From an uncultured Eubacteriales bacterium (GTDB lineage Bacteria > Bacillota > Clostridia > Oscillospirales > Acutalibacteraceae), in the NCBI GenBank assembly GCA_900315785.1, contig ONAL01000006.1:1-61290 (forward strand): a stretch of DNA of 61,290 nt. The letters run 5' to 3'. The notes below the pieces were generated by a model. It searched no databases. It was not told the DNA's origin and was given only the letters and a program-made list of their open reading frames with translations. Every line of letters starts with the position of its first letter. The stretch's first letter is position 1. Positions 1 through 61,290 of the stretch are shown in pieces. A program made the position numbers and the translations under genes.

Positions 1-75
<75 letters not shown>

Positions 76-297
76 ATTGTATCTAAACATCTTTCGATGC
101 TCAAACCTATTTCAGAGCTTAATCGCTCAAAACGCTTCTGCGTTCTGTAAATTATCCGTTTTTTAGTGTTTTCTTCACTTCTCTTTAAGCCAATTTAATC
201 GCTTAAATCAACTCAAAAAAATTTCGGGTTTCTTTACTTTCGTTGTTCAATTTTCAAGGTTCATAATTCGTCACGCTTTCACGCGGCGAACATTAAG
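76..297 (-). other. rRNA operon leader (no gene)
   Basis: This stretch has no credible gene. On the minus strand it is the transcribed leader between the rRNA promoter and 16S. It contains TTGAAAATTGAACAACGAAAG near 245-265, which resembles the leader and spacer sequences that often surround boxA-type antitermination signals in Firmicutes rRNA operons, and short self-complementary pieces (for example around 85-160) that could form the 16S processing stem. The antitermination role is inference. Confidence 0.6.
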
Positions 298-326
298 ATT
301 ATATTGCAAACAGAGCGAAATGTCAA
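298..326 (-). promoter_or_regulatory. rRNA operon promoter
   Basis: The minus strand has TTGACA (321-326), a 17-bp spacer and TATAAT (298-303), a perfect sigma-A consensus. Immediately upstream (327-360) is an A/T-tract-rich segment that resembles an UP element. Its position and orientation drive the 16S gene at the left edge. Confidence 0.93.
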
Positions 327-404
327 TACTTTTTTGAAACTTTTTTCAAAAAATTTTTAAAGCCCTATTATATCGGACTTTTTCCTGTTTTTTTCGACTT
401 GTTA

Positions 405-433
405 TTGACCTATTTTCATTATTATTATAAAAT
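405..433 (+). promoter_or_regulatory. promoter for the zinc-ribbon membrane protein gene
   Basis: TTGACC (405-410) and TAAAAT (428-433) are 17 bp apart, 33 bp upstream of the start at 466. It is divergent from the rRNA promoter. Confidence 0.6.
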
Positions 434-465
434 AGTAATACAGCTTTATGAATTGGAGTGGTATT

Positions 466-1455
466 ATGAACCCTTATCAGCAGAACATTAACATAATGAA
501 GGGCTTCTTCAAAAAGCCTCTGACGCTTGTTTTTTCGATTTGCACCTTCGTTACTATTTTTGTAACGTCAGTTACTAACTTTTTGCTTTCCACCTCAGAC
601 CTTACAAGCCAGCTGACGAGACAGATTGTAAATCAGTTTAACGAGGCATTCAAGCACTTTGCGGCTCAGAACGGCATAAATTATTACTCATCGCCTTTCT
701 ATGTCACAAGCACCAAAACACCGACTATGAGCATTGACCTGCTCGGCGTACTGCTCGGGATTACGTTAATTTTATTCTATGTTCAGTCGCAGTCGGAGAT
801 TAACGGCAGAACTCTCAGGGCTTCGCGCATTATGTTCAGGATTTACGCAATCTTCAAGTTTGTCGCGGGTATAATTATCTGCGCAGTCGGCGTTCCCTCG
901 CTGCTCTTCTCCGTAAGCTTTACTTCGAGCTTTATGCCGCACACCACCTGGTTTTTCATCGCGGTTATTCCTCTGATTGTTATCCTGCTTCTGTACGGTA
1001 TTTCGATTCACGTTTTCGCAAAGACAATCAAAAAGAACCTTACTTCCATTTTCCTGACCGACAGGGGAGCAAAGTTCTTCGGCGTTATGTCGATTATTAC
1101 CGCGCTCATCTCGCTCGGCACAACAATTATCTCGCTGCTTTACTTCAACAACATAGGCATAAGAATTTCGGCGGTTGACTTCGGAATGATTATCACAAAA
1201 TCTGTATTTGATATGATATTTAATGTGCTTTTCGCGGTTCTCGCGTTCAGCTTTTCGTCATACATCAAGGGATATTCTAAGGAATATGTTGTTGAAGCAT
1301 ATGAGTATGATGAGACCTCGGCGCAAGGCTTTGCCGCCGAACCCGCTCAGGCTGCTCAGCAGCAGGCTCCCGTCTTCTGCAGCAGATGCGGCAGACAGCT
1401 CAATCCCGACGATTACTTCTGCAACGGTTGCGGAACACCCGTACAAAGGCAATAA
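466..1455 (+). CDS. membrane protein with C-terminal zinc ribbon, unknown function
   Basis: A 329-residue predicted integral membrane protein. I chose ATG 466 because GGAGTG at 455-460 sits six bases before it; the in-frame ATG at 448 has no ribosome site. Hydrophobic segments lie near residues 20-40, 90-110, 130-155, 160-185, 210-235 and 250-270. The tail ends in a CxxC...CxxC zinc ribbon (CSRCGRQLNPDDYFCNGCG). Zinc ribbons of this kind recur in other membrane proteins of this window (12620, 13205, 58778). The family function is not known to me. It stands alone between its own promoter and a terminator. Confidence 0.85.
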   Translation: MNPYQQNINIMKGFFKKPLTLVFSICTFVTIFVTSVTNFLLSTSDLTSQLTRQIVNQFNEAFKHFAAQNGINYYSSPFYVTSTKTPTMSIDLLGVLLGITLILFYVQSQSEINGRTLRASRIMFRIYAIFKFVAGIIICAVGVPSLLFSVSFTSSFMPHTTWFFIAVIPLIVILLLYGISIHVFAKTIKKNLTSIFLTDRGAKFFGVMSIITALISLGTTIISLLYFNNIGIRISAVDFGMIITKSVFDMIFNVLFAVLAFSFSSYIKGYSKEYVVEAYEYDETSAQGFAAEPAQAAQQQAPVFCSRCGRQLNPDDYFCNGCGTPVQRQ

Positions 1456-1465
1456 TATATGTATA

Positions 1466-1492
1466 GAGCCGTCGCCGAGCGACGGCTTTTCT
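1466..1492 (+). terminator. intrinsic terminator
   Basis: GCCGTCGC (1468-1475), a three-base loop and GCGACGGC (1479-1486), followed by TTTTCTTTT. It closes the 466-1455 gene. Confidence 0.85.
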
Positions 1493-1566
1493 TTTGCAAA
1501 AATTTTTTCAAAACGCACGAAAACAACCTCTCCCATTCGTACTATAAGTGAAAGGAGGTTATCACC

Positions 1567-2055
1567 TTGAACGGTACCGACAAATCCAGAGAGCAGCTGA
1601 TAGAACAGGCAATCCGCAAGTACGCGGATATGATATACCGTATCGCGTTCCAGAGCCTGAAGAACCGCCATGACGCCGAGGACGTTTTACAGGAGGTCAG
1701 TCTTTGTCTTGTCACAAAGAACGCGCCCTTCGGGGACGAGGCGCATCTCAAGAACTGGCTGATAAGGCTGACGGTTAATAAATGCCGCGACTTTCACAGG
1801 AGCTTTTTCCGCAGAAACTCCGAGCCGCTCGACGAGCACCTCGAGCTGGAGGCTCCCGAAAGGCAGGAGGTTCTGGAGGAAATATTCAGACTGCCGAGGG
1901 ATTACAGCGTGATAATCTATCTTTACTATTACGAAGCCTACACTATTTCGGAGATTGCCGAAATACTCGGCAAAAACCCGAACACGGTCAGCTCATCTTT
2001 ACAGCGCGCGCGTAAGAGGCTGAAGAAGCTAATCAAGGAGGCTAATGATGAATAA
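1567..2055 (+). CDS. ECF-type RNA polymerase sigma factor
   Basis: A 162-residue sigma-70 family protein of extracytoplasmic-function size. Region 2 lies near residues 15-70 (YADMIYRIAFQ, DAEDVLQEV) and region 4 near 110-158, with the helix-turn-helix YTISEIAEILGKNPNTVSS. The start is TTG 1567, placed seven bases after a strong GGAGGT (1554-1559). The gene overlaps the next one by 11 bp, so the pair is probably translationally coupled. Upstream, AACC followed nine bases later by CGTAC (about 1527-1543) could be an ECF-type, self-recognised promoter, but this is a guess. What signal it answers cannot be read from the sequence. Confidence 0.93.
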   Translation: MNGTDKSREQLIEQAIRKYADMIYRIAFQSLKNRHDAEDVLQEVSLCLVTKNAPFGDEAHLKNWLIRLTVNKCRDFHRSFFRRNSEPLDEHLELEAPERQEVLEEIFRLPRDYSVIIYLYYYEAYTISEIAEILGKNPNTVSSSLQRARKRLKKLIKEANDE

Positions 2056-2917
2056 AAAATATTACAGTACGATAAGCTCCCTCAAGCCGAGCCGCAAGGC
2101 GGTTGACGCCGCTGTGGCGAACGCGCTGAGACTGGAGAAATCGGGAAAGGTGATTGAAATGAAACCTGCAAATAATAAGAAAAAGCTCACGGCTATCGGC
2201 ACGATAGCGGCAAGCCTGGCGCTCATAATTGCACTCGGAGCGGTGTTCTTTCCGCACGGAAACAGCCTTGTACTCAAGGTAAACGCCGCCGAGCTCAGTG
2301 ATAAGAGCTTTTCGGCGATAGCGAAGCTCAACCGCGACGGCGGCTCCCACATGATAACCGACGAAGGCGCCGAAAGGAAAAGCGAAATTATTACAAACGA
2401 TTTTGCTTTTGACCTCGACTGCGTCGGCGATAACATCAAATCGTACACCTGTGAGGTTAAAAACGGCTCCTTTGTTATCGGTGACACAACGGCTTTAGCG
2501 GACGCTGTGCCTGCCGAAAAAACATATAAGGCACCGTTTGAAAAAGAATACGCTTCATTTACGGCTGAAGCTGAAGCAAAAATACCCGAAATCAGATTAA
2601 TTACGGGAATTGATTTGCTTGACGAAAATCTCCCCAAAGCTGTTTTACGAATCACGGGACTTGATGAGAGCAAATATTACGATGACGGCTACGGCAAGGA
2701 TAATATCGAAGCGGATCTGAACGAAGAGCTCAAGCTTGCGTTTGAGGGGTTATCAGTCAGAATTACTGTCTGCTATAATGACGGCTCCAAAACCGAAAAA
2801 ACCTTGGTATTTACACCCGAAGCCAAGGTCACAAGGTTTGAAAAGGATATTGACGAGGACGGAAGCTTCGGTTATGATTACGACACAGAAACGGTCGTAA
2901 AGGCAAAAACCGCATAA
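2045..2917 (+). CDS. single-pass membrane protein, putative anti-sigma factor
   Basis: A 290-residue protein with a short cytoplasmic-type N-terminus (about 55 residues, Lys/Arg rich), one hydrophobic segment near residues 56-73 and a large outside domain rich in acidic residues. AAGGAGG at 2035-2041 serves ATG 2045 or ATG 2048. The 11-bp overlap with the ECF sigma gene and this topology are typical of membrane-bound anti-sigma factors that hold their sigma partner until a stress signal. No HxxxCxxC zinc motif is visible, so assignment rests on context and topology only. Confidence 0.75.
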   Translation: MMNKKYYSTISSLKPSRKAVDAAVANALRLEKSGKVIEMKPANNKKKLTAIGTIAASLALIIALGAVFFPHGNSLVLKVNAAELSDKSFSAIAKLNRDGGSHMITDEGAERKSEIITNDFAFDLDCVGDNIKSYTCEVKNGSFVIGDTTALADAVPAEKTYKAPFEKEYASFTAEAEAKIPEIRLITGIDLLDENLPKAVLRITGLDESKYYDDGYGKDNIEADLNEELKLAFEGLSVRITVCYNDGSKTEKTLVFTPEAKVTRFEKDIDEDGSFGYDYDTETVVKAKTA

Positions 2918-3013
2918 AAAGTGCCGATGGGCACTCCAGCCCGCCTTTTGTAATATCCTTCTTCCCAAGTGTTTATCAACGGCGGGTAGAGAAGTATCCT
3001 ATAAAGCAAAAAT

Positions 3014-3039
3014 TGTCCGACAGCGTTTTCTGTCGGACA
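3014..3039. terminator. bidirectional terminator hairpin
   Basis: TGTCCGACAG (3014-3023), a six-base loop and CTGTCGGACA (3030-3039), a perfect 10-bp stem between convergent genes. The minus-strand read continues into ATTTTTGC, so it is strongest for the lipoprotein gene at 3054-3650. Confidence 0.85.
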
Positions 3040-3053
3040 TTTCTATATATAGC

Positions 3054-3650
3054 TTATTTTTCTGTGGGATTGAAGGCTTCGAACTTCTCAACTGCGAGCT
3101 TCTTTGCCTTATAGTTGTCGGACTCGGCGTCTCCGTCCTTGAGGTTGCTGTCTGTATAAATCATCATATACTTGCCGTCAACAGCGAGGTACGCCTCAAT
3201 ATCGATATCGAAGAGCGTGAACTTGCCGTCCTTTTTGACGCTCTGAACATAGTCGTTCTTCTCGGGATTTTTAAATGAATAGAGCTCAATAGTGATGTTC
3301 TGGTTGGGGTACTTGACGCCCTTCTCGGCACCGATATACTCGTAGCCGTAGTCCTTGTCAACTCCCTTGATTGTGGGGAGCTTCTCCTCGCTTGACTGCT
3401 TCACGGAATCGGAAGTGATGTAGCCCTTATCCTTCATATAGCTTACAAGTCCGTCAAAGCTGTCCTTGTAGGTCTTGGTTTTCTCGGTTTTCTTTGACTC
3501 AGTCTTGGAGGAAGTGCTCTTCTCCTTTGACGATGTGCTGCTCGATGATGACTTTGAGCTGTTGTCGCTGAGGGGATCGCCGATACCGCAGCCCGCAAAC
3601 GCGGATACTATAAATAAACAGGCGATAACCGCCGCAATATACTTTTTCAT
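3054..3650 (-). CDS. secreted lipoprotein of unknown function
   Basis: A 198-residue protein with a lipoprotein signal: a Lys-rich N-terminus, a hydrophobic core and the lipobox SAFAGC (Cys near residue 21). A Ser/Lys/Thr-rich linker follows, then a folded domain of about 130 residues that I do not recognise. Start ATG 3650 is preferred over TTG 3653 because GGAGGT lies six bases before the ATG. A promoter is at 3681-3709. It should be anchored on the outer face of the cell membrane. Confidence 0.85.
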   Translation of the reverse strand: MKKYIAAVIACLFIVSAFAGCGIGDPLSDNSSKSSSSSTSSKEKSTSSKTESKKTEKTKTYKDSFDGLVSYMKDKGYITSDSVKQSSEEKLPTIKGVDKDYGYEYIGAEKGVKYPNQNITIELYSFKNPEKNDYVQSVKKDGKFTLFDIDIEAYLAVDGKYMMIYTDSNLKDGDAESDNYKAKKLAVEKFEAFNPTEK

Positions 3651-3680
3651 CAAATTACCTCCGTTGTGGATTTCTTAGGT

Positions 3681-3709
3681 ATTATACTATACTTTTCCGT
3701 GAAAATCAA
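3681..3709 (-). promoter_or_regulatory. promoter for the 3054-3650 lipoprotein
   Basis: Minus strand TTGATT (3704-3709), 17-bp spacer, TATAAT (3681-3686), 31 bp before the start codon. Confidence 0.75.
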
Positions 3710-3718
3710 GGGAAAAGA

Positions 3719-3742
3719 AAAACCGCCCTCTCGGACGGTTTT
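3719..3742 (-). terminator. terminator of the G5/3D protein gene
   Basis: Stem AAAACCGCCC (3719-3728) with GGACGGTTTT (3733-3742), four-base loop. On the minus strand it ends in a run of T just after the 3748-4770 gene. Confidence 0.8.
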
Positions 3743-3747
3743 AATTT

Positions 3748-4770
3748 TTACGCTAATACGTAGATATTTACATCTCTTCTGCCGAACTGGCAGCACGCGT
3801 CATAAGAACTGTAGAACAGGTCGCAGACTGTGCCCGAACCGTTGTAGCAGAATCCGCCTGTGTCGTTGGCTACGGCATAACCGTAAACGAACGAACCGTC
3901 GGGGCTCTCGATGTAGAGCTTGGAGCCGTAAGGGATAATGCTGGGGTTAACCGCTACGCCGCCGATGTGAACTGTGTCACCGACAGATGTATGCGCTCCT
4001 GCCGAAGCATAATAAGCTGTTGCGGGACCCGAGATTACCTGCTTATAAGCAACTGTTTTGCCGTTGTGGTCGGTAACTGTGCCGATACCGCCTGAGGACT
4101 TTGTCTTATAAGATGTGGGATTATACTCATACATAGCGTAGTTTCTGTGCTTGGTACCGACAAGAACGACCTTGTTCTGTGCCTTCTTTGTAACCTTTGT
4201 GGATGTAACTACCTCTGTGTGAGCCTTACCGTTTACCACGCGAGCGGTGTAGGTAACCTTCTTTGTACCGTTCTTACCCTTTGTCTTGACCTTCTTCTGA
4301 CCCTCATAGAGGCTCTTTGTTTTCTTTGTAACAGTCTTATACTTTACTGTTTCGGTCTTGACAGTCTTCTTATAGGTAATGCGGTTGACCTTGATCTTCT
4401 GGTTGTTCTTAACCTTTGAAGCAAGGCTCTTGCTGACTGTGTCGTCCTTACCGAGCTTGATTTTGGCGTGGTCAAGAGCGTCCTTAACGGTGCTCTTGGG
4501 GACAGAGTAGCTCTTGTAGTCGTTAGCGCCTACCTTAATATCTACTGTGACGCCCTCGGTAATCTTAATTTCTCCGTTGTCGGATGTGAGTGTGTCTCCG
4601 TTAGGGAGGACTAAATCACTTTCCTCGCTAACTTGCGTTTCCGTACTACTTGAATTTTCGTCAGAAATTGTCTGTGCAGATACGGAAAATGCAGAAGTCC
4701 ACAAAATAGCTGCGGCGGAAAGGACCGAGGCTATTCTCACCAGCGAACGCTGATTTTCTGTGATGCCCAT
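3748..4770 (-). CDS. cell-wall protein with DUF348, G5 and 3D domains (YabE/Rpf2-like)
   Basis: A 340-residue exported protein, probably involved in peptidoglycan remodelling. The order is: N-terminal membrane or signal segment (about 10-35), Ser/Thr/Glu linker, DUF348-like domain (about 65-120), Lys-rich G5 domain (about 125-205), and C-terminal 3D double-psi barrel (about 245-340). In the 3D domain the conserved aspartates show in ANDTGG, VCDLF and RRDVNIYVL; related domains occur in lytic transglycosylase-like proteins. ATG 4770 is used because AAGGAG lies six bases upstream; the in-frame TTG 4791 has no such site. It has a strong promoter (4876-4904) and about 100 nt of leader. It differs from YabE by its single DUF348 repeat. 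Confidence 0.88.
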   Translation of the reverse strand: MGITENQRSLVRIASVLSAAAILWTSAFSVSAQTISDENSSSTETQVSEESDLVLPNGDTLTSDNGEIKITEGVTVDIKVGANDYKSYSVPKSTVKDALDHAKIKLGKDDTVSKSLASKVKNNQKIKVNRITYKKTVKTETVKYKTVTKKTKSLYEGQKKVKTKGKNGTKKVTYTARVVNGKAHTEVVTSTKVTKKAQNKVVLVGTKHRNYAMYEYNPTSYKTKSSGGIGTVTDHNGKTVAYKQVISGPATAYYASAGAHTSVGDTVHIGGVAVNPSIIPYGSKLYIESPDGSFVYGYAVANDTGGFCYNGSGTVCDLFYSSYDACCQFGRRDVNIYVLA

Positions 4771-4875
4771 ATTTTTCTCCTTAGTATTCAACTAGAATTT
4801 GAAGCTCAAAACTTCATTAATATGATTTTGAAGCAAAACTTGCAGGCGAGCCGCCTTGTTTTTTGCTGCGACAGA

Positions 4876-4904
4876 ATTATAGGCGCATTTATTCAGAATG
4901 TCAA
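4876..4904 (-). promoter_or_regulatory. strong promoter for the G5/3D protein gene
   Basis: Minus strand TTGACA (4899-4904), 17-bp spacer, TATAAT (4876-4881): full consensus. The leader that follows contains a compound hairpin (AGCAAAA paired with TTTTGCT, inner AGGCG with CGCCT, about 4835-4870) and TGAAG/CTTCA near 4800-4816. Confidence 0.9.
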
Positions 4905-5270
4905 ACAAAAAATTTTTTAGTTTTTGTGCAATATGACAAGAGAATGTATAATTTTTCGTCCTATGAAAATTATATATTTCTTTATTAGAATAATAATCCT
5001 TCAAAAACTAGTCAAATTGCAAGAAATCAACCAATTACGTCGCTGTAACCCTTGGTTACGGCTTTGTAACAAATAAATTTTTTGAGCAAAAATTCGGCTG
5101 ATTTTTGCTTTTTTTCAAATGTGAAAGTTGTGTGAACTTAGGAAAAAAGGGGGTAAAAGCACCTTTTTTGACGAAATCGTCGTTTTTATTACCAAAAAAG
5201 TTTAGAGTTAGTGATAGATTTAATGTAAAAATTTTCTAAAAATTTGAGCGTGAAAATCCGAAAAAAGGCA
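4905..5270. other. AT-rich intergenic region, no gene seen
   Basis: This stretch of about 365 bases holds no convincing coding sequence. It contains TGTAAC at 5044-5049 and again at 5065-5070, exactly 21 bp apart, with GGTTAC between them, and an 8-bp inverted repeat AGCAAAAA/TTTTTGCT (5085-5109). A weaker minus-strand promoter candidate, TTGACT with TATTCT 17 bp on, lies near 4990-5013. These could be regulator-binding sites for the cell-wall gene downstream; that is inference. Confidence 0.4.
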
Positions 5271-5301
5271 GAAAAAATGCCGCTTTCGGTCAGAAAACGG
5301 C
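5271..5301 (-). terminator. terminator after the deoxyribosyltransferase gene
   Basis: On the minus strand GCCGTTTTC pairs with GAAAGCGGC (one G-U pair; plus-strand arms 5279-5287 and 5293-5301) and is followed by ATTTTTT. It ends the HAD/deoxyribosyltransferase transcript. Confidence 0.75.
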
Positions 5302-5354
5302 GAAAAATTAATTACAAAAAATTTTAAAGGTTACAACCCGATTTTCAGAGAAAA

Positions 5355-5777
5355 TCAGAACATTTTGCCCTCATAGGGCTTGTACGGCATAGTCTCAAAG
5401 TCGTATTCGCTGAGCTCGTCCATACTGATATTGGTGTGACAACCCTCGTGAATCATCAGATTGGAGTCCTCTCCGAGCTGCACAACGACCACGGGAGTGT
5501 TGGTTCCGAAGGCGTAACCGCATTCCCACGCGGTGCCGCTGTCGCTGTAGCCGCCGTAGTAGAGCATTACCACGGCGTCCGCCCAGTCGATAAAGCGTCT
5601 GTCGTTCATAAAGGTTTCCTTTGACCACGCTCTGCTGCCGACGGTTTCCTCTGTTCTGACCTCGTTGAGCCTGGGGGAGAACACGGTAAAGCCGCGTTCG
5701 GTGAGGATTTTCTCGGCAAGCGCTACATTTCTGAGCTCCTCTTCATTGAAAAAGGGGCTTGCAAGGTAGATTTTCAT
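5355..5777 (-). CDS. nucleoside 2-deoxyribosyltransferase family protein
   Basis: A 140-residue protein of the usual size for this family, which cleaves or transfers the deoxyribose of nucleosides or nucleotides in salvage. It starts with the family's MKIYLASPFF strand and carries the active-site segment SDSGTAWECGYAFG near residues 80-93, with the Glu expected to be the nucleophile. Its ATG overlaps the stop of the upstream HAD gene as ATGA, so the two are translationally coupled; a HAD nucleotidase and a deoxyribosyltransferase make sense together in deoxynucleotide salvage. The exact substrate is unknown. Confidence 0.9.
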   Translation of the reverse strand: MKIYLASPFFNEEELRNVALAEKILTERGFTVFSPRLNEVRTEETVGSRAWSKETFMNDRRFIDWADAVVMLYYGGYSDSGTAWECGYAFGTNTPVVVVQLGEDSNLMIHEGCHTNISMDELSEYDFETMPYKPYEGKMF

Positions 5778-6285
5778 TTGACGATAAGCTCCTTTATCTT
5801 GAATACGTCGCCGTCCATAACCTTGAAATCGGCGAGAAGCTCGCCCTTAATCTCGGGGCTGATGCTCTGGTGAATGTAGAGCGCGCTGAGACCCACTTCC
5901 TTTGCGCCTTTGATATCGGCAATGTAGTCGTTGCCAATCATAATTGTTTCGGACGCATCGAGGGAGAAGCGCTCGAGCAGGATTTCATAATAATGACGGT
6001 CGGGCTTGGAGCATTCCTCGTCGGAGCTGATAATGATTCCGTCGAAATACTTTATCAGACCGAACATATTGAGCTCGTTCTCGGTGAAGCCGCGCTGAGC
6101 GTTCGAGAGCAGATAGACGTTCTTGCCCTTTGCCTTGAGGGTTTCGAGCAAGTCGAGAACTCCGTCATAGAGCTTGATGTATGTCGTCGAGAAACATCTG
6201 AACGCGGTGCAGATTTCCTGAAGCTCGCGTTTGGTGGGCTTGACGCCCTTTGCGGTGAAGAGCTTGCGGAAAACCTTCTCAATCT
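5774..6285 (-). CDS. HAD-family hydrolase, 3' exon (split by group II intron)
   Basis: This is the C-terminal part of a HAD-superfamily phosphatase. It has motif II (YLLSNAQ), the motif III lysine (KPDRHYY) and motif IV (GNDYIADIKGA). The 512-nt exon has no start of its own: its frame opens with AG ATT GAG directly after the intron 3' end. Joined to the 217-nt 5' exon at 9039-9255 it gives 729 nt, an uninterrupted 242-residue protein of normal HAD length. The stop TGA overlaps the start of the deoxyribosyltransferase gene. A nucleotidase role is suggested by that neighbour only. Confidence 0.9.
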
Positions 6286-6376
6286 ATGTATGCCACCCCT
6301 GTGGTGATATCCACAGGGTAGGCATTTTTAACGATAGGTAACTCTTTGATATTATCTCCAAGTTTTCCCCCGCCCC

Positions 6377-6410
6377 ACACCGTGCATGCGGCTTTCACCG
6401 CACACGGCGT
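6377..6410 (-). other. group II intron domain V (catalytic hairpin)
   Basis: A 34-nt minus-strand hairpin: ACGCCGTG pairs with CACGGTGT, then a two-base TG bulge, then TGCGG with CCGCA around a TGAAAG loop. This is the canonical domain V size and layout. The catalytic triad region reads CGC rather than the commoner AGC. Confidence 0.9.
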
Positions 6411-6470
6411 TCCATCATAAATATACTTTTCATTAGATTAGTAAACCTTTCAAAAGTTAAATTTTATTGT

Positions 6471-8336
6471 TTATGCTACTTTAATTGGCTCTAGTTGAGC
6501 CTGCTTCCTTAAGCTGTTTATCTTATTAATCTGACCTTTGTTAAGGTTAAGAACAGATAAGTATTTGCATATTGTTTCAAGCTTTGTCGCATGTAATAGC
6601 TTGTGCACATCTTTATGAACGATAACTAAATTCTGATAGTTATCTTTGCCGCCAAGCTTTTTAGGGAGCTTATGGTGACAGTGAATATCATCAATATCAA
6701 GTATCGTTCCTAGAACAGCACACTTGCCATATTGCGCCGCATAAAGTGAGATTTTATTATCCCCAAATTCGGTGCTATCCGTATGCTGGTAATTGTACAG
6801 TAATTGGTTCATTACCCATAATACATATTCATCAAATTGCAGATTTTTATGTATCTCAACCCTGCCACTTTCTGTGTATTTACAAATACTTTTCTTTTTG
6901 TACATAGGGTTCTTGGTTTGCACATAGCCGATAGGCACTAATGGTTTTCCATCAACAAACCTGAGCTGTTGACTTTTACCATACCTTTCTTTTATATGCT
7001 TACTATCAATAATCCCGTGTTTCTTAACTCTACCTTTTAGCCTGTTCTTAATTATCGTGCTGACTTTCCTCTGAATAATGCTACAATCAATATTGATATC
7101 AGTAGCATACCTATAATAGTTCTGAACCCCCTCAACCATTTGATTAAACCTTTGTATTTCAAGAATACTTTGATTTATATCCTTTGGTCTTTGGATTTTC
7201 TTCACTTGTTCCATAAGCTCTTTGGTGACTTTCTCAACTGCCTTATCTCTCATATGGGAGCGAACAACATATTTGTTGCCCTTTTTGACAGCTTTGAGCT
7301 TGTAACCTAAAAATTCAGAATAGTGTCGTTTGAGATTAACAACTTTACTCTTTTCTTCTGAGATTTGAAGTTTGAGCCTGTCTTGCAGCCACAGCTTCAC
7401 AGCTATGAATACTTTATCAGCGTCACTTCGTTTTCTACAAAAGATTTTGAAATCGTCTGCATATCGCACAATATACATTTCTTTAAGATTTGTTTTTCTT
7501 AAAGCTTTATTTAGGTTACCCTTATTTGGACTGCCATTTTCATGTATCTGACATTTGTACTCTTTCTTAGTCGGCATATTTTCCCATTGAGAGGAAATCC
7601 ACCAATCAAGTTCATTAAGTACAATGTTAGATAACAGGGGAGATAATATACCGCCTTGTGGTGTTCCGCAAGTAGGGTACTGTATATCACCATTAGGCAT
7701 AACAATAGGAGCCTTGAGCATAGCTCTAATAATGCAGATTAGTTGCTTATCTCTGATTCCCATAGTCCACATTTGATTGATTAGCTTATTGTGATTGACA
7801 TTATCAAAGAAGCCCTTGATATCAATATCTACCACAAAATGCAGTCTTTGCTGTTGTATCATACGATAACATTGTGCTATTGCATTTTCTGTTGACCGAT
7901 TAGGTCTAAAGCCATTGTTTCTCTCGTGAAACTTAGCCTCGCAAATAGGTTCTAACACTTGCAAGATACACTGCTGCACTAATCTATCAATTATCGTGGG
8001 TATTCCTAATGGTCTGGTTTTACCATTAGTCTTTGGAATATCAACTCGTTTAACAGGTTTAGGCTGATAATAGCTTAATTTTCTTTGCACTATTTCTACA
8101 TATTTATCTATGGGGATAGACTTGATATCTTTAATAGTACAATAATCAGTGCCGTAAGTTTTACTACCGCTATTGCTTTTAATATTTCTATATGCTAATC
8201 GTATATTTTCGGGAGAGGATATGATTTCCATAAGGTTATCAAACTTCTTTCCCTTTTTACTTTCAGCATAGAGCTTATCAAAAGTATCTTGCAGATTGTA
8301 ATACTCATTGTGGCGTAGCCTTGTTACTTTTGTCAT
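6471..8336 (-). CDS. ltrA: group II intron reverse transcriptase/maturase with HNH endonuclease
   Basis: A 621-residue multifunctional intron protein that helps the RNA splice and copies it into new DNA sites. It has RT domain motifs (LGIPTIIDRLVQQ near 110-122, GTPQGGILSPLLSN near 224-237, catalytic YADD near 292-295), a maturase X domain (about 380-470) and a C-terminal HNH nuclease (HCHHKLPKKLGGKDNYQNLV, then H residues, about 550-595). I start at ATG 8336, nine bases after AAAGGAG; the ATG at 8345 directly abuts the Shine-Dalgarno. All key motifs look intact, so the element may be mobile. Confidence 0.96.
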   Translation of the reverse strand: MTKVTRLRHNEYYNLQDTFDKLYAESKKGKKFDNLMEIISSPENIRLAYRNIKSNSGSKTYGTDYCTIKDIKSIPIDKYVEIVQRKLSYYQPKPVKRVDIPKTNGKTRPLGIPTIIDRLVQQCILQVLEPICEAKFHERNNGFRPNRSTENAIAQCYRMIQQQRLHFVVDIDIKGFFDNVNHNKLINQMWTMGIRDKQLICIIRAMLKAPIVMPNGDIQYPTCGTPQGGILSPLLSNIVLNELDWWISSQWENMPTKKEYKCQIHENGSPNKGNLNKALRKTNLKEMYIVRYADDFKIFCRKRSDADKVFIAVKLWLQDRLKLQISEEKSKVVNLKRHYSEFLGYKLKAVKKGNKYVVRSHMRDKAVEKVTKELMEQVKKIQRPKDINQSILEIQRFNQMVEGVQNYYRYATDINIDCSIIQRKVSTIIKNRLKGRVKKHGIIDSKHIKERYGKSQQLRFVDGKPLVPIGYVQTKNPMYKKKSICKYTESGRVEIHKNLQFDEYVLWVMNQLLYNYQHTDSTEFGDNKISLYAAQYGKCAVLGTILDIDDIHCHHKLPKKLGGKDNYQNLVIVHKDVHKLLHATKLETICKYLSVLNLNKGQINKINSLRKQAQLEPIKVA

Positions 8337-9038
8337 AGGCAACATCTCCTTTCGGATTTGTTTTTCTTTGTCATACTCGAAGCTATGAGCTTGTTTACCT
8401 ATAACTAATCATATATTTATGACTTGTGGCTGTTCCTCCACTCTCATTACAAGAGCTTCATAGGTCGTGCCACTACTCTCACAGTCATTAAAGGTGCTTA
8501 TTGTTCTTCGTCACCACCACTACTAATACAGTAGTGTTAGACTGCTTTCTGCGTTCCGATAATTCTATCTGTACATATATAACCGTAGGTGCTTGCTATG
8601 AGCCTGTTAGCTTGATAGTGCATATAACACTATATGGTATTTCATAACATCAATTTTTACTTTACCACACTAACTACCATTTGCAGGTAAAGACACATTT
8701 CTATGCCTTGATTGTTTAGACCCGTACATTCACAAGTTTGTCAGAGCTTTTACCCTCATTCTCACCATAGTTATTTTATAGACCCCCGGCATATAGGTAA
8801 CATAGCTCACCTCTGAGCCACTTTCCACAGCATTGTCTGTTTGGGTTACTCTCTGCCGACTTTACCGAGCTTTTGACCCTTTTACACTTTCATGCAAAAC
8901 GCCAATCGGAGTATCAGGGAAGGCATTTCAAGGCATTACCCTATCATTCTACCTATTCAAATTATCAGTTCTCCTAATGTTTGAACTGTTACGTTCTTTT
9001 ACTAGTGCCTAACCTTTTCAGTTAGGAACGCATCGCAC
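8337..9038 (-). other. intron RNA domains I-III (non-coding 5' part of the intron)
   Basis: About 700 bases between the intron 5' end and its protein gene with no other gene. This part should fold into domains I to III and the base of domain IV, which recognise the exons. Only the GTGCG start and many short complementary pieces are clear by eye; I could not place the exon-binding sites with confidence. Confidence 0.75.
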
Positions 9039-9255
9039 TAATATCAATCTCTGTGTACTCGGGATGACGGCGGTGTACACGCTTTTTCTCGGCGTCGACG
9101 TACTTGCCGTAGTCTGCGGCAATCTCCTTGGCCGTGTAGGAAGCTCCCTTATACTTATATAATATGGAAAGCTTTTCCCAGAGCTTTTTCTGCCATTCGT
9201 TTGTGTTGATGTCGATAAGCGTACCGTAAAGGTCGAAAACATAATTTTTAAACAT
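9039..9255 (-). CDS. HAD-family hydrolase, 5' exon (split by group II intron)
   Basis: This exon encodes the first 72 residues plus one base of the HAD hydrolase. It includes motif I, FDLYGTLID (nucleophile Asp8), in the DxYGT form seen in haloacid-dehalogenase-like and YjjG-like enzymes. ATG 9255 follows AGGTGAT by seven bases. Frame stops soon after entering the intron, so functional protein needs splicing. Upstream, TTTCAA and TACTAT 16 bp apart (about 9274-9301) may be its promoter; the -35 would share bases with the divergent nth promoter. Confidence 0.9.
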
Positions 9256-9295
9256 AAAATATCACCTATTAATATAGTAACATATTATTATATAT

Positions 9296-9323
9296 TTGAA
9301 AAGCTAAAAATTTGTGGTATACT
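9296..9323 (+). promoter_or_regulatory. nth promoter
   Basis: TTGAAA (9296-9301), 16-bp spacer, TATACT (9318-9323), 31 bp before the nth start. Confidence 0.75.
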
Positions 9324-9354
9324 GTAAAAAGAAAAAGCAATCTGAGGTGAGACA

Positions 9355-9981
9355 ATGACAAAGAAGCAAATTGCCCTCAGCGCTGTCGAGGCGCTCAAGA
9401 AGGAATACCCCGAAGCAATCTGCACGCTGGTGTATCACGACCCGCTGCATTTGCTGATTGCGACAAGGCTTGCGGCGCAGTGCACCGACGCAAGGGTAAA
9501 TATGGTTACGCCCGCGTTGTTCGAGAGGTTTCCGACGGCTTATGATTTTGCACAGGCGACCGAGGAAGAGGTTGCCGAGTACATAAAAAGCTGCGGCTTG
9601 TTCAAGACCAAGAGCCGTGATATCGTGGCGCTCTCAAAAATTATAGTCGAAAAGTACGACGGTCAGGTTCCCGACAGCCTTGACGAGCTCATAAAGCTCC
9701 CCGGTATCGGACGAAAGACCGCTAACCTCGTTATGGGCGACGTTTACGGCAAGCCCGCAGTCGTTGTTGACACCCACTGCATACGCATTACGCGCAGGCT
9801 CGGTCTTCACGAGCAGAAGGACGCGAAGAAGATTGAGTTTGAGCTCAGAGAGCTTCTGCCGCCCGAGGAAAGCAACGACTTTTGCCACCGCCTTGTGCTC
9901 CACGGACGCGCTGTCTGTGACGCCCGCAAGCCCAAGTGCGAGGAATGCTGTATGAAAGATTTTTGCAAAAGGAGGATATGA
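9355..9981 (+). CDS. nth: endonuclease III (DNA glycosylase/AP lyase)
   Basis: A 208-residue base-excision repair enzyme that removes oxidised pyrimidines and nicks the abasic site. The helix-hairpin-helix LPGIGRKTAN carries catalytic Lys121, and the catalytic Asp139 is in VVVDTHCIRI. The C-terminal 4Fe-4S loop has C-x6-C-x2-C-x5-C at Cys188, 195, 198 and 204. Length matches the family. GAGGTGAG precedes the ATG. The stop overlaps the next gene as ATGA, so the pair is coupled. Confidence 0.97.
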   Translation: MTKKQIALSAVEALKKEYPEAICTLVYHDPLHLLIATRLAAQCTDARVNMVTPALFERFPTAYDFAQATEEEVAEYIKSCGLFKTKSRDIVALSKIIVEKYDGQVPDSLDELIKLPGIGRKTANLVMGDVYGKPAVVVDTHCIRITRRLGLHEQKDAKKIEFELRELLPPEESNDFCHRLVLHGRAVCDARKPKCEECCMKDFCKRRI

Positions 9982-10157
9982 CCGTGGCTCTCTGCGATAA
10001 CTGCGCGCACTTTGCGTTTGACGACGAATATGAGACCTACTACTGCGACGTTAACCTCGATGAGGACGATATGGCGCGGTTTATGACGGGAAACACCGAC
10101 AACTGCCATTACTTCCTGCTTTATGACGAGTACAAAATCGTCGAAAAACAGAATTAG
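9978..10157 (+). CDS. small Cys-containing protein (DUF6472-like), unknown function
   Basis: A 59-residue acidic protein with CDNCAHFAFDDEYETYYC and a further Cys-His near residue 43, a possible metal site. I recognise it loosely as one of the small uncharacterised clostridial proteins with NLDEDDM. ATG 9978 overlaps the nth stop but is only two bases from GGAGG (9971-9975); GTG 9984, eight bases away, may be the true start, giving 57 residues. The tight link to nth hints at a role near DNA repair, but that is only context. Confidence 0.8.
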   Translation: MTVALCDNCAHFAFDDEYETYYCDVNLDEDDMARFMTGNTDNCHYFLLYDEYKIVEKQN

Positions 10158-10176
10158 TATACTATATATAATGAAA

Positions 10177-10196
10177 AGAGCCGCAACCGCGGCTCT
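10177..10196. terminator. bidirectional terminator
   Basis: AGAGCCGC (10177-10184), loop AACC, GCGGCTCT (10189-10196). T-rich sequence follows on both strands, so it serves both the nth pair and the convergent lipoprotein gene. Confidence 0.85.
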
Positions 10197-10199
10197 AAT

Positions 10200-10919
10200 T
10201 TATTTTCTTGTGTAGGTTTCGCCGTCGATGACGAGCTTTTTGCCCTTGACTTTGTAGGTCAGATTTTCCTCAAGCTCGCCGCCGTAGGTGTAAACGGCTT
10301 TAATCTTGCCGTTTTCCGTGGAATAGGTGTAGCAGGTCTCGCGTGAGCCCGCGTTGTTGTACATTATTCCGTCATTGCCGAAGTAGTAAATCCAGCCTTC
10401 GCTGTTTTCCCACCAGCCGAGAATACTGCTGTCGGTTTTGGGGTTCTTGGGAGCTTTGGGAATCATACTGAAATCGCTCTGCTTCTCAAGCGTTAAGGTC
10501 TGGGAATCGAGCGTGAGGGTGAGAGTCTTGCCGTCGTCGGAGAAGTTGTAGGTATAGGCTCCGTCGATTGTGTTCGGCAAAAGCTGAACCGCAAGCAGCT
10601 TTTTCTTTTTGTCCATCTGGTACTTTGAGAAGTAGCCTTCGCTGCCCATAACGAGCTCAGCGAGGTTATCGTTTCTGAAAATAACCGTCATATACTCGAG
10701 CGACCATACTCCGTAGATTTCCTCGTCGCCCTCGATAAAGCTGTTCAGATACTTTGAAAGCTCCTCGTTATCTGAGGGCTGAGAAGTGGTTTCGGCGGTT
10801 GTTGCGGCGGTCGCCTCGGTTGTCGGCCGGCTCTTGGTGTTATTTTCGCCGCAGCCTGCAAATGCTAAGGACGACAGCGAAATCACAATCGCCAATGCTA
10901 AAACGGTAAATCTTTTCAT
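10200..10919 (-). CDS. secreted lipoprotein of unknown function
   Basis: A 239-residue lipoprotein. It has a hydrophobic signal with lipobox LAFAGC (Cys near 23), a Thr/Ala/Glu-rich linker (about 30-50) of the type common in gut clostridia, then beta-rich repeats that include two stretches shaped like GVWSLEYMTVIFRNDN and GWWENSEGWIYYFGNDG, which resemble each other. The start is ATG 10919; GGAGTG lies eight bases upstream and the GTG at 10928 falls within that site. It has its own promoter (10951-10979). Function not recognised. Confidence 0.85.
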   Translation of the reverse strand: MKRFTVLALAIVISLSSLAFAGCGENNTKSRPTTEATAATTAETTSQPSDNEELSKYLNSFIEGDEEIYGVWSLEYMTVIFRNDNLAELVMGSEGYFSKYQMDKKKKLLAVQLLPNTIDGAYTYNFSDDGKTLTLTLDSQTLTLEKQSDFSMIPKAPKNPKTDSSILGWWENSEGWIYYFGNDGIMYNNAGSRETCYTYSTENGKIKAVYTYGGELEENLTYKVKGKKLVIDGETYTRK

Positions 10920-10950
10920 ATGCGTCACTCCAAATTAATAATCCACTAAG

Positions 10951-10979
10951 ATTTTAGCTTTTTGGCGCTCAGATGTCAA
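10951..10979 (-). promoter_or_regulatory. promoter for the 10200-10919 lipoprotein
   Basis: Minus strand TTGACA (10974-10979), 17-bp spacer, TAAAAT (10951-10956). Confidence 0.85.
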
Positions 10980-11018
10980 TATATATAAAAATATATTTAA
11001 AAACGGTGAAAATTCTGC

Positions 11019-11047
11019 TTGCGGAAATCGCCCTGTTTTGATATAAT
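11019..11047 (+). promoter_or_regulatory. guaB promoter
   Basis: TTGCGG (11019-11024), 17-bp spacer, TATAAT (11042-11047). No purine riboswitch is visible in the short leader. Confidence 0.75.
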
Positions 11048-11049
11048 GA

Positions 11050-12564
<1,515 letters not shown>

Positions 12565-12577
12565 TAAACGGCATAAC

Positions 12578-12608
12578 AAAAGCCTCAGAGCACGCTCTGA
12601 GGCTTTTA
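12578..12608. terminator. bidirectional terminator
   Basis: AGCCTCAGAG (12581-12590), loop CACG, CTCTGAGGCT (12595-12604), with A residues before and T residues after. It is shared by guaB and the convergent aspS/zinc-ribbon operon. Confidence 0.92.
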
Positions 12609-12619
12609 CTTTTGCTATA

Positions 12620-13189
12620 TCAATAACTATAGTAGTAGTTAATACCGCCCGATGTAATCATATGTCCCGTAGCGGTAAACAGGATTGCGCTGAGAACAAC
12701 AATACCGCACGCGATAGCCGCAAGGATAAGTCCTGCCGTCGCCTGCTTCTTGTAGCCCTTGGACTTTGCGAGCAAAGCGAAGGTCAAAGCGAGACCCGCC
12801 AGAATTCCGTCAAAAATCAGGGAGCCGAGCCTTGCGTAGCCGCCTCTTAACGCAAGCGAAATCCACGAAGTGCAGAACGCGCACGCGATAATACCGAGAA
12901 CCATTGAGGTAATGCCGAAGCCCCTTCCGGGAACCTTGGGCTTTGCCTGCTGATAGTACGGCCGAGGCTGATACGAATTCTGCTGAGGATACTGTCCGTA
13001 GGGGGTGGGGTTAGCGTAAGGCTGCTGATACTGATTATTCGGCTGTGCCTGATAGGGCTGCTGATACTGTGTATCAGTCGGAGCCTGATAAGGCTGCTGA
13101 AAATCGGTTTCAAACCTTGCTCCGCAGTGCGGACAGAACACGCTCTCGTCGGTAACCTGAACTCCGCAGTTTGAACAAAACTTACTCAT
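12620..13189 (-). CDS. zinc-ribbon membrane protein with Gln/Pro/Tyr-rich linker
   Basis: A 189-residue protein: N-terminal zinc ribbon (CSNCGVQVTDESVFCPHCG), a low-complexity QQPYQ-type linker (about 25-85), then DUF4190-like membrane segments near 95-115, 118-140 and 150-175. It is a paralogue of the gene just upstream (13205-13870), with the shared PGRGFGI(T/A)SMVLGIIA block, so the pair probably arose by duplication. It is the last gene of the minus-strand operon. Function unknown. Confidence 0.85.
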   Translation of the reverse strand: MSKFCSNCGVQVTDESVFCPHCGARFETDFQQPYQAPTDTQYQQPYQAQPNNQYQQPYANPTPYGQYPQQNSYQPRPYYQQAKPKVPGRGFGITSMVLGIIACAFCTSWISLALRGGYARLGSLIFDGILAGLALTFALLAKSKGYKKQATAGLILAAIACGIVVLSAILFTATGHMITSGGINYYYSY

Positions 13190-13204
13190 AACTTAACCTC
13201 TGTA

Positions 13205-13870
13205 TCAGTCAAGCAAGCCGTCAAGCAAGCCGCTGAGGCTGCTGCTGAAGTTGTTGCCGTAGTCATAGAATTTGCTGTAGCTGTCGCTGAGGTCGGAAAC
13301 GGAGGGAGCCTTGATGCTGATTGCAACAACAACCGAAACAATGCAGATGATAATGCAAAGACCTGCCATAATAAGACCCGCGATGTTCTGCTTCTTGTAG
13401 CCCCTCTTTAAGGAAACAAGACCGAAGATGAGCGAAAGAACAGCGAGAATACCGTCAAATACAGTGTACACGATAAGAGCAATCTTATAGCCGAGCGAAA
13501 CAGCCGAGCTCGTGAAAGAGCTGTAGTTGTTCGTAATCTCTGTTATGCTGCTGGCGCTGAGCGCCATCATAAGAAGCACAAAGCCGTAAACCATAGCGAT
13601 GATACCGAGTACCATTGAAGCGATACCAAAACCTCTGCCCGGAATCTTCGGCTTTACTGCGTACTGTACGGGCTGAACAGGCTGCTGAACGTAGTTCGGC
13701 GCCGCGTACTGATTATTATACGGCTGAGCGTTGTAGCCGTCTCCGTACTGTGTGCTCTGCTGAGCGTTGGTTACCTGCTCTGCCTGAACAGGGAACTCGT
13801 AGCCGCAGCCCGCACAGAATCTGCTTTCGTCGGAAACTTCTCTGCCGCAGTTGTTACAAAATTTACTCAT
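13205..13870 (-). CDS. zinc-ribbon membrane protein, paralogue of 12620-13189
   Basis: A 221-residue protein with the zinc ribbon CNNCGREVSDESRFCAGCG, a Gln/Asn/Tyr/Pro-rich linker (about 30-70), and hydrophobic segments near 80-105, 130-155 and 160-190, ending in a Ser/Asp/Leu-rich tail. Its ATG overlaps the end of aspS by 8 bp, with AAAGGAG lying inside aspS, so it is co-translated with the synthetase. The link to tRNA synthetases may be only operon hitch-hiking. Confidence 0.85.
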   Translation of the reverse strand: MSKFCNNCGREVSDESRFCAGCGYEFPVQAEQVTNAQQSTQYGDGYNAQPYNNQYAAPNYVQQPVQPVQYAVKPKIPGRGFGIASMVLGIIAMVYGFVLLMMALSASSITEITNNYSSFTSSAVSLGYKIALIVYTVFDGILAVLSLIFGLVSLKRGYKKQNIAGLIMAGLCIIICIVSVVVAISIKAPSVSDLSDSYSKFYDYGNNFSSSLSGLLDGLLD

Positions 13871-15662
13871 TTTCCTTTTCTCCTTTTGATGTGTTTTTTA
13901 TTTGTAAACCAAGTACCTCGAGGCTTTCTTCGTCAACCTCTGAGGGGCACTGGCTCATTAACTCGCTTGCGTTCTGAACCTTCGGGAACGCCGTGACGTC
14001 GCGCAGGCTCTCCGCTTTGCAGAGCTGCATGGTAACTCGGTCAAGACCGATACCCATTCCGCCGTGGGGCGGAGCGCCGTACTTGTACGCTTCAACAAGG
14101 AAGCCGAACTTGGCTTCGATTTCCTCGTCGGTCATCTTGAGGGCTCTGAACATCTTCTGCTGGAGCTCGTAATCCGTGATACGGATTGAACCCGAGCTGA
14201 GCTCTGTTCCGTTGAGCGTAAGGTCGTATGCCTTGGCGATAACCTTGCCCTTGTCGGTGTCGAGGTACTGTAAACAATCCTCTCTCGGCATCGTGAAGGG
14301 GTGGTGCATTGCAACCCACTCGCCGCTTTCCTCGTCAAACTCAAAGAACGGGAAGTCAACAATCCAGACGAACTTGAACTCGTCGGGAATAATATCGAGT
14401 CTCTTTGCGACAACAAGTCTGAGAGCGCCGAGAACAGGAAGCGTAACGCTGTTTTTGTCGGCAACGATGAGCACAACGTCGCCCTTTTCCGCTCCGACCT
14501 TCTCGAGAATGCCCTCGAGCTCGCCTTCCTTCATAAACTTCTTGAAGGAGCAGCTCGGCTCGTCCTCGACCCATCTCACAAAGGCGAGACCCTTCGCGCC
14601 GATTCCGCGGACATACTCGGTGAGCTTGTCGATTTCCTTACGCGTATATGTAGAAACAGCGTTCTTGGCTACGATACAGCGTACCGAGCCGCCGCCGTTT
14701 ACCGCTGAGCTGAACACGCCGAACTCGCTGTCTCTGACAAGCTCGGAGATATCCTGAATTTCCATACCGAATCTCACGTCGGGCTTGTCGGAGCCGTAGG
14801 TCTCCATAGCGTCCTTGTAGGACATCTTCACGAACGGAGTGGGTAAATCCTCGCCGAGAATCTCCTTGAACAGGCGCTTGAACAGACCCTCGTTGATTTC
14901 CATAATCTCGTCCATATCGGCAAACGAGAGCTCCATATCAATCTGAGTGAACTCGGGCTGACGGTCGGCTCTCAAATCCTCGTCTCTGAAACAGCGCGCG
15001 AGCTGGATATAGCGGTCAAAGCCAGACAGCATAAGAAGCTGCTTGTAAATCTGGGGAGACTGCGGAAGCGCGTAGAACTTGCCGTTGTGGATTCTCGAGG
15101 GCACGAGATAGTCTCTGGCTCCCTCGGGCGTGCTCTTAATCATCATCGGGGTTTCAATCTCGATGAAGTTGTTTTCGTAGAAATAATCACGCGCAATCTT
15201 TGCGATTTTGGAGCGCATAATGATGTTGTCCTGAAGGGGCTTTCTGCGAAGGTCGAGGTAACGGTACTTGAGCCTTGTTTCCTCGCCTGTCTTGCAGTCG
15301 TCGACAATCTCGAACGGCGGCGTCTGAGCCTTGGAAAGAATTCTGAGCTCCCTTACCTGAATCTCAATCTCGCCTGTCGGGATTTTGTCGGTCTTTGCCG
15401 ACCTTTCGGCTACAACACCTCTGACGCCGAGTACAAACTCGCTGCGGCACTGGGAAGCCTTTTCAAAAATCACTCTGTCCGTATCGTCGGAAAACGCGAG
15501 CTGAACCATACCCGTTCTGTCGCGCAAATCGATAAAGATAAGCTGTCCGAGGTCGCGCTGACGCTGAACCCAGCCGAAGAGCGTTACCTCTCTGCCGACG
15601 TCGCCGATGCGCAAATCTCCGCACATATCGGTCCTTTTGAGACCTGTCATAAATTCTGCCAT
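13863..15662 (-). CDS. aspS: aspartyl-tRNA synthetase
   Basis: A 599-residue class II synthetase charging tRNA-Asp. It has an N-terminal OB fold, motif 1 around FIEIETPMM, motif 2 (ARCFRDEDLRADRQPEFTQ), a bacterial GAD insertion (about 290-430) and motif 3 (GGMGIGLDRVTM). Length matches bacterial-type AspRS. ATG 15662 follows GGAG by eight bases. It lies 44 bp downstream of hisS, the usual hisS-aspS pairing. Confidence 0.98.
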   Translation of the reverse strand: MAEFMTGLKRTDMCGDLRIGDVGREVTLFGWVQRQRDLGQLIFIDLRDRTGMVQLAFSDDTDRVIFEKASQCRSEFVLGVRGVVAERSAKTDKIPTGEIEIQVRELRILSKAQTPPFEIVDDCKTGEETRLKYRYLDLRRKPLQDNIIMRSKIAKIARDYFYENNFIEIETPMMIKSTPEGARDYLVPSRIHNGKFYALPQSPQIYKQLLMLSGFDRYIQLARCFRDEDLRADRQPEFTQIDMELSFADMDEIMEINEGLFKRLFKEILGEDLPTPFVKMSYKDAMETYGSDKPDVRFGMEIQDISELVRDSEFGVFSSAVNGGGSVRCIVAKNAVSTYTRKEIDKLTEYVRGIGAKGLAFVRWVEDEPSCSFKKFMKEGELEGILEKVGAEKGDVVLIVADKNSVTLPVLGALRLVVAKRLDIIPDEFKFVWIVDFPFFEFDEESGEWVAMHHPFTMPREDCLQYLDTDKGKVIAKAYDLTLNGTELSSGSIRITDYELQQKMFRALKMTDEEIEAKFGFLVEAYKYGAPPHGGMGIGLDRVTMQLCKAESLRDVTAFPKVQNASELMSQCPSEVDEESLEVLGLQIKNTSKGEKENE

Positions 15663-15706
15663 TTGAATTACTCCATCCTTATAATACTTTTCTGAAAGTA
15701 TAAAAA

Positions 15707-16996
15707 TTACTTTGAAAACTTCGCTTCAAGCACGAGCGCTGAGAATTTTTCGGCAAAGCTCTCGTCGAGCGAAAGCTCGGTCTGCTCGCCTGTCGTCATA
15801 TTCTTGACGTTAGCCTTGTTCTCCAGAAGCTCGTTGTCACCGATAACCATACTGAAGCGCGCGCCGATTTTGTCGGCGTACTTCATCTGAGCTCTCAGAC
15901 CTCTGCCGACGACGTCGGTCTCTGCGGGAAGTCCCGTGTTTCTGACCGCTCCGATGAGCTCAAACGCCTTTGACTGGGCGTTATCGCCGAGACCCGCTAT
16001 ATAGAGCGCGCAGGGCTCGGGCTCGGGAATCTCAATTCCCTGATTCTCCATAACCATAAGCAGTCTCTCAAGACCCATAGCGTAGCCGAGTGAGGGCAGC
16101 TTCTGACCGCCGAGCTCCTCGATAAGTCCGTCGTAACGGCCGCCGCCGCATACGGTTCCCTGACTGCCGATAGCGTCGGAAACAAACTCAAAAACCGTCT
16201 TTGTATAATAATCGAGACCGCGCACGATTGTGGGGTTGACCGTGTAACCGATACCCGCGATTTCGAGATATTCTCTCACCTTTGCAAAGTGATTTTCACA
16301 TTCCTCGCAGAGATAATCCGTAATCTTCGGCGCGCCCTCTGCAATCTTGGAGCAAACAGGGCTCTTGCAGTCGAGGATACGCATCGGGTTCTTGTCGAGA
16401 CGTGTAAGACAGGTCTCGCAAAGCTCGTCCTTGTAGTCCGCAAAGTAGCTCTTGAGCGCGTTGTGGAAAACGGGACGGCACTCGGGACAGCCGATAGAGT
16501 TTATCTCGAGGTGTAAATTCTCAATCTGTAAGCGCTTGAAGATAGAATCCGCAAGCGAGATAACCTCGGCGTCAGCGAGCGGAGACGAGGTGCCGTACTC
16601 CTCGATACCGAACTGGTGGAACTCGCGAAGTCTGCCCGCCTGAGGCTTTTCGTAACGATAGCAGGACGTGAGGTAATACGCCTTTATCGGCAAGCCCTCA
16701 TTGGTGAGCGAGTGCTCGAGCACTGCTCTCGCCGCGCCTGCGGTGCCCTCGGGACGGAGCGTAACGCTCTCCTTGCCCTTGGTGTCGAATGTGTACATTT
16801 CCTTCTGGACTACGTCGGTTGTGTCGCCTACGCCGCGCTGGAAAAGCTCGGTGTGCTCAAACACAGGCGTGCGGATTTCCTTAAAGCCGAAGTTCTTCGC
16901 TTCATCACGCATGACAGCTTCGATAAACTGCCATTTGTAGCTCTGCTTGGGCAAAACGTCCTCGGTGCCCTTGATTTTCTTGACAATTACTCCCAT
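15707..16996 (-). CDS. hisS: histidyl-tRNA synthetase
   Basis: A 429-residue class II synthetase for tRNA-His. It has an RPEGTAGAAR-type motif 2 region, the His-specific loop LDYYTKTVFEF, and GGGRYDGLIEELGG. The C-terminal anticodon-binding domain is at about 335-425. The Shine-Dalgarno (GGAAGG) is modest. No T-box leader is seen upstream. It lies in the MinD-like/mgsA/hisS/aspS run. Confidence 0.97.
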   Translation of the reverse strand: MGVIVKKIKGTEDVLPKQSYKWQFIEAVMRDEAKNFGFKEIRTPVFEHTELFQRGVGDTTDVVQKEMYTFDTKGKESVTLRPEGTAGAARAVLEHSLTNEGLPIKAYYLTSCYRYEKPQAGRLREFHQFGIEEYGTSSPLADAEVISLADSIFKRLQIENLHLEINSIGCPECRPVFHNALKSYFADYKDELCETCLTRLDKNPMRILDCKSPVCSKIAEGAPKITDYLCEECENHFAKVREYLEIAGIGYTVNPTIVRGLDYYTKTVFEFVSDAIGSQGTVCGGGRYDGLIEELGGQKLPSLGYAMGLERLLMVMENQGIEIPEPEPCALYIAGLGDNAQSKAFELIGAVRNTGLPAETDVVGRGLRAQMKYADKIGARFSMVIGDNELLENKANVKNMTTGEQTELSLDESFAEKFSALVLEAKFSK

Positions 16997-17054
16997 GGTT
17001 TCAAACCTTCCGTTATAAAATTACCGATAAAAATTACCTTATAAACACAACTAA

Positions 17055-17074
17055 CGGGCAGCAAACGCCGCCCG
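17055..17074 (-). terminator. hairpin between mgsA and hisS, weak terminator or attenuator
   Basis: Plus-strand CGGGCAGC (17055-17062) pairs with GCCGCCCG (17067-17074) around AAAC. On the minus strand it is followed by GTTAGTTGTGTTT rather than a clean T run, so read-through into hisS is likely. Confidence 0.5.
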
Positions 17075-17091
17075 AAAGCCATATGTACAAT

Positions 17092-17487
17092 TTACTTAAT
17101 GATGTTTCTCCAGTCGAGGTCTCCGCGCTCAAGTCCGTGGATAAGCACCTCGGCGGTCGCGATGTTGGTTGCGACGGGAATGTTATGCATATCGCAAAGC
17201 CTGAGCAGATTCATATCGTTCGGCTCGTTGGGCTTGGGGTTGAGCGGGTCGCGGAAAAAGAGAAGCATATCAATCTCGTTGCATGCGATACGCGCCGCAA
17301 TCTGCTGGTCGCCGCCCTGAGAGCCTGACAGGAAGCCTGTTACCGAAAGTCCCGTCGCCTCGGAAATAATCTTTCCCGTGGTGCCTGTAGCGCAGAGATT
17401 GTTTCTGCTGAGTATACCGCAGTACGCGATACAAAACTGAATCATAAGCTCTTTCTTCTCGTCATGTGCAATAAGCGCGATATTCAT
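17092..17487 (-). CDS. mgsA: methylglyoxal synthase
   Basis: A 131-residue enzyme converting dihydroxyacetone phosphate to methylglyoxal, a bypass used when phosphate is low or sugar phosphates pile up. Family landmarks are the early [31 protein letters not shown] with the phosphate/catalytic Asp, and [15 protein letters not shown]. Length is normal. AGGAGG precedes the ATG. It lies 13 bp after the MinD-like gene, an arrangement I know from other clostridia. Confidence 0.97.
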
Positions 17488-17500
17488 AATAATCCTCCTG

Positions 17501-18241
17501 TTAACCCTTAAATGCGAGAGGGATTCTCGCTCCTTCTATCCTTTTTGCAAGGCAGTCAAAAACCGTCATGGCAGGGCACCAGTTCAGTCCCAAAAGACCG
17601 TTCTGGATAATCGCCGAAAGTCTCAAATCGAGCGGCACAAAGGCGATGAGCCCGATTCCCGTCGCGTCGATAACCTCGTCGAGGTCCTCGTAGCAATCGA
17701 GAGTTTCAAACTGTCTGCGGTCAAATCTGTTTATGATGAGGCGAATGTCCTGAATGTCGAGCTCCAGAAGCTTGCGGCGAATCTTCTGAGCGCCGCGTAC
17801 GCTGGTCGGCTCGGCGTTTACGACTACCAGCGCCCTGTCGGCGGGTGAAGCGGCTGTTGCAAAGCCCGAACCCACGCCCGCGGGCGAGTCGATAATCACA
17901 TAGTCATAATCTTCCCTCAGCTCGTCTACCAGCTGTTTGAAAACCGACGGGCTGATTTCGTTATCCGTATCGAACGGAGCAGCAAGCAAATCAAGTCCGT
18001 TAAAGTTCTTGCCTGTGTAGACTGCCTCGCGCGCGGTGCAGTTGCCGCACACGGCGTCCGAGCAGTCAAAGAGGATTTCCTCCTCGACGTCGAGCATAAG
18101 GTCAAGTCCGCGCATTCCGCAATCGCAGTCGATGAGCAAAACGCGCTTGTTCTGTTGTACAAATGTAGCCGCCAGAGCCACGGAAACGGTTGATTTTCCC
18201 GTTCCGCCCTTGCCTGAGGCCACAACAATAACGTTGTTCAT
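17501..18241 (-). CDS. minD: MinD/ParA-family P-loop ATPase
   Basis: A 246-residue deviant-Walker ATPase: KGGTGKST near residue 11, [14 protein letters not shown] near 40 and a switch II Asp in [10 protein letters not shown]. This is the MinD pattern (membrane-cycling ATPase placing the division site). ATG 18241 is chosen since GAGG is seven bases upstream. No minC or minE is seen in this window. The C-terminus ([16 protein letters not shown]) does not show the usual amphipathic membrane-targeting helix, so it could instead be a related MinD-like orphan. Confidence 0.82.
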
Positions 18242-18258
18242 AACACTACCTCGTATAC

Positions 18259-18287
18259 ATCTTACCATAATTCAGCCAAAAGAGCAA
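18259..18287 (-). promoter_or_regulatory. promoter of the minD-like/mgsA/hisS/aspS run
   Basis: Minus strand TTGCTC (18282-18287), 17-bp spacer, TAAGAT (18259-18264), 18 bp before the start codon. Confidence 0.65.
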
Positions 18288-18395
18288 TATTTCACGGCTA
18301 TTTTTATTCACAAATTTATCTTTGATTTTCTAGTCATTTTGCCCTAAGGTGTGCGCTGTTGTCCCCATTATTACTGACATTTCCGTTTTTTTAAC

Positions 18396-18424
18396 TTACA
18401 ATCCTGTATCATAAGTTTACAATC
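18396..18424. repeat. direct repeats TTACAATC, 21 bp apart
   Basis: TTACAATC occurs at 18396-18403 and 18417-18424 between the divergent MinD-like and zapA genes; TTACAAT occurs again at 18475. On the other strand they read GATTGTAA. They may be regulator half-sites; two-turn spacing matches the TGTAAC pair at 5044/5065. Confidence 0.4.
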
Positions 18425-18436
18425 TTAAAACTTCTC

Positions 18437-18465
18437 TTTTCTAATAAATCCGTTTATTATATAAT
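18437..18465 (+). promoter_or_regulatory. zapA promoter, weak -35
   Basis: TATAAT at 18460-18465 with TTTTCT 17 bp upstream (18437-18442). The -10 is good and the -35 poor. Confidence 0.5.
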
Positions 18466-18501
18466 CATTGTGGATTACAATGTAAAAATGGGGTATTTTT
18501 T

Positions 18502-18996
18502 ATGAATAAACATGCCGTTTTCGTCGCGGGCAAGCGCTTCATTCTGCTCAGCGACGACAAGACCGAATATGTCGAAAATCTCGCGAAGGAAGTGGGCGAC
18601 ACCATCGCTCGGATTTCGCTTGAGAATCCCACGCTTGACCGCCGTTCCGCAGCAATTCTCTGCGCCCTCGACTATGCCGACGACAAGAACAAGGAGATTC
18701 TGAGGAATCAGAGCCTTTCCGACAAGGCAAAGCCCCTCATCGCTCAGGCTGACAGACAGTCAAAGCAGCTCAGGGAGCTCAAGGAAAAGCTCATAGCCAA
18801 GGAGAACGAGAACGCACGTCTGCAAAAGGAGCTCAAATCGCTTCGCGAGGCGTTTGAAAAATCCACTCAGCTTCTTGACGGCAAGGGCTCCGTGAAGCCC
18901 TCATTCCCGTTAGAGAAAAAGCCCGAAAAGAAGGATAAGAAAAAGGACAAGGGCTACACCCCCAACCTACAGTATTCGCTTTTTGACAATGAATAA
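18502..18996 (+). CDS. zapA: cell division protein ZapA
   Basis: A 164-residue protein. The N-terminal half (about 1-80) matches the ZapA fold (VFVAGKRFILLSDDKTEYVENLAKEV). A long coiled coil follows (about 85-125), then a Lys-rich tail ending YSLFDNE. ZapA crosslinks FtsZ filaments and so supports the division ring. It is longer than typical ZapA (about 85-110 residues) because of the tail. The ribosome site GGGGT is weak. Its end overlaps the U32 peptidase start by 8 bp. Confidence 0.88.
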   Translation: MNKHAVFVAGKRFILLSDDKTEYVENLAKEVGDTIARISLENPTLDRRSAAILCALDYADDKNKEILRNQSLSDKAKPLIAQADRQSKQLRELKEKLIAKENENARLQKELKSLREAFEKSTQLLDGKGSVKPSFPLEKKPEKKDKKKDKGYTPNLQYSLFDNE

Positions 18997-21070
18997 AATC
19001 GAGATACTCGCGCCCTGCGGGTCGTTTGACTCGGTTATCGCGGCTGTGCGCTCGGGCGCCGACGCGGTATATCTGGGAGCCAAGAGCTTTTCGGCGAGAG
19101 CGGGAGCCGAGAATTTCAGCTTTGAGGAGCTGAAAGAAGCGGTCGATTACTGCCACCTCAGAGGAGTCCGCGTTCACCAGACGGTCAACACCGTGGTCTT
19201 TGACGACGAGCTCGAGGACGCGAAGGAAGTCATTCTTTCGGCGGCAAGGGCAAAGGTTGACGCGCTTATCGTGCAAAACCTCGGTGTAGCTTATCTTGCA
19301 AAAAAGCTTGCTCCTAGCCTTGCGCTTCACGCTTCAACTCAGCTCAGTATTCACTCGCCCTCGGGCGTTAAGCTGATGAAAGAGCTCGGGTTTTCAAGAG
19401 TTGTGCTCGCCCGTGAGCTGAGCCGAGCGGAAATTCAGGAAATCAGAGAAAGCTGTCCCGACATCGAGCTCGAGGTTTTCGTACACGGCGCGCTGTGTAT
19501 GAGCGTTTCGGGTCAGTGCTATTTCAGTGCGGTTATCGGCTCAAGAAGTGGAAACCGCGGACGCTGCGCCCAGACGTGCAGACTTCCGTTTTCTGTCGGA
19601 AACAAAAAAGGCTACGCGCTGAGCCTCAAGGACAACAGCGTTATTGACGAGCTGAGAGATATGCAGGAGCTGGGCGTTACCTCGGCGAAGATTGAGGGCA
19701 GACTGAAGCGCCCCGAATATGTCTCGGCGGCGGTCAGAGCCTGTGTGCAGTCGCGCGACAACGGTTTTGTCGATGACGAAACAAGAAATCAGCTCGAGAG
19801 CGTTTTCTCCCGAACAGGCTTTACCGACGGCTACTACAAGTCAAGGCGCGGCTACGAGATGTTCGGCTATCGCCGAAAGGACGACGTCACCGTCGCGACG
19901 GAAAAGCTGTTTTCCAAAATCCGAAACAGCTACAAGAGCGAAGCCCAAAGGGTTCACATCACCGCGGAGTTCTCTGCCTTTGAAGGCATAAGCCCGAGCC
20001 TTTCGCTGAGCTGTAATAACATAAACGGCGAGAAGGTCACGTCGGAATTCACCTCCGACGCGGTCTGTGAAAGGGCGCTAAACCGCCCGTTGAACGAAGA
20101 AACGGTCACAAAACAGCTGCTCAAAACTGGCTCCACGCCTTTTATCATAGACAAACTGAAAATCAACCTCGGTGAAAATCTGAGCCTGCCCGTCTCCGTT
20201 CTTAACGAGCTGAGACGAAACGCTCTGGAAAAGCTGAGCGTCGCGATACTCGAGAGTATCCCCGAATATGAAATCAACGATTTTGATATAGAAAAAATAA
20301 CGCCGCACAAGGCGGCAAAAAAGCTCCGTTACGGACGGTTCACCTCAGGCAAAATCGGCGGCGGCTTTAAGTCGCTCGACCTGTGCTTTGTGCCGTTCGA
20401 CATATCTTCCGACGAGATAAAAGCTCTCACGGAAAAAGGCTTCAGGCTCGGCGCGGAGATTCCGAGGGCTCTGTTCTCGCGTGAGGACAAGGTCAGAAAG
20501 GAGCTTGAAAGGCTCAGAGAACTCGGCATTAACGACGCGCTGTGCAACAACTTTGCGGCGGTCGGGCTCGCGAAAGAGTACGGAATGAAAATCCACGGCG
20601 GCTTCGGGCTCAACCTCACGAACACGCTCGACTTGAAGTGTGCCGAGGAGCTTGGCTTTGAGGACACGGAGCTAAGCCTTGAAATAACGGCGAAAAGAGC
20701 CGAAAGGCTCGGTGCGGACATTCCGCGCGGAATCATCACATACGGCTATCTGCCCGTTATGCTCACGCGCAACTGTCCGAACAAGAGCGCGGACATCAGC
20801 TGCCGCGACTGCGGCGGCAAGGAAAAAATGACGGACAGGCTCGGCAAAACTTTCATTTTCTATTGTGACGGAAACGCTACCGAAATTTTGAACACACTGC
20901 CGCTTGATTTCACCTCGGAATTTGAAAAAACCGAGGGTCTCGATTTCGAGGTCTTTCGCTTTTCTGTTGAAAACTATGTGGAAAAAGTTGAAACAATCCC
21001 CGATTTTATCGGCGGTTTACAAAAATCCGCGGAGAAAACCCACGGTTTGTATCTGCGTGGCGTTTATTGA
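18989..21070 (+). CDS. U32-family peptidase/RlhA-like protein
   Basis: A 693-residue member of the U32 (YegQ/RlhA) family. The N-terminal barrel has ILAPCGSFDSVIAAVRSGADAVYLG, the family signature EVFVHGALCMSVSGQCYFS near 165-185, and RGRCAQTCRLPF. The middle and C-terminal region fits the RlhA-type extension, with late cysteines (ISCRDCGG) that may hold a cluster. Related proteins hydroxylate 23S rRNA. ATG 18989 lies inside the end of zapA with no clear Shine-Dalgarno, so translation is probably coupled. Confidence 0.88.
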   Translation: MNKIEILAPCGSFDSVIAAVRSGADAVYLGAKSFSARAGAENFSFEELKEAVDYCHLRGVRVHQTVNTVVFDDELEDAKEVILSAARAKVDALIVQNLGVAYLAKKLAPSLALHASTQLSIHSPSGVKLMKELGFSRVVLARELSRAEIQEIRESCPDIELEVFVHGALCMSVSGQCYFSAVIGSRSGNRGRCAQTCRLPFSVGNKKGYALSLKDNSVIDELRDMQELGVTSAKIEGRLKRPEYVSAAVRACVQSRDNGFVDDETRNQLESVFSRTGFTDGYYKSRRGYEMFGYRRKDDVTVATEKLFSKIRNSYKSEAQRVHITAEFSAFEGISPSLSLSCNNINGEKVTSEFTSDAVCERALNRPLNEETVTKQLLKTGSTPFIIDKLKINLGENLSLPVSVLNELRRNALEKLSVAILESIPEYEINDFDIEKITPHKAAKKLRYGRFTSGKIGGGFKSLDLCFVPFDISSDEIKALTEKGFRLGAEIPRALFSREDKVRKELERLRELGINDALCNNFAAVGLAKEYGMKIHGGFGLNLTNTLDLKCAEELGFEDTELSLEITAKRAERLGADIPRGIITYGYLPVMLTRNCPNKSADISCRDCGGKEKMTDRLGKTFIFYCDGNATEILNTLPLDFTSEFEKTEGLDFEVFRFSVENYVEKVETIPDFIGGLQKSAEKTHGLYLRGVY

Positions 21071-21200
21071 CAAATTTTTCACAAGATTTTTCAGACACAA
21101 AAAAGTTTTTCGATAATCATTTTTCTTTAACAAAATATAACTTTCGGCAAAATTTTTATTTTTGCAAGTTCATTTGAAATTTTGCAGGATTGAGGTTAGT

Positions 21201-21641
21201 ATGCAAGTCAAAATTAAAAAGCTTCGAGAGGGCGCAAAGCTCCCCACAAGGGGAACTGCGGGCTCGGCAGGCGCCGATTTATACGCCTGTATCGACGAGA
21301 GCGTCACGATTAACCCCGGCGATTTAAAGCTGATTCCCACGGGAATCGCAATCGCGCTGCCCGATTTCTCGGTTGTCGCGTATCTGTACGCGCGTTCGGG
21401 GCTCGGCGTAAAGCACGGTATCTGCCTGTCAAACGGCGTCGGAGTCATTGATTCCGACTATCGCGGCGAGGTCTGCGTCGGTCTTTGCAACGTTTCAGAC
21501 ATGCCCTATACCATCGAGCCGCAGGAGCGGATTGCTCAGATGGTTATCTCTCCCGTCATCATTCCCGAGCTTACGGAGTGCGACGAACTGGACGAAACCG
21601 AGCGCGGCGCGGGCGGTTTTGGCTCCACGGGAAAAGGCTGA
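21201..21641 (+). CDS. dut: dUTP diphosphatase
   Basis: A 146-residue trimeric-type dUTPase that hydrolyses dUTP to dUMP, keeping uracil out of DNA. All five motifs are visible: AGADLYA, ARSGLGVKHGI, GVGVIDSDYRGE, ERIAQMVI and RGAGGFGSTG. ATG 21201 is chosen because GAGG lies seven bases upstream; the longer frame from 21162 adds 13 residues with no ribosome site. About 90 bp separates it from mreB. Confidence 0.96.
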   Translation: MQVKIKKLREGAKLPTRGTAGSAGADLYACIDESVTINPGDLKLIPTGIAIALPDFSVVAYLYARSGLGVKHGICLSNGVGVIDSDYRGEVCVGLCNVSDMPYTIEPQERIAQMVISPVIIPELTECDELDETERGAGGFGSTGKG

Positions 21642-21664
21642 AACAGCAAATCGACAAATAATTA

Positions 21665-21693
21665 TTGATTTAAAGCCCTTTTTGGGATATAAT
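21665..21693 (+). promoter_or_regulatory. mreB promoter
   Basis: TTGATT (21665-21670), 17-bp spacer, TATAAT (21688-21693), 36 bp before mreB. Confidence 0.8.
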
Positions 21694-21729
21694 ACAAAGG
21701 ATGTATTGTGTGAAGAAAGGAGTTAACTT

Positions 21730-22740
21730 ATGTTTTCTTTTTCAAAGGATATTGGTATTGATTTAGGCACAGCGAATACTCTGGTGTGCATCAAGGGGAA
21801 GGGTATAGTAATGCGTGAGCCGTCGGTGGTAGCGGTTGATATCCGCAACGACAGCGTTCTCGCGGTCGGCGAGCAGGCTTACGATATGATAGGACGTACT
21901 CCCGATTCAATCGTCGCGGTCAGACCGCTCAAGGACGGCGTTATCGCTGACTTTGATTTGACGGCGACTATGCTCAAGCACTTCATCAGAAAGGCTGCAA
22001 AGCCCGGTATTTTCAGCAAACCGAGGATTGTAATCTGTATGCCGACAGGCGTTACCGAGGTCGAGAGACGCGCGGTTGAGAACGCGGCTGTACAGGCTTC
22101 GGGTTCCAAGAACGTAATCTTAATCGAGGAACCGATGGCGGCGGCAATCGGCGCGGGTATGCCCGTGGACGAGCCCACAGGCTCAATGGTTGTCGATATC
22201 GGCGGCGGCACCTCCGAGGTAGCGGTTATCTCGCTCGGCGACATCGTAACCTCGTGCTCTGTAAGAGTTGCGGGCGACAAGTTTGACGAGGCAATCGTTA
22301 CGTACATCAAAAAGACATATAACCTCCTCATAGGCGACAGAACCGCCGAGGAGATAAAGATAACCATAGGCTCTGCGTATCCCTATCCCGACGAGAAGGA
22401 TATGCTCGTAAAGGGACGTTCTCTCGAATCAGGACTTCCGAAGGACGTTACAATCACAGCCGAAGAAATCCGCGACGCTCTGGCAGACCCGCTGATGATT
22501 ATTGTTGAGGCGGTAAAGAACACGCTGGAGAAAACTCCGCCCGAGCTCTCAGCCGACATTATTGACCACGGCATTATGCTCACAGGCGGCGGCGCAATGC
22601 TCAGAGGCCTTGACCGTCTTGTAATGCAGGAAACAGGCATGCCTGTTCACGTTGCTGACCGTCCGCTCGACTGCGTAGTCGAGGGCGCGGACAAGCGTCT
22701 GGGCGGCGTAAAGGCTGAATACAAGCACAACCGTGACTGA
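21730..22740 (+). CDS. mreB: rod shape-determining protein MreB
   Basis: A 336-residue bacterial actin that guides lateral wall synthesis. Actin-fold phosphate loops are [13 protein letters not shown] near residue 7 and [13 protein letters not shown] near 157; [12 protein letters not shown] near 285 closes the nucleotide site. AAAGGAG is eight bases before ATG. A strong terminator follows, so mreB can be made in excess of mreC/mreD. Confidence 0.98.
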
Positions 22741-22745
22741 TTTTC

Positions 22746-22786
22746 AGGGGCTGAGTCAAACTTGCTTTGATTAGCCCCTTTTTTAA
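22746..22786 (+). terminator. terminator between mreB and mreC
   Basis: AGGGGCT near 22746-22752 pairs with AGCCCCT near 22773-22779, with inner TCAAA/TTTGA pairs, followed by a run of T. Its right arm and T tract overlap a promoter for mreC. Confidence 0.88.
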
Positions 22787-22794
22787 CCTATACT
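22767..22794 (+). promoter_or_regulatory. candidate mreC promoter inside the terminator
   Basis: TTGATT (22767-22772), 16-bp spacer, TATACT (22789-22794). The -10 ends four bases before the mreC ATG, so the transcript would begin at or next to the start codon. Confidence 0.55.
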
Positions 22795-22798
22795 TATT

Positions 22799-23632
22799 AT
22801 GAAAGATTTTCTGAACTTAAAAAGCGTAAAAGTTTTAATAGCAGTTCTCGCGATACTTACGGTGATTTCCATACTCGGAGCTATGGGAAATCCGTGGGTT
22901 TCTTCCGCGTTCAATTTTCTGACCAAGGGGCTTTCCTCGGTGACCTCGAACCTGACAGAGGGACAGAAGAGCTACGACGAGCTCAAGGCGGAGAACGAAA
23001 AGCTCAAAAGCGAAACGGCGGATTTGCGCTCACAGCTTGTGGATTATTATGACATAAAATCCGAGAACGCAAGGCTCTGGAAATATTATCAGCTCAAGAA
23101 AACCAACCCCGACTATGAGCTTATGCCCGCGTCTGTTATCCGACGCGACACGAACGAGGAGTTCTACGCCTTCACGATTGACGCGGGTTCCTCGACGGGA
23201 ATATCCGTGCTCGACCCCGTGCTCACCGAGAACGGAGTTATCGGCTTTGTAAGCTCCGTTAACGCTTCGTCGTCAAAGGTCACAACCATTCTTTCACCCG
23301 ATTTTCAGGCGGGAGCGGTCGACAAAAAAACGAACGACAGCGGAGTTGTATCGGGAAGTGCCATTCACGGCGGCGACAACTGCGCCACCTTCACCAAGAT
23401 TGACGCGAATTCCAATGTCAAAAAGGGCGATATCGTCGTTACCTCGGGTATCGGCGGAATCTATCCCGCGGATTTGATTCTCGGAAAGGTCAGCGAAATC
23501 AAGTATGACGAATACGACGCCACCAAGTACGCGGTTGTGCGTTCCTATGAGGACATCAAGAACGTCACCGACGTAGTTGTTCTGACCGACTTCAAGAACA
23601 AGGGCGAGGTCAAGGACAAGGGGGCTGAGTGA
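22799..23632 (+). CDS. mreC: rod shape-determining protein MreC
   Basis: A 277-residue bitopic membrane protein linking MreB to outside wall enzymes. It has one N-terminal transmembrane helix (about 10-30), a coiled coil (about 50-85) and paired beta domains (about 110-260) with SSKVTTILSPDFQAGA and VVTSGIGGIYPADLILGKV. There is no Shine-Dalgarno before ATG 22799 and no better start nearby. With the promoter at 22767-22794, a leaderless message is possible. Stop and mreD start share TGATG. Confidence 0.94.
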   Translation: MKDFLNLKSVKVLIAVLAILTVISILGAMGNPWVSSAFNFLTKGLSSVTSNLTEGQKSYDELKAENEKLKSETADLRSQLVDYYDIKSENARLWKYYQLKKTNPDYELMPASVIRRDTNEEFYAFTIDAGSSTGISVLDPVLTENGVIGFVSSVNASSSKVTTILSPDFQAGAVDKKTNDSGVVSGSAIHGGDNCATFTKIDANSNVKKGDIVVTSGIGGIYPADLILGKVSEIKYDEYDATKYAVVRSYEDIKNVTDVVVLTDFKNKGEVKDKGAE

Positions 23633-24141
23633 TGGAACGGCGCTATACGGCTTTTCGTTACACGGCGTACGCGCTTGAGCTGCTTTTGCTCTTTATTCTG
23701 CAGACCACGCCGAGGCTTTTTCCCGAGATTTTCGGGAGCAAGCCGCTTTTTCTTCTGCCCGCGGCTCTGACAATTTCGTTTCTGGAGAGCGAAATTCCCG
23801 CGCTTTTCTTCGGAATGGCTGGCGGAATTATGCTCGACCTCGGCTACAGCGATAATATCGGCTTTTTCGCGTTCACGCTGACGGTGAGCTGCTTCTTCAT
23901 AAGCCTTATTTTCCGCGATTATTTCGTCGTCAGCTTTCTTAACGCGACGGCGTTCACGGCGATTTTCAGCGCGGGACTTATCGTTATTTATTATCTGTTC
24001 TTCCACGTTTTTGCGGGTAAAGGCAACTCGCTCTTCTACTTTTTTGAACACTATTTCTCGAGGATTACTCTGACGATAATTGTCGGAATTCTGCTCTATT
24101 ATCTCAACAAATTCCTATTCCGCAGCCTGCGCGACCACTAA
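23632..24141 (+). CDS. mreD: rod shape-determining protein MreD
   Basis: A 169-residue integral membrane protein with about five hydrophobic segments (around 10-30, 42-55, 60-75, 80-105, 110-130, 140-160), the expected MreD topology. ATG 23632 overlaps the mreC stop by one base. A GTG three bases earlier is less likely. It follows mreC and precedes PBP2 in the standard order. Confidence 0.9.
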   Translation: MERRYTAFRYTAYALELLLLFILQTTPRLFPEIFGSKPLFLLPAALTISFLESEIPALFFGMAGGIMLDLGYSDNIGFFAFTLTVSCFFISLIFRDYFVVSFLNATAFTAIFSAGLIVIYYLFFHVFAGKGNSLFYFFEHYFSRITLTIIVGILLYYLNKFLFRSLRDH

Positions 24142-24171
24142 GGCTTTCTGCGCCGAAAAGAGGTGATTATC

Positions 24172-26208
24172 ATGCTTCCGAATGAAGAAAAGGAGAAAAA
24201 ACAGCGCGAAAAGCGTTTTCTCGCCCGACGCGTTCATATTTGCGTGATAATCCTGTCCGTTATATTTTTCGGCTTCATTGTGCGTCTTTTTGACTGGCAG
24301 ATTATAACAGGGGACAAGTACAAAAAGCTCTCCGCAAACTCCACCGCCTACACGGTAACTACCGACGCGACGAGGGGAGAAATTCTCGACTGCAACGGCG
24401 CGGGTCTTGCCGTTAACCGAACGGGCTACCGCGTCGCGATTGACAAGCTCTTTATGGCTCCCGAAAACCTCAACGATATTATTCTCAAGCTCATTGACCT
24501 GATGAACACCAGACACGAAAAGTGGATTGATGTTCTGCCGATTTCGCTTTCCGATGAAGGCGAGTTCAGGTTCAGGCAGAATATGCAGGACGAGATAAAA
24601 ACGCTCAAATCCAAGGATTACCTCGACCTCAAGCAGAGCGATTCAGCCGCAAAGTGTATGGATATGCTCAGGGAGCGCTATGAGCTCGACGACACAAGAG
24701 ACAAACGCGAGCTTTTGTCGCTTGCTTCGGTTCATTATAATATGGAGCTCACAGGGTATTCGAACTCGAATCCCTATATCTTCGCTCAGGACATTTCGTC
24801 CGATATGGTAGCAATCATCAGCGAAAACACACAGGGTATTAACGGTGTGGAAATCCAGACCTTCCTGACCCGAAACAATCCCTCGGGCGCTCTGGCTCCG
24901 CATATTCTCGGAGCCTTAGGCAGTATTTCACAGGAGGAATACGAGGAAAAGACTGCCGAAGGCAAGAACTACGGCTTTAACGACAGCATCGGCAAGTTCG
25001 GCATTGAGGGCGCGTTTGAGGACGAGCTCAAGGGCGTCGGCGGTGAAAGAATTGTACAGAAAAACGCCGTTGGTAAGGTCACAAAGGTTGCGCGCTCTGT
25101 CGACGCTAAACCTGGTCATACAATCTATCTGACCATCGACAAGAATCTGCAGAGCGTCGCCAACAAGGCGCTCGAGAAGCAGATAAACGACGCGCGTCTG
25201 AACGGCCTTTCCGAGGGAAAGGGTCACGGCGAGGACTGCGAAGCGGGCGCTGTGGTTATGCTCAGCGTCAAGGATTTTTCCGTGCTTGCGGCAGCAACCT
25301 ATCCTTCTTATGATTTGAACAAGTACTCCAACTATGACGATTACTATATAAAGCTCTCAACCGACAAAAAAGCTCCGCTCTACGACAGAGCTTTCACGGG
25401 AGCCTTTGCCCCGGGTTCGGTCTTTAAGCCGTGCGTAGCGGCGGCAGCTCTCGAGGAAGGAATCATCACTCCGTATACTCAAATCGACTGTACCAAGTAC
25501 TACAACTACTATCCCACAAACCCCGTAGCGTGTATGGGATATCACGGCGAAATCAACCTTAACTCGGCGATAGCGCAGAGCTGTAACTATTACTTTGCCG
25601 AGACAGGCAGAAGGCTCGGTATCGAGACAATGTACCTCTACGCGGAAAAATTCGGCTTGGGAGAGAAAACAGGTCTCGAAATCGACGAGGGCACGGGTAT
25701 TCTTGCGGGACGCGACAGCTCGGTATGGCAGGACGGCAACACGGTTCAAGCGGCTATCGGTCAGTCGGACAACGCGTTCACACCTGTTCAGCTTGCGGCA
25801 TATGTCGCGACTATCGCAAACAACGGCACCCGTCTCAAAACCCACGTAGTCAAGGAAATCAGAAATTACGAGCGCACAAATACTCTCAGAAAATATAATA
25901 AGCCCGAGGTACTTAATACCTCAGGCGTATCTTCTCAGAATCTTAAATATGTTCAGGAGGCTATGCGAAGCGTCGTAGCCTCGTCAAACGGAACGGCTAA
26001 CTCCGTTTTCGGCAACTACAAGGTCAAGCTTGCCGCAAAAACAGGTACGGCGGAGAACTCAGGCTCCGACCACACGGTATTTATGTGCTACGCTCCCTAC
26101 GAAAAGCCCGAGGTCGCGATTGCGGTTATCCTCGAGCACGGAGCTCACGGCAAATACAGTATGGGCGTGGCTAAGTCGCTGCTTGACGAGTATTTCAAGA
26201 AAAAGTAA
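24172..26208 (+). CDS. mrdA: penicillin-binding protein 2 (elongation transpeptidase)
   Basis: A 678-residue class B PBP that crosslinks peptidoglycan during side-wall growth. It has an N-terminal membrane anchor (about 25-48), a dimerisation/pedestal domain (RGEILDCNG near 72), and a transpeptidase with GSVFKPC (Ser in SxxK), SCN and AAKTGTAE. ATG 24172 follows GAGGTGAT. It ends exactly one base before the stop of the convergent lipoprotein gene. Confidence 0.96.
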   Translation: MLPNEEKEKKQREKRFLARRVHICVIILSVIFFGFIVRLFDWQIITGDKYKKLSANSTAYTVTTDATRGEILDCNGAGLAVNRTGYRVAIDKLFMAPENLNDIILKLIDLMNTRHEKWIDVLPISLSDEGEFRFRQNMQDEIKTLKSKDYLDLKQSDSAAKCMDMLRERYELDDTRDKRELLSLASVHYNMELTGYSNSNPYIFAQDISSDMVAIISENTQGINGVEIQTFLTRNNPSGALAPHILGALGSISQEEYEEKTAEGKNYGFNDSIGKFGIEGAFEDELKGVGGERIVQKNAVGKVTKVARSVDAKPGHTIYLTIDKNLQSVANKALEKQINDARLNGLSEGKGHGEDCEAGAVVMLSVKDFSVLAAATYPSYDLNKYSNYDDYYIKLSTDKKAPLYDRAFTGAFAPGSVFKPCVAAAALEEGIITPYTQIDCTKYYNYYPTNPVACMGYHGEINLNSAIAQSCNYYFAETGRRLGIETMYLYAEKFGLGEKTGLEIDEGTGILAGRDSSVWQDGNTVQAAIGQSDNAFTPVQLAAYVATIANNGTRLKTHVVKEIRNYERTNTLRKYNKPEVLNTSGVSSQNLKYVQEAMRSVVASSNGTANSVFGNYKVKLAAKTGTAENSGSDHTVFMCYAPYEKPEVAIAVILEHGAHGKYSMGVAKSLLDEYFKKK

Positions 26209-26895
26209 TCAGTTCTTTTTCCAGTAGTTTTTGTAGTCCTCGATGTTCCACTCGGCGGCGATTTCGCTCGTCGCGGGCATAACACGGAACATTCGGGTTT
26301 GTTTGGATTCCTCGTAGAGATAAATCCAGTTTTTGTACCAGAAGCAGCCGTCCTCACGGTCGGTAGCGTCTACGAAAAGATTGTCAAAAAAATTGACATA
26401 ATCGCTCTTGTAGCCGCCAGCAACTGCGGCAATTATTCCGCTGACGGTCATAACCTTCTGCTTGCCGTCTCGGCTGGTCGCAAAGAATTCCACATCAACC
26501 GCGCAGCCGATGTTCACGAGATAAAGCGTCTTTTTCTCGACGGTAGCGGTAAGGGTTATGTTATCGCTTTTCAGATAATAATAGATAAAATCCAGACCGT
26601 TCTGGCTTGCTTCGCCCTTTTTCTTCCACTTCTTATAGGGGAAGTCGCTGATTTTTCCGCCGAGGCTGAGATACATCTCGTTAAACGCGGTCGTGAAGCG
26701 GTCGAGCGTCATATTTATAATCATTCCCGTCTCCGTCTGATACTCGGAGACGGTTTCTGTATCCGGGGCAGGATAGTTTGCCTCGTCCTCGGTAGCTCCG
26801 TCGCTTATCGGTGTAACGGTCTCTTCCTCTTTTCCGCAGGAAATAAGAGAAAAAGCCATACACATGCACATCAAAATTGCAATAGCTCTTTTCAA
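26209..26895 (-). CDS. secreted lipoprotein of unknown function
   Basis: A 228-residue lipoprotein with lipobox FSLISC (Cys near 20), an acidic linker (about 25-55) and a folded domain I do not recognise. The start is TTG 26895, one base after the maf stop; a distant AAAGG in maf (about 26908-26912) may serve it. It is last in the gyrA/acyltransferase/maf run. No terminator is seen before the abutting PBP2 gene. Confidence 0.82.
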   Translation of the reverse strand: MKRAIAILMCMCMAFSLISCGKEEETVTPISDGATEDEANYPAPDTETVSEYQTETGMIINMTLDRFTTAFNEMYLSLGGKISDFPYKKWKKKGEASQNGLDFIYYYLKSDNITLTATVEKKTLYLVNIGCAVDVEFFATSRDGKQKVMTVSGIIAAVAGGYKSDYVNFFDNLFVDATDREDGCFWYKNWIYLYEESKQTRMFRVMPATSEIAAEWNIEDYKNYWKKN

Positions 26896-26896
26896 A

Positions 26897-27454
26897 TTAA
26901 CACATTTCCTTTATCTTTCGGTTTAGTTCTGCGCAGGGCAGACCGACGACGTTGTTGTAGTCGCCGCGGATTTCTCTGACAAAAAGTCCCGCCTGACCCT
27001 GAATACCGTAGGCTCCCGCCTTATCCTTCCATTCATCGCCCGAGAGGTAGTCGAAAAGCTCGTCATCTGTGAGCTCATAGAAAATAACCTCTGTTTCTAC
27101 CGAGAACAAAACTGCTTTTCCTTTATAAATAAGGCAGTTGCCCGTGATAACCTTGTGGGCTTTGCCGCTCAGAAGTCGGAGCATTTCCTCGGCGTCAGCC
27201 TTATCCTTGGGCTTTCCGAGCATTTTTCCGTCCGCGATTACGGCGGTGTCACAGCCGATAACCAGACTGTCGGGGTAATCCTTCGCGATTGCCTCGGCTT
27301 TTTTTGCGGCAATTTTTTCGGGTCGAAGCTCTACGGGGATATCCTCGAATATGCTCTCGTCGATGTCGGCGGGCACGATTTCGAATTTTTCAAATATCAG
27401 CTTCAAAAGCTCCTGACGTCTCGGAGACGCGGAGGCTAAAATCACATTTTTCAT
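26897..27454 (-). CDS. maf: Maf-family nucleotide pyrophosphatase
   Basis: A 185-residue house-cleaning enzyme that hydrolyses non-canonical or excess nucleoside triphosphates (dTTP/UTP or m7GTP types) and can affect division. Family motifs are LASASPRRQELL at the N-terminus, VIGCDTAV near 67, GKPKDKADAEEML and AGAYGIQGQAG. Its ATG overlaps the acyltransferase stop as ATGA. Confidence 0.95.
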   Translation of the reverse strand: MKNVILASASPRRQELLKLIFEKFEIVPADIDESIFEDIPVELRPEKIAAKKAEAIAKDYPDSLVIGCDTAVIADGKMLGKPKDKADAEEMLRLLSGKAHKVITGNCLIYKGKAVLFSVETEVIFYELTDDELFDYLSGDEWKDKAGAYGIQGQAGLFVREIRGDYNNVVGLPCAELNRKIKEMC

Positions 27455-28443
27455 AACAGCTTTCTTTCAAGTTTTCCGTATAGTTTTTTGAACACGATTC
27501 CCATAATAACCGAAACGGTGAAGCAGAACAGCGACATCAGAAACGCCGTCGTGGCTTCCTCGAGTATGATTCTGTTTCCGATAATCCTGAGTACCAGGCG
27601 GAAAACAAAGGTATGGAAAAGGTAGACGTAAAGCATAACCGACGCGGGTTTTCGGAGCGAAAACGGAAAGCGGATGTTTCCAAAAAACATAAACACCGCT
27701 ATGCCGCCGATTACGATTGTGGGGTAAAAATAGACGTTCTTGTGAATGAAAATCCACGTCCAGCCTGTGCTTCTTAAGACAATCCGAAGCGTGTACATCG
27801 AGAACGCGATAACCGCGAGCAAGCCTGTGTTTACCTTACCTCTCGCGTTATCGTACAAAAAGCTTCCGACCATAAAGTAGCCGAGGTACGCAAACACCTT
27901 TGCGTACGAAGCGGCGAAAAGATAGGTCTCGGTGTTGATAAACGCAACCGCGAGCGCGAGCCAGACAAACGACGTTATTCCGAACGCCTTTGTCGAAACG
28001 CTCTCCTTGAATCTGAGCACGACAGGCGTGATGAGGTAAAGCCCCGTTATCATCGGGATAAACCAGAGGTTATACTGATTTCCCTCGAGATATGTCAAAA
28101 AGACAGAGGAAAGGCTTTCCTTAGCGATAACCGCCTTCGTGATGTCAAACACAAGATAAGACGCGCTGACAATAAGAAAAGGCAGGATTGTACGAACGAA
28201 TGACCTCTTGTAAAACCTGCCGTATTCCTTGTTTTTGGGGTTGCTGAGCAGAAAGGCGCCCGAAATCATAATAAAGCACGGAACGCCGAATCTTGTGAAC
28301 ACCTCAAAAATATCCTGAATCACATAGACCGTCGGGGTAAGCTGCTTGGTTATCCCCATATAGTATTGATTTATGTGGATAAAAACTACGCCTACTGCGG
28401 ACAGAATCCGCAGTAAGTCGTAGTTATTCTCTCGTTTATTCAT
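27451..28443 (-). CDS. acyltransferase 3 family membrane protein
   Basis: A 330-residue protein with about ten hydrophobic segments, opening with [20 protein letters not shown]. This is the Acyltransferase-3 pattern, in which an early Arg and His (here R12, H23) are conserved. Family members O-acetylate cell-wall sugars or exopolysaccharides; the substrate here is unknown. It overlaps gyrA by 8 bp at its start and maf by 4 bp at its end, so it is translated as part of a gyrA-led message. Confidence 0.88.
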
Positions 28444-30940
28444 TTTCTGTCGTCACTTCTTCCTCTGAGCCGTTATCCTCGGGCTTTGAGGAGCTTTCTT
28501 CATCGTCATGGGGAAGGTGTGCAAAGGATACAACCCTGTTGCCCTCGTTGATACGCATAAGCGTAACACCCTTTGACGGACGGGCGCAGATTCTGACGTC
28601 CTTCGCCTGAATTCTGATAACGACGCCCTCTTCGCTGATAAGAATGATATCGTCGCCCTGGTCGATGACGTTGATACCCGCAACCTTGCCGTATTTCTCG
28701 GTGTGGTAGTTGGTCAGACCCTTACCGCCTCTTGTCTGAATACGATAGTTATCGGGTGACGAAAGTCTGCCGTAGCCTGTTTCGGAAACGGTGATAATCA
28801 GCTTGCCTTCCTTGATAACGCTCATACCGACGATTGTATCGCCTTCCCTGAGGTTCATAGCCTTTACGCCTCGAGCCTGACGACCCATGGGACGTACGTC
28901 GGTTTCCTTGAAGCGAATTGACATACCGTCGCGGGTTGCGACGATGATATCCTCGTTGCCCTCGGTCATCTTGACAAACCTGAGCTCGTCGCCCTCGTTG
29001 AGGTCAAGCGCGATAAGTCCGCCCTTGCGCGCGGTGTTGTACGCGTCGAGAGCAATTCTCTTGATGATACCGTACTTGGTAATCATTATCAGATACTTAT
29101 CCTCTTCGAACTCCTTGACGGGAATCATCGAGGTGACCTTTTCGTCCGTAGCAATCGGCAGAATATTCGCGATATTCATACCCTTGCTCTGGCGGGTACC
29201 CTCGGGGATTGTATAACACTTCACTCTGTAAACTCTGCCCTTATCGGTAAAGAACAGGATATAGGAGTGAGAGTTGCAGATAAACATAGTAGTGGCTACG
29301 TCCTCTTCGCGAGTGGACATACCCTTGACGCCGCGTCCGCCTCGGTTCTGGGTCGAATACTCGGACTGTTCGATACGCTTGATGTAGCCGTAGCGTGTCA
29401 TAGTGACTACGCAGTCCTCCTGAGGAATGAGGTCCTCGATATCGACCTCGCCGCTGACGTGGCAAATCTCCGTACGTCTGGGGTCGGCGTACTTGTTTCT
29501 GAGGGCAAGAGCCTCTTTCTTTACAACCTCGAGCAGGAGGTGGTGGCTTCCGAGAAGCTCCTCGAACTCCTTAATCTTGGCGAGAAGAGCCGCGATTTCG
29601 TCCTCGATTTTGCCGCGCTCCATATTGGTGAGCTGTCCGAGACGCATCTGAACAATCGCCTGAGCCTGAACCTCGTCGAGGTCAAAGCGCTCCATAAGGT
29701 TGACCTTGGCGGTCGCTGTGTCCTTGCTGTGGCGGATGATGTTGATAACCTCGTCGATGTTGTCAATGGCTATCTTCAAGCCTTCCAGAATGTGACATCT
29801 CTCACGCGCTTTCTTGAGGTCAAACTGAGTTCTGCGTGTGATAATCTCGACCTGGAAGTCGATATAAAGCTGTAAGCACTCCTTGAGCGTCAGAATCTTC
29901 GGCTCGCCGTTGACAATCGCGAGCAGAATTGCGCCGAAGGTTGTCTGCAGCTGGGTAAAGGAGAAGAGCTGGTTTAAGATAATCTGAGGTGACGCGTCGC
30001 GGCGAATATCGATTTCGATATGCATACCGTTACGGTCGGAATGGTCCTCGATATTTGTGATACCGTCGAGCTTCTTGTCCTTGACCAAATCGGCGATATG
30101 CTCGATAAGTCTTGCCTTGTTAACTCCGTAGGGGAGCTCGGTTACGATAATCTTATATCTGCCGTTCTTGGCTTCGACAATCTCGGTCTTAGCTCTTACG
30201 ATAATCTTTCCGCGGCCTGTGCCGTAGGCTGCACGGATACCGCTTCTGCCCATAATGATACCGCCCGTCGGGAAGTCAGGACCGGGGATACACTCCATAA
30301 GGTCGGAAATCTCCGCGTCGGGATTGTCGATAAGCAGGTCAATCGCGTCGATAACCTCGCCGAGGTTATGCGGCGGAATGTTCGTCGCCATACCGACTGC
30401 GATACCGCTGGAGCCGTTTACGAGAAGGTTCGGGAAACGGCTGGGGAGCACGGTGGGCTCCTCGAGACGGTCATCGTAGTTGGGAACGAAATCTACCGTC
30501 TTTTTGTCAATTTCTGTGAGCATTTCCGTGGAAATCTTGCTCATACGCGCTTCTGTGTATCTGTACGCAGCAGGCGGGTCGCCGTCGACGGAACCGAAGT
30601 TTCCGTGACCGTCAACGAGCATATATCTCATCGAGAAATCCTGTGCAAGACGTACCAGAGCGTCATAAACCGACGCGTCGCCGTGGGGATGATACGCACC
30701 GAGCACGGCGCCGACTGTATCGGCGCACTTATGATAGGGCTTGTTGGGTTCAAGTCCTCTTTCATACATTGTATAAAGTATGCGGCGGTGAACGGGTTTG
30801 AGACCGTCTCTGACATCAGGCAGAGCACGCGCCACGATTACTGACATCGAATAATCAAGGAAGCTCTGCTTCATTTCTTTTTCGACGTCAACTTCTATTA
30901 TTTTTCCGCCTGTTTCGATTATTTCGTTTTCGTTACTCAC
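28436..30940 (-). CDS. gyrA: DNA gyrase subunit A
   Basis: An 834-residue subunit that breaks and rejoins DNA to introduce negative supercoils. The catalytic Tyr128 is in [10 protein letters not shown]. The quinolone-determining segment is [11 protein letters not shown], with Ala89 at the E. coli Ser83 position and Asp93 at Asp87. The C-terminal beta-pinwheel (about 500-810) has a GyrA box (QNRGGRG) near 540. The start codon is GTG 30940, with GAGGTGA seven bases upstream. It follows a thioesterase gene by 10 bp. Confidence 0.98.
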
Positions 30941-30950
30941 TTAATTCACC

Positions 30951-31373
30951 TCAAAGCGTCGCTTTTATTTGTTCGTAAAGAGTCGGCATTCGTTTCTTTA
31001 TGTTGCAAGGTTTAAAGGTCTTGCTGTCCACAAAACCGTGTTCGGTCGTGCCGTAGCCGAGCTCTGTTTCGGTGCCGTCGGGGTTGATTCGCTTTACCGT
31101 GTAGGTAAACTGAATCTGAGCGGCTCTCAGACCGATAACCCAGGTTCTGACAATAATATTATCCTCGTAGAGAGCAGGAGTTTTGAAGCTGCACGAAAGG
31201 TTAGTGAGCGGCATAAGAACTCCCGCTTTTTCCATTTCGCTGTAGGTTACTCCGTAAAGCTTTATATAATCGGTTCTGCCGACCTCGTACCATACGGGAT
31301 AGTTGGAGTGATGGGCTATTCCCATTCTGTCTGTCTCCGCGTAGCGGACTGTGATGTAGCTTTTTGAATGCAT
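30951..31373 (-). CDS. acyl-CoA thioesterase, 4HBT (YbgC/FadM) type
   Basis: A 140-residue hotdog-fold enzyme that releases acids from CoA or carrier thioesters. The signature is VRYAETDRMGIAHHSNYPVWYE at the N-terminus. ATG 31373 is used because AAGGAG is seven bases upstream; an earlier in-frame start extends into gyrB with no site. It sits between gyrB and gyrA, 10 bp from each, an unusual insertion. The substrate is unknown. Confidence 0.9.
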   Translation of the reverse strand: MHSKSYITVRYAETDRMGIAHHSNYPVWYEVGRTDYIKLYGVTYSEMEKAGVLMPLTNLSCSFKTPALYEDNIIVRTWVIGLRAAQIQFTYTVKRINPDGTETELGYGTTEHGFVDSKTFKPCNIKKRMPTLYEQIKATL

Positions 31374-31383
31374 AACTATCTCC

Positions 31384-33360
<1,977 letters not shown>

Positions 33361-33768
33361 CTATTCGTTATCAGCTTTTCTTTTTCTGGTTTTAACGGAC
33401 CGTTTTTCCTTATGATGTTCGGAAATTATCTTTTCGGTCCTGATTTCTTTCGCTTTATAATTCTTCTGCTTTTTATACTCCGTAAAGAACGGATATGTGA
33501 AATACGCCGCGAGAACAAGCACACAATCAAGCAGAAAAATCGGGAGCAAACCCGTATTTCTTGTTCCCGCTATACCGAGCAAGGCGAGGTTGACTACGAC
33601 GGTGAGCGTCAAAAATATCAGAATAAATATCAGAGCGCTTTTCAGTCCGCCGATTTTGAACTCGTTCTTGCAGTGGTAACAGGTTTTCTTACGCTTGGTA
33701 ACTGAGGACAAAACCTCGCCGTAGCTGAAAACCGTCTTGCAGTACGGGCATACAGGTAATCTAAGCAT
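33361..33768 (-). CDS. small zinc-ribbon membrane protein (CxxC-x19-CxxC)
   Basis: A 135-residue protein with N-terminal CPYC and CYHC separated by 19 residues, two hydrophobic segments (about 45-65 and 75-95) and a Lys/Arg-rich tail. It resembles the CxxC-20-CxxC family of small clostridial proteins. AGGAAG lies nine bases before ATG. It pairs with the similar gene upstream and sits between remB and gyrB. Function unknown. Confidence 0.82.
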   Translation of the reverse strand: MLRLPVCPYCKTVFSYGEVLSSVTKRKKTCYHCKNEFKIGGLKSALIFILIFLTLTVVVNLALLGIAGTRNTGLLPIFLLDCVLVLAAYFTYPFFTEYKKQKNYKAKEIRTEKIISEHHKEKRSVKTRKRKADNE

Positions 33769-33770
33769 AA

Positions 33771-34424
33771 TTAAAACTTCCTGTTAGCCGTATACTTTGA
33801 GCCGTCGGGCTTTGTTTTCTTCGGGATATACTGCTTGACCTCTTCTTCCTCATAGGGCTGAGGTTTCTGAGCTTCGGGAGCAGGTCTCGCGACTCTCCTC
33901 AGCGGAGCGTCCGAGGAAGCGTGAGCTTCGCTGACGTCCTTGATGATATGAACCATATTCTCATCTTCATCGTCCATACTGTCAATCTTCTGCTCAATGC
34001 TCGCGGGAGTGCTGCGGTTGTTCTTTATCTGGTCAAAAATCTTTCTGTCAAAGACGAAGTCCTCGGGTGAGCTTACCTCTTCGAGCACGCTCGACTCGCT
34101 CGCCGTCTTGGTCTGATTCTCGACATACTTTCTGAGCGGCGCAAAGCTTATGAACAAAGGCGTACACGCATAGAACGCAATCAGAATTATGATAGGCGGA
34201 AATACGCCGATAAACTGATTATGGAACTTTGAGGTCTGCCACAGTATGATATACAGAACTACGATGAGCACAACCGCGATAAACGCGATAAGGAGCTTGA
34301 AGTCGGTCTTAATCTTGCTCTCTTTCTTGCACCTTCCGCATTTGTAAAGTCCGTGCTTTTTCTCATGGAAAACTGTGGTATAAGGTATTCTTCTTCCGCA
34401 ATAGGGACATTTTTTTCCGCTCAT
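33771..34424 (-). CDS. zinc-ribbon membrane protein with acidic tail
   Basis: A 217-residue protein: CPYC...CGRC ribbon (6-33), two hydrophobic segments (about 45-62 and 72-95), then a long cytoplasmic-type tail rich in Ser, Glu and Pro ending in a Lys/Arg-rich stretch. Start ATG 34424 follows AAAGGAAG. It is related in layout to 33361-33768 and separated from it by only two bases, so they may act as a pair. Function unknown. Confidence 0.82.
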   Translation of the reverse strand: MSGKKCPYCGRRIPYTTVFHEKKHGLYKCGRCKKESKIKTDFKLLIAFIAVVLIVVLYIILWQTSKFHNQFIGVFPPIIILIAFYACTPLFISFAPLRKYVENQTKTASESSVLEEVSSPEDFVFDRKIFDQIKNNRSTPASIEQKIDSMDDEDENMVHIIKDVSEAHASSDAPLRRVARPAPEAQKPQPYEEEEVKQYIPKKTKPDGSKYTANRKF

Positions 34425-34436
34425 ATTTATCTTCCT

Positions 34437-34694
34437 TTATATTAATTTTATCTTATTACGCCTGTAAAGCGTCTGGCTTGAAAGCTGGCTGATATAAACC
34501 GAGGTTTCGCCGTTTTCCTCACACACAATAAACGACCTCGGCAAATCGTTGCTTACGTTGATTACTCTCTTGTTTTTCTCGGACAAGGCGAGAAAATCGC
34601 GCGTGTTTTTTGAAACGGTTGTATTGTCCAAATCAAAAATGCCGATTATATTCTCGGTTCTGATTACTGTTTTTTCTCCCAGATGAAGGTACAT
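34437..34694 (-). CDS. remB: extracellular matrix regulator RemB (DUF370)
   Basis: An 85-residue protein starting MYLHLGEKTVIRTENIIGIFDLDNTT, the DUF370/RemB (YaaB) pattern. RemA-type homologues bind DNA and control biofilm genes; RemB's role is less clear. It lies directly after recF (TAATG overlap), as in Bacillus, and is probably translated by coupling since no ribosome site is visible. Confidence 0.92.
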   Translation of the reverse strand: MYLHLGEKTVIRTENIIGIFDLDNTTVSKNTRDFLALSEKNKRVINVSNDLPRSFIVCEENGETSVYISQLSSQTLYRRNKIKLI

Positions 34695-35791
34695 TAATTT
34701 ATTTTCCCTTCTTCGATATAAAACTTTTTACCTTCCTGTAAAAGACTGTTTTCCTCAAAATCGCAGCAAGTGATAAACACCTGATATTCGGCGATTTTGT
34801 TGAGCAGGAAATCCTGTCTTTTTTTATCGAGCTCCGAAAGCACATCGTCGAGCAGAATTATCGGATTCTCTCCCGTCAAGTCCGAAAGCAGTTTTGCCTC
34901 GGCAAGCTTGAGAGAGAGCACCGCGCTGCGCTGCTGACCCTGTGAGGCAAATACCTTTGCCTTTTTGTCGTTGATAAAGATATCAAAGTCCTCGCGCTGA
35001 GGTCCGATATTTGTAAAGCCCGCGCGGCAATCTTCGTCTATGCTTTTTTTCAGAGCTTCTTTTAATTTGATATAGATTTCCTCTTCGCTGTCGCCCGATT
35101 TTGCCGAGCAGGTAGAGGAATACACAAGCCGAAGCTTCTCTTTGTTGTCGGAAATTCCGAGGTGATAATCGCCCGCGTATTCCGAAAGCTTATCTATATA
35201 GAGAAGTCTTCTGAAAATTATCTGAGCGCCAAGTCTGCAAATCGTTTCGTCCCATATTTCGAGCATATCTCTGAGCTCGGGGTGACGAAAAATATCTTTT
35301 AACAGAGCGTTGCGCTGATTCAGCGTCTGATTATACTTTGAAATAGTCACGGCGTTCTGGAACTTTTCCCGACAGATTGCACTATCGATAAACCTTCTTC
35401 GGGCGGACGGTCCTCTTTTAACAAGAGTGAGATTTTCAGGGGAAAAAACTACCGCCGTGTACTTTCCAATCAGGGAAGATGATGAATGTTTTTTAACTCC
35501 GTTTATAACTACCTCTTTTTTTCCGCCTGTGTAGAGGATTTCAGCATTCTGTTCTCTTTCCTGGGAAAAAAACTCCGCCTTGATTCTCGCAAACTTTTCG
35601 CCAAATTTGATAAACTCGTTTTCCTTGGAACCGCGGAAGCTGTGACCTCCGCAAAAGAGCCAGAGTGCTTCTATAATATTCGTTTTTCCCTGTGCGTTAT
35701 TTCCGTAAATTACGTTGATATTTTCCGAGGGGGTAAGACCGCCGTCACTGAGGTTACGGTAATTCTTGAATTGTAAACCTGTAACGCGCAC
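34694..35791 (-). CDS. recF: DNA replication and repair protein RecF
   Basis: A 365-residue SMC-like ATPase that loads RecA at gaps. It has Walker A YGNNAQGKTNIIEAL near 30-44, a signature region with QGQQRSAVLSLKLAE near 280, and Walker B PIILLDDVLSELD near 310. Start is GTG 35791, six bases after a strong GGAGGG. Length is typical. Confidence 0.97.
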   Translation of the reverse strand: MRVTGLQFKNYRNLSDGGLTPSENINVIYGNNAQGKTNIIEALWLFCGGHSFRGSKENEFIKFGEKFARIKAEFFSQEREQNAEILYTGGKKEVVINGVKKHSSSSLIGKYTAVVFSPENLTLVKRGPSARRRFIDSAICREKFQNAVTISKYNQTLNQRNALLKDIFRHPELRDMLEIWDETICRLGAQIIFRRLLYIDKLSEYAGDYHLGISDNKEKLRLVYSSTCSAKSGDSEEEIYIKLKEALKKSIDEDCRAGFTNIGPQREDFDIFINDKKAKVFASQGQQRSAVLSLKLAEAKLLSDLTGENPIILLDDVLSELDKKRQDFLLNKIAEYQVFITCCDFEENSLLQEGKKFYIEEGKIN

Positions 35792-35803
35792 CCTATCCCT
35801 CCT

Positions 35804-36022
35804 TTATACCATTATAATTTCAATTTTTCTGCCGTTAAATTCTGCGGTGTCGCCTGTTCTGAGCTTCTTTCCTCTCATCGTGCAGACTTCGCCGTTCACC
35901 TTAACCTCGCCGTTCTGAATGACAACCTTGGCGTGACCGCCTGTCTCACAGAGACCGCTGAACTTGAGCGCGTCTTGAAGCTTGATGAACTCGCCTTCTA
36001 CCTTGATTCTTTCCTCAGACAT
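35804..36022 (-). CDS. rlbA: S4-domain RNA-binding protein RlbA/YaaA
   Basis: A 72-residue protein made of one S4 RNA-binding fold ([31 protein letters not shown]). It is the usual small gene between dnaN and recF. It overlaps the end of dnaN by 8 bp. Homologues associate with ribosomes or ribosome assembly; the exact role is unsettled. Confidence 0.93.
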
Positions 36023-37115
36023 TTGACAACCTCATCGGAACAACGAGAGCTACAAAGCTGTCTCCCTTGACAGGTGTAATAATCATCGGCGAAAGGCTGC
36101 CGTTAAGGCTGATTTTTACCTCGTCGGTATCGACGTTCTTGAGAGCGTCGAGGAAATATCTGTTGTTAAATCCGATTTCTACGTCCTCGCCCATAACGGG
36201 AGCGCTGATTTTATCGTTAGCCTTACCGATTGTAGAGGTACAGGAGAATCTGATTTCGTCTCCCGAGAATACACATCTGACGGGGCTCTGGATTTTGTCG
36301 CCGTTGAGAAGAGACATTCTGTCAACCGCGCTGATGAGAGAACGGGTATTGACGACCGCCTCTGTCTTTTTATCCTTGGGAATTGTGCTCTTATAATCGA
36401 GGAATGTTCCCTCAAGAAGTCTGGAAATTACGGAATACTCCTCAATTTTGAAAAGAATATGTCTCTGACCGACGCTGATAACTACGTTCTCCTCGTCGTC
36501 AATAAGCTTGAGGATTTCCTGCTGAGTTTTTCCGGGAACAATGAACTGAGTATTGCTCTCGTTATCTACCTCTTCTTTTCTGATAGCCATACGATATCCG
36601 TCAATTGCTACTATTTTCAGAGTTTTATCGGACAAATCAAAGAGAGAACCTGTGTAAATCGGCTTTGAGTTGTTGTCGGAAACAGCGTAAACCGTGCTTC
36701 TTATCATATCTCTGAGGAATTCTCCCTTGATTTCAAGGCTGTCGGTCTCCTCAAAGGTCGGCAGGTCGGGATATTCCACAGACGACATTCCTACAATCTG
36801 ATAATCCGCCTGACCGCTTGTGATGTAGGTAATCATTCTCTCGTCGGTCTCGATACATACAACCTCTTCGGGGAGCTTTCGGACGATTTCGGAAAAGAGT
36901 CTTGCGCTGATTACGATTTCTCCCTGCTCCTGAATGGTTGCATCTATATTTGTGGTAATTCCGATTTCGAGGTCATAGCCTGAGATTGAGAGCTTGGCTC
37001 CGTAGGCTTTGAGAAGAATACCCTCGAGTGCGGGAATTGTTGATTTACTCGATACGGCTCTTGAAACATTATTAACTGCTTCTGCAAGATCCGTTCTTAA
37101 CACGTTTAGTTTCAT
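36015..37115 (-). CDS. dnaN: DNA polymerase III sliding clamp (beta subunit)
   Basis: A 366-residue clamp that tethers polymerase to DNA, with three repeated clamp domains. It begins [21 protein letters not shown] and ends in [23 protein letters not shown]-type sequence with the binding-pocket VVPMR(L). AAAGGGAG precedes ATG. It is separated from dnaA by the origin element. Confidence 0.98.
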
Positions 37116-37140
37116 TTTAGTCTCCCTTTCGCTTGTTTTT

Positions 37141-37356
37141 ATAAACGAAACAATAATAATACTATATATTCCTCAGTAGTAGTCGTAGGGGGTGTGGAAA
37201 TGTGGATTATTCAAAAATTTCCGATAAAAGCTAAATTTTCCACCGTGAAAGTTTTATTCCCGAAATGTTAAAGATGTTGAAGAAAATCTGATTCGGGACA
37301 GTCTTTCCACAAGAGGTTGAAAAGTAATTGTTAAAAGTTAAAGAAAATGTGGAAAA
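37141..37356 (-). other. oriC: oriC: DnaA boxes, DnaA-trio and AT-rich unwinding element
   Basis: Reading the minus strand: box TTTTCCACA (37348-37356), box-like TGTGGAAAG (plus-strand CTTTCCACA, 37303-37311) and GGTGGAAAA (plus-strand TTTTCCACC, 37236-37244), then tandem TAATCCACA (37201-37209) and ATTTCCACA (37193-37201), CCCC (37189-37192), CTA CGA CTA CTA CTG (37174-37188), then an almost pure A/T stretch (37141-37170). This matches the Bacillus basal unwinding order of box pair, GC-rich spacer, DnaA-trios and AT-rich DNA. Confidence 0.85.
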
Positions 37357-38676
37357 TTATTCCGCGCTGCAGTTCTTGATGATGTCCTCAATAATGAGCT
37401 TGAGCTTGGAGTCTTTTTTCATAAGCTTGACGGTTTTGTCAATCGCGTATTTGATTGTTGAGTGGTCTCTGCCGCCGAACTCCTTGCCGATGCTCTCCTG
37501 TGTGAGATTTGTCAGCTCGTTGACGATGTAGATTGCAACCTGACGCGGCTTGCTGATGTAAGCGCTGCGGTTGTTTGAGCCGCGCATTTCCTCGGGATTT
37601 ACGTTGAAGGTTCTCGCAACCTCGTCGATAATCTTCTCGACTGTAACCTCGGGAGGAGTATCGTTGTTGAGAATATCTGCGATAATGTTCTGAACTGATT
37701 TGATAGAGGGTTTTTCGCCGTCGAGACTGTTCTTAGCCTTGATTTTCTTTACCGTTCCCTCGAGCTGACGGATATTGCTCTTGACGTTCGACGCTATATA
37801 TTCGCATACGTCGTTTGAAATCTCGATATCCATAATATCGGCTTTTCTCTTGATGATTGCAATTCTTGTTTCAATATCGGGCGGCTGAATGTCCGCAATT
37901 AAGCCCATTTCGAAACGGCTTCTGAGACGGTCGTCAAGTGTCTTGATTTCCTTCGGGGGTCTATCGGATGTCAGAATAATCTGCTTCTGGTCCTGATAGA
38001 GAGTCTCAAAGGTGTGGAAGAATTCCTGCTGGGTGCTTTCCTTGCCGCCGATGAACTGAACGTCGTCGACCAGGAGCACGTCGTTATATCTGTACTTCTG
38101 TCTGAACTCAGACATCTGAACCTTGTGGAGAGATTCGATGAGCTCGTTGGTGAAGTCCTCACCCTTTACATAGCAAATCTTCTTTGAAGAATCGTTCTTT
38201 TTGATTTCGTTAGAAATCGCAAAGAGCAGGTGAGTTTTTCCGAGACCTGAGTTTCCGTAGAGAAACAGAGGGTTATAAGCCTTTGAAGGGTTCTGAGCTA
38301 CCGCGAGACAAGCCGCGTGGGCGAACTTGTTGGAGTTGCCGACAATAAAGGTGTCGAAGGTGTACTCGTAACCGTTGTCCGCGATGTCCTCGCTCTTGCG
38401 GTTCTCGTCAACGTACTCGTTCTCAGCGGGGACCTTGAGAATGATGTTGATATCTGTTCCGAAAACCGCCTTGAAGCCGTCGGTCAAGAGCACCTTGTAG
38501 CATCTCTCAAGAGTCTGGCGGTGGAAGTCGTTCGGTACAAGGAGCGTAGCCTCTTTCTTGTCAAAGTCGAGATAAAGAGGTTCGATTTTGCTTATCCATG
38601 TATTGTAGGCGACGTCGGTAATGTTGTTTTTGCAGTAGTCGCAAATCACTTTCCAGGCTTCGTCAAAATGATCCAT
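37357..38676 (-). CDS. dnaA: chromosomal replication initiator DnaA
   Basis: A 439-residue AAA+ initiator. Domain I is at about 1-80, linker II about 85-110, and the AAA+ domain has Walker A GNSGLGKTHL near 145 and Walker B VLLVDDVQFIGG near 205. Domain IV DNA-binding signature is GKEFGGRDHSTIKYAI near 405-420. It has its own promoter and is flanked on both sides by DnaA boxes, consistent with autoregulation. Confidence 0.98.
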   Translation of the reverse strand: MDHFDEAWKVICDYCKNNITDVAYNTWISKIEPLYLDFDKKEATLLVPNDFHRQTLERCYKVLLTDGFKAVFGTDINIILKVPAENEYVDENRKSEDIADNGYEYTFDTFIVGNSNKFAHAACLAVAQNPSKAYNPLFLYGNSGLGKTHLLFAISNEIKKNDSSKKICYVKGEDFTNELIESLHKVQMSEFRQKYRYNDVLLVDDVQFIGGKESTQQEFFHTFETLYQDQKQIILTSDRPPKEIKTLDDRLRSRFEMGLIADIQPPDIETRIAIIKRKADIMDIEISNDVCEYIASNVKSNIRQLEGTVKKIKAKNSLDGEKPSIKSVQNIIADILNNDTPPEVTVEKIIDEVARTFNVNPEEMRGSNNRSAYISKPRQVAIYIVNELTNLTQESIGKEFGGRDHSTIKYAIDKTVKLMKKDSKLKLIIEDIIKNCSAE

Positions 38677-38712
38677 AATTAAAAAATCCTTTCATTTTTT
38701 GATGTTGCGTAG

Positions 38713-38721
38713 TTTTCCACA
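38713..38721 (+). promoter_or_regulatory. DnaA box in the dnaA leader
   Basis: TTTTCCACA, a perfect match to TTWTNCACA, between the dnaA promoter (38734-38762) and the dnaA start. Binding here could repress dnaA and form the upstream part of a split origin. Confidence 0.8.
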
Positions 38722-38733
38722 ATAGCTGAAAAC

Positions 38734-38762
38734 ATTATAACAAAAATCGTGATAAAAAGCAA
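38734..38762 (-). promoter_or_regulatory. dnaA promoter
   Basis: Minus strand TTGCTT (38757-38762), 17-bp spacer, TATAAT (38734-38739). Confidence 0.8.
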
Positions 38763-38922
38763 CAAAAAAATTGTAATATATAAGTATATATATAACATTT
38801 ATATTACAGTTTTCCGCGGGACTTTAAAGCCGTGTAATTAGTGTGTCAAAGGTGGCATAAATACTATATATTGTATGTGTTTTTATCAAAAAATTTTTTA
38901 AAAAGAAAATTCCGAAATTTTA
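38763..38922. other. AT-rich dnaA-rpmH intergenic region
   Basis: No gene. 38763-38812 is nearly all A/T with many TA steps, then a mixed stretch (38813-38860) and another A/T-rich piece (38861-38922). It may act as a second unwinding element or simply as promoter DNA between divergent genes. No further perfect DnaA box is seen here. Confidence 0.5.
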
Positions 38923-38951
38923 TTGACGAAAAATGATTTTTATACTATAAT
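38923..38951 (+). promoter_or_regulatory. rpmH promoter
   Basis: TTGACG (38923-38928), 17-bp spacer, TATAAT (38946-38951). Confidence 0.88.
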
Positions 38952-39002
38952 GTTATACTGCAAGTATTATGAGGTTATGTATCCGAAAGGAGGTCACCAA
39001 GT

Positions 39003-39137
39003 ATGAAAAGAACATACCAGCCCAAGAAGCTCCACAGAAAGAAGGAGCACGGTTTCAGAAAGAGAATGTCCACTGCTAACGGCAGAAAGGTTCTCGCCAG
39101 AAGAAGAGCAAAAGGCAGAAAGAAGTTGTCATATTAA
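39003..39137 (+). CDS. rpmH: 50S ribosomal protein L34
   Basis: A 44-residue, highly basic protein beginning [20 protein letters not shown] and ending GRKKLSY, the standard L34. AAAGGAGG sits just upstream of ATG 39003. It heads the rpmH-rnpA-yidD-yidC-khpB cluster. Confidence 0.98.
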
Positions 39138-39143
39138 TTCGAT

Positions 39144-39166
39144 AAGACCACTTTTTTTGTGGTCTT
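39144..39166 (+). terminator. hairpin between rpmH and rnpA
   Basis: AAGACCAC (39144-39151), seven-T loop, GTGGTCTT (39159-39166). The T run after the stem is short, so partial termination or processing, giving more L34 than RNase P protein, is likely. Confidence 0.6.
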
Positions 39167-39203
39167 TATTACTTTATGAGATTTTTCTATCTCGGGTGGT
39201 TAT

Positions 39204-39539
39204 ATGAGTGAGATACTCACTTTAAAAGAAAACAGGGATTTTCAACGCCTCTATAAAAGAGGAAAAAGCGGGGTAAGTCCGATACTTGTAACTTATATTT
39301 TGAAAAATAAAACCGATAACCTTAGATACGGAATAACCACGGGAAAGAAAATCGGAAACGCCGTAAAGCGCAGCCGCGCGCGCAGAGTTATCCGCGCCGC
39401 GTTCAGGGAGTTGAGTCCGAGCCTTCGGACAGGCTATGACATAGTTTTTGTAGCCAGAGGAAAAACTCCCTTCGTAAAGAGCACGGAAGTTAAAAAAGCG
39501 ATGGAGACGCAGTTCAGAAACGCGTCGTTATTTAAATGA
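39204..39539 (+). CDS. rnpA: ribonuclease P protein component
   Basis: A 111-residue basic protein that helps the RNase P RNA mature tRNA 5' ends. The signature RNR-like region is [22 protein letters not shown] near 53-74. Length is typical. GGGTGG is the ribosome site. Confidence 0.97.
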
Positions 39540-39540
39540 T

Positions 39541-39780
39541 ATGAAGAAACTGTTCATCCGCTTTATCAGGTTTTATCAGAGAAACATCTCCGCACACTCG
39601 ACGCCTAAGTGCAAGTATTATCCTACCTGTTCGAACTATGCTCTTGAAGCGCTCGAAAGCCACGGCTTTCTGAAGGGAACGCTGCTCGCTATCTGGCGCG
39701 TTCTCAGATGTAATCCCTTCTCGAAGGGCGGGTATGACCCTGTACCCGAAAAAAAGAATAAAAAGAAAGGGAACAATTAA
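39541..39780 (+). CDS. yidD: membrane protein insertion efficiency factor YidD
   Basis: A 79-residue protein with the family pattern [28 protein letters not shown] and [14 protein letters not shown]. It assists YidC-dependent insertion. It starts one base after rnpA and its stop shares TAATG with yidC. Confidence 0.97.
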
Positions 39781-40748
39781 TGCAAATTTTCGGTTTTTTC
39801 GGTAGTATCCTCGGATACTTACTCTGGGGTCTGTTTTTTATATTCAGAAACTTCGGAATATCAATTATTTTCTTCACGATTGTAATCAGATTCATTATCT
39901 TTCCTTTTTCAATCAAGCAGCAGAAGAGCATGGCTAACACCGCCAGACTTCAGAAAAAACAAAAGGAAATCAGAGAAAAATACGCAAACAACCGCCAAAA
40001 AGCAAACGAAGAAATGCAGAAGCTGTATCAGAAGGAAGGCGTCAGCCCCACAGGCGGCTGTCTGACAAGCATCATTCCGCTCTTTATTATGCTCGGAATC
40101 TTCTATGCTGTTGCCTATCCTCTTACAAACACTCTCCACATTAACGGCGATACAGTTAACAATGCGACGGCGTTTATTAAGTCCTTACCCGGTTTTTCAA
40201 TCTCGGGAGGCGGAGCGGCGGCAACCTATGAGCAGATCGCCCTTGTAAAAATCCTCACGGATTCCAAGGAGCTTATCGCACAGCTCTTTACAGGCGGCGA
40301 TGTCAAGAACATCGAGATGTTCATCGGAGGCTTTAACTTTGCAGGCTTCAACCTTCTCGAAACTCCCTCGGCTCAGGGCTTCTGGTCGCCTTATCTTCTC
40401 ATCCCCGTACTCTGCTTTGTTTCGTCGGTAGCTGCTCAGCTCGTAACCATGAAGGTTAACGGAACAGGTCAGTCACAGCAGGGCTGTATGAAGGTTATGA
40501 TGATAGGACTTCCGCTGTTCTCAGCGTACATCTCCTACAGTATTCCCGCGGCGGTAGGTTTCTACTGGATTTGTTCATCGGTATTCAGCCTTATCCAGTC
40601 AATTATTATGGGTAAGTTCTACGGTCCGACAGCTCTTATTGCTAAGTCGGAAGCTCAGCATGTAGCTTTACTTGAGCAGCAGGAGGCTCTTGTACAGTAT
40701 AGTTACGCTCCTGCAGGTTACAGCGATAATAAGACTAAAAAGAAATAA
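39780..40748 (+). CDS. yidC: membrane protein insertase YidC
   Basis: A 322-residue YidC/Oxa1 insertase with about five hydrophobic segments (near 10-40, 95-120, 195-220, 235-255 and 260-280). Like Gram-positive YidC it lacks the large periplasmic domain, and it has no lipobox. A loop of about 70 residues between the second and third core helices (about 120-190) seems longer than usual. The conserved Arg of the hydrophilic groove is probably in VIRFIIFPF. Confidence 0.95.
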   Translation: MQIFGFFGSILGYLLWGLFFIFRNFGISIIFFTIVIRFIIFPFSIKQQKSMANTARLQKKQKEIREKYANNRQKANEEMQKLYQKEGVSPTGGCLTSIIPLFIMLGIFYAVAYPLTNTLHINGDTVNNATAFIKSLPGFSISGGGAAATYEQIALVKILTDSKELIAQLFTGGDVKNIEMFIGGFNFAGFNLLETPSAQGFWSPYLLIPVLCFVSSVAAQLVTMKVNGTGQSQQGCMKVMMIGLPLFSAYISYSIPAAVGFYWICSSVFSLIQSIIMGKFYGPTALIAKSEAQHVALLEQQEALVQYSYAPAGYSDNKTKKK

Positions 40749-40759
40749 TAGAGGTCATT

Positions 40760-41524
40760 ATGATTAAAGAAGTTATCGGAACAGGAGATACTCCTGAATT
40801 AGCTTTACTTGACGCTAAAACTCAGCTCGGTCTCGGTGAGGAGGACGATGTTGATTTTGAAGTAATCCAGATGCCCGAAAAGAAGGTCTTGGGTCTCTTC
40901 GGAGGTAAGCAGGCGAAGGTAAAAATCACCCTCAAGGCTTCCCCCGCAGACACAGCCGAGGACTTCCTCAAGAATGTCATCAGAGCTATGGATTTATCAA
41001 ACCTCACAGTTAACGTAGAAAAGACAGACACAAGCGCTGTGTTTGATATTGAGGGCGAGGATGTCGGATTCATCATCGGACGCAGAGGCGAAACCCTCGA
41101 CGCTCTCCAGTATCTCACAAGTCTTGTTGCCAACCACGTGGATAACAGCTACTTCAAGATTACCGTAAACACGGGTAATTACAGAGAAAAGAGAGAAAAG
41201 ACTCTCGAAATTCTCGGAAGAAAGCTCGCGTTCAAGGCTGTAAAGACAGGTAAGAAAACCTCTCTTGAGCCTATGAACCCCTACGAGAGAAGAATTATCC
41301 ACACCTCTGTTCAGAAGGTTAAGGGCGCAATTTCATGGAGCGAAGGCGAAAACGCCGCTCGTCATGTTGTAATCGGTCCCGACCCCAAGGAAAAGAGAAG
41401 CAGAGGTTATAACAGAGGCAGAGGCGGAAGAGGTAACCGCGGCGGCTCACGTCCCGCAGCAAATCCCAACCGTAAACCGCTCGACGAAAGCAACGGCGCA
41501 GGTCTCTACGGAAGAATAGACTAA
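40760..41524 (+). CDS. khpB: RNA-binding protein KhpB (Jag/EloR)
   Basis: A 254-residue protein: Jag-N domain (about 1-55, with KKVLGLFGGKQAKVK), KH domain (about 75-150, GFIIGRRGETLDALQYL) and R3H domain (about 150-212, PYERRIIHTSVQKV and HVVIGP). An Arg/Gly-rich tail follows (about 215-235). KhpB proteins control cell elongation and small-RNA binding. It follows yidC by 11 bp, as usual. Confidence 0.95.
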   Translation: MIKEVIGTGDTPELALLDAKTQLGLGEEDDVDFEVIQMPEKKVLGLFGGKQAKVKITLKASPADTAEDFLKNVIRAMDLSNLTVNVEKTDTSAVFDIEGEDVGFIIGRRGETLDALQYLTSLVANHVDNSYFKITVNTGNYREKREKTLEILGRKLAFKAVKTGKKTSLEPMNPYERRIIHTSVQKVKGAISWSEGENAARHVVIGPDPKEKRSRGYNRGRGGRGNRGGSRPAANPNRKPLDESNGAGLYGRID

Positions 41525-41540
41525 GTTACTTAGTATTGAG

Positions 41541-41566
41541 GGCTGTCTCGTCTGAGACAGCCTTTT
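41541..41566 (+). terminator. terminator after khpB
   Basis: GGCTGTCTC (41541-41549), loop GTCT, GAGACAGCC (41554-41562), TTTT. It separates the rpmH-khpB unit from mnmE. Confidence 0.88.
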
Positions 41567-41589
41567 CTAATACCGAAATGAGGTATATT

Positions 41590-42957
41590 ATGAAATCGAC
41601 TACAATTGCCGCAATCTCAACCGCACAGGGCGAAAGCGGTATCGGAGTAATCAGAGTAAGCGGCGACGAAGCTATCGAAATCTGTGACAGAGTTTTCAAA
41701 GCCGTAAGCGGCAAGAAGCTCTCTGAAATGAAGGGTTATTCGGCAGCCTTCGGTCATATTTATAAGGAAAATGAAGCTATCGACGAATGTGTAGCGACGG
41801 TTTTCAGAAACCCGAAAAGCTACACGGGCGAGGACGTTGTCGAGCTGTCCTGTCACGGCGGTATTTATATCACACGAGAAACTCTGAGGGCAGTTCTCGA
41901 ACAAGGTGCCTCCCCTGCTCAGGCAGGAGAATTTACAAAACGCGCTTTTCTTAACGGTAAGCTCGATTTGACGGAAGCAGAAGCGGTAATTGATATCATC
42001 TCCGCCAAAAGCAAAAACGCCGCCAGAGCCGCTTTATACGCAAAAGACGGCGCGCTCTGGAAACGCACCGAAGCGATAAAGAACAAGCTCGTCACAACCG
42101 CGGCGCACCTCAGCGCCTGGGTAGATTATCCCGAAGAGGATATTGAGGAAGTCACCGAGGAAAGCCTGAGGAGAGTTTTCAGCGAAAGCATTGAGGAGCT
42201 CGACAGACTTCTAAAAACCTACGACGCGGGACAGACAGTTAAGGAAGGTATCGACACGGTAATCGCGGGCAAGCCGAACACAGGCAAAAGCACGCTGATG
42301 AATCTGCTTGCGGGTCACGACAGAAGTATCGTAACAGATATTCCCGGTACGACGAGAGATATTATCGTGGAAACCGTTCTGGTAGGCGGCATTATGCTCA
42401 GACTCAGCGACACCGCGGGAATACGCGACACAGGCGACGCGGTCGAAAAAATCGGCGTAGAGCTTGCGAAAAACAGACTTGAAAACTGCGGACTTGTGCT
42501 CGCGGTTTTTGACGACAGCAAGCCGCTTGACGAAAACGACCTTTCGCTGCTCGAAAAGCTCGACGCGGAAAATACAATCGCGATTATTAATAAAACGGAT
42601 TTGGAAAGCAAGCTCGATTCAAGCCCAATTGAAAACAAGCTCAACGACGTTATAAGAATATCAGCCAAGAACGGCGACGGCTACACAGAGCTGGAAAAGG
42701 CGGTCGCGCGTCTTGCGGGTACCGAGAATTTCAACCCCAGCGAGGGAATACTTGCGAACGAAAGACAGCGCACAGCAGTAATCAACGCGAAGCAGTCGCT
42801 ACAGAACGCGCTCGACGCCCTCAATATGGGGCTCACCTTTGACGCCGCCGAGGTTGATTTGGAAAACGCGATTGAGAGCGTTTGCGAGCTCACGGGAGAA
42901 CGCGTCAGCGAGGTTGTGGTAGGCAACGTGTTCCACAACTTCTGCGTCGGAAAATAA
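41590..42957 (+). CDS. mnmE: tRNA modification GTPase MnmE
   Basis: A 455-residue enzyme that, with MnmG, puts carboxymethylaminomethyl groups on wobble uridine 34. It has an N-terminal folate-binding domain (about 1-118), a helical domain, and a G domain with GKPNTGKSTL near 227, DIPGTTRD near 246, DTAG near 273 and NKTD near 334. The C-terminal CVGK gives the catalytic Cys. ATG 41590 follows TGAGGT by six bases; a longer frame from 41536 begins inside the terminator. Confidence 0.97.
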   Translation: MKSTTIAAISTAQGESGIGVIRVSGDEAIEICDRVFKAVSGKKLSEMKGYSAAFGHIYKENEAIDECVATVFRNPKSYTGEDVVELSCHGGIYITRETLRAVLEQGASPAQAGEFTKRAFLNGKLDLTEAEAVIDIISAKSKNAARAALYAKDGALWKRTEAIKNKLVTTAAHLSAWVDYPEEDIEEVTEESLRRVFSESIEELDRLLKTYDAGQTVKEGIDTVIAGKPNTGKSTLMNLLAGHDRSIVTDIPGTTRDIIVETVLVGGIMLRLSDTAGIRDTGDAVEKIGVELAKNRLENCGLVLAVFDDSKPLDENDLSLLEKLDAENTIAIINKTDLESKLDSSPIENKLNDVIRISAKNGDGYTELEKAVARLAGTENFNPSEGILANERQRTAVINAKQSLQNALDALNMGLTFDAAEVDLENAIESVCELTGERVSEVVVGNVFHNFCVGK

Positions 42958-42962
42958 CCCAT

Positions 42963-42978
42963 TGTTTCACGTGAAACA
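42963..42978. promoter_or_regulatory. parS centromere site 1
   Basis: TGTTTCACGTGAAACA, a perfect 16-bp parS palindrome, between mnmE and mnmG. Confidence 0.97.
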
Positions 42979-42996
42979 TCGGAAAGAGGAAAGAAT

Positions 42997-44856
42997 ATGA
43001 ATTATTCCGCAGGAAAATTTGATATTGCCGTAATCGGAGCAGGTCACGCAGGTATAGAAGCGGCTCTTGCCGCCGCTCGGCTTGGCTGTAAGACGGTAAT
43101 TTTTACAATAAATATGGACGCGGTCGGCAACTGCCCCTGTAATCCGTCAATCGGCGGAACCGCAAAGGGACACCTTGTGCGTGAAATTGACGCGCTCGGC
43201 GGTGAAATGGGAAAAACCGCAGACGAATGTTTTCTCCAGAGCAGAATGCTCAACCGAGGAAAAGGCCCCGCGGTTCACTCTCTGCGTGCTCAGATTGACC
43301 GCAGAAAATATTCGGACGTTATGAAGCACAAGCTCGAGCTTCAGGAAAACCTTGAGCTTCATCAGGCGGAGATTACGGATATTAAGCAGACAGAGAACGG
43401 CTACATCGTCACAACAAGAATGTTGGCGGAGTACGAGGTCAAGGCGGTAATTATCGCGACAGGCACCTATCTCGGCGGCCGTGTGTTTATCGGTGAGGTC
43501 AGCTACGACAGCGGACCCGACGGTATCTTCCCCGCAAGCTTCCTGGGTCAGAGCCTGAAGGACCTCGGCTTGCCGCTTCGCCGTTTTAAGACAGGAACTC
43601 CTGCACGAGTTCTCAGAAGCAGTATCGACTTCTCTGAACTCGAGGAACAGCTCGGCGACGAGCCGCCAATTCCGTTTTCATATGACACCGACGACCTCGG
43701 CGAGAACAAGGTTAAGTGTCACATAAGCTGGACGAACGAGAACACCAAGCAGATTATTCTCGATAATATCCACCGTTCACCGCTCTACGGCGGCAAGATT
43801 GAGGGCATAGGTCCGCGTTACTGCCCGAGCCTTGAGGACAAGATTGTCCGCTTTGCCGAGAAAAAGCGTCATCAGCTCTTTATTGAGCCGTGCGGACTTG
43901 ATACCGAGGAAATGTACCTGCAGGGTATGAGCTCGTCCCTTCCCGAAGAGGTTCAGGTCAAGTTCTATCATACAATCAAGGGTCTCGAAAATTGCGTTAT
44001 TATGCGTCCCGCGTACGCGATTGAGTATGATTGCGTCGACCCGACCGAAATGAACGCTACGCTCGAATTCAAGCGATTCAGCGGACTTTACGGCGCGGGT
44101 CAGTTCAACGGCAGCTCAGGTTATGAGGAAGCCGCCGCTCAGGGACTTATCGCGGGCATTAACGCCGCCTTGAAAATCAAAGGCAAGGCTCCCCTCGTCC
44201 TCGACCGTTCGACTTCATATATCGGAACGCTGATTGATGACCTTGTCACAAAGGGCGCGAACGAGCCCTACAGAATGATGACGTCGCGCAGCGAATACCG
44301 TCTTATTCTCCGTCAGGACAACGCCGACGTAAGGCTCACACCGAAGGGTCGAGAAATCGGTCTTATAACCGACGAGAGATGGGAGAAGTTCAACAATAAG
44401 CAGAAGCTCAAGGAAGAAGAGCTCAAGCGTATTTCAAAAATAGTCATTCCGCCGTCTGAGCTGATAAACAGCATACTTGTTTCACGTGAAACATCACCGC
44501 TTTCGACAGGCGCAAAGCTTATCGACTTGCTCAGACGTCCGCAAATCAACTACAAGGACCTTGAGCCGATTGATACAACACGCCCCGAGCTCGACAGCAA
44601 TATATTTGAACAGGTCGAAATTGAGGTCAAATATGCCGGCTATATCGAAAAACAGCTCCGACAGGTTCAGCAAATGCAGAAGCTCGAGAACAAAAAGCTC
44701 CCCACCGACTTTGATTACAAGGAAATCAAGGGACTCAGACTCGAGGCACAGGAAAAGCTCAACAAAATCAAGCCGCTCAGTATCGGACAGGCAAGCCGAA
44801 TTTCGGGTGTGTCGCCTGCCGATATCAGCGTGCTCCTTATCTGGTTAGGACAGTAA
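42997..44856 (+). CDS. mnmG: tRNA uridine 5-carboxymethylaminomethyl synthase MnmG
   Basis: A 619-residue FAD enzyme, partner of MnmE. It has the N-terminal dinucleotide fold VIGAGHAGIEAALAAARLG near 12, NPSIGGTAKGHLVREIDALGG near 48 and the late MTSRSEYRLILRQDNAD near 428. GGAAAGAGG is the ribosome site. A parS lies just upstream and another lies inside the gene at 44478. Confidence 0.98.
   Translation: MNYSAGKFDIAVIGAGHAGIEAALAAARLGCKTVIFTINMDAVGNCPCNPSIGGTAKGHLVREIDALGGEMGKTADECFLQSRMLNRGKGPAVHSLRAQIDRRKYSDVMKHKLELQENLELHQAEITDIKQTENGYIVTTRMLAEYEVKAVIIATGTYLGGRVFIGEVSYDSGPDGIFPASFLGQSLKDLGLPLRRFKTGTPARVLRSSIDFSELEEQLGDEPPIPFSYDTDDLGENKVKCHISWTNENTKQIILDNIHRSPLYGGKIEGIGPRYCPSLEDKIVRFAEKKRHQLFIEPCGLDTEEMYLQGMSSSLPEEVQVKFYHTIKGLENCVIMRPAYAIEYDCVDPTEMNATLEFKRFSGLYGAGQFNGSSGYEEAAAQGLIAGINAALKIKGKAPLVLDRSTSYIGTLIDDLVTKGANEPYRMMTSRSEYRLILRQDNADVRLTPKGREIGLITDERWEKFNNKQKLKEEELKRISKIVIPPSELINSILVSRETSPLSTGAKLIDLLRRPQINYKDLEPIDTTRPELDSNIFEQVEIEVKYAGYIEKQLRQVQQMQKLENKKLPTDFDYKEIKGLRLEAQEKLNKIKPLSIGQASRISGVSPADISVLLIWLGQ
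44478..44493. promoter_or_regulatory. parS centromere site 2, inside mnmG
   Basis: TGTTTCACGTGAAACA, perfect, within mnmG codons for LVSRETS. Serving as both code and centromere constrains this stretch. Confidence 0.96.
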
Positions 44857-44857
44857 T

Positions 44858-45559
44858 ATGAAGAATACGATAAAAAAAGCGTGCGAAAGCATAGGCGTAA
44901 GCCTTACGGAGGCACAGCTCGGTCAGTTTGAGAGCTACTACAGGCTCTTGATTGAGTGGAACGAGAAAATCAATCTGACGCGAATCACCGAGCCCGACGA
45001 GGTCGCAGTCAAGCACTTTGCCGACAGCTTAACGCTTCTGAAATACTACAATATTCCTGAAAACGCGACTGTTATCGACGTCGGCACGGGAGCGGGCTTC
45101 CCTGGTATACCGCTCAAAATCGCGAGACCCGACATAAAGCTAACGCTTCTCGACAGCCTTAACAAGCGTCTGAACTTTCTCGATACCGTTTGTAAGGAAA
45201 TCGGAATTGACGCGACGCTCGTTCATTCACGCGCTGAGGACGGCGGAAAGAACAAGCTCTACCGCGAAAAGTATGATTTGGCGGTTTCACGCGCCGTCGC
45301 AAGGCTCAACACCCTCAGCGAATATACTCTGCCCTTTGTCAAGGTCGGCGGAAGCTTCGCCGCTATGAAGGGTCCCGAGCTCGGCGAGGAACTCAGCGAA
45401 GCTCAGAACGCGATAAAAACCCTCGGCGGCAAGGTCGAAAACGTTTTTGAGTTTGACCTCTGCGACCAAGGCAGAACAATTGTTATTATAAATAAGGTTA
45501 AGAAAACCGCGCCCGCATATCCGCGGCACGGCTCAAAAATCAAAAGCAAACCCCTCTAA
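44858..45559 (+). CDS. rsmG: 16S rRNA (guanine-N7)-methyltransferase RsmG
   Basis: A 233-residue SAM-dependent enzyme modifying G527 of 16S rRNA. It has WNEKINLTRI near 28, the SAM motif DVGTGAGFPGIPL near 71, and MKGPELGEEL near 162. It begins one base after mnmG. Confidence 0.97.
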   Translation: MKNTIKKACESIGVSLTEAQLGQFESYYRLLIEWNEKINLTRITEPDEVAVKHFADSLTLLKYYNIPENATVIDVGTGAGFPGIPLKIARPDIKLTLLDSLNKRLNFLDTVCKEIGIDATLVHSRAEDGGKNKLYREKYDLAVSRAVARLNTLSEYTLPFVKVGGSFAAMKGPELGEELSEAQNAIKTLGGKVENVFEFDLCDQGRTIVIINKVKKTAPAYPRHGSKIKSKPL

Positions 45560-45564
45560 AACAA

Positions 45565-45590
45565 AAGCTCCGACAAAAAAGTCGGGGCTT
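45565..45590 (+). terminator. terminator after rsmG
   Basis: AAGCTCCGAC (45565-45574), six-A loop, GTCGGGGCTT (45581-45590), then TACTTGTTTTT. Confidence 0.8.
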
Positions 45591-45650
45591 TACTTGTTTT
45601 TCTACAATAAAAACTAAAACCTTTTAGAATAATCGCTCACGCTTCGACAG

Positions 45651-45679
45651 CTTACACCGTACCGACGTGGTATTATAAT
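45651..45679 (+). promoter_or_regulatory. noc promoter
   Basis: CTTACA (45651-45656), 17-bp spacer, TATAAT (45674-45679). Confidence 0.6.
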
Positions 45680-45732
45680 GACACGGAAAGGGGATACGCC
45701 GCAGACGGCAATTTGGAGAAAAGAGGACAACC

Positions 45733-46560
45733 TTGAACTACTTAGCAAAATCAGATAATAAAATATTTGAAATCCCCACAATAAAAATCAGACCGAACAA
45801 AACCCAGCCCCGAAAAATCTTTGACGAAGAACAGCTCCGCGACCTCGCAAACTCAATCAGCGAGAACGGAATCCTGCAGCCTCTCACGGTTCGAAAGGTT
45901 TCCCAGTCGGAATATGAGATAATCGCGGGAGAACGCAGACTCAGGGCTTCGGTTATGGCAGGCTATTCAAAGGTGCCGTGCATTATCGTAAAGTGCAATG
46001 ACCGCGAATCCGCAATGCTCGCCCTTATCGAGAACCTTCAGCGCTGCGACCTCGGGATATTTGAGGAAGCCAGAGGAATATCGCGTCTGATTCGCCGTTA
46101 CGGAATTACCCAGGAGCAGGCGGCTAAGAAGCTCGGCAAGAGCCAGAGCACAATAGCCAACAAGCTCAGACTTCTTAACCTCACCTACGACGAACAGGAC
46201 TGGATAATTCAGGCGGGACTTTCAGAACGTCATGCCCGAGCGCTGCTCAGAATCTACGATGTAGAGCTTCGGCGCGAAGCCCTTTCAAAAATAATCGCAT
46301 ATAACCTCAACGTCACGCAAAGCGAGGAAATGATAGAGAAGCTCCTCTTCGATTCCTCTGCTCCCGAGCCCGAAAAGCCTAAAAAAGGAGCTCAGCGAAT
46401 CCTGATACGCGACGTAAGGATTTTTATAAACACTATCAATAAAGCTGTCTCAACGATGAAACAGGCGGGCATAGACGCCGTCTGCAAGCACAAGGACAGC
46501 GGGGAATACATCGAGTACACGGTGCGAATCCCCAAAACCCAGACCGAAAGGTCCGCATAA
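45733..46560 (+). CDS. noc: nucleoid occlusion protein Noc (ParB family)
   Basis: A 275-residue ParB/Spo0J-like CTPase-fold protein: GENGILQPLTVRKV-like N-domain, the CTP-site AGERRLRAS near 68 and ENLQR near 98, and the HTH GKSQSTIANKLRLL near 137-150. The Gln and Lys of that helix, and Arg in LSERHARAL, match Noc rather than ParB, where Arg and Gly occur at the first and last of these. The location after rsmG is the Bacillus noc position. Start is TTG 45733 after GAGGA. Noc keeps division away from the nucleoid. Confidence 0.85.
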   Translation: MNYLAKSDNKIFEIPTIKIRPNKTQPRKIFDEEQLRDLANSISENGILQPLTVRKVSQSEYEIIAGERRLRASVMAGYSKVPCIIVKCNDRESAMLALIENLQRCDLGIFEEARGISRLIRRYGITQEQAAKKLGKSQSTIANKLRLLNLTYDEQDWIIQAGLSERHARALLRIYDVELRREALSKIIAYNLNVTQSEEMIEKLLFDSSAPEPEKPKKGAQRILIRDVRIFINTINKAVSTMKQAGIDAVCKHKDSGEYIEYTVRIPKTQTERSA

Positions 46561-46621
46561 ACGCTTTCCACGTTGGATGCTATGCATCCGCACTCATACC
46601 CATTTCCTTATCTAAACCCCT

Positions 46622-46657
46622 TGCCAATGCCGCGCAGTCTCTGCGCGGCATTTGGCA
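46622..46657. terminator. long GC-rich hairpin after noc
   Basis: TGCCA plus ATGCCGCGCAG (46622-46637) pairs with CTGCGCGGCAT plus TGGCA (46641-46657), with one bulged T. It ends noc transcription or insulates the adjacent parS 3; the T run is poor. Confidence 0.65.
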
Positions 46658-46658
46658 T

Positions 46659-46674
46659 TGTTTCACGTGAAACA
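46659..46674. promoter_or_regulatory. parS centromere site 3
   Basis: TGTTTCACGTGAAACA, perfect, wedged between two hairpins in the noc-dnaJ gap. Confidence 0.97.
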
Positions 46675-46700
46675 AAAAGCGGCACGGTTATCCGTGCCGC
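46674..46700 (-). terminator. terminator of the hrcA-grpE-dnaK-dnaJ operon
   Basis: Plus-strand GCGGCACGG (46679-46687) pairs with CCGTGCCGC (46692-46700) around TTAT; on the minus strand TTTTTG follows. Confidence 0.88.
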
Positions 46701-46716
46701 ATAACTAACTATGTAG

Positions 46717-47859
46717 TTAGTCGCCGAAGAGCTTTTTGAGTTTTTCTCTGAAGCTCTTTTGTTTTGAGTAGTTTTTGTCGCCGAGAAGCTTGTCGAGCTC
46801 CTTAACTGCTTCCTTCTGCTTTGAGTTAAGTCCCTTGGGTATCTCGATATTCATACGCACATACTGGTCGCCGCGACCTCTGCCGTTGATGTGAGGGAAA
46901 CCCTTGCCCTTGAACTTGAATACGTCGCCCTGCTGTGTGCCCTCGTGAACCGAGTAGCTGACCTTGCCGTCGAGTGTGGGAACGACAACCTCTGAGCCGA
47001 GCATAGCCTGAGCGATGGTAATCGGCATTTCGCACCATACATCGTCGCCCCTGCGCTCAAAAACGTCATGGGGCTTGACGCGGATGTATACGTGCAAATC
47101 GCCTGCGGGACCGCCGTTTATGCCGCTGTTGCCCTTTCCCGAAACGTTGAGAACCTGATCGTTATCAATACCCGCGGGGATGTTGATTTCGATTTTCTTG
47201 TTCTTGCGCTGTCTGCCGTTGCCGTTACAGGCTCTGCAGGGACTGTCAATAATCTTACCCTTGCCTCGGCAAGCGTCACAGGAACGCTGCGTCTGGACAA
47301 CTCCAAAGGGGGAACGCTGGCTGACTGTAACTCTGCCCGTACCCGAGCAAGCCGAACAGGTTCTCGCCTGAGAGCCCTTCTGAGCGCCTGTGCCGTGACA
47401 TTCCTCACAGGTTACGACGTTGCTGTAGGAAACGGTCTTTTTACAGCCCTTTGCGGCTTCCTCAAATGTGATAGTGAGCTGAGTCTCAACATCGTTGCCG
47501 CGTCTCGGAGCGTTCGGGTTAGAGCGTCTGTTGCCGCCGAAGCCGCCAAAGCCGCCGAAAAAGCTGTTGAAGATATCGCCGATATCCATATCCTGACCAA
47601 ACGGACTTCCGCCGCCCGCGCCGAAGTTGGGGTCAACGCCTGCATGACCGAACTGGTCGTAGCGCGCCCTCTTTTCGCTGTCGGACAGCACCTCGTAAGC
47701 CTCATTGACTTCCTTGAACTTCTCCTCGGCAACCTTGTCGCCCGGGTGAAGGTCGGGGTGGTACTGCTTAGCCGCCTTTCTGTATGCTTTTTTGATTTCG
47801 TCCTCGTTTGCGCCCTTCTGGATGCCGAGGACCTCGTAGTAATCTCTTTTATCTGCCAT
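46717..47859 (-). CDS. dnaJ: chaperone protein DnaJ
   Basis: A 380-residue type I Hsp40. The J domain (1-70) has the HPD motif (YHPDLHPGD), followed by a Gly/Phe-rich region (about 75-120). Four zinc repeats are [24 protein letters not shown] and CRACNGNG, then the substrate domain. It is the last gene of the heat-shock operon, 136 bp after dnaK with stable hairpins in between. Confidence 0.98.
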
Positions 47860-47883
47860 AATTACTCCTTAACATTTTCTTCG

Positions 47884-47944
47884 TGAATAATTGATAATGG
47901 ATAAAGGACAGCAGGGTATCTCCTATCCATTGTCAATTATTTCA
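47884..47944. repeat. imperfect inverted repeat between dnaK and dnaJ
   Basis: TGAATAATTGATAATGGATA (47884-47903) and TATCCATTGTCAATTATTTCA (the last 21 bases, to 47944) are inverted copies with a few mismatches around a central loop. It looks like a small palindromic intergenic element of the REP or MITE sort. Confidence 0.6.
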
Positions 47945-47954
47945 AACGCCCGAA

Positions 47955-47978
47955 GCGGCGCGGGGAGCCCCGCGCCGC
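47955..47978 (-). terminator. very stable GC hairpin between dnaK and dnaJ
   Basis: GCGGCGCGGG (47955-47964) pairs with CCCGCGCCGC (47969-47978). No T run, so it likely slows RNA decay or reduces read-through so that less DnaJ than DnaK is made; this is inference. Confidence 0.6.
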
Positions 47979-47995
47979 CTTTCGGCGAGTAATTC

Positions 47996-49843
47996 TTATT
48001 TGTTGTCGTCAACGTCTGTGAAGTCAGCGTCGTAGACATTGTCAGCACCGGGAGCCGCGCCCTGGTTCGGAGCAGCGCCGCCCATATCGGGAGCGCCCTG
48101 ACCCTGAGGAGCTGCCTGCTGATAAAGCTTAGCGGAAACCTCATAGAGAGCCTTCTGTAAGTCTTCCTTAGCGGCGTCAATGATAGCCTTGTCGTTCTTG
48201 GAGATAGCGTCCTTGAGTGCCGCTGTCTTGTTGGAGATTGTATCCTTATCGGCAGCGTCGAGCTTGTCGCCGTTCTCGTTGACGAGCTTCTCTGCCTGAT
48301 AAACCATATTCTCAGCCTCGTTCTTGGCGTCGATTTCCTCACGGCGCTTCTTGTCCTCAGCTGCGAACTGCTCAGCTTCCTTAACAGCCTTGTCGATGTC
48401 TTCCTTGCTCATATTTGTGGAAGAGGAGATTGTGATAGCCTGCTCTCTGCCTGTGCCGAGGTCCTTAGCGGAAACGTTAACGATACCGTTAGCGTCGATG
48501 TCGAAGGTAACCTCAATCTGAGGAACGCCTCTCATAGCGGGAGCGATGCCTGTGAGAGCAAAGAGACCGAGCTGCTTGTTGTCGCGGGCGAACTCACGCT
48601 CACCCTGGAGAACGTTGATTTCAACCTGTGTCTGGTTATCAGCCGCAGTGGAGAAAATCTGGCTCTTCTTGGTCGGGATAGTTGTATTTCTGTCGATAAT
48701 CTTTGTCATAACGCCGCCCATAGTCTCAACGCCTAAGGAAAGCGGAGTAACGTCGAGGAGAAGGAGACCGTCAACCTCGCCGCCGAGAACGCCTGCCTGA
48801 ATAGCCGCGCCGATAGCAACGCACTCATCGGGGTTAATTCCCTTGAAGGGGTCCTTGCCGATTAATCTCTTTACAGCGTCCTGAACCGCGGGGATTCTGG
48901 AGGAACCGCCGACCATGAGAACCTTGTCAATCTCGGAAATCTGTAAGCCCGAGTCGGAGAGAGCGGAACGAACGGGACCCATTGTAGCTTCTACGAGGTC
49001 AGCTGTGAGCTCGTCAAACTTAGCTCTTGTGAGAGTAACGTCGAGGTGCTTGGGGCCTGTGGCGTCAGCTGTGATGAAGGGAAGGTTGATAGCTGTCGAG
49101 GTTACGCCCGAAAGCTCAATCTTAGCCTTCTCAGCCGCGTCCTTGAGACGCTGCATAGCCATTTTGTCTGAGGAAAGGTCTACGCCGTCGGACTGCTTGA
49201 ACTGAGATACGAGCCAGTCGATGATTCTCTTATCGAAGTCGTCGCCGCCGAGACGGTTGTTACCTGCTGTTGCAAGAACTTCCTGAACGCCGTCGCCCAT
49301 CTCGATGATACTTACGTCGAAAGTACCGCCGCCGAGGTCATAAACCATAACCTTCTGGTCGTTTTCCTTGTCAACGCCGTAGGAGAGAGCCGCAGCTGTA
49401 GGCTCGTTGATGATTCTCTTTACGTCGAGACCCGCGATTTTACCAGCGTCCTTAGTAGCCTGACGCTGAGCGTCTGTGAAGTATGCGGGAACGGTGATAA
49501 CAGCCTGTGTTACCTTTTCGCCGAGGTAAGCCTCTGCGTCTGACTTGAGCTTCTGGAGAATCATTGCGGAGATTTCCTGAGGTGTGTAGTTCTTGCCGTC
49601 AATGCTTACCTTGTAAGCGGAGCCCATTTCTCTCTTGATAGAGGAAACAGTCTTGTCGGGGTTTGTGATAGCCTGACGCTTAGCAACCTGACCTACCATT
49701 CTTTCGCCGTCCTTGGAGAAAGCTACAACGGAAGGAGTTGTTCTCGCGCCTTCTGCGTTTGCGATAACGACGGGCTCGCCGCCTTCGATAACCGCTACGC
49801 AGGAATTAGTTGTACCTAAATCTATACCTATTGTTTTTGCCAT
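47996..49843 (-). CDS. dnaK: chaperone protein DnaK (Hsp70)
   Basis: A 615-residue Hsp70. The ATPase domain has [14 protein letters not shown] at residue 5 and [13 protein letters not shown] near 170, the interdomain linker is [14 protein letters not shown], and the substrate domain and lid follow. The tail is Gln/Gly/Ala-rich ending in [14 protein letters not shown] 49843 is used because GGAGG lies nine bases upstream; an earlier in-frame start has none. Confidence 0.98.
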
Positions 49844-49889
49844 AATAATTACCTCCAATGTAATATTTTAAATGATGTTTGTTGATTAA

Positions 49890-50438
49890 TCAGTCGCAAT
49901 TGGCAACCTGAACCATTGCGTGGCGAATTATTTTGTCGCCGATTTTGTAGCCTTTCTGGAAAACGGCTGAGATTTTGTTTTCCTCAAAATCCTCGCTCTC
50001 AATCTTGGCTACAGCGTTGTGAAGGTTGGGGTCAAAGTCGTCGCCGACCTCGCAGAACGGCTCAACCTTGAGCTTTTCAAGAGAGGTTGCAAGCTGAGCT
50101 CTGACAAGCTCAAAGCCTTTCTTAAACTCCTCGGGAGCGTCCTTCATAGTGGCAAGCGCCATATCAAGGCTGTCCGCTACGGGTAAAAGCTGTTCAACCG
50201 CTTTCGCGGTGGCGTCGTTGTAAATATTGAGCTTTTCTGCCGAGGTGCGCTTTCTGTAATTTTCGTACTCGGCGGCAAGTCTCAGACGTTTGTCTTTTTC
50301 ATCCGCAAGAGCTTTTTCGAGCTCCTCGAGTTTTTCGGCGTTCTTGTTCTTTTTCTTCGCCTTCTTTTCCTCCTTAGGAGTTTTTGTTTCCTCCTCGGGG
50401 ACTTCCTGAGTTACTTCACTCTTTTTCTCTTCGCTCAT
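49890..50438 (-). CDS. grpE: nucleotide exchange factor GrpE
   Basis: A 182-residue co-chaperone of DnaK. It has a charged N-terminal coil rich in Glu and Lys (about 1-50), LRLAAEYENYRKRTSAEK near 52-70, and the C-terminal beta domain ending GYKIGDKIIRHAMVQVA. It lies between hrcA and dnaK in the normal order. Confidence 0.97.
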   Translation of the reverse strand: MSEEKKSEVTQEVPEEETKTPKEEKKAKKKNKNAEKLEELEKALADEKDKRLRLAAEYENYRKRTSAEKLNIYNDATAKAVEQLLPVADSLDMALATMKDAPEEFKKGFELVRAQLATSLEKLKVEPFCEVGDDFDPNLHNAVAKIESEDFEENKISAVFQKGYKIGDKIIRHAMVQVANCD

Positions 50439-50452
50439 ATTATCATCCCTTT

Positions 50453-51487
50453 CTACTGTTTAGTCGAAATCAGCTCGCCAATCAGTTCTCCGACAACCTT
50501 CGCGATGTACTCGAGCGTCGGAACGGCTGTTGAGTAATCAAGTCTCAGAGAACCGATTACCGCAATCGCGCCCGCAGGCTGATTTTCTATCATATACCTC
50601 GCGGCAACCACGGCGCTGCGCCGCAGAAGTACGGGGGAATTTTCTTTTCCGATGTAAACGCTCACGCCCTCGGGCAGGCTCTTTAAATAGTTGTCCCTGG
50701 CGTTTGTGTCGCCGAGGAACTCGAGCACGCCTCTCGCTGTCGCCAGGCTGAAATCGCTCTGGTAGAGCAGCTTTGTGGAGCCGCTGACGTAAACGTTCAT
50801 ACCGAGCGCCTCACGGCACGCATCCATAACCGCCGTCAGCATATCGGGCATCAACAGTCCGAGCTCGCCGAACGAAGCGGCGAAGGTCTGAGCGAACGGT
50901 CGGTTGACGTAGGACAATCTCTGTCCCGCCAGCTGTTCGTTGAGTGACCTGTCAAAGACGTTGAGCATCTCGGTCGTAATCGCGTAGTCGCAGCGAAACA
51001 GCCTGCTTTTGACCATTCCCGACGAGGTTATCAGCACAACCATTGAGGTGTGACGTCCAGTCTGAACAAACTTTATGCGGTGAACTCTCGCGTCATCGCC
51101 TGTCGGCGTTGTCGCCAGAGCGGCTGTCGAGAGAAGCTCGCTCGCGAGCTCGCCTGCGGCACGGATAATGTGCTCGGGAGCGTCGTTCGCGGTCATCAGC
51201 TTGTTTTCGATATACCGCCTTGTCCTTTCGTCGGGCTCCTTACGCTTCATAAGGTTGTCGACGTAGTAGCGGTAGCCGTATTCGGTGGGAACACGTCCTG
51301 CCGAGGTGTGCGGCTGAATCAAAAAGCCCTTCGCGGTCAAATCTGCCAGCTCGTTGCGGATTGTCGCCGAGCTGACCTCAAGCCCGTCCGCGCTTTGCAG
51401 CGACTTGGAGCCTATGGGCTCGCCTGTCGCGATGTAGCGCTCAATTACTGCGGCGAGAATTTTTTGCTTTCTTAAAGCAAGTTCCAT
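50453..51487 (-). CDS. hrcA: heat-inducible transcription repressor HrcA
   Basis: A 344-residue repressor that binds CIRCE with help from GroEL. The N-terminal winged helix has GSKSLQSADGLEVSSATIRNELADL near 22-47, and HTSAGRVPTEYGYRYYVD near 57 is a family landmark. It is the first gene of the operon; a perfect CIRCE lies 26 bp upstream of its start. Confidence 0.97.
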   Translation of the reverse strand: MELALRKQKILAAVIERYIATGEPIGSKSLQSADGLEVSSATIRNELADLTAKGFLIQPHTSAGRVPTEYGYRYYVDNLMKRKEPDERTRRYIENKLMTANDAPEHIIRAAGELASELLSTAALATTPTGDDARVHRIKFVQTGRHTSMVVLITSSGMVKSRLFRCDYAITTEMLNVFDRSLNEQLAGQRLSYVNRPFAQTFAASFGELGLLMPDMLTAVMDACREALGMNVYVSGSTKLLYQSDFSLATARGVLEFLGDTNARDNYLKSLPEGVSVYIGKENSPVLLRRSAVVAARYMIENQPAGAIAVIGSLRLDYSTAVPTLEYIAKVVGELIGELISTKQ

Positions 51488-51512
51488 AAATAATCGCCTC
51501 TGTATTTTTGGA

Positions 51513-51539
51513 TTAGCACTCTAAAGGTTCGAGTGCTAA
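51513..51539. promoter_or_regulatory. CIRCE operator
   Basis: TTAGCACTC, nine bases, GAGTGCTAA: a perfect HrcA-binding inverted repeat just downstream of the operon promoter. Confidence 0.98.
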
Positions 51540-51552
51540 TTGCTATGGTTAT

Positions 51553-51581
51553 AGCCTAGCACTAAAGTCAAAAAAAGTCAA
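51553..51581 (-). promoter_or_regulatory. hrcA operon promoter
   Basis: Minus strand TTGACT (51576-51581), 17-bp spacer, TAGGCT (51553-51558); the start of transcription would fall near the CIRCE. Confidence 0.7.
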
Positions 51582-51670
51582 TACTATTCGTAAAAATTTT
51601 TCCTGTTTTTCACACAATCCTCATAAACAGTGGGTTTTCGGCTATGTACAAAACGGCGTTTATGCCGATA

Positions 51671-51699
51671 TTGACTATTTCGGACATTGATTATATAAT
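51671..51699 (+). promoter_or_regulatory. promoter for the 51729 gene
   Basis: TTGACT (51671-51676), 17-bp spacer, TATAAT (51694-51699). Confidence 0.85.
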
Positions 51700-51728
51700 A
51701 AAACCAATGCAATCAAAGGAGAGAAAAG

Positions 51729-51986
51729 ATGTTTCTTGATATTGTTTACCTGATATTATGGGCGGGTCTCGGCGCCTACTGCGTTTATTCTGCCCGAAGG
51801 CTCGGCGCTATATTATACATCGCCGCGGGATTTTTTGCTTTTATGTTCGGCTGGCGTCTGATGCATGTGATTTTGCCGATAGACCTTTACGCGGGAATTT
51901 ACAACATTATTTTCCGCTGTATCGCGTTTACGTTCCTTGCCGTCATTCTTATTATATACATTTTATATAAGAAAACTTCCAAGTAA
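51729..51986 (+). CDS. small three-helix membrane protein, unknown
   Basis: An 85-residue hydrophobic protein with segments near 5-20, 25-45 and 55-78 and a basic C-terminus (YKKTSK). AAAGGAG precedes ATG and a near-consensus promoter lies upstream, so it is probably a real gene. No family recognised. It lies between the divergent hrcA operon and rpsT. Confidence 0.78.
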   Translation: MFLDIVYLILWAGLGAYCVYSARRLGAILYIAAGFFAFMFGWRLMHVILPIDLYAGIYNIIFRCIAFTFLAVILIIYILYKKTSK

Positions 51987-52059
51987 ACCACAAGATGTTG
52001 TGGTCGGATTTTGCACGGCAACAAGTTTAAAAATTTTCCGAAAAATTTATCAAAAACAC

Positions 52060-52088
52060 TTGCAATTTTGCGACATTAATGGTATTAT
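52060..52088 (+). promoter_or_regulatory. rpsT promoter
   Basis: TTGCAA (52060-52065), 17-bp spacer, TATTAT (52083-52088). Confidence 0.75.
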
Positions 52089-52137
52089 CATATGTACGTG
52101 ACTAAGAAAAGCTGTAATTTTATAAGGAGGTGCGACA

Positions 52138-52398
52138 ATGCCTAACATTAAATCTGCTAAAAAGCGTGTTAAGGTTATCGCTACAAAGACTGCTCAGAAC
52201 AAGGAAACAAAGTCCGCTCTCAAGACTGCCGTTAAGAAGGCATATATCGCTATCGAGAATAACGCAGATAATAAGACTGAGGCAGTTAGCTTTGCAGTAA
52301 AGAAGATTGACCAGGCCGCTTCCAAGGGTATCCTTCACAAGAACAAGGCTGCCAGAAGCAAATCCAATCTCGCAAAGCGTTTAAACGCGTCGGCTTAA
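52138..52398 (+). CDS. rpsT: 30S ribosomal protein S20
   Basis: An 86-residue basic helical protein starting [13 protein letters not shown] and ending with [15 protein letters not shown], the standard S20 pattern. AAGGAGG is the ribosome site. It is a single gene with its own promoter and terminator. Confidence 0.98.
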
Positions 52399-52414
52399 TC
52401 TAATTACCGAAATT

Positions 52415-52439
52415 AAAAGCAGGGTTATCCCTGCTTTTT
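52415..52439 (+). terminator. rpsT terminator
   Basis: AGCAGGG (52418-52424), loop TTAT, CCCTGCT (52429-52435), then TTTT. Confidence 0.92.
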
Positions 52440-52462
52440 CTTTTACTTTTTTTAGAATTTTG

Positions 52463-52490
52463 TTGACATTTCCGTAAAAACTGTTATTAT
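52463..52490 (+). promoter_or_regulatory. promoter for the 52530 small gene
   Basis: TTGACA (52463-52468), 16-bp spacer, TATTAT (52485-52490). Confidence 0.8.
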
Positions 52491-52529
52491 AAATGTATAA
52501 GATTTTTGAAATTTACGGGAGGCTCTGTT

Positions 52530-52682
52530 ATGGAAAAGAAAAGTAAATTAGGCTTTATCATAGGCATTATCGCGTTTGTTGCGGCTGTTTCCGCTGCTCT
52601 GACCGCTTTCTTTATCGTTAAGGAAAAGAAGGAGAAGGACGACGAGGAGCTTATGAACTACCTCGATTGCTCAATTGAATAA
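52530..52682 (+). CDS. 50-residue single-pass membrane protein, unknown
   Basis: A short gene with promoter, GGGAGG ribosome site and terminator all in place. The peptide has a basic start (MEKKSKLG), one hydrophobic segment (about 9-30), a KEKKEKDDEE charged stretch and ends YLDCSIE. It should sit in the membrane with its charged tail on one side. Function not recognised. Confidence 0.8.
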   Translation: MEKKSKLGFIIGIIAFVAAVSAALTAFFIVKEKKEKDDEELMNYLDCSIE

Positions 52683-52687
52683 AAATT

Positions 52688-52717
52688 AAGGATTGTCCGC
52701 GGACAATCCTTTTTTCT
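52688..52717 (+). terminator. terminator of the 52530 small gene
   Basis: AAGGATTGTC (52688-52697), CGCG, GACAATCCTT (52702-52711), then TTTTTC. Confidence 0.93.
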
Positions 52718-52728
52718 TTGCAAAGTAA

Positions 52729-52753
52729 AAGCCGCCACACGATGTGACGGCTT
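52729..52753 (-). terminator. terminator of the aquaporin gene
   Basis: Plus-strand AAGCCGCCACA (52729-52739) pairs with TGTGACGGCTT (52743-52753), one mismatch; minus-strand T-rich sequence follows. Confidence 0.8.
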
Positions 52754-52762
52754 GATTTTACT

Positions 52763-53458
52763 TTACTTTTTGGCTGATAAAACGAAGCGATGTACAACCG
52801 CCGCGATTGCCGCGCCGAGAAGCGGTGCAACGATGAATACCCAAAGCTGTGAGAGAGCCTCTCCGCCCTGGAAGATTGCGGGACCAAAGCTTCTTGCGGG
52901 GTTTACGGATGTGCCTGTGAACGGAATACCGATAAGGTGAACAAAAACAAGCGTGAGACCGATTACCAGTCCGGCTACCTTGCTGTTCTCAGCCTTAGAG
53001 GTAACTCCGAGGATTGTCAGCGCAAAGATAAAGGTAAGGATAACCTCTACCGTAAACGCGCCTCTGAGACCGACGTGAAGAGCGGAAGCGTCGCCGAAGC
53101 CGTTGGCTCCGAGGGACTTGCTGCCGAAGGTCAGCATTAAGCCCGCAGCACCTGCCGTAGCGCCCAGGAGCTGAGCGATAACATAGCCGCAGAAATCCTT
53201 TACGGACATTCCTCCGTTAATAAGCACGCCGAGAGATACCGCAGGGTTGATGTGACAGCCCGATACATTTCCGATAGAGTAAGCCATAGCCACAATCGAA
53301 AGTCCGAACGCGAGCGAAATAGCGATAATTGTCGCCGCTGTCGGAATCGGAGCGTGCTGAGATGTGATTGTGTTGATAGCAACAGCTGTTCCGCAGCCGC
53401 CTACAACCAACACGGCAGTACCGATAAATTCCGCGATATACTTTTTGATACTTTCCAT
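52763..53458 (-). CDS. aquaporin / MIP-family channel
   Basis: A 231-residue six-helix channel with both NPA loops (HINPAVSLG near 68 and SVNPARSFG near 186). Size and the short N-terminus are AqpZ-like. The residue after the second NPA Arg and loop E suggest water rather than glycerol, but this is not certain. GGAGG precedes ATG. It is downstream of serS by 66 bp and ends at a terminator. Confidence 0.93.
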   Translation of the reverse strand: MESIKKYIAEFIGTAVLVVGGCGTAVAINTITSQHAPIPTAATIIAISLAFGLSIVAMAYSIGNVSGCHINPAVSLGVLINGGMSVKDFCGYVIAQLLGATAGAAGLMLTFGSKSLGANGFGDASALHVGLRGAFTVEVILTFIFALTILGVTSKAENSKVAGLVIGLTLVFVHLIGIPFTGTSVNPARSFGPAIFQGGEALSQLWVFIVAPLLGAAIAAVVHRFVLSAKK

Positions 53459-53524
53459 ACTTTTTCCTCCTTCTTTAAAATTTTATTACGTCAGCAGTAA
53501 AAATAATACCGCTTAGTTCCAAAA

Positions 53525-54802
53525 TTATTTGATAACTTCCTGTCCGCCCATATACGGTCTGAGAGCCTCGGGAATGCTTACCGTGCCGTCGGCGTTGAGG
53601 TTGTTCTCGAGGAATGCGATTAACATTCTCGGAGGAGCGACAACGGTGTTGTTGAGGGTGTGAGCAAAGTACTTGCCGTCCTTGCCCTTAACTCTGATTT
53701 TGAGCCTTCTTGCCTGAGCGTCGCCGAGGTTCGAGCAGGAGCCTACCTCAAAGTATTTTTTCTGTCTGGGCGACCAAGCCTCTACGTCAATCGACCTTAC
53801 CTTGAGGTCCGCGAGGTCTCCGGAGCAGCACTCGAGCGTACGAACGGGGATATCGAGCGAACGGAAGAGGTCAACTGTGTTCTGCCAGAGCTTGTCAAAC
53901 CACATTCTGCTGTCCTCGGGCTTACAAACGACAATCATTTCCTGCTTTTCAAACTGGTGGATACGATAAACGCCGCGTTCCTCGATACCGTGAGCGCCCT
54001 TTTCTTTTCTGAAGCAGGGCGAATAGCTTGTGAGCGTCTTGGGAAGCTCCTCTTCTTTGACCATTGTGTCGATAAACTTACCAATCATACTGTGCTCGGA
54101 GGTTCCGATTAAGTATAAGTCCTCGCCCTCGATTTTATACATCATCGCGTCCATTTCCGCAAAGCTCATTACGCCCGTTACGACGTTGGAGCGAATCATA
54201 AACGGCGGTACGCAGTAGGTAAAGCCGCGGTTAATCATAAAGTCGCGCGCGTACGCGATAACGGCGCTGTGAAGTCTCGCGATGTCGCCCATAAGATAGT
54301 AGAAGCCGTTGCCCGCAACCTTACGCGCCGCGTCGAGGTCGATACCGTTGAACTTCTCCATAATCTCGGTGTGATAGGGAACCTCAAACTCGGGAACAAC
54401 AGGCTCGCCGAAGCGCTCAACCTCTACGTTCTCGCTGTCGTCCTTACCGATGGGAACAACGTCGTCGATGATGTTCGGAATGGTCATCATAATCTTTGTG
54501 ACCTTCTCGGAGAGCTCAGCCTCAGCGGCTTCGAGAGCGGCAAGCTCCTCGCCCTGAGCGGCTACCTGAGCCTTGAGCTGCTCGGCTTCGTCCTTCTTGC
54601 CCTGAGCGTAGAGAGCGCCAATCTGCTTTGAGAGCTTGTTTCTGTTGGCTCTCAGCGCGTCGGCGTTACCCTTAGCCTCACGGCTCTTTTTGTCAAGCTC
54701 GATAACCTCGTCAACGAGGGGGAGCTTTGAATCCTGAAACTTTTTCTTTATGTTTTCCTTAACAGCGTCGGGATTTTCTCTTAAAAATTTGATGTCAATC
54801 AT
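53525..54802 (-). CDS. serS: seryl-tRNA synthetase
   Basis: A 425-residue class II synthetase. A long N-terminal coiled-coil arm (about 30-105) reaches tRNA-Ser. The core has TSEHSMIGKF near 233, FRKEKGAHGIEERGVYRIHQFEK-type motif 2 region, and a motif 3 area with NNTVVAPPRMLIAFLENN. It follows parB by 15 bp with GGAG before ATG. Confidence 0.98.
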   Translation of the reverse strand: MIDIKFLRENPDAVKENIKKKFQDSKLPLVDEVIELDKKSREAKGNADALRANRNKLSKQIGALYAQGKKDEAEQLKAQVAAQGEELAALEAAEAELSEKVTKIMMTIPNIIDDVVPIGKDDSENVEVERFGEPVVPEFEVPYHTEIMEKFNGIDLDAARKVAGNGFYYLMGDIARLHSAVIAYARDFMINRGFTYCVPPFMIRSNVVTGVMSFAEMDAMMYKIEGEDLYLIGTSEHSMIGKFIDTMVKEEELPKTLTSYSPCFRKEKGAHGIEERGVYRIHQFEKQEMIVVCKPEDSRMWFDKLWQNTVDLFRSLDIPVRTLECCSGDLADLKVRSIDVEAWSPRQKKYFEVGSCSNLGDAQARRLKIRVKGKDGKYFAHTLNNTVVAPPRMLIAFLENNLNADGTVSIPEALRPYMGGQEVIK

Positions 54803-54817
54803 TTTTGGTTACTCCTT

Positions 54818-55672
54818 TTATTTATCCTCAAGCTTCTTTGCGAGCGACTGTAAATCGTCGTTCGAGTAAAACTCGATAGACAGCGTGCCGCCCTTTTTGT
54901 TCCTGAGGGGTGTAATTTTTACCTTTTTGCCGAGATATTCGGTCAGTGTCTGCTCTACAATACTGTAGTAGGTTGGGGATTTGACAGGCGCGGGCTTCGG
55001 CTTCTTGTCCTTTTTGCTCTTGGCGATTTTCTCAATCTGCCTTACGGACATATCGGAAAGCGCGATTTCCTTTGCCACCCTTACCATTTCGCTTTCGTCC
55101 TCAAAGGACAGAAGCGCTCTCGCGTGACCCGAGCTGATTGTGCCCTCGCTCACCATTTGTGAAACCTCTTCGGGAAGCTTGAGCAGTCTCAGAGAGTTCG
55201 CGACGGTAGGTCTGGACTTGCCGACGACCTCGCTGACCTCTTCCTGAGTGAGCCCGTGCTCGTCCATCAGCGCCCTGTAGCCCTCGGCCTCCTCAATAGG
55301 ATTGAGGTTTTCTCTCTGAAGGTTCTCGATAAGGGCTATTTCCATAGTCTCCTTGTCGGTCAGGTCGCGGATTGTAACGGGAACCTCGGTGATTCCCGCA
55401 AGCTGACAGGCTCTGTAACGTCTCTCGCCCGCGACAATCTGATAGCCGCCGCCGAGAATCGGACGCACGAGAATGGGCTGAATCAGTCCGTGCTGTCTTA
55501 TGCTGTCGGAAAGCTGAGATAACGCTTCCTCGTCAAAGTCCTTACGCGGCTGGTCGCGGTTGGGTTCGAGCTCCGAAATATTCAGAGTTACGGTTGAGTT
55601 GCCGTTTTCGCTCTCGTTTTCGAGGAAAATAGCGCCCAGTCCCTTGCCGAGACCTCCTCTTTTCTTAGCCAT
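54818..55672 (-). CDS. parB: chromosome-partitioning protein ParB (Spo0J)
   Basis: A 284-residue parS-binding CTPase clamp. It starts MAKKRGGLGKGLGAIF, the Soj-stimulating tail. CTP motifs are VAGERRYRAC near 77-86 and ENLQRENLNP near 110; the HTH is GKSRPTVANSLRLL with SSGHARAL further on, the ParB-type residues. The C-terminal dimer domain follows. ATG 55672 follows AAAGGGGTGAG. It lies 4 bp after parA. Confidence 0.96.
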   Translation of the reverse strand: MAKKRGGLGKGLGAIFLENESENGNSTVTLNISELEPNRDQPRKDFDEEALSQLSDSIRQHGLIQPILVRPILGGGYQIVAGERRYRACQLAGITEVPVTIRDLTDKETMEIALIENLQRENLNPIEEAEGYRALMDEHGLTQEEVSEVVGKSRPTVANSLRLLKLPEEVSQMVSEGTISSGHARALLSFEDESEMVRVAKEIALSDMSVRQIEKIAKSKKDKKPKPAPVKSPTYYSIVEQTLTEYLGKKVKITPLRNKKGGTLSIEFYSNDDLQSLAKKLEDK

Positions 55673-55676
55673 TATC

Positions 55677-56438
55677 TCACCCCTTTGCCGCAATTTCCTT
55701 TGCGAGCTCGGTATAAGCCGCCGAGCCCTTGCAGGATTTGTCGTAGTAAATAACAGGCATACCGAACGAGGGAGCCTCCGAGAGCCTTACGCCTCTGGGG
55801 ATAACGGTCTTGAAAACCTTTCTCGGGAAGAATTTCTTGACCTCCTCGACAACCTGCTGAGTGAGGTTAAGTCTGCCGTCATACATCGTGAGCAGTACGC
55901 CCTCTAGCTCGAGCGAGCTGTTGTACTGGCGCTTAACCCTTCGTACAGTGTTCATAAGCTGTGACAGACCCTCGAGCGCGTAGTATTCGCACTGAATCGG
56001 TACGAGAATCGTGTCAGCCATTGTCAGCGCGTTCGCCGTGATAAGTCCCAGCGAAGGCGGACAGTCTATGATTATGTAGTCATAGTTGAATTTTATCGGA
56101 AGCACCGCGTTTTTGAGCAGCGCTTCACGGTGCGGCTTGTCCGCAATCTCAAGCTCCGCAGCCGCCAAATCGAGCGAGCTGGGAAGAATGTGAAGATTTT
56201 TGTACTGAGTTGAAAACAGACATTCCTCAGCCGAAATCCCGTCAACAAGAATGTTGTAGGTAGATTTGCCGAGCTGTCTTTTGTCTACCGCGACTCCGCT
56301 GGTCGCGTTTCCCTGAGGGTCGACGTCAACGAGAAGCGTGCGCTTTCCCATTTCGCCGAGGCACGCCGCGAGGTTTACCGCCGTCGTGGTTTTGCCTACT
56401 CCGCCCTTCTGGTTCGCAATCGCAATTACCTTTGCCAA
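55677..56438 (-). CDS. parA: chromosome-partitioning ATPase ParA (Soj)
   Basis: A 253-residue deviant-Walker ATPase: NQKGGVGKTTTAVN near 8-21, VDVDPQGNATSG near 39 and IIDCPPSLGLIT near 121. It works with ParB to separate origins, and Soj also tunes DnaA. The start is TTG 56438 after AGGGTGA. Confidence 0.96.
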   Translation of the reverse strand: MAKVIAIANQKGGVGKTTTAVNLAACLGEMGKRTLLVDVDPQGNATSGVAVDKRQLGKSTYNILVDGISAEECLFSTQYKNLHILPSSLDLAAAELEIADKPHREALLKNAVLPIKFNYDYIIIDCPPSLGLITANALTMADTILVPIQCEYYALEGLSQLMNTVRRVKRQYNSSLELEGVLLTMYDGRLNLTQQVVEEVKKFFPRKVFKTVIPRGVRLSEAPSFGMPVIYYDKSCKGSAAYTELAKEIAAKG

Positions 56439-56476
56439 AAAATCACCCTATGTTCCTTTTTAAATATACATACAAA

Positions 56477-56505
56477 ATTGTACCATATTTTATGTAAGAA
56501 TAAAA
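56477..56505 (-). promoter_or_regulatory. parA operon promoter (extended -10)
   Basis: Minus strand TACAAT (56477-56482) with TGG just upstream (extended -10) and a weak TTTTAT -35 (56500-56505), 17-bp spacer. Confidence 0.55.
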
Positions 56506-56533
56506 GACCTTTTTTAACTTAGCAAGAAAATTC

Positions 56534-56562
56534 TTGTAAATTTTTGAATATTAATATATAAT
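56534..56562 (+). promoter_or_regulatory. prmA promoter
   Basis: TTGTAA (56534-56539), 17-bp spacer, TATAAT (56557-56562). Confidence 0.75.
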
Positions 56563-56598
56563 TAGAAAGGTTTATCCCAAAAAGAAAAAGGTGACGCT

Positions 56599-57522
56599 AT
56601 GGCAAGCTGGACGGAGATAAAAATATCCGTTGACGTAAAGGATATCGACAAAGCCGCGGATATCGCCAATATGGTGGTTCCGTACGGAATATATATCGAG
56701 GACTACTCGGCGCTCGAGGAACAGGTCAGGCAGATAGCCCACATCGACCTGATTGATGAGGATTTGCTCAAAAAGGACAGAAACGCGGCGTTTATTCACG
56801 TTTATCTGGAGCCCGACGTAAACCCTGCCGAGGCGCTCGCCTTCCTGTCGGAAAGATACAACTCCGAGGGAATAAAGCACACAATCGACACCTCGCTCAC
56901 AATGGACGAGGACTGGCGCAACAACTGGAAAAAGTTCTTTAACCCCACGCCTGTCGGTGAAAAGCTGCTCATCCGTCCCACCTGGCGCGATGATTTCGAC
57001 CCCGAGGGCAGAGTTGTGCTCAATATCGACCCGGGTCTCGCCTTCGGAACAGGCAGTCACGAGACCACTCGTCTCTGTCTTGAGACGATAGAAAAGCATT
57101 TGAAGCAGGGCGACACGGTTCTCGACGTCGGCTGCGGAAGCGGAATCCTCGCAATCGCCGCTCTTTTGCTCGGAGCTTCGACGGCTCAGGGCGTTGATAT
57201 CGACGAAACAGCGGTCAGAACCGCTGCGGAAAACGCCGAGCTTAACGGCGTCGGAGACAGATTTACGGCAATTCACGGCGACCTGACGCAAAAAGTCAGC
57301 GGAAAGTTCAATTTAATAGTTGCAAATATTGTCGCAGATGCTATAATTAGTCTGTCAAAGGGTATCAAGGAGTTTATGAACCCCGATACTATTTATATTA
57401 TGAGCGGTATCATCGATACCCGCGGCGACGAGGTCGCAAACGCGGTCAGCGGTGACTTTGAGCTTATCGCGCGCTACGAGGACAACGGCTGGGTCTGCCT
57501 CGCGGCAAGATTAAAAAAGTAA
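56599..57522 (+). CDS. prmA: ribosomal protein L11 methyltransferase
   Basis: A 307-residue SAM enzyme that trimethylates L11. It has an N-terminal L11-binding domain (about 1-110), WRNNWKKFFNPTPVGEKLLIRP near 113-134, and the Rossmann domain with LDVGCGSGILAIAALLLGA near 175-193. AAAGGTGA precedes ATG. It heads a plus-strand run of envelope genes. Confidence 0.96.
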   Translation: MASWTEIKISVDVKDIDKAADIANMVVPYGIYIEDYSALEEQVRQIAHIDLIDEDLLKKDRNAAFIHVYLEPDVNPAEALAFLSERYNSEGIKHTIDTSLTMDEDWRNNWKKFFNPTPVGEKLLIRPTWRDDFDPEGRVVLNIDPGLAFGTGSHETTRLCLETIEKHLKQGDTVLDVGCGSGILAIAALLLGASTAQGVDIDETAVRTAAENAELNGVGDRFTAIHGDLTQKVSGKFNLIVANIVADAIISLSKGIKEFMNPDTIYIMSGIIDTRGDEVANAVSGDFELIARYEDNGWVCLAARLKK

Positions 57523-57546
57523 TATGAAAGATAGGAGATATTTACA

Positions 57547-58128
57547 ATGAAAAAGAAAAATTCAACCCGTGACAACGTCAATCTGTTTTTCTCGGCGTTC
57601 TTAATCTTAGCGTACATCGTATGCGGCTATTTCTTCGCTCAGTTCGCAGGCTCCCTCGGCGATGTAGCCAAGGCTGCCGTAACTGTGGGAATCCTCGCGA
57701 TTTTCGGACTTCTCGTATTCTACGCGACGCGAGTAGGCGAAGGCAAGCCCGTAACCAGATTCAGCTGGATTACGCTGATTCTTCTCGATTTACCCGCGCT
57801 TTACATCGTTCTCGCGCTGATTATCCCCGTATTTCCGCTTCACCAGCAGCTCGCCGAGAACTCAATCGTAGCGTATATGGCAGCCGTAGCGTTCGGCTAC
57901 GCGGTTCCCTACACCTTCCTCAGCGGCTTCGAGACCGTCTATGACGACGAAGAGGAAAAGGAAGAGGAAGCTCAGCCCGAGGTTCTCGAGGGCGGCGTAG
58001 AGGCTGACCTCGTTGACGACGAGCCCGAAGCTGAGGAAGAGCCCGAGGCAGAGGAAGTCGTAGTTGTTGCAGAGCCCGAAGAGGTTGAGGAAGAAAAAAC
58101 CGAAACGGAAGAAGCAACAGAAGAATAA
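57547..58128 (+). CDS. membrane protein with long acidic C-terminal tail, unknown
   Basis: A 193-residue protein with four hydrophobic segments (about 13-33, 40-60, 72-95 and 105-127), then about 60 residues almost wholly Glu, Asp, Val and Ala (for example EPEAEEEPEAEEVVVVAEPE). The tail is probably disordered and may bind metal or basic partners. AGGAG precedes ATG. It follows prmA by 24 bp. No family recognised. Confidence 0.8.
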   Translation: MKKKNSTRDNVNLFFSAFLILAYIVCGYFFAQFAGSLGDVAKAAVTVGILAIFGLLVFYATRVGEGKPVTRFSWITLILLDLPALYIVLALIIPVFPLHQQLAENSIVAYMAAVAFGYAVPYTFLSGFETVYDDEEEKEEEAQPEVLEGGVEADLVDDEPEAEEEPEAEEVVVVAEPEEVEEEKTETEEATEE

Positions 58129-58152
58129 TTTTTTCACACTATATATTAATGA

Positions 58153-58180
58153 AAAGCGGAGCTTCGGTTCCGCTTTCTTT
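58153..58180 (+). terminator. terminator with UUCG tetraloop
   Basis: AAAGCGGAGC (58153-58162), loop TTCG, GTTCCGCTTT (58167-58176) with one G-U pair, then CTTTT. Confidence 0.88.
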
Positions 58181-58184
58181 TCGC

Positions 58185-58213
58185 TTGACAAAACTTACCG
58201 TGGGATTTATTAT
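58185..58213 (+). promoter_or_regulatory. promoter for the 58235 operon
   Basis: TTGACA (58185-58190), 17-bp spacer, TATTAT (58208-58213). Confidence 0.85.
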
Positions 58214-58234
58214 AAAGGATAAGGAAGTGTTAAT

Positions 58235-58759
58235 ATGAGTAATGACAGAAGAAAGCCCGCCGAATACGGCGACGGCTTCGGCGTTGAAGCAGCGCCCGAG
58301 CGTGAGACACGCTCAGCGGGCGACAGAAACAGACAGAAAAAATCAAAGGCGCCGATTATAATAATAATTGCGGTTCTCGTTACAGCGGCAGTTGTCGCGG
58401 GAATCCTCTTCGGAACACAGGCTTGTTCCAAGAACGACAAGACAAAGAAAAAGACTCAGGCCGCAACAACGGCTGCTCAGACAGAAGCCGAAACCGAGAC
58501 CGAATCCGACAGCGAGTATGTAGAGGACACGCAGAGCGAGGAAACCACCGAAGCTACCGCGGAAAGCTCGTCTTCGGAGCAGACACAGGATGACACAGGC
58601 TCGGCTGAAGGCGGAGAGGATTCGGATTCCCAGAGCGACACGGGCAGCGGCAGCGACGAGGACGACGCGTACGGAATCACCAAGAGCAACGAGGTTGACG
58701 AAAACGGCGTCGTTAATGAGAGCGAATATCAGGAAGGCATCAACTTGGATGATCTCTGA
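58235..58759 (+). CDS. single-pass membrane protein with Ser/Glu/Thr-rich outside tail
   Basis: A 174-residue protein: hydrophilic N-terminus (about 1-38, Arg/Glu rich), one hydrophobic segment (about 39-62), then a low-complexity Thr, Glu, Ser and Asp tail. A Cys at the end of the segment (TQACSK) is not a standard lipobox because the segment is not N-terminal. It is probably a wall-spanning or sensor-like protein. Function unknown. Confidence 0.78.
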   Translation: MSNDRRKPAEYGDGFGVEAAPERETRSAGDRNRQKKSKAPIIIIIAVLVTAAVVAGILFGTQACSKNDKTKKKTQAATTAAQTEAETETESDSEYVEDTQSEETTEATAESSSSEQTQDDTGSAEGGEDSDSQSDTGSGSDEDDAYGITKSNEVDENGVVNESEYQEGINLDDL

Positions 58760-58777
58760 TACATAAAGGAGAAAGCT

Positions 58778-60067
58778 ATGGATAATAAAAGAAGATGCAC
58801 CAACTGCGGTGCCTATTTGAACGAAAACGACAAGGTCTGCTACGTATGCGGCGAGGTTCAGCTTCCCGAAGTGGTAATGTCCGAGCGCACAGCCGACGAC
58901 GTTGTGGAGCGCCCTGCGTATAACTTCACCGAGAACGAGGACTACGTCGTTCCCGAGAGCGTTGCACATCAGGACAAGCCTGTCGATATTGAAGAAGTGA
59001 ACTACGGCGACGATTTTGACGAAGCCGTAAGCTATGACGAGGAGTATCATCCCGAACAGAGCCGCAGAATGAGAGAATACAGCGATGATGTTGCCGAGCC
59101 CTATTACGAGGGCGACCGCCGCCGTGAGAAGCTTCAGAAAAAGCACAGAAAAACAACCGCGATTGTCATCACAATCATCGTTGCGGTTCTGCTTATAGCG
59201 GGCGGCGTTGTGTTCGCGTTCGTTTCGGGAATCTTCGGTCCCAAGAAGCCCGCCGTCGAAGGCAAAAAGACAATCTACTTTGACAAGCCCTCGACTGAGA
59301 TTGAGCTCACCGCACAGGACGGCACAACCTACAACTGGAGCGGCGACGTAGTCGTTACCTACAAGCTCAACGGCAAGACCAGAAAGACTGCCTGCACACC
59401 CTGCATTGACCACGAAACTCTCTGGAAGGTAAACATCTCCGACAAGGCTGAGAAGATTTACTTCTATCAGGCTACGGACAAGAAAGTCCGCACCCAGAAC
59501 CTCCCCAGCTTCAATGAAGAGACAGTCTACTATGTTTCCCAGAAGCAGTTCAACCGCGACAATCAGCTTCCCTTGGGCGAATGCGCAAGAGATAATTTTG
59601 AGGGAATCGGAGTAAACTACGCTACCGACCCGACCTCTGAGCCCGAGACAGAAACCACAACCGCGGAGCAGACAACTGCCGAAACAACCGCCGAGACCTC
59701 CGAGACAGAGGAAACCTCTTCCTCATCCTCGGGAGAGCCCTACAGCGTAAGCGTTCCTTCGGCTTGGGCTGACGATGTTTCGTCGGTACAGAACGGCAAC
59801 TGCACAATCTATTACGAGGACTACAACCACGATATGTACGAAATGGGAACACTCGTGTCCATTTATGTGTTCGACGCGGACGACAGCAAGGCGGATAACC
59901 TTGACGGCGTCAAGCTCACCGAATACACCTCGGACAAGTCCAAGAAGATTGTCGTCACAACGCCTACGGACGTTCAGTACAACGACGCAGACGACACAGC
60001 GGTCAAGAATTATATGAATATGCAGAAGGAAGTAAACAACTTTATTTCCTCAATCGTTATCAATTAA
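58778..60067 (+). CDS. zinc-ribbon, single-pass membrane protein with Thr-rich linker
   Basis: A 429-residue protein. An N-terminal CTNCGAYLNENDKVCYVCG ribbon is followed by an acidic region (about 35-115), a hydrophobic segment (about 127-150), an outside beta-type domain (about 160-285), a Thr/Glu/Ser linker (about 288-318) and a second outside domain (about 320-429). AAAGGAG precedes ATG, 19 bp after the previous gene. The inside ribbon and outside domains suggest signalling or protein-protein contact; unproven. Confidence 0.8.
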   Translation: MDNKRRCTNCGAYLNENDKVCYVCGEVQLPEVVMSERTADDVVERPAYNFTENEDYVVPESVAHQDKPVDIEEVNYGDDFDEAVSYDEEYHPEQSRRMREYSDDVAEPYYEGDRRREKLQKKHRKTTAIVITIIVAVLLIAGGVVFAFVSGIFGPKKPAVEGKKTIYFDKPSTEIELTAQDGTTYNWSGDVVVTYKLNGKTRKTACTPCIDHETLWKVNISDKAEKIYFYQATDKKVRTQNLPSFNEETVYYVSQKQFNRDNQLPLGECARDNFEGIGVNYATDPTSEPETETTTAEQTTAETTAETSETEETSSSSSGEPYSVSVPSAWADDVSSVQNGNCTIYYEDYNHDMYEMGTLVSIYVFDADDSKADNLDGVKLTEYTSDKSKKIVVTTPTDVQYNDADDTAVKNYMNMQKEVNNFISSIVIN

Positions 60068-60093
60068 TAATATATATGAAGGAGTAATCAAAA

Positions 60094-60915
60094 ATGGGTT
60101 GCGATCACGATTGTTCATCCTGCGCCGAGAATTGTTCAAGCAGAACACAGCCGCAGGATTTACGCGAAAAGCTTAACGACCTCAGCTCGGTCAAGAAGGT
60201 AATCGGTGTTATCTCGGGCAAGGGCGGCGTAGGCAAGAGCCTTGTCACCTCGACGCTCGCGGTAACAATGAACCGCAGAGGTCACAAAACCGCCATTCTG
60301 GACGCCGATATCACGGGTCCGTCAATTCCCAAGGCGTTCAATCTGCACGACAGAGCCAAGGGCAACGATTTCGGCATCTATCCCGAAACCTCAAAAACAG
60401 GCATTGATATTATGTCAATCAACCTGCTTCTCGAAAACGAGACCGACCCCGTAATCTGGCGCGGTTCTCTCATCTCGGGAACGGTACGCCAGTTCTGGAC
60501 GGACGTAATCTGGAAGGACGAGGAGTATATGTTTGTCGATATGCCCCCCGGCACAGGCGACGTAGCGCTCACGGTTTTCCAGTCAATCCCCGTCGACGGA
60601 ATCATCATTGTCACCTCTCCGCAGGACCTCGTGTCAATGATTGTGGAGAAGGCGGTCAAGATGGCTCAGATGATGAACGTGCCGATTCTCGGTATCGTGG
60701 AGAATATGAGCTACTTTATGTGCCCGAACTGCGGCGAAAAGCACCACATCTACGGCGAAAGCAAGATTGAGGAAATCGCCGAGAAGTTCAACACAAAGGT
60801 GCTCGCGAAGCTCCCCATCGACCCCGACCTCGCCAAGTGCGTGGACAGAGGAATGGTCGAGCTCTACAGCGGCGACTTTATGGAGAACGCCGCCGACGAG
60901 CTGGAAAAGCTCTGA
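60094..60915 (+). CDS. Mrp/NBP35-type iron-sulfur cluster carrier ATPase
   Basis: A 273-residue P-loop ATPase: GKGGVGKSLVTS near 42, VDMPPGTGDVALT near 150, and CPNC near 212 at the cluster-bridging site. The N-terminus has CDHDCSSCAENC (C-x3-C-x2-C-x3-C), the NBP35-like cluster motif. It should assemble or carry 4Fe-4S clusters to target enzymes such as Nth. AAGGAG precedes ATG. Confidence 0.93.
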   Translation: MGCDHDCSSCAENCSSRTQPQDLREKLNDLSSVKKVIGVISGKGGVGKSLVTSTLAVTMNRRGHKTAILDADITGPSIPKAFNLHDRAKGNDFGIYPETSKTGIDIMSINLLLENETDPVIWRGSLISGTVRQFWTDVIWKDEEYMFVDMPPGTGDVALTVFQSIPVDGIIIVTSPQDLVSMIVEKAVKMAQMMNVPILGIVENMSYFMCPNCGEKHHIYGESKIEEIAEKFNTKVLAKLPIDPDLAKCVDRGMVELYSGDFMENAADELEKL

Positions 60916-60928
60916 TATACAGCGTCTG

Positions 60929-60955
60929 AGGCTCCCGAAAGGGAGCCTTTCTGTT
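60929..60955 (+). terminator. terminator after the Mrp gene
   Basis: AGGCTCCC (60929-60936), GAAA tetraloop, GGGAGCCT (60941-60948), then TTCTGTTTCT. Confidence 0.9.
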
Positions 60956-61050
60956 TCTCTGCAATCTAAAAAAGACAATTCCCGACAGCTTTTTGTTCTT
61001 TTTTAGCACTTTGAACAAACATATTAAAAATTTTTTGTACAACTTTCGAG

Positions 61051-61079
61051 TTGAAACAGTTTTGTAATTGATGTAAAAT
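61051..61079 (+). promoter_or_regulatory. promoter of the right-edge RNA
   Basis: TTGAAA (61051-61056), 17-bp spacer, TAAAAT (61074-61079). It faces into the structured stretch that follows. Confidence 0.7.
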
Positions 61080-61085
61080 ACTGTT

Positions 61086-61254
61086 GTATAGGTGGCAATA
61101 GCCCCTATAGCGGCAAAATTGACTTGAAATTAGGGAAGCTTTTCCCGTTGTACGCCGAAGGAGAGTAGAGTCGACCTACGCTTCTGAGGGCGTCATACAT
61201 AATTTGTGAATCATTATCGCGGAGAATGTGGGGTCAGATGATGTTAAGTACATT
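61086..61254 (+). ncRNA. candidate structured RNA or leader, unidentified
   Basis: This stretch has no credible gene but many paired elements: TATAGG-GGC/GCC-CCTATA (61087-61109), GGGAA/TTCCC (61133-61146), a long compound stem with TGTA+CGCC+GAAG+GTAG paired to CTAC+CTTC+GGCG+TACA (61149-61199), ATAAT/ATTAT (about 61199-61217), and GAGAATGT/ACATTTTC (about 61222-61257). A good promoter lies just upstream. It could be a stand-alone small RNA (raiA-type RNAs deserve a check) or a riboswitch for a gene beyond the edge. Confidence 0.6.
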
Positions 61255-61290
61255 TTCAAGTAAATTATCGAAAATTTAAAAGAAATTTAT

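Follow-up and report, generated by a model that had tools for sequence, protein, structure and literature searches.

A group II intron in a chromosomal HAD-hydrolase gene of an uncultured Eubacteriales bacterium, with a predicted 3′ splice site 42 nt past domain VI

How could a HAD-family hydrolase be made from a gene that is interrupted by a complete group II intron, and at which base would that intron end? The locus lies in an uncultured Eubacteriales bacterium (Acutalibacteraceae; GCA_900315785.1, contig ONAL01000006.1). The window, i.e. the whole stretch of DNA analysed, is 61,290 nt long and comes from an assembly that is broken into 57 contigs and 91.5% complete. All features described below are on the reverse (-) strand.

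The interrupted HAD gene

The 5′ exon (9039..9255, 217 nt) starts with ATG at 9255 and carries 72 codons plus 1 nt, including motif I, FDLYGT. The 3′ exon (5774..6285, 512 nt) supplies 2 nt, 169 codons and the stop, with motifs II-IV. When joined, the exons give 729 nt, or 242 codons and a stop, with A|AG as the junction codon; the predicted ligated message reads ...GATATTA joined to AGATTGAG. The original prediction had placed the intron between GTGCG at 9038 and an ACAT ending at 6286, with the same exon lengths, protein length and junction codon, and all of these were reproduced. Exon 2 matches Pfam HAD_2 (E 2.2e-20) and exon 1 on its own gave no Pfam match. The four HAD motifs that had been claimed are present: all 30 proteins compared (window and 29 relatives) have motif I FDLYGT and motif II LLSNA without change and conserve the motif III Lys and the motif IV GND...D. 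Motif I has a Tyr in place of the second Asp that is usual in phosphatases.

Read without splicing, the HAD frame ends after 77 residues. The comparison with homologues at the A|AG site, which had been proposed as a check, was carried out on 29 congener loci; in every one HAD is uninterrupted, colinear and gap-free at IDI-K-IEKVF. They belong to the 52 congeners, out of 59, whose HAD match is strong and free of stops. Seven congeners are without a full match; among them are four that are less than 90% complete and one, G007, whose match is interrupted by a contig end. The start of the next gene (5355..5777, 140 aa; ATG) has a 4-nt overlap with the HAD stop; this gene was matched in two of the 29 relatives' loci, both times with the identical overlap.

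The whole intron (6286..9038, 2753 nt, GTGCG ... ACAT) has a domain I core at 8775..8973 (Rfam RF02004 group-II-D1D4-5, 185.7 bits, E 1.8e-42) and domains V and VI at 6328..6412 (RF00029 Intron_gpII, 58.3 bits, E 7e-9). The D6 model and the fold point to 6335 as the putative branch-point A. The intron-encoded protein (IEP; 6471..8345) is a 624-aa RT/maturase with HNH; its frame is intact, RYADD is present, Pfam RVT_1 (E 1.2e-38) and HNH (E 1.6e-4) are matched, and it scores above the cut-off for NCBIfam group_II_RT_mat. The GUGYG 5′ end, the D1 core, D5, D6 and the RT/maturase together identify the element as a group II intron, and sequence searches found one copy in its own genome.

Exon-binding sites were located by scanning for pairing columns over 13 introns, a truncated intron (L048) and a near copy (L051) having been excluded. 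EBS2 CAATC (8710..8714) pairs at 5/5 positions with IBS2 GATTG (9049..9045), and EBS1 TGATGT (8647..8652) at 6/6, two of them G-U, with IBS1 ATATTA (9044..9039). The two columns so chosen are the best-pairing ones over the 13 introns, and the window is fully paired at both; EBS2 pairing is 0/5 in one of the 13 (L035). A first EBS1 candidate, TAGTGT in a neighbouring loop, was abandoned after the scan. The candidate EBS3 is the T at 8598, which pairs with exon base +1 (A, 6285). The EBS3 column is complementary to +1 in 10/10 relatives and the held-out window fits as well, a weakly informative result; seven of the ten have one common +1 base.

The stop in the unspliced reading, the continuous genes of the relatives and the exon-binding pairings bear out the claim that a whole HAD protein needs splicing. 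It is unlikely, but worth weighing, that the insertion is recent and splices inefficiently, which would amount to a knockout of HAD on a transient allele. Such a reading would fit the relatives: exon 2 has no stop in any of the 52 strongly matched congeners, and all 29 loci read are intact at the site. The seven congeners without a full match would suggest a dispensable gene. Moreover, host expression can fall even with splicing, as reported for Ll.LtrB in PMC6003770. Against it, neither the exons nor the ribozyme core nor the IEP frame is damaged, and the exon pairings are complete. Synonymous sites are saturated between the window HAD and its nearest relatives, and post-insertion selection on HAD is therefore not measurable. 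Mean identity to 20 outgroups is 0.6585 for the window HAD and 0.665-0.682 for five near relatives, a slight deficit that would also fit a mild relaxation.

The shifted 3′ end

The Rfam match to domain VI ends at 6328 and HAD resumes 42 nt later. The position named in the original prediction for the intron 3′ end is right, but the extension after D6 had been overlooked. These 42 nt (6286..6327) consist of an A-rich linker, a hairpin, S2 (6325..6290), with an internal loop UA/GU, and the terminal ACAT|. The fold from D5 to the intron end is more stable than shuffles (z -5.9).

Splicing at the canonical position, after 6328, would leave a stop exactly at the junction and a product of 86 aa. Moving the 3′ site upstream of 6286 by anything from 1 to 60 nt never yields an open HAD frame. 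Sites 3, 6, 9 or 12 nt downstream also preserve the frame, and the exact 3′ base is therefore taken from the ACAT end and from the absence of gaps in the relatives. Since either site, canonical or extended, would have A as exon +1, EBS3 cannot discriminate between them. Canonical ends were compared over 46 rows, four re-matches inside extensions not being counted. Of 32 distinct extension-free cases, 29 carry a terminal AY five bases beyond CCTAYC, where the window has GTTAA. AY is still at the canonical position in four of nine clostridial extension carriers, and loss of the old site is therefore not general. As judged from gene continuity, which gives the position, the segment after D6 would shift the 3′ splice site in the manner of a domain VII.

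Could splicing still occur at the D6 end, the hairpin being exon sequence of this HAD allele? D6 is intact and the 42 retained nucleotides are divisible by three. However, the product would stop at the junction, none of the 29 uninterrupted HAD genes read carries such an insert, the hairpin recurs beside D6 next to other host genes, and the window is without AY at the canonical position. We regard this reading as barely credible. Only a little less improbable is alternative 3′ splicing, in which the choice between the two sites would regulate HAD by giving a truncated 86-aa or a full 242-aa protein. Group II introns with several 3′ sites are described for C. tetani and B. anthracis in the review PMC4424553, and both the shared +1 A and the AY kept in four of the nine carriers would agree with such a choice; the canonical position in the window has no AY, and the 86-aa product would be without motifs II-IV.

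Very probably, then, a chromosomal HAD-hydrolase gene has been invaded by a retromobile group II intron, which maturase-aided splicing removes at a 3′ site placed 42 nt past D6 by a domain VII hairpin. In this scheme the intron would leave the mRNA by ribozyme splicing aided by its own maturase. The domain VI branch-point A (~6335) would attack the 5′ site, 9039|9038, which the EBS1-IBS1 and EBS2-IBS2 pairings would keep in place. The exons would be ligated at 6286|6285 in the second step, in which EBS3 would pair with the +1 base of the exon and the distant 3′ site would presumably be brought into the active centre by the hairpin. In the closest relatives whose 3′ end can be read, the end of domain VI sets the 3′ site; here it would not. 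The DNA itself displays the parts, the potential pairings, the hairpin with its covariation and the colinearity of the uninterrupted gene; splicing in the cell, the part played by the hairpin and the dependence of HAD, and perhaps of the overlapping downstream gene, on splicing are inferred.

The hairpin in other clostridial introns

A genome-wide pattern was built from three sequences (fixed CTACC, GGRTGG and ACAT, linker of 8-18 nt); the pattern misses extensions that carry S1 or diverge further, and its fixed letters are invariant by construction. It gave 14 stretches, of which ten were also found by model R1 at 115.9 bits or more; the other four (L094, L099, L100, L104) were dropped. Among the ten, two were already known (L096 is G368 and L102 is G276), L097 and L098 have one extension sequence and L101 and L106 another, leaving eight distinct sequences. 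The same pattern had no match in viral contigs. Under stricter filters, R1 over 394 genomes of the order gave three matches of at least 140 bits, all training rows, with the others at 95 bits or below, and over 161 genomes of the genus the window was the sole match at 140 bits or more.

The S2-type hairpin is thus common to nine distinct clostridial sequences (window and eight others), with extensions of 42-51 nt. In their alignment 108 of 108 cells are paired, and changes on both sides occur in seven of 12 pairs, these seven lying outside the letters fixed by the pattern. None of 500 shuffles matched the hairpin on the pairing and covariation measures (MAFFT alignment, not fitted to structure). 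For the internal loop, whose letters belong to the pattern, invariance is informative in just three sequences found without it: the window, G276 and G368. Stem S1 is absent in 9/9, a short A-rich linker standing in its place, but most of these extensions came from a scan demanding a short linker. The original prediction had treated the frame-perfect junction as special; it is the normal result of precise group II splicing, and in five other extension-bearing introns, whose pieces were read apart, the ACAT| boundary is in the codon phase of the host gene. The 3′ piece of L093 meets a stop about 50 codons on, and its host gene may be broken.

Close relatives of the window intron with a readable 3′ end lack the extension. 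By DNA the nearest intron is G516 (82% over intron 1-2372), which stops at a contig end before D5. Among extension-free introns of this lineage within the genus and the order, L109 is 76% similar over 1-2706; L033 is 74% similar over 1-1789, with 65% in the IEP and the same exon-binding layout; L113, of the same genus, is 70% similar over 1-1803 and 92% over D5-D6. These three end canonically in AY after D6, unlike the window. Exons were readable for L108, L109, L112 and L113 (5′ side) among nine congener intron loci. An IEP from an Enterococcus mundtii plasmid (H114), compared by IEP alone, is 55% identical.

In an IEP tree of 14 of 25 rows (11 removed as fragments, split frames or near copies), the window groups with an extension-free intron (support 98/97). 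The extension-free L034, absent from the tree, is 72% identical over IEP residues 1-313 and 58% over 315-613. By contrast, the most similar hairpin is that of L093, which shares 88% identity with the window over the 47 nt that follow CCTATC, while their IEPs are about 30% identical. The tree would require at least two gains or losses, or else that the hairpin moved as a module. Since the IEP and D5-D6 side with extension-free introns and the hairpin with L093, movement as a module is favoured. With slightly better than even confidence we suggest that domain VII is a portable 3′-splice-site module, present in Clostridia as an S1-less single hairpin and grafted onto unrelated introns, and that here it has made HAD dependent on a site 42 nt past the normal one.

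Comparison with known systems

No clostridial domain VII intron was named in the titles and abstract openings of the literature searched. The window provides a sharp case, being kin to extension-free introns by IEP and D5-D6 and to the distant L093 by its hairpin, and it offers a candidate example of a chromosomally encoded bacterial enzyme reliant on group II splicing. In stressing the rarity of introns within genes the original prediction was partly right: group II introns are seldom found in housekeeping genes, as far as PMC4424553 and PMC6003770 cover this, but class B introns in coding genes had already been published (Table 1 of PMC3261151). C.te.I1 of C. tetani and B.a.I2 of B. anthracis, both described in the review PMC4424553, share with the window a 3′ site that departs from the simple D6 end; unlike them, the window has one D5-D6 unit.

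The closest parallel is with the Bacillus class B domain VII introns, B.c.I4, B.th.I5-I7, B.psf.I1 and their kin, described in PMC3261151. These and the window have in common a hairpin after D6, a shifted 3′ site and an S2 interrupted near its base by an internal loop, for which B.psf.I1 and the clostridial sequences have the same letters, CUACCC...GGGAUG. In Bacillus as in Clostridia the hairpin is common to divergent introns that lie mostly within coding genes; the hairpin held in common with the Bacillus class B introns would place the window intron in class B. For B.th.I6a the extension is reported to act at the second step, lariat-3′ exon building up when it is removed. Model R1 scores B.psf.I1 at 52 bits and cannot separate Bacillus domain VII introns from extension-free ones. 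Folded alone, the B.psf.I1 end has both stems and is no more stable than shuffles (z -1.15).

The window differs in its host, which is clostridial, in its site, a chromosomal metabolic gene, and in length, its 42 nt (42-51 in the clostridial set) standing against 53-56 or 70 reported for Bacillus (PMC3261151). The clostridial set has no S1, a stem given there as highly conserved in Bacillus and seen in B.psf.I1 as ACCCGAAAUGGGU. If upheld in a wider search, the S1-less form shows which part of domain VII is dispensable in nature. From these sequence comparisons the window intron appears to be a trimmed, shorter and S1-less form of a rare feature described in its Bacillus relatives.

The interrupted HAD gene and its empty sites

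The HAD-hydrolase gene is encoded on the minus strand and is interrupted by a group II intron of 2753 nt. The 5′ exon (9255..9039), the intron (9038..6286) and the 3′ exon (6285..5774), all on the minus strand, have exactly the boundaries of the original prediction. Rfam models matched the domain I core (185.7 bits) and domains V and VI (D5-D6; 58.3 bits), and the intron-encoded protein (IEP) is a reverse transcriptase/maturase of 624 aa with an HNH domain and an unbroken frame. Model NF040563 (IscB) also matches the C-terminal part of the IEP (window 8345..6471), though only weakly, with 21 bits where the cut-off is 175 (E 1.3e-4); the HNH fold is the presumed reason. The window is one contig of a 57-contig assembly of 1.67 Mb, in which a single copy of the intron was found. 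Positions 1-75 hold the 5′ end of a 16S rRNA gene cut off by the contig edge.

Uninterrupted homologues were sought in 59 genomes of the same genus; in 52 of them exon 2 was matched strongly (E at most 1e-40) and without a stop. The junction was examined in the 29 of these 52 genomes whose loci had been kept, and in 29/29 it is continuous, reading IDI-K-IEKVF or something close to it; in these loci, continuity at the predicted A/AG site was borne out. Two of the 29 have one additional residue, further upstream of the junction. HAD motifs I and II do not vary among the 30 proteins (window and 29). The gap-free loci together with the motif identity indicate that the predicted site of insertion and the two boundaries hold at the protein level. 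The intron in the HAD gene is real, but restoration of the frame to the base, on which the original prediction had placed weight, is ordinary for an intron that splices. Location within a chromosomal metabolic gene is uncommon yet known.

Exon-binding sites (EBS) were located by comparison of 13 related introns. EBS1, the run after AGTAAAAAT, is among the best-pairing columns; its six bases pair with exon positions -2 to -7 at 92% on average, and in the window they additionally pair 6/6 with -1 to -6. EBS2, another of the best-pairing columns, lies in the loop that follows GGTCTAAA; its five bases are 80% paired on average, with 5/5 pairs in the window and 0/5 in the related intron L035. A third column complements base +1 of the 3′ exon in 10/10 relatives, seven of which have the same base there; the held-out window has U opposite +1 A.

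A probable shifted 3′ splice site behind a hairpin

In 29 of 32 distinct relatives lacking an extension after D6, the last two intron bases are AY, five bases past the D6 strand CCTAYC. The window has GTTAA at this canonical position (D6 end at 6328), and the HAD frame restarts 42 nt further on, after a hairpin ending in ...GGCATACAT. Splicing at the canonical site was computed to yield 86 residues, the stop being created at the junction itself, and none of the sites 1-60 nt upstream of 6286 leaves the HAD frame open. Downstream, the frame also stays open for sites at 3, 6, 9 or 12 nt, so the exact 3′ base rests on the gap-free relatives. AY is still present at the canonical place in 4/9 distinct clostridial extension carriers, which makes alternative splicing between the canonical and the extended site, still an unlikely reading, slightly more probable, and regular use of the extended site slightly less so.

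Two further extension cases were found in the same order as the window. A model was built from the extension cases, and a pattern scan over an 84,980-species collection then returned 14 stretches, 10 of them confirmed. In an alignment made without structure, 12 pairs in nine distinct sequences gave standard pairs in 108/108 cells, with changes on both sides in seven of the 12 pairs (8/13 in the model-fitted alignment). No shuffle out of 500 matched these pairing and both-side-change values, while 143 reached the number of pair types. The scan had fixed the internal-loop letters and ACAT, whose invariance therefore counts only in three scan-independent sequences; the seven covarying pairs were left free. 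These comparisons indicate that the hairpin is an RNA structure.

The boundary after ACAT fits the 5′ and 3′ host-gene pieces in phase in five other introns (L093, L095, L102, L103, L106). The 5′ pieces matched Pfam TraG P-loop (L102, L106), T4SS coupling protein (L103) and ResIII/Eco57I-like (L093) families; that of L095 had no Pfam match. The 3′ piece at L093 reaches a stop about 50 codons on. In Marasmitruncus massiliensis, the extension-bearing introns L097 and L098 show no difference across the 2416 nt compared. Each sits in its own copy of one host gene, and the two copies have diverged, with 3′ flanks that agree at 394 of 623 alignment columns. This points to recent mobility together with the extension, and extension-bearing introns look mobile.

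Relatives of the window intron at L034, L041 and L112, the first two extension-free, lie at one site or within 3 nt of it (5′ exon CDEFG), in what we take to be a conjugation coupling-protein gene; the shared site suggests homing to conjugative elements. Among plasmids, Enterococcus accounts for 314 of 354 records matching the window from D5 to the intron end, and none of the 354 reaches 80% query coverage. Bacillus phage AR9 (L129, KU878088) carries at 1093-2590 an Rfam group II intron in an RNA polymerase β′ gene (RF02004, 80.7 bits; RF00029, 55.2 bits). In the annotation its ORF is a homing endonuclease and bears a group I note; a group I intron lies next to the group II intron (RF00028, 86.7 bits). 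Matches also occur in phage PBS1 (D5-D6) and Staphylococcus phages PALS_2 and MarsHill (~60 nt of D5).

Splicing and the host gene

The sequence itself shows the parts of the ribozyme, the pairings it could form, the hairpin, the empty sites and the phase. Branching would occur from A6335, the hairpin would be used in the second splicing step, and HAD would depend on splicing. The unspliced mRNA was computed to encode 77 residues with motif I only. Since the start of the downstream gene falls within the HAD stop codon, the effect of the intron may reach translation of that gene too. PMC6003770 reports that such introns reduce host gene expression even if spliced, which makes a cost to HAD likely.

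Origin of the extension and comparison with Bacillus domain VII

The window IEP is 65% identical to that of L033 and 49-57% to six others (>560 residues matched), and 72% to the first half of the split L034 protein, all from extension-free introns; identity to the IEPs of extension carriers is 29-33%. The closest relative by DNA, G516 (82%), breaks off in its assembly before the 3′ end. The IEP tree joins the window and L033 (support 98/97); given its starred branches, the extension state must have changed at least twice. Window D5-D6 is 92% identical to L113, an extension-free intron of the same genus; over the 47 nt that follow CCTATC, the window shares 88% identity with L093, from a Ruminococcus sp. 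assembly. Most simply, the hairpin would have moved onto the window intron by recombination near the D6 end; convergent gain, or loss elsewhere, is possible.

Bacillus introns, as described in PMC3261151, have extensions of 53-56 nt, once 70 nt, with two stems, a highly conserved S1 and an S2 with an invariant internal loop. In B.psf.I1 of Alkalihalophilus pseudofirmus, D6 is followed by ACCCGAAAUGGGU and then by AAAUGCUACCC...GGGAUGCAUUAUAU. Of these two parts, the clostridial sequences share the second (AAAUGC-CUACCC...GGGGUGGCAUACAU) but not the first (ACCCGAAAUGGGU); the window extension is thus a shorter domain VII without S1. Beyond the original prediction, which had not noticed it, the analysis adds a reduced domain VII that lies outside Bacilli, in a lineage of introns whose other members, where readable, have no extension. 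The clostridial extension is of the same kind as domain VII, but by the published description not a full member.
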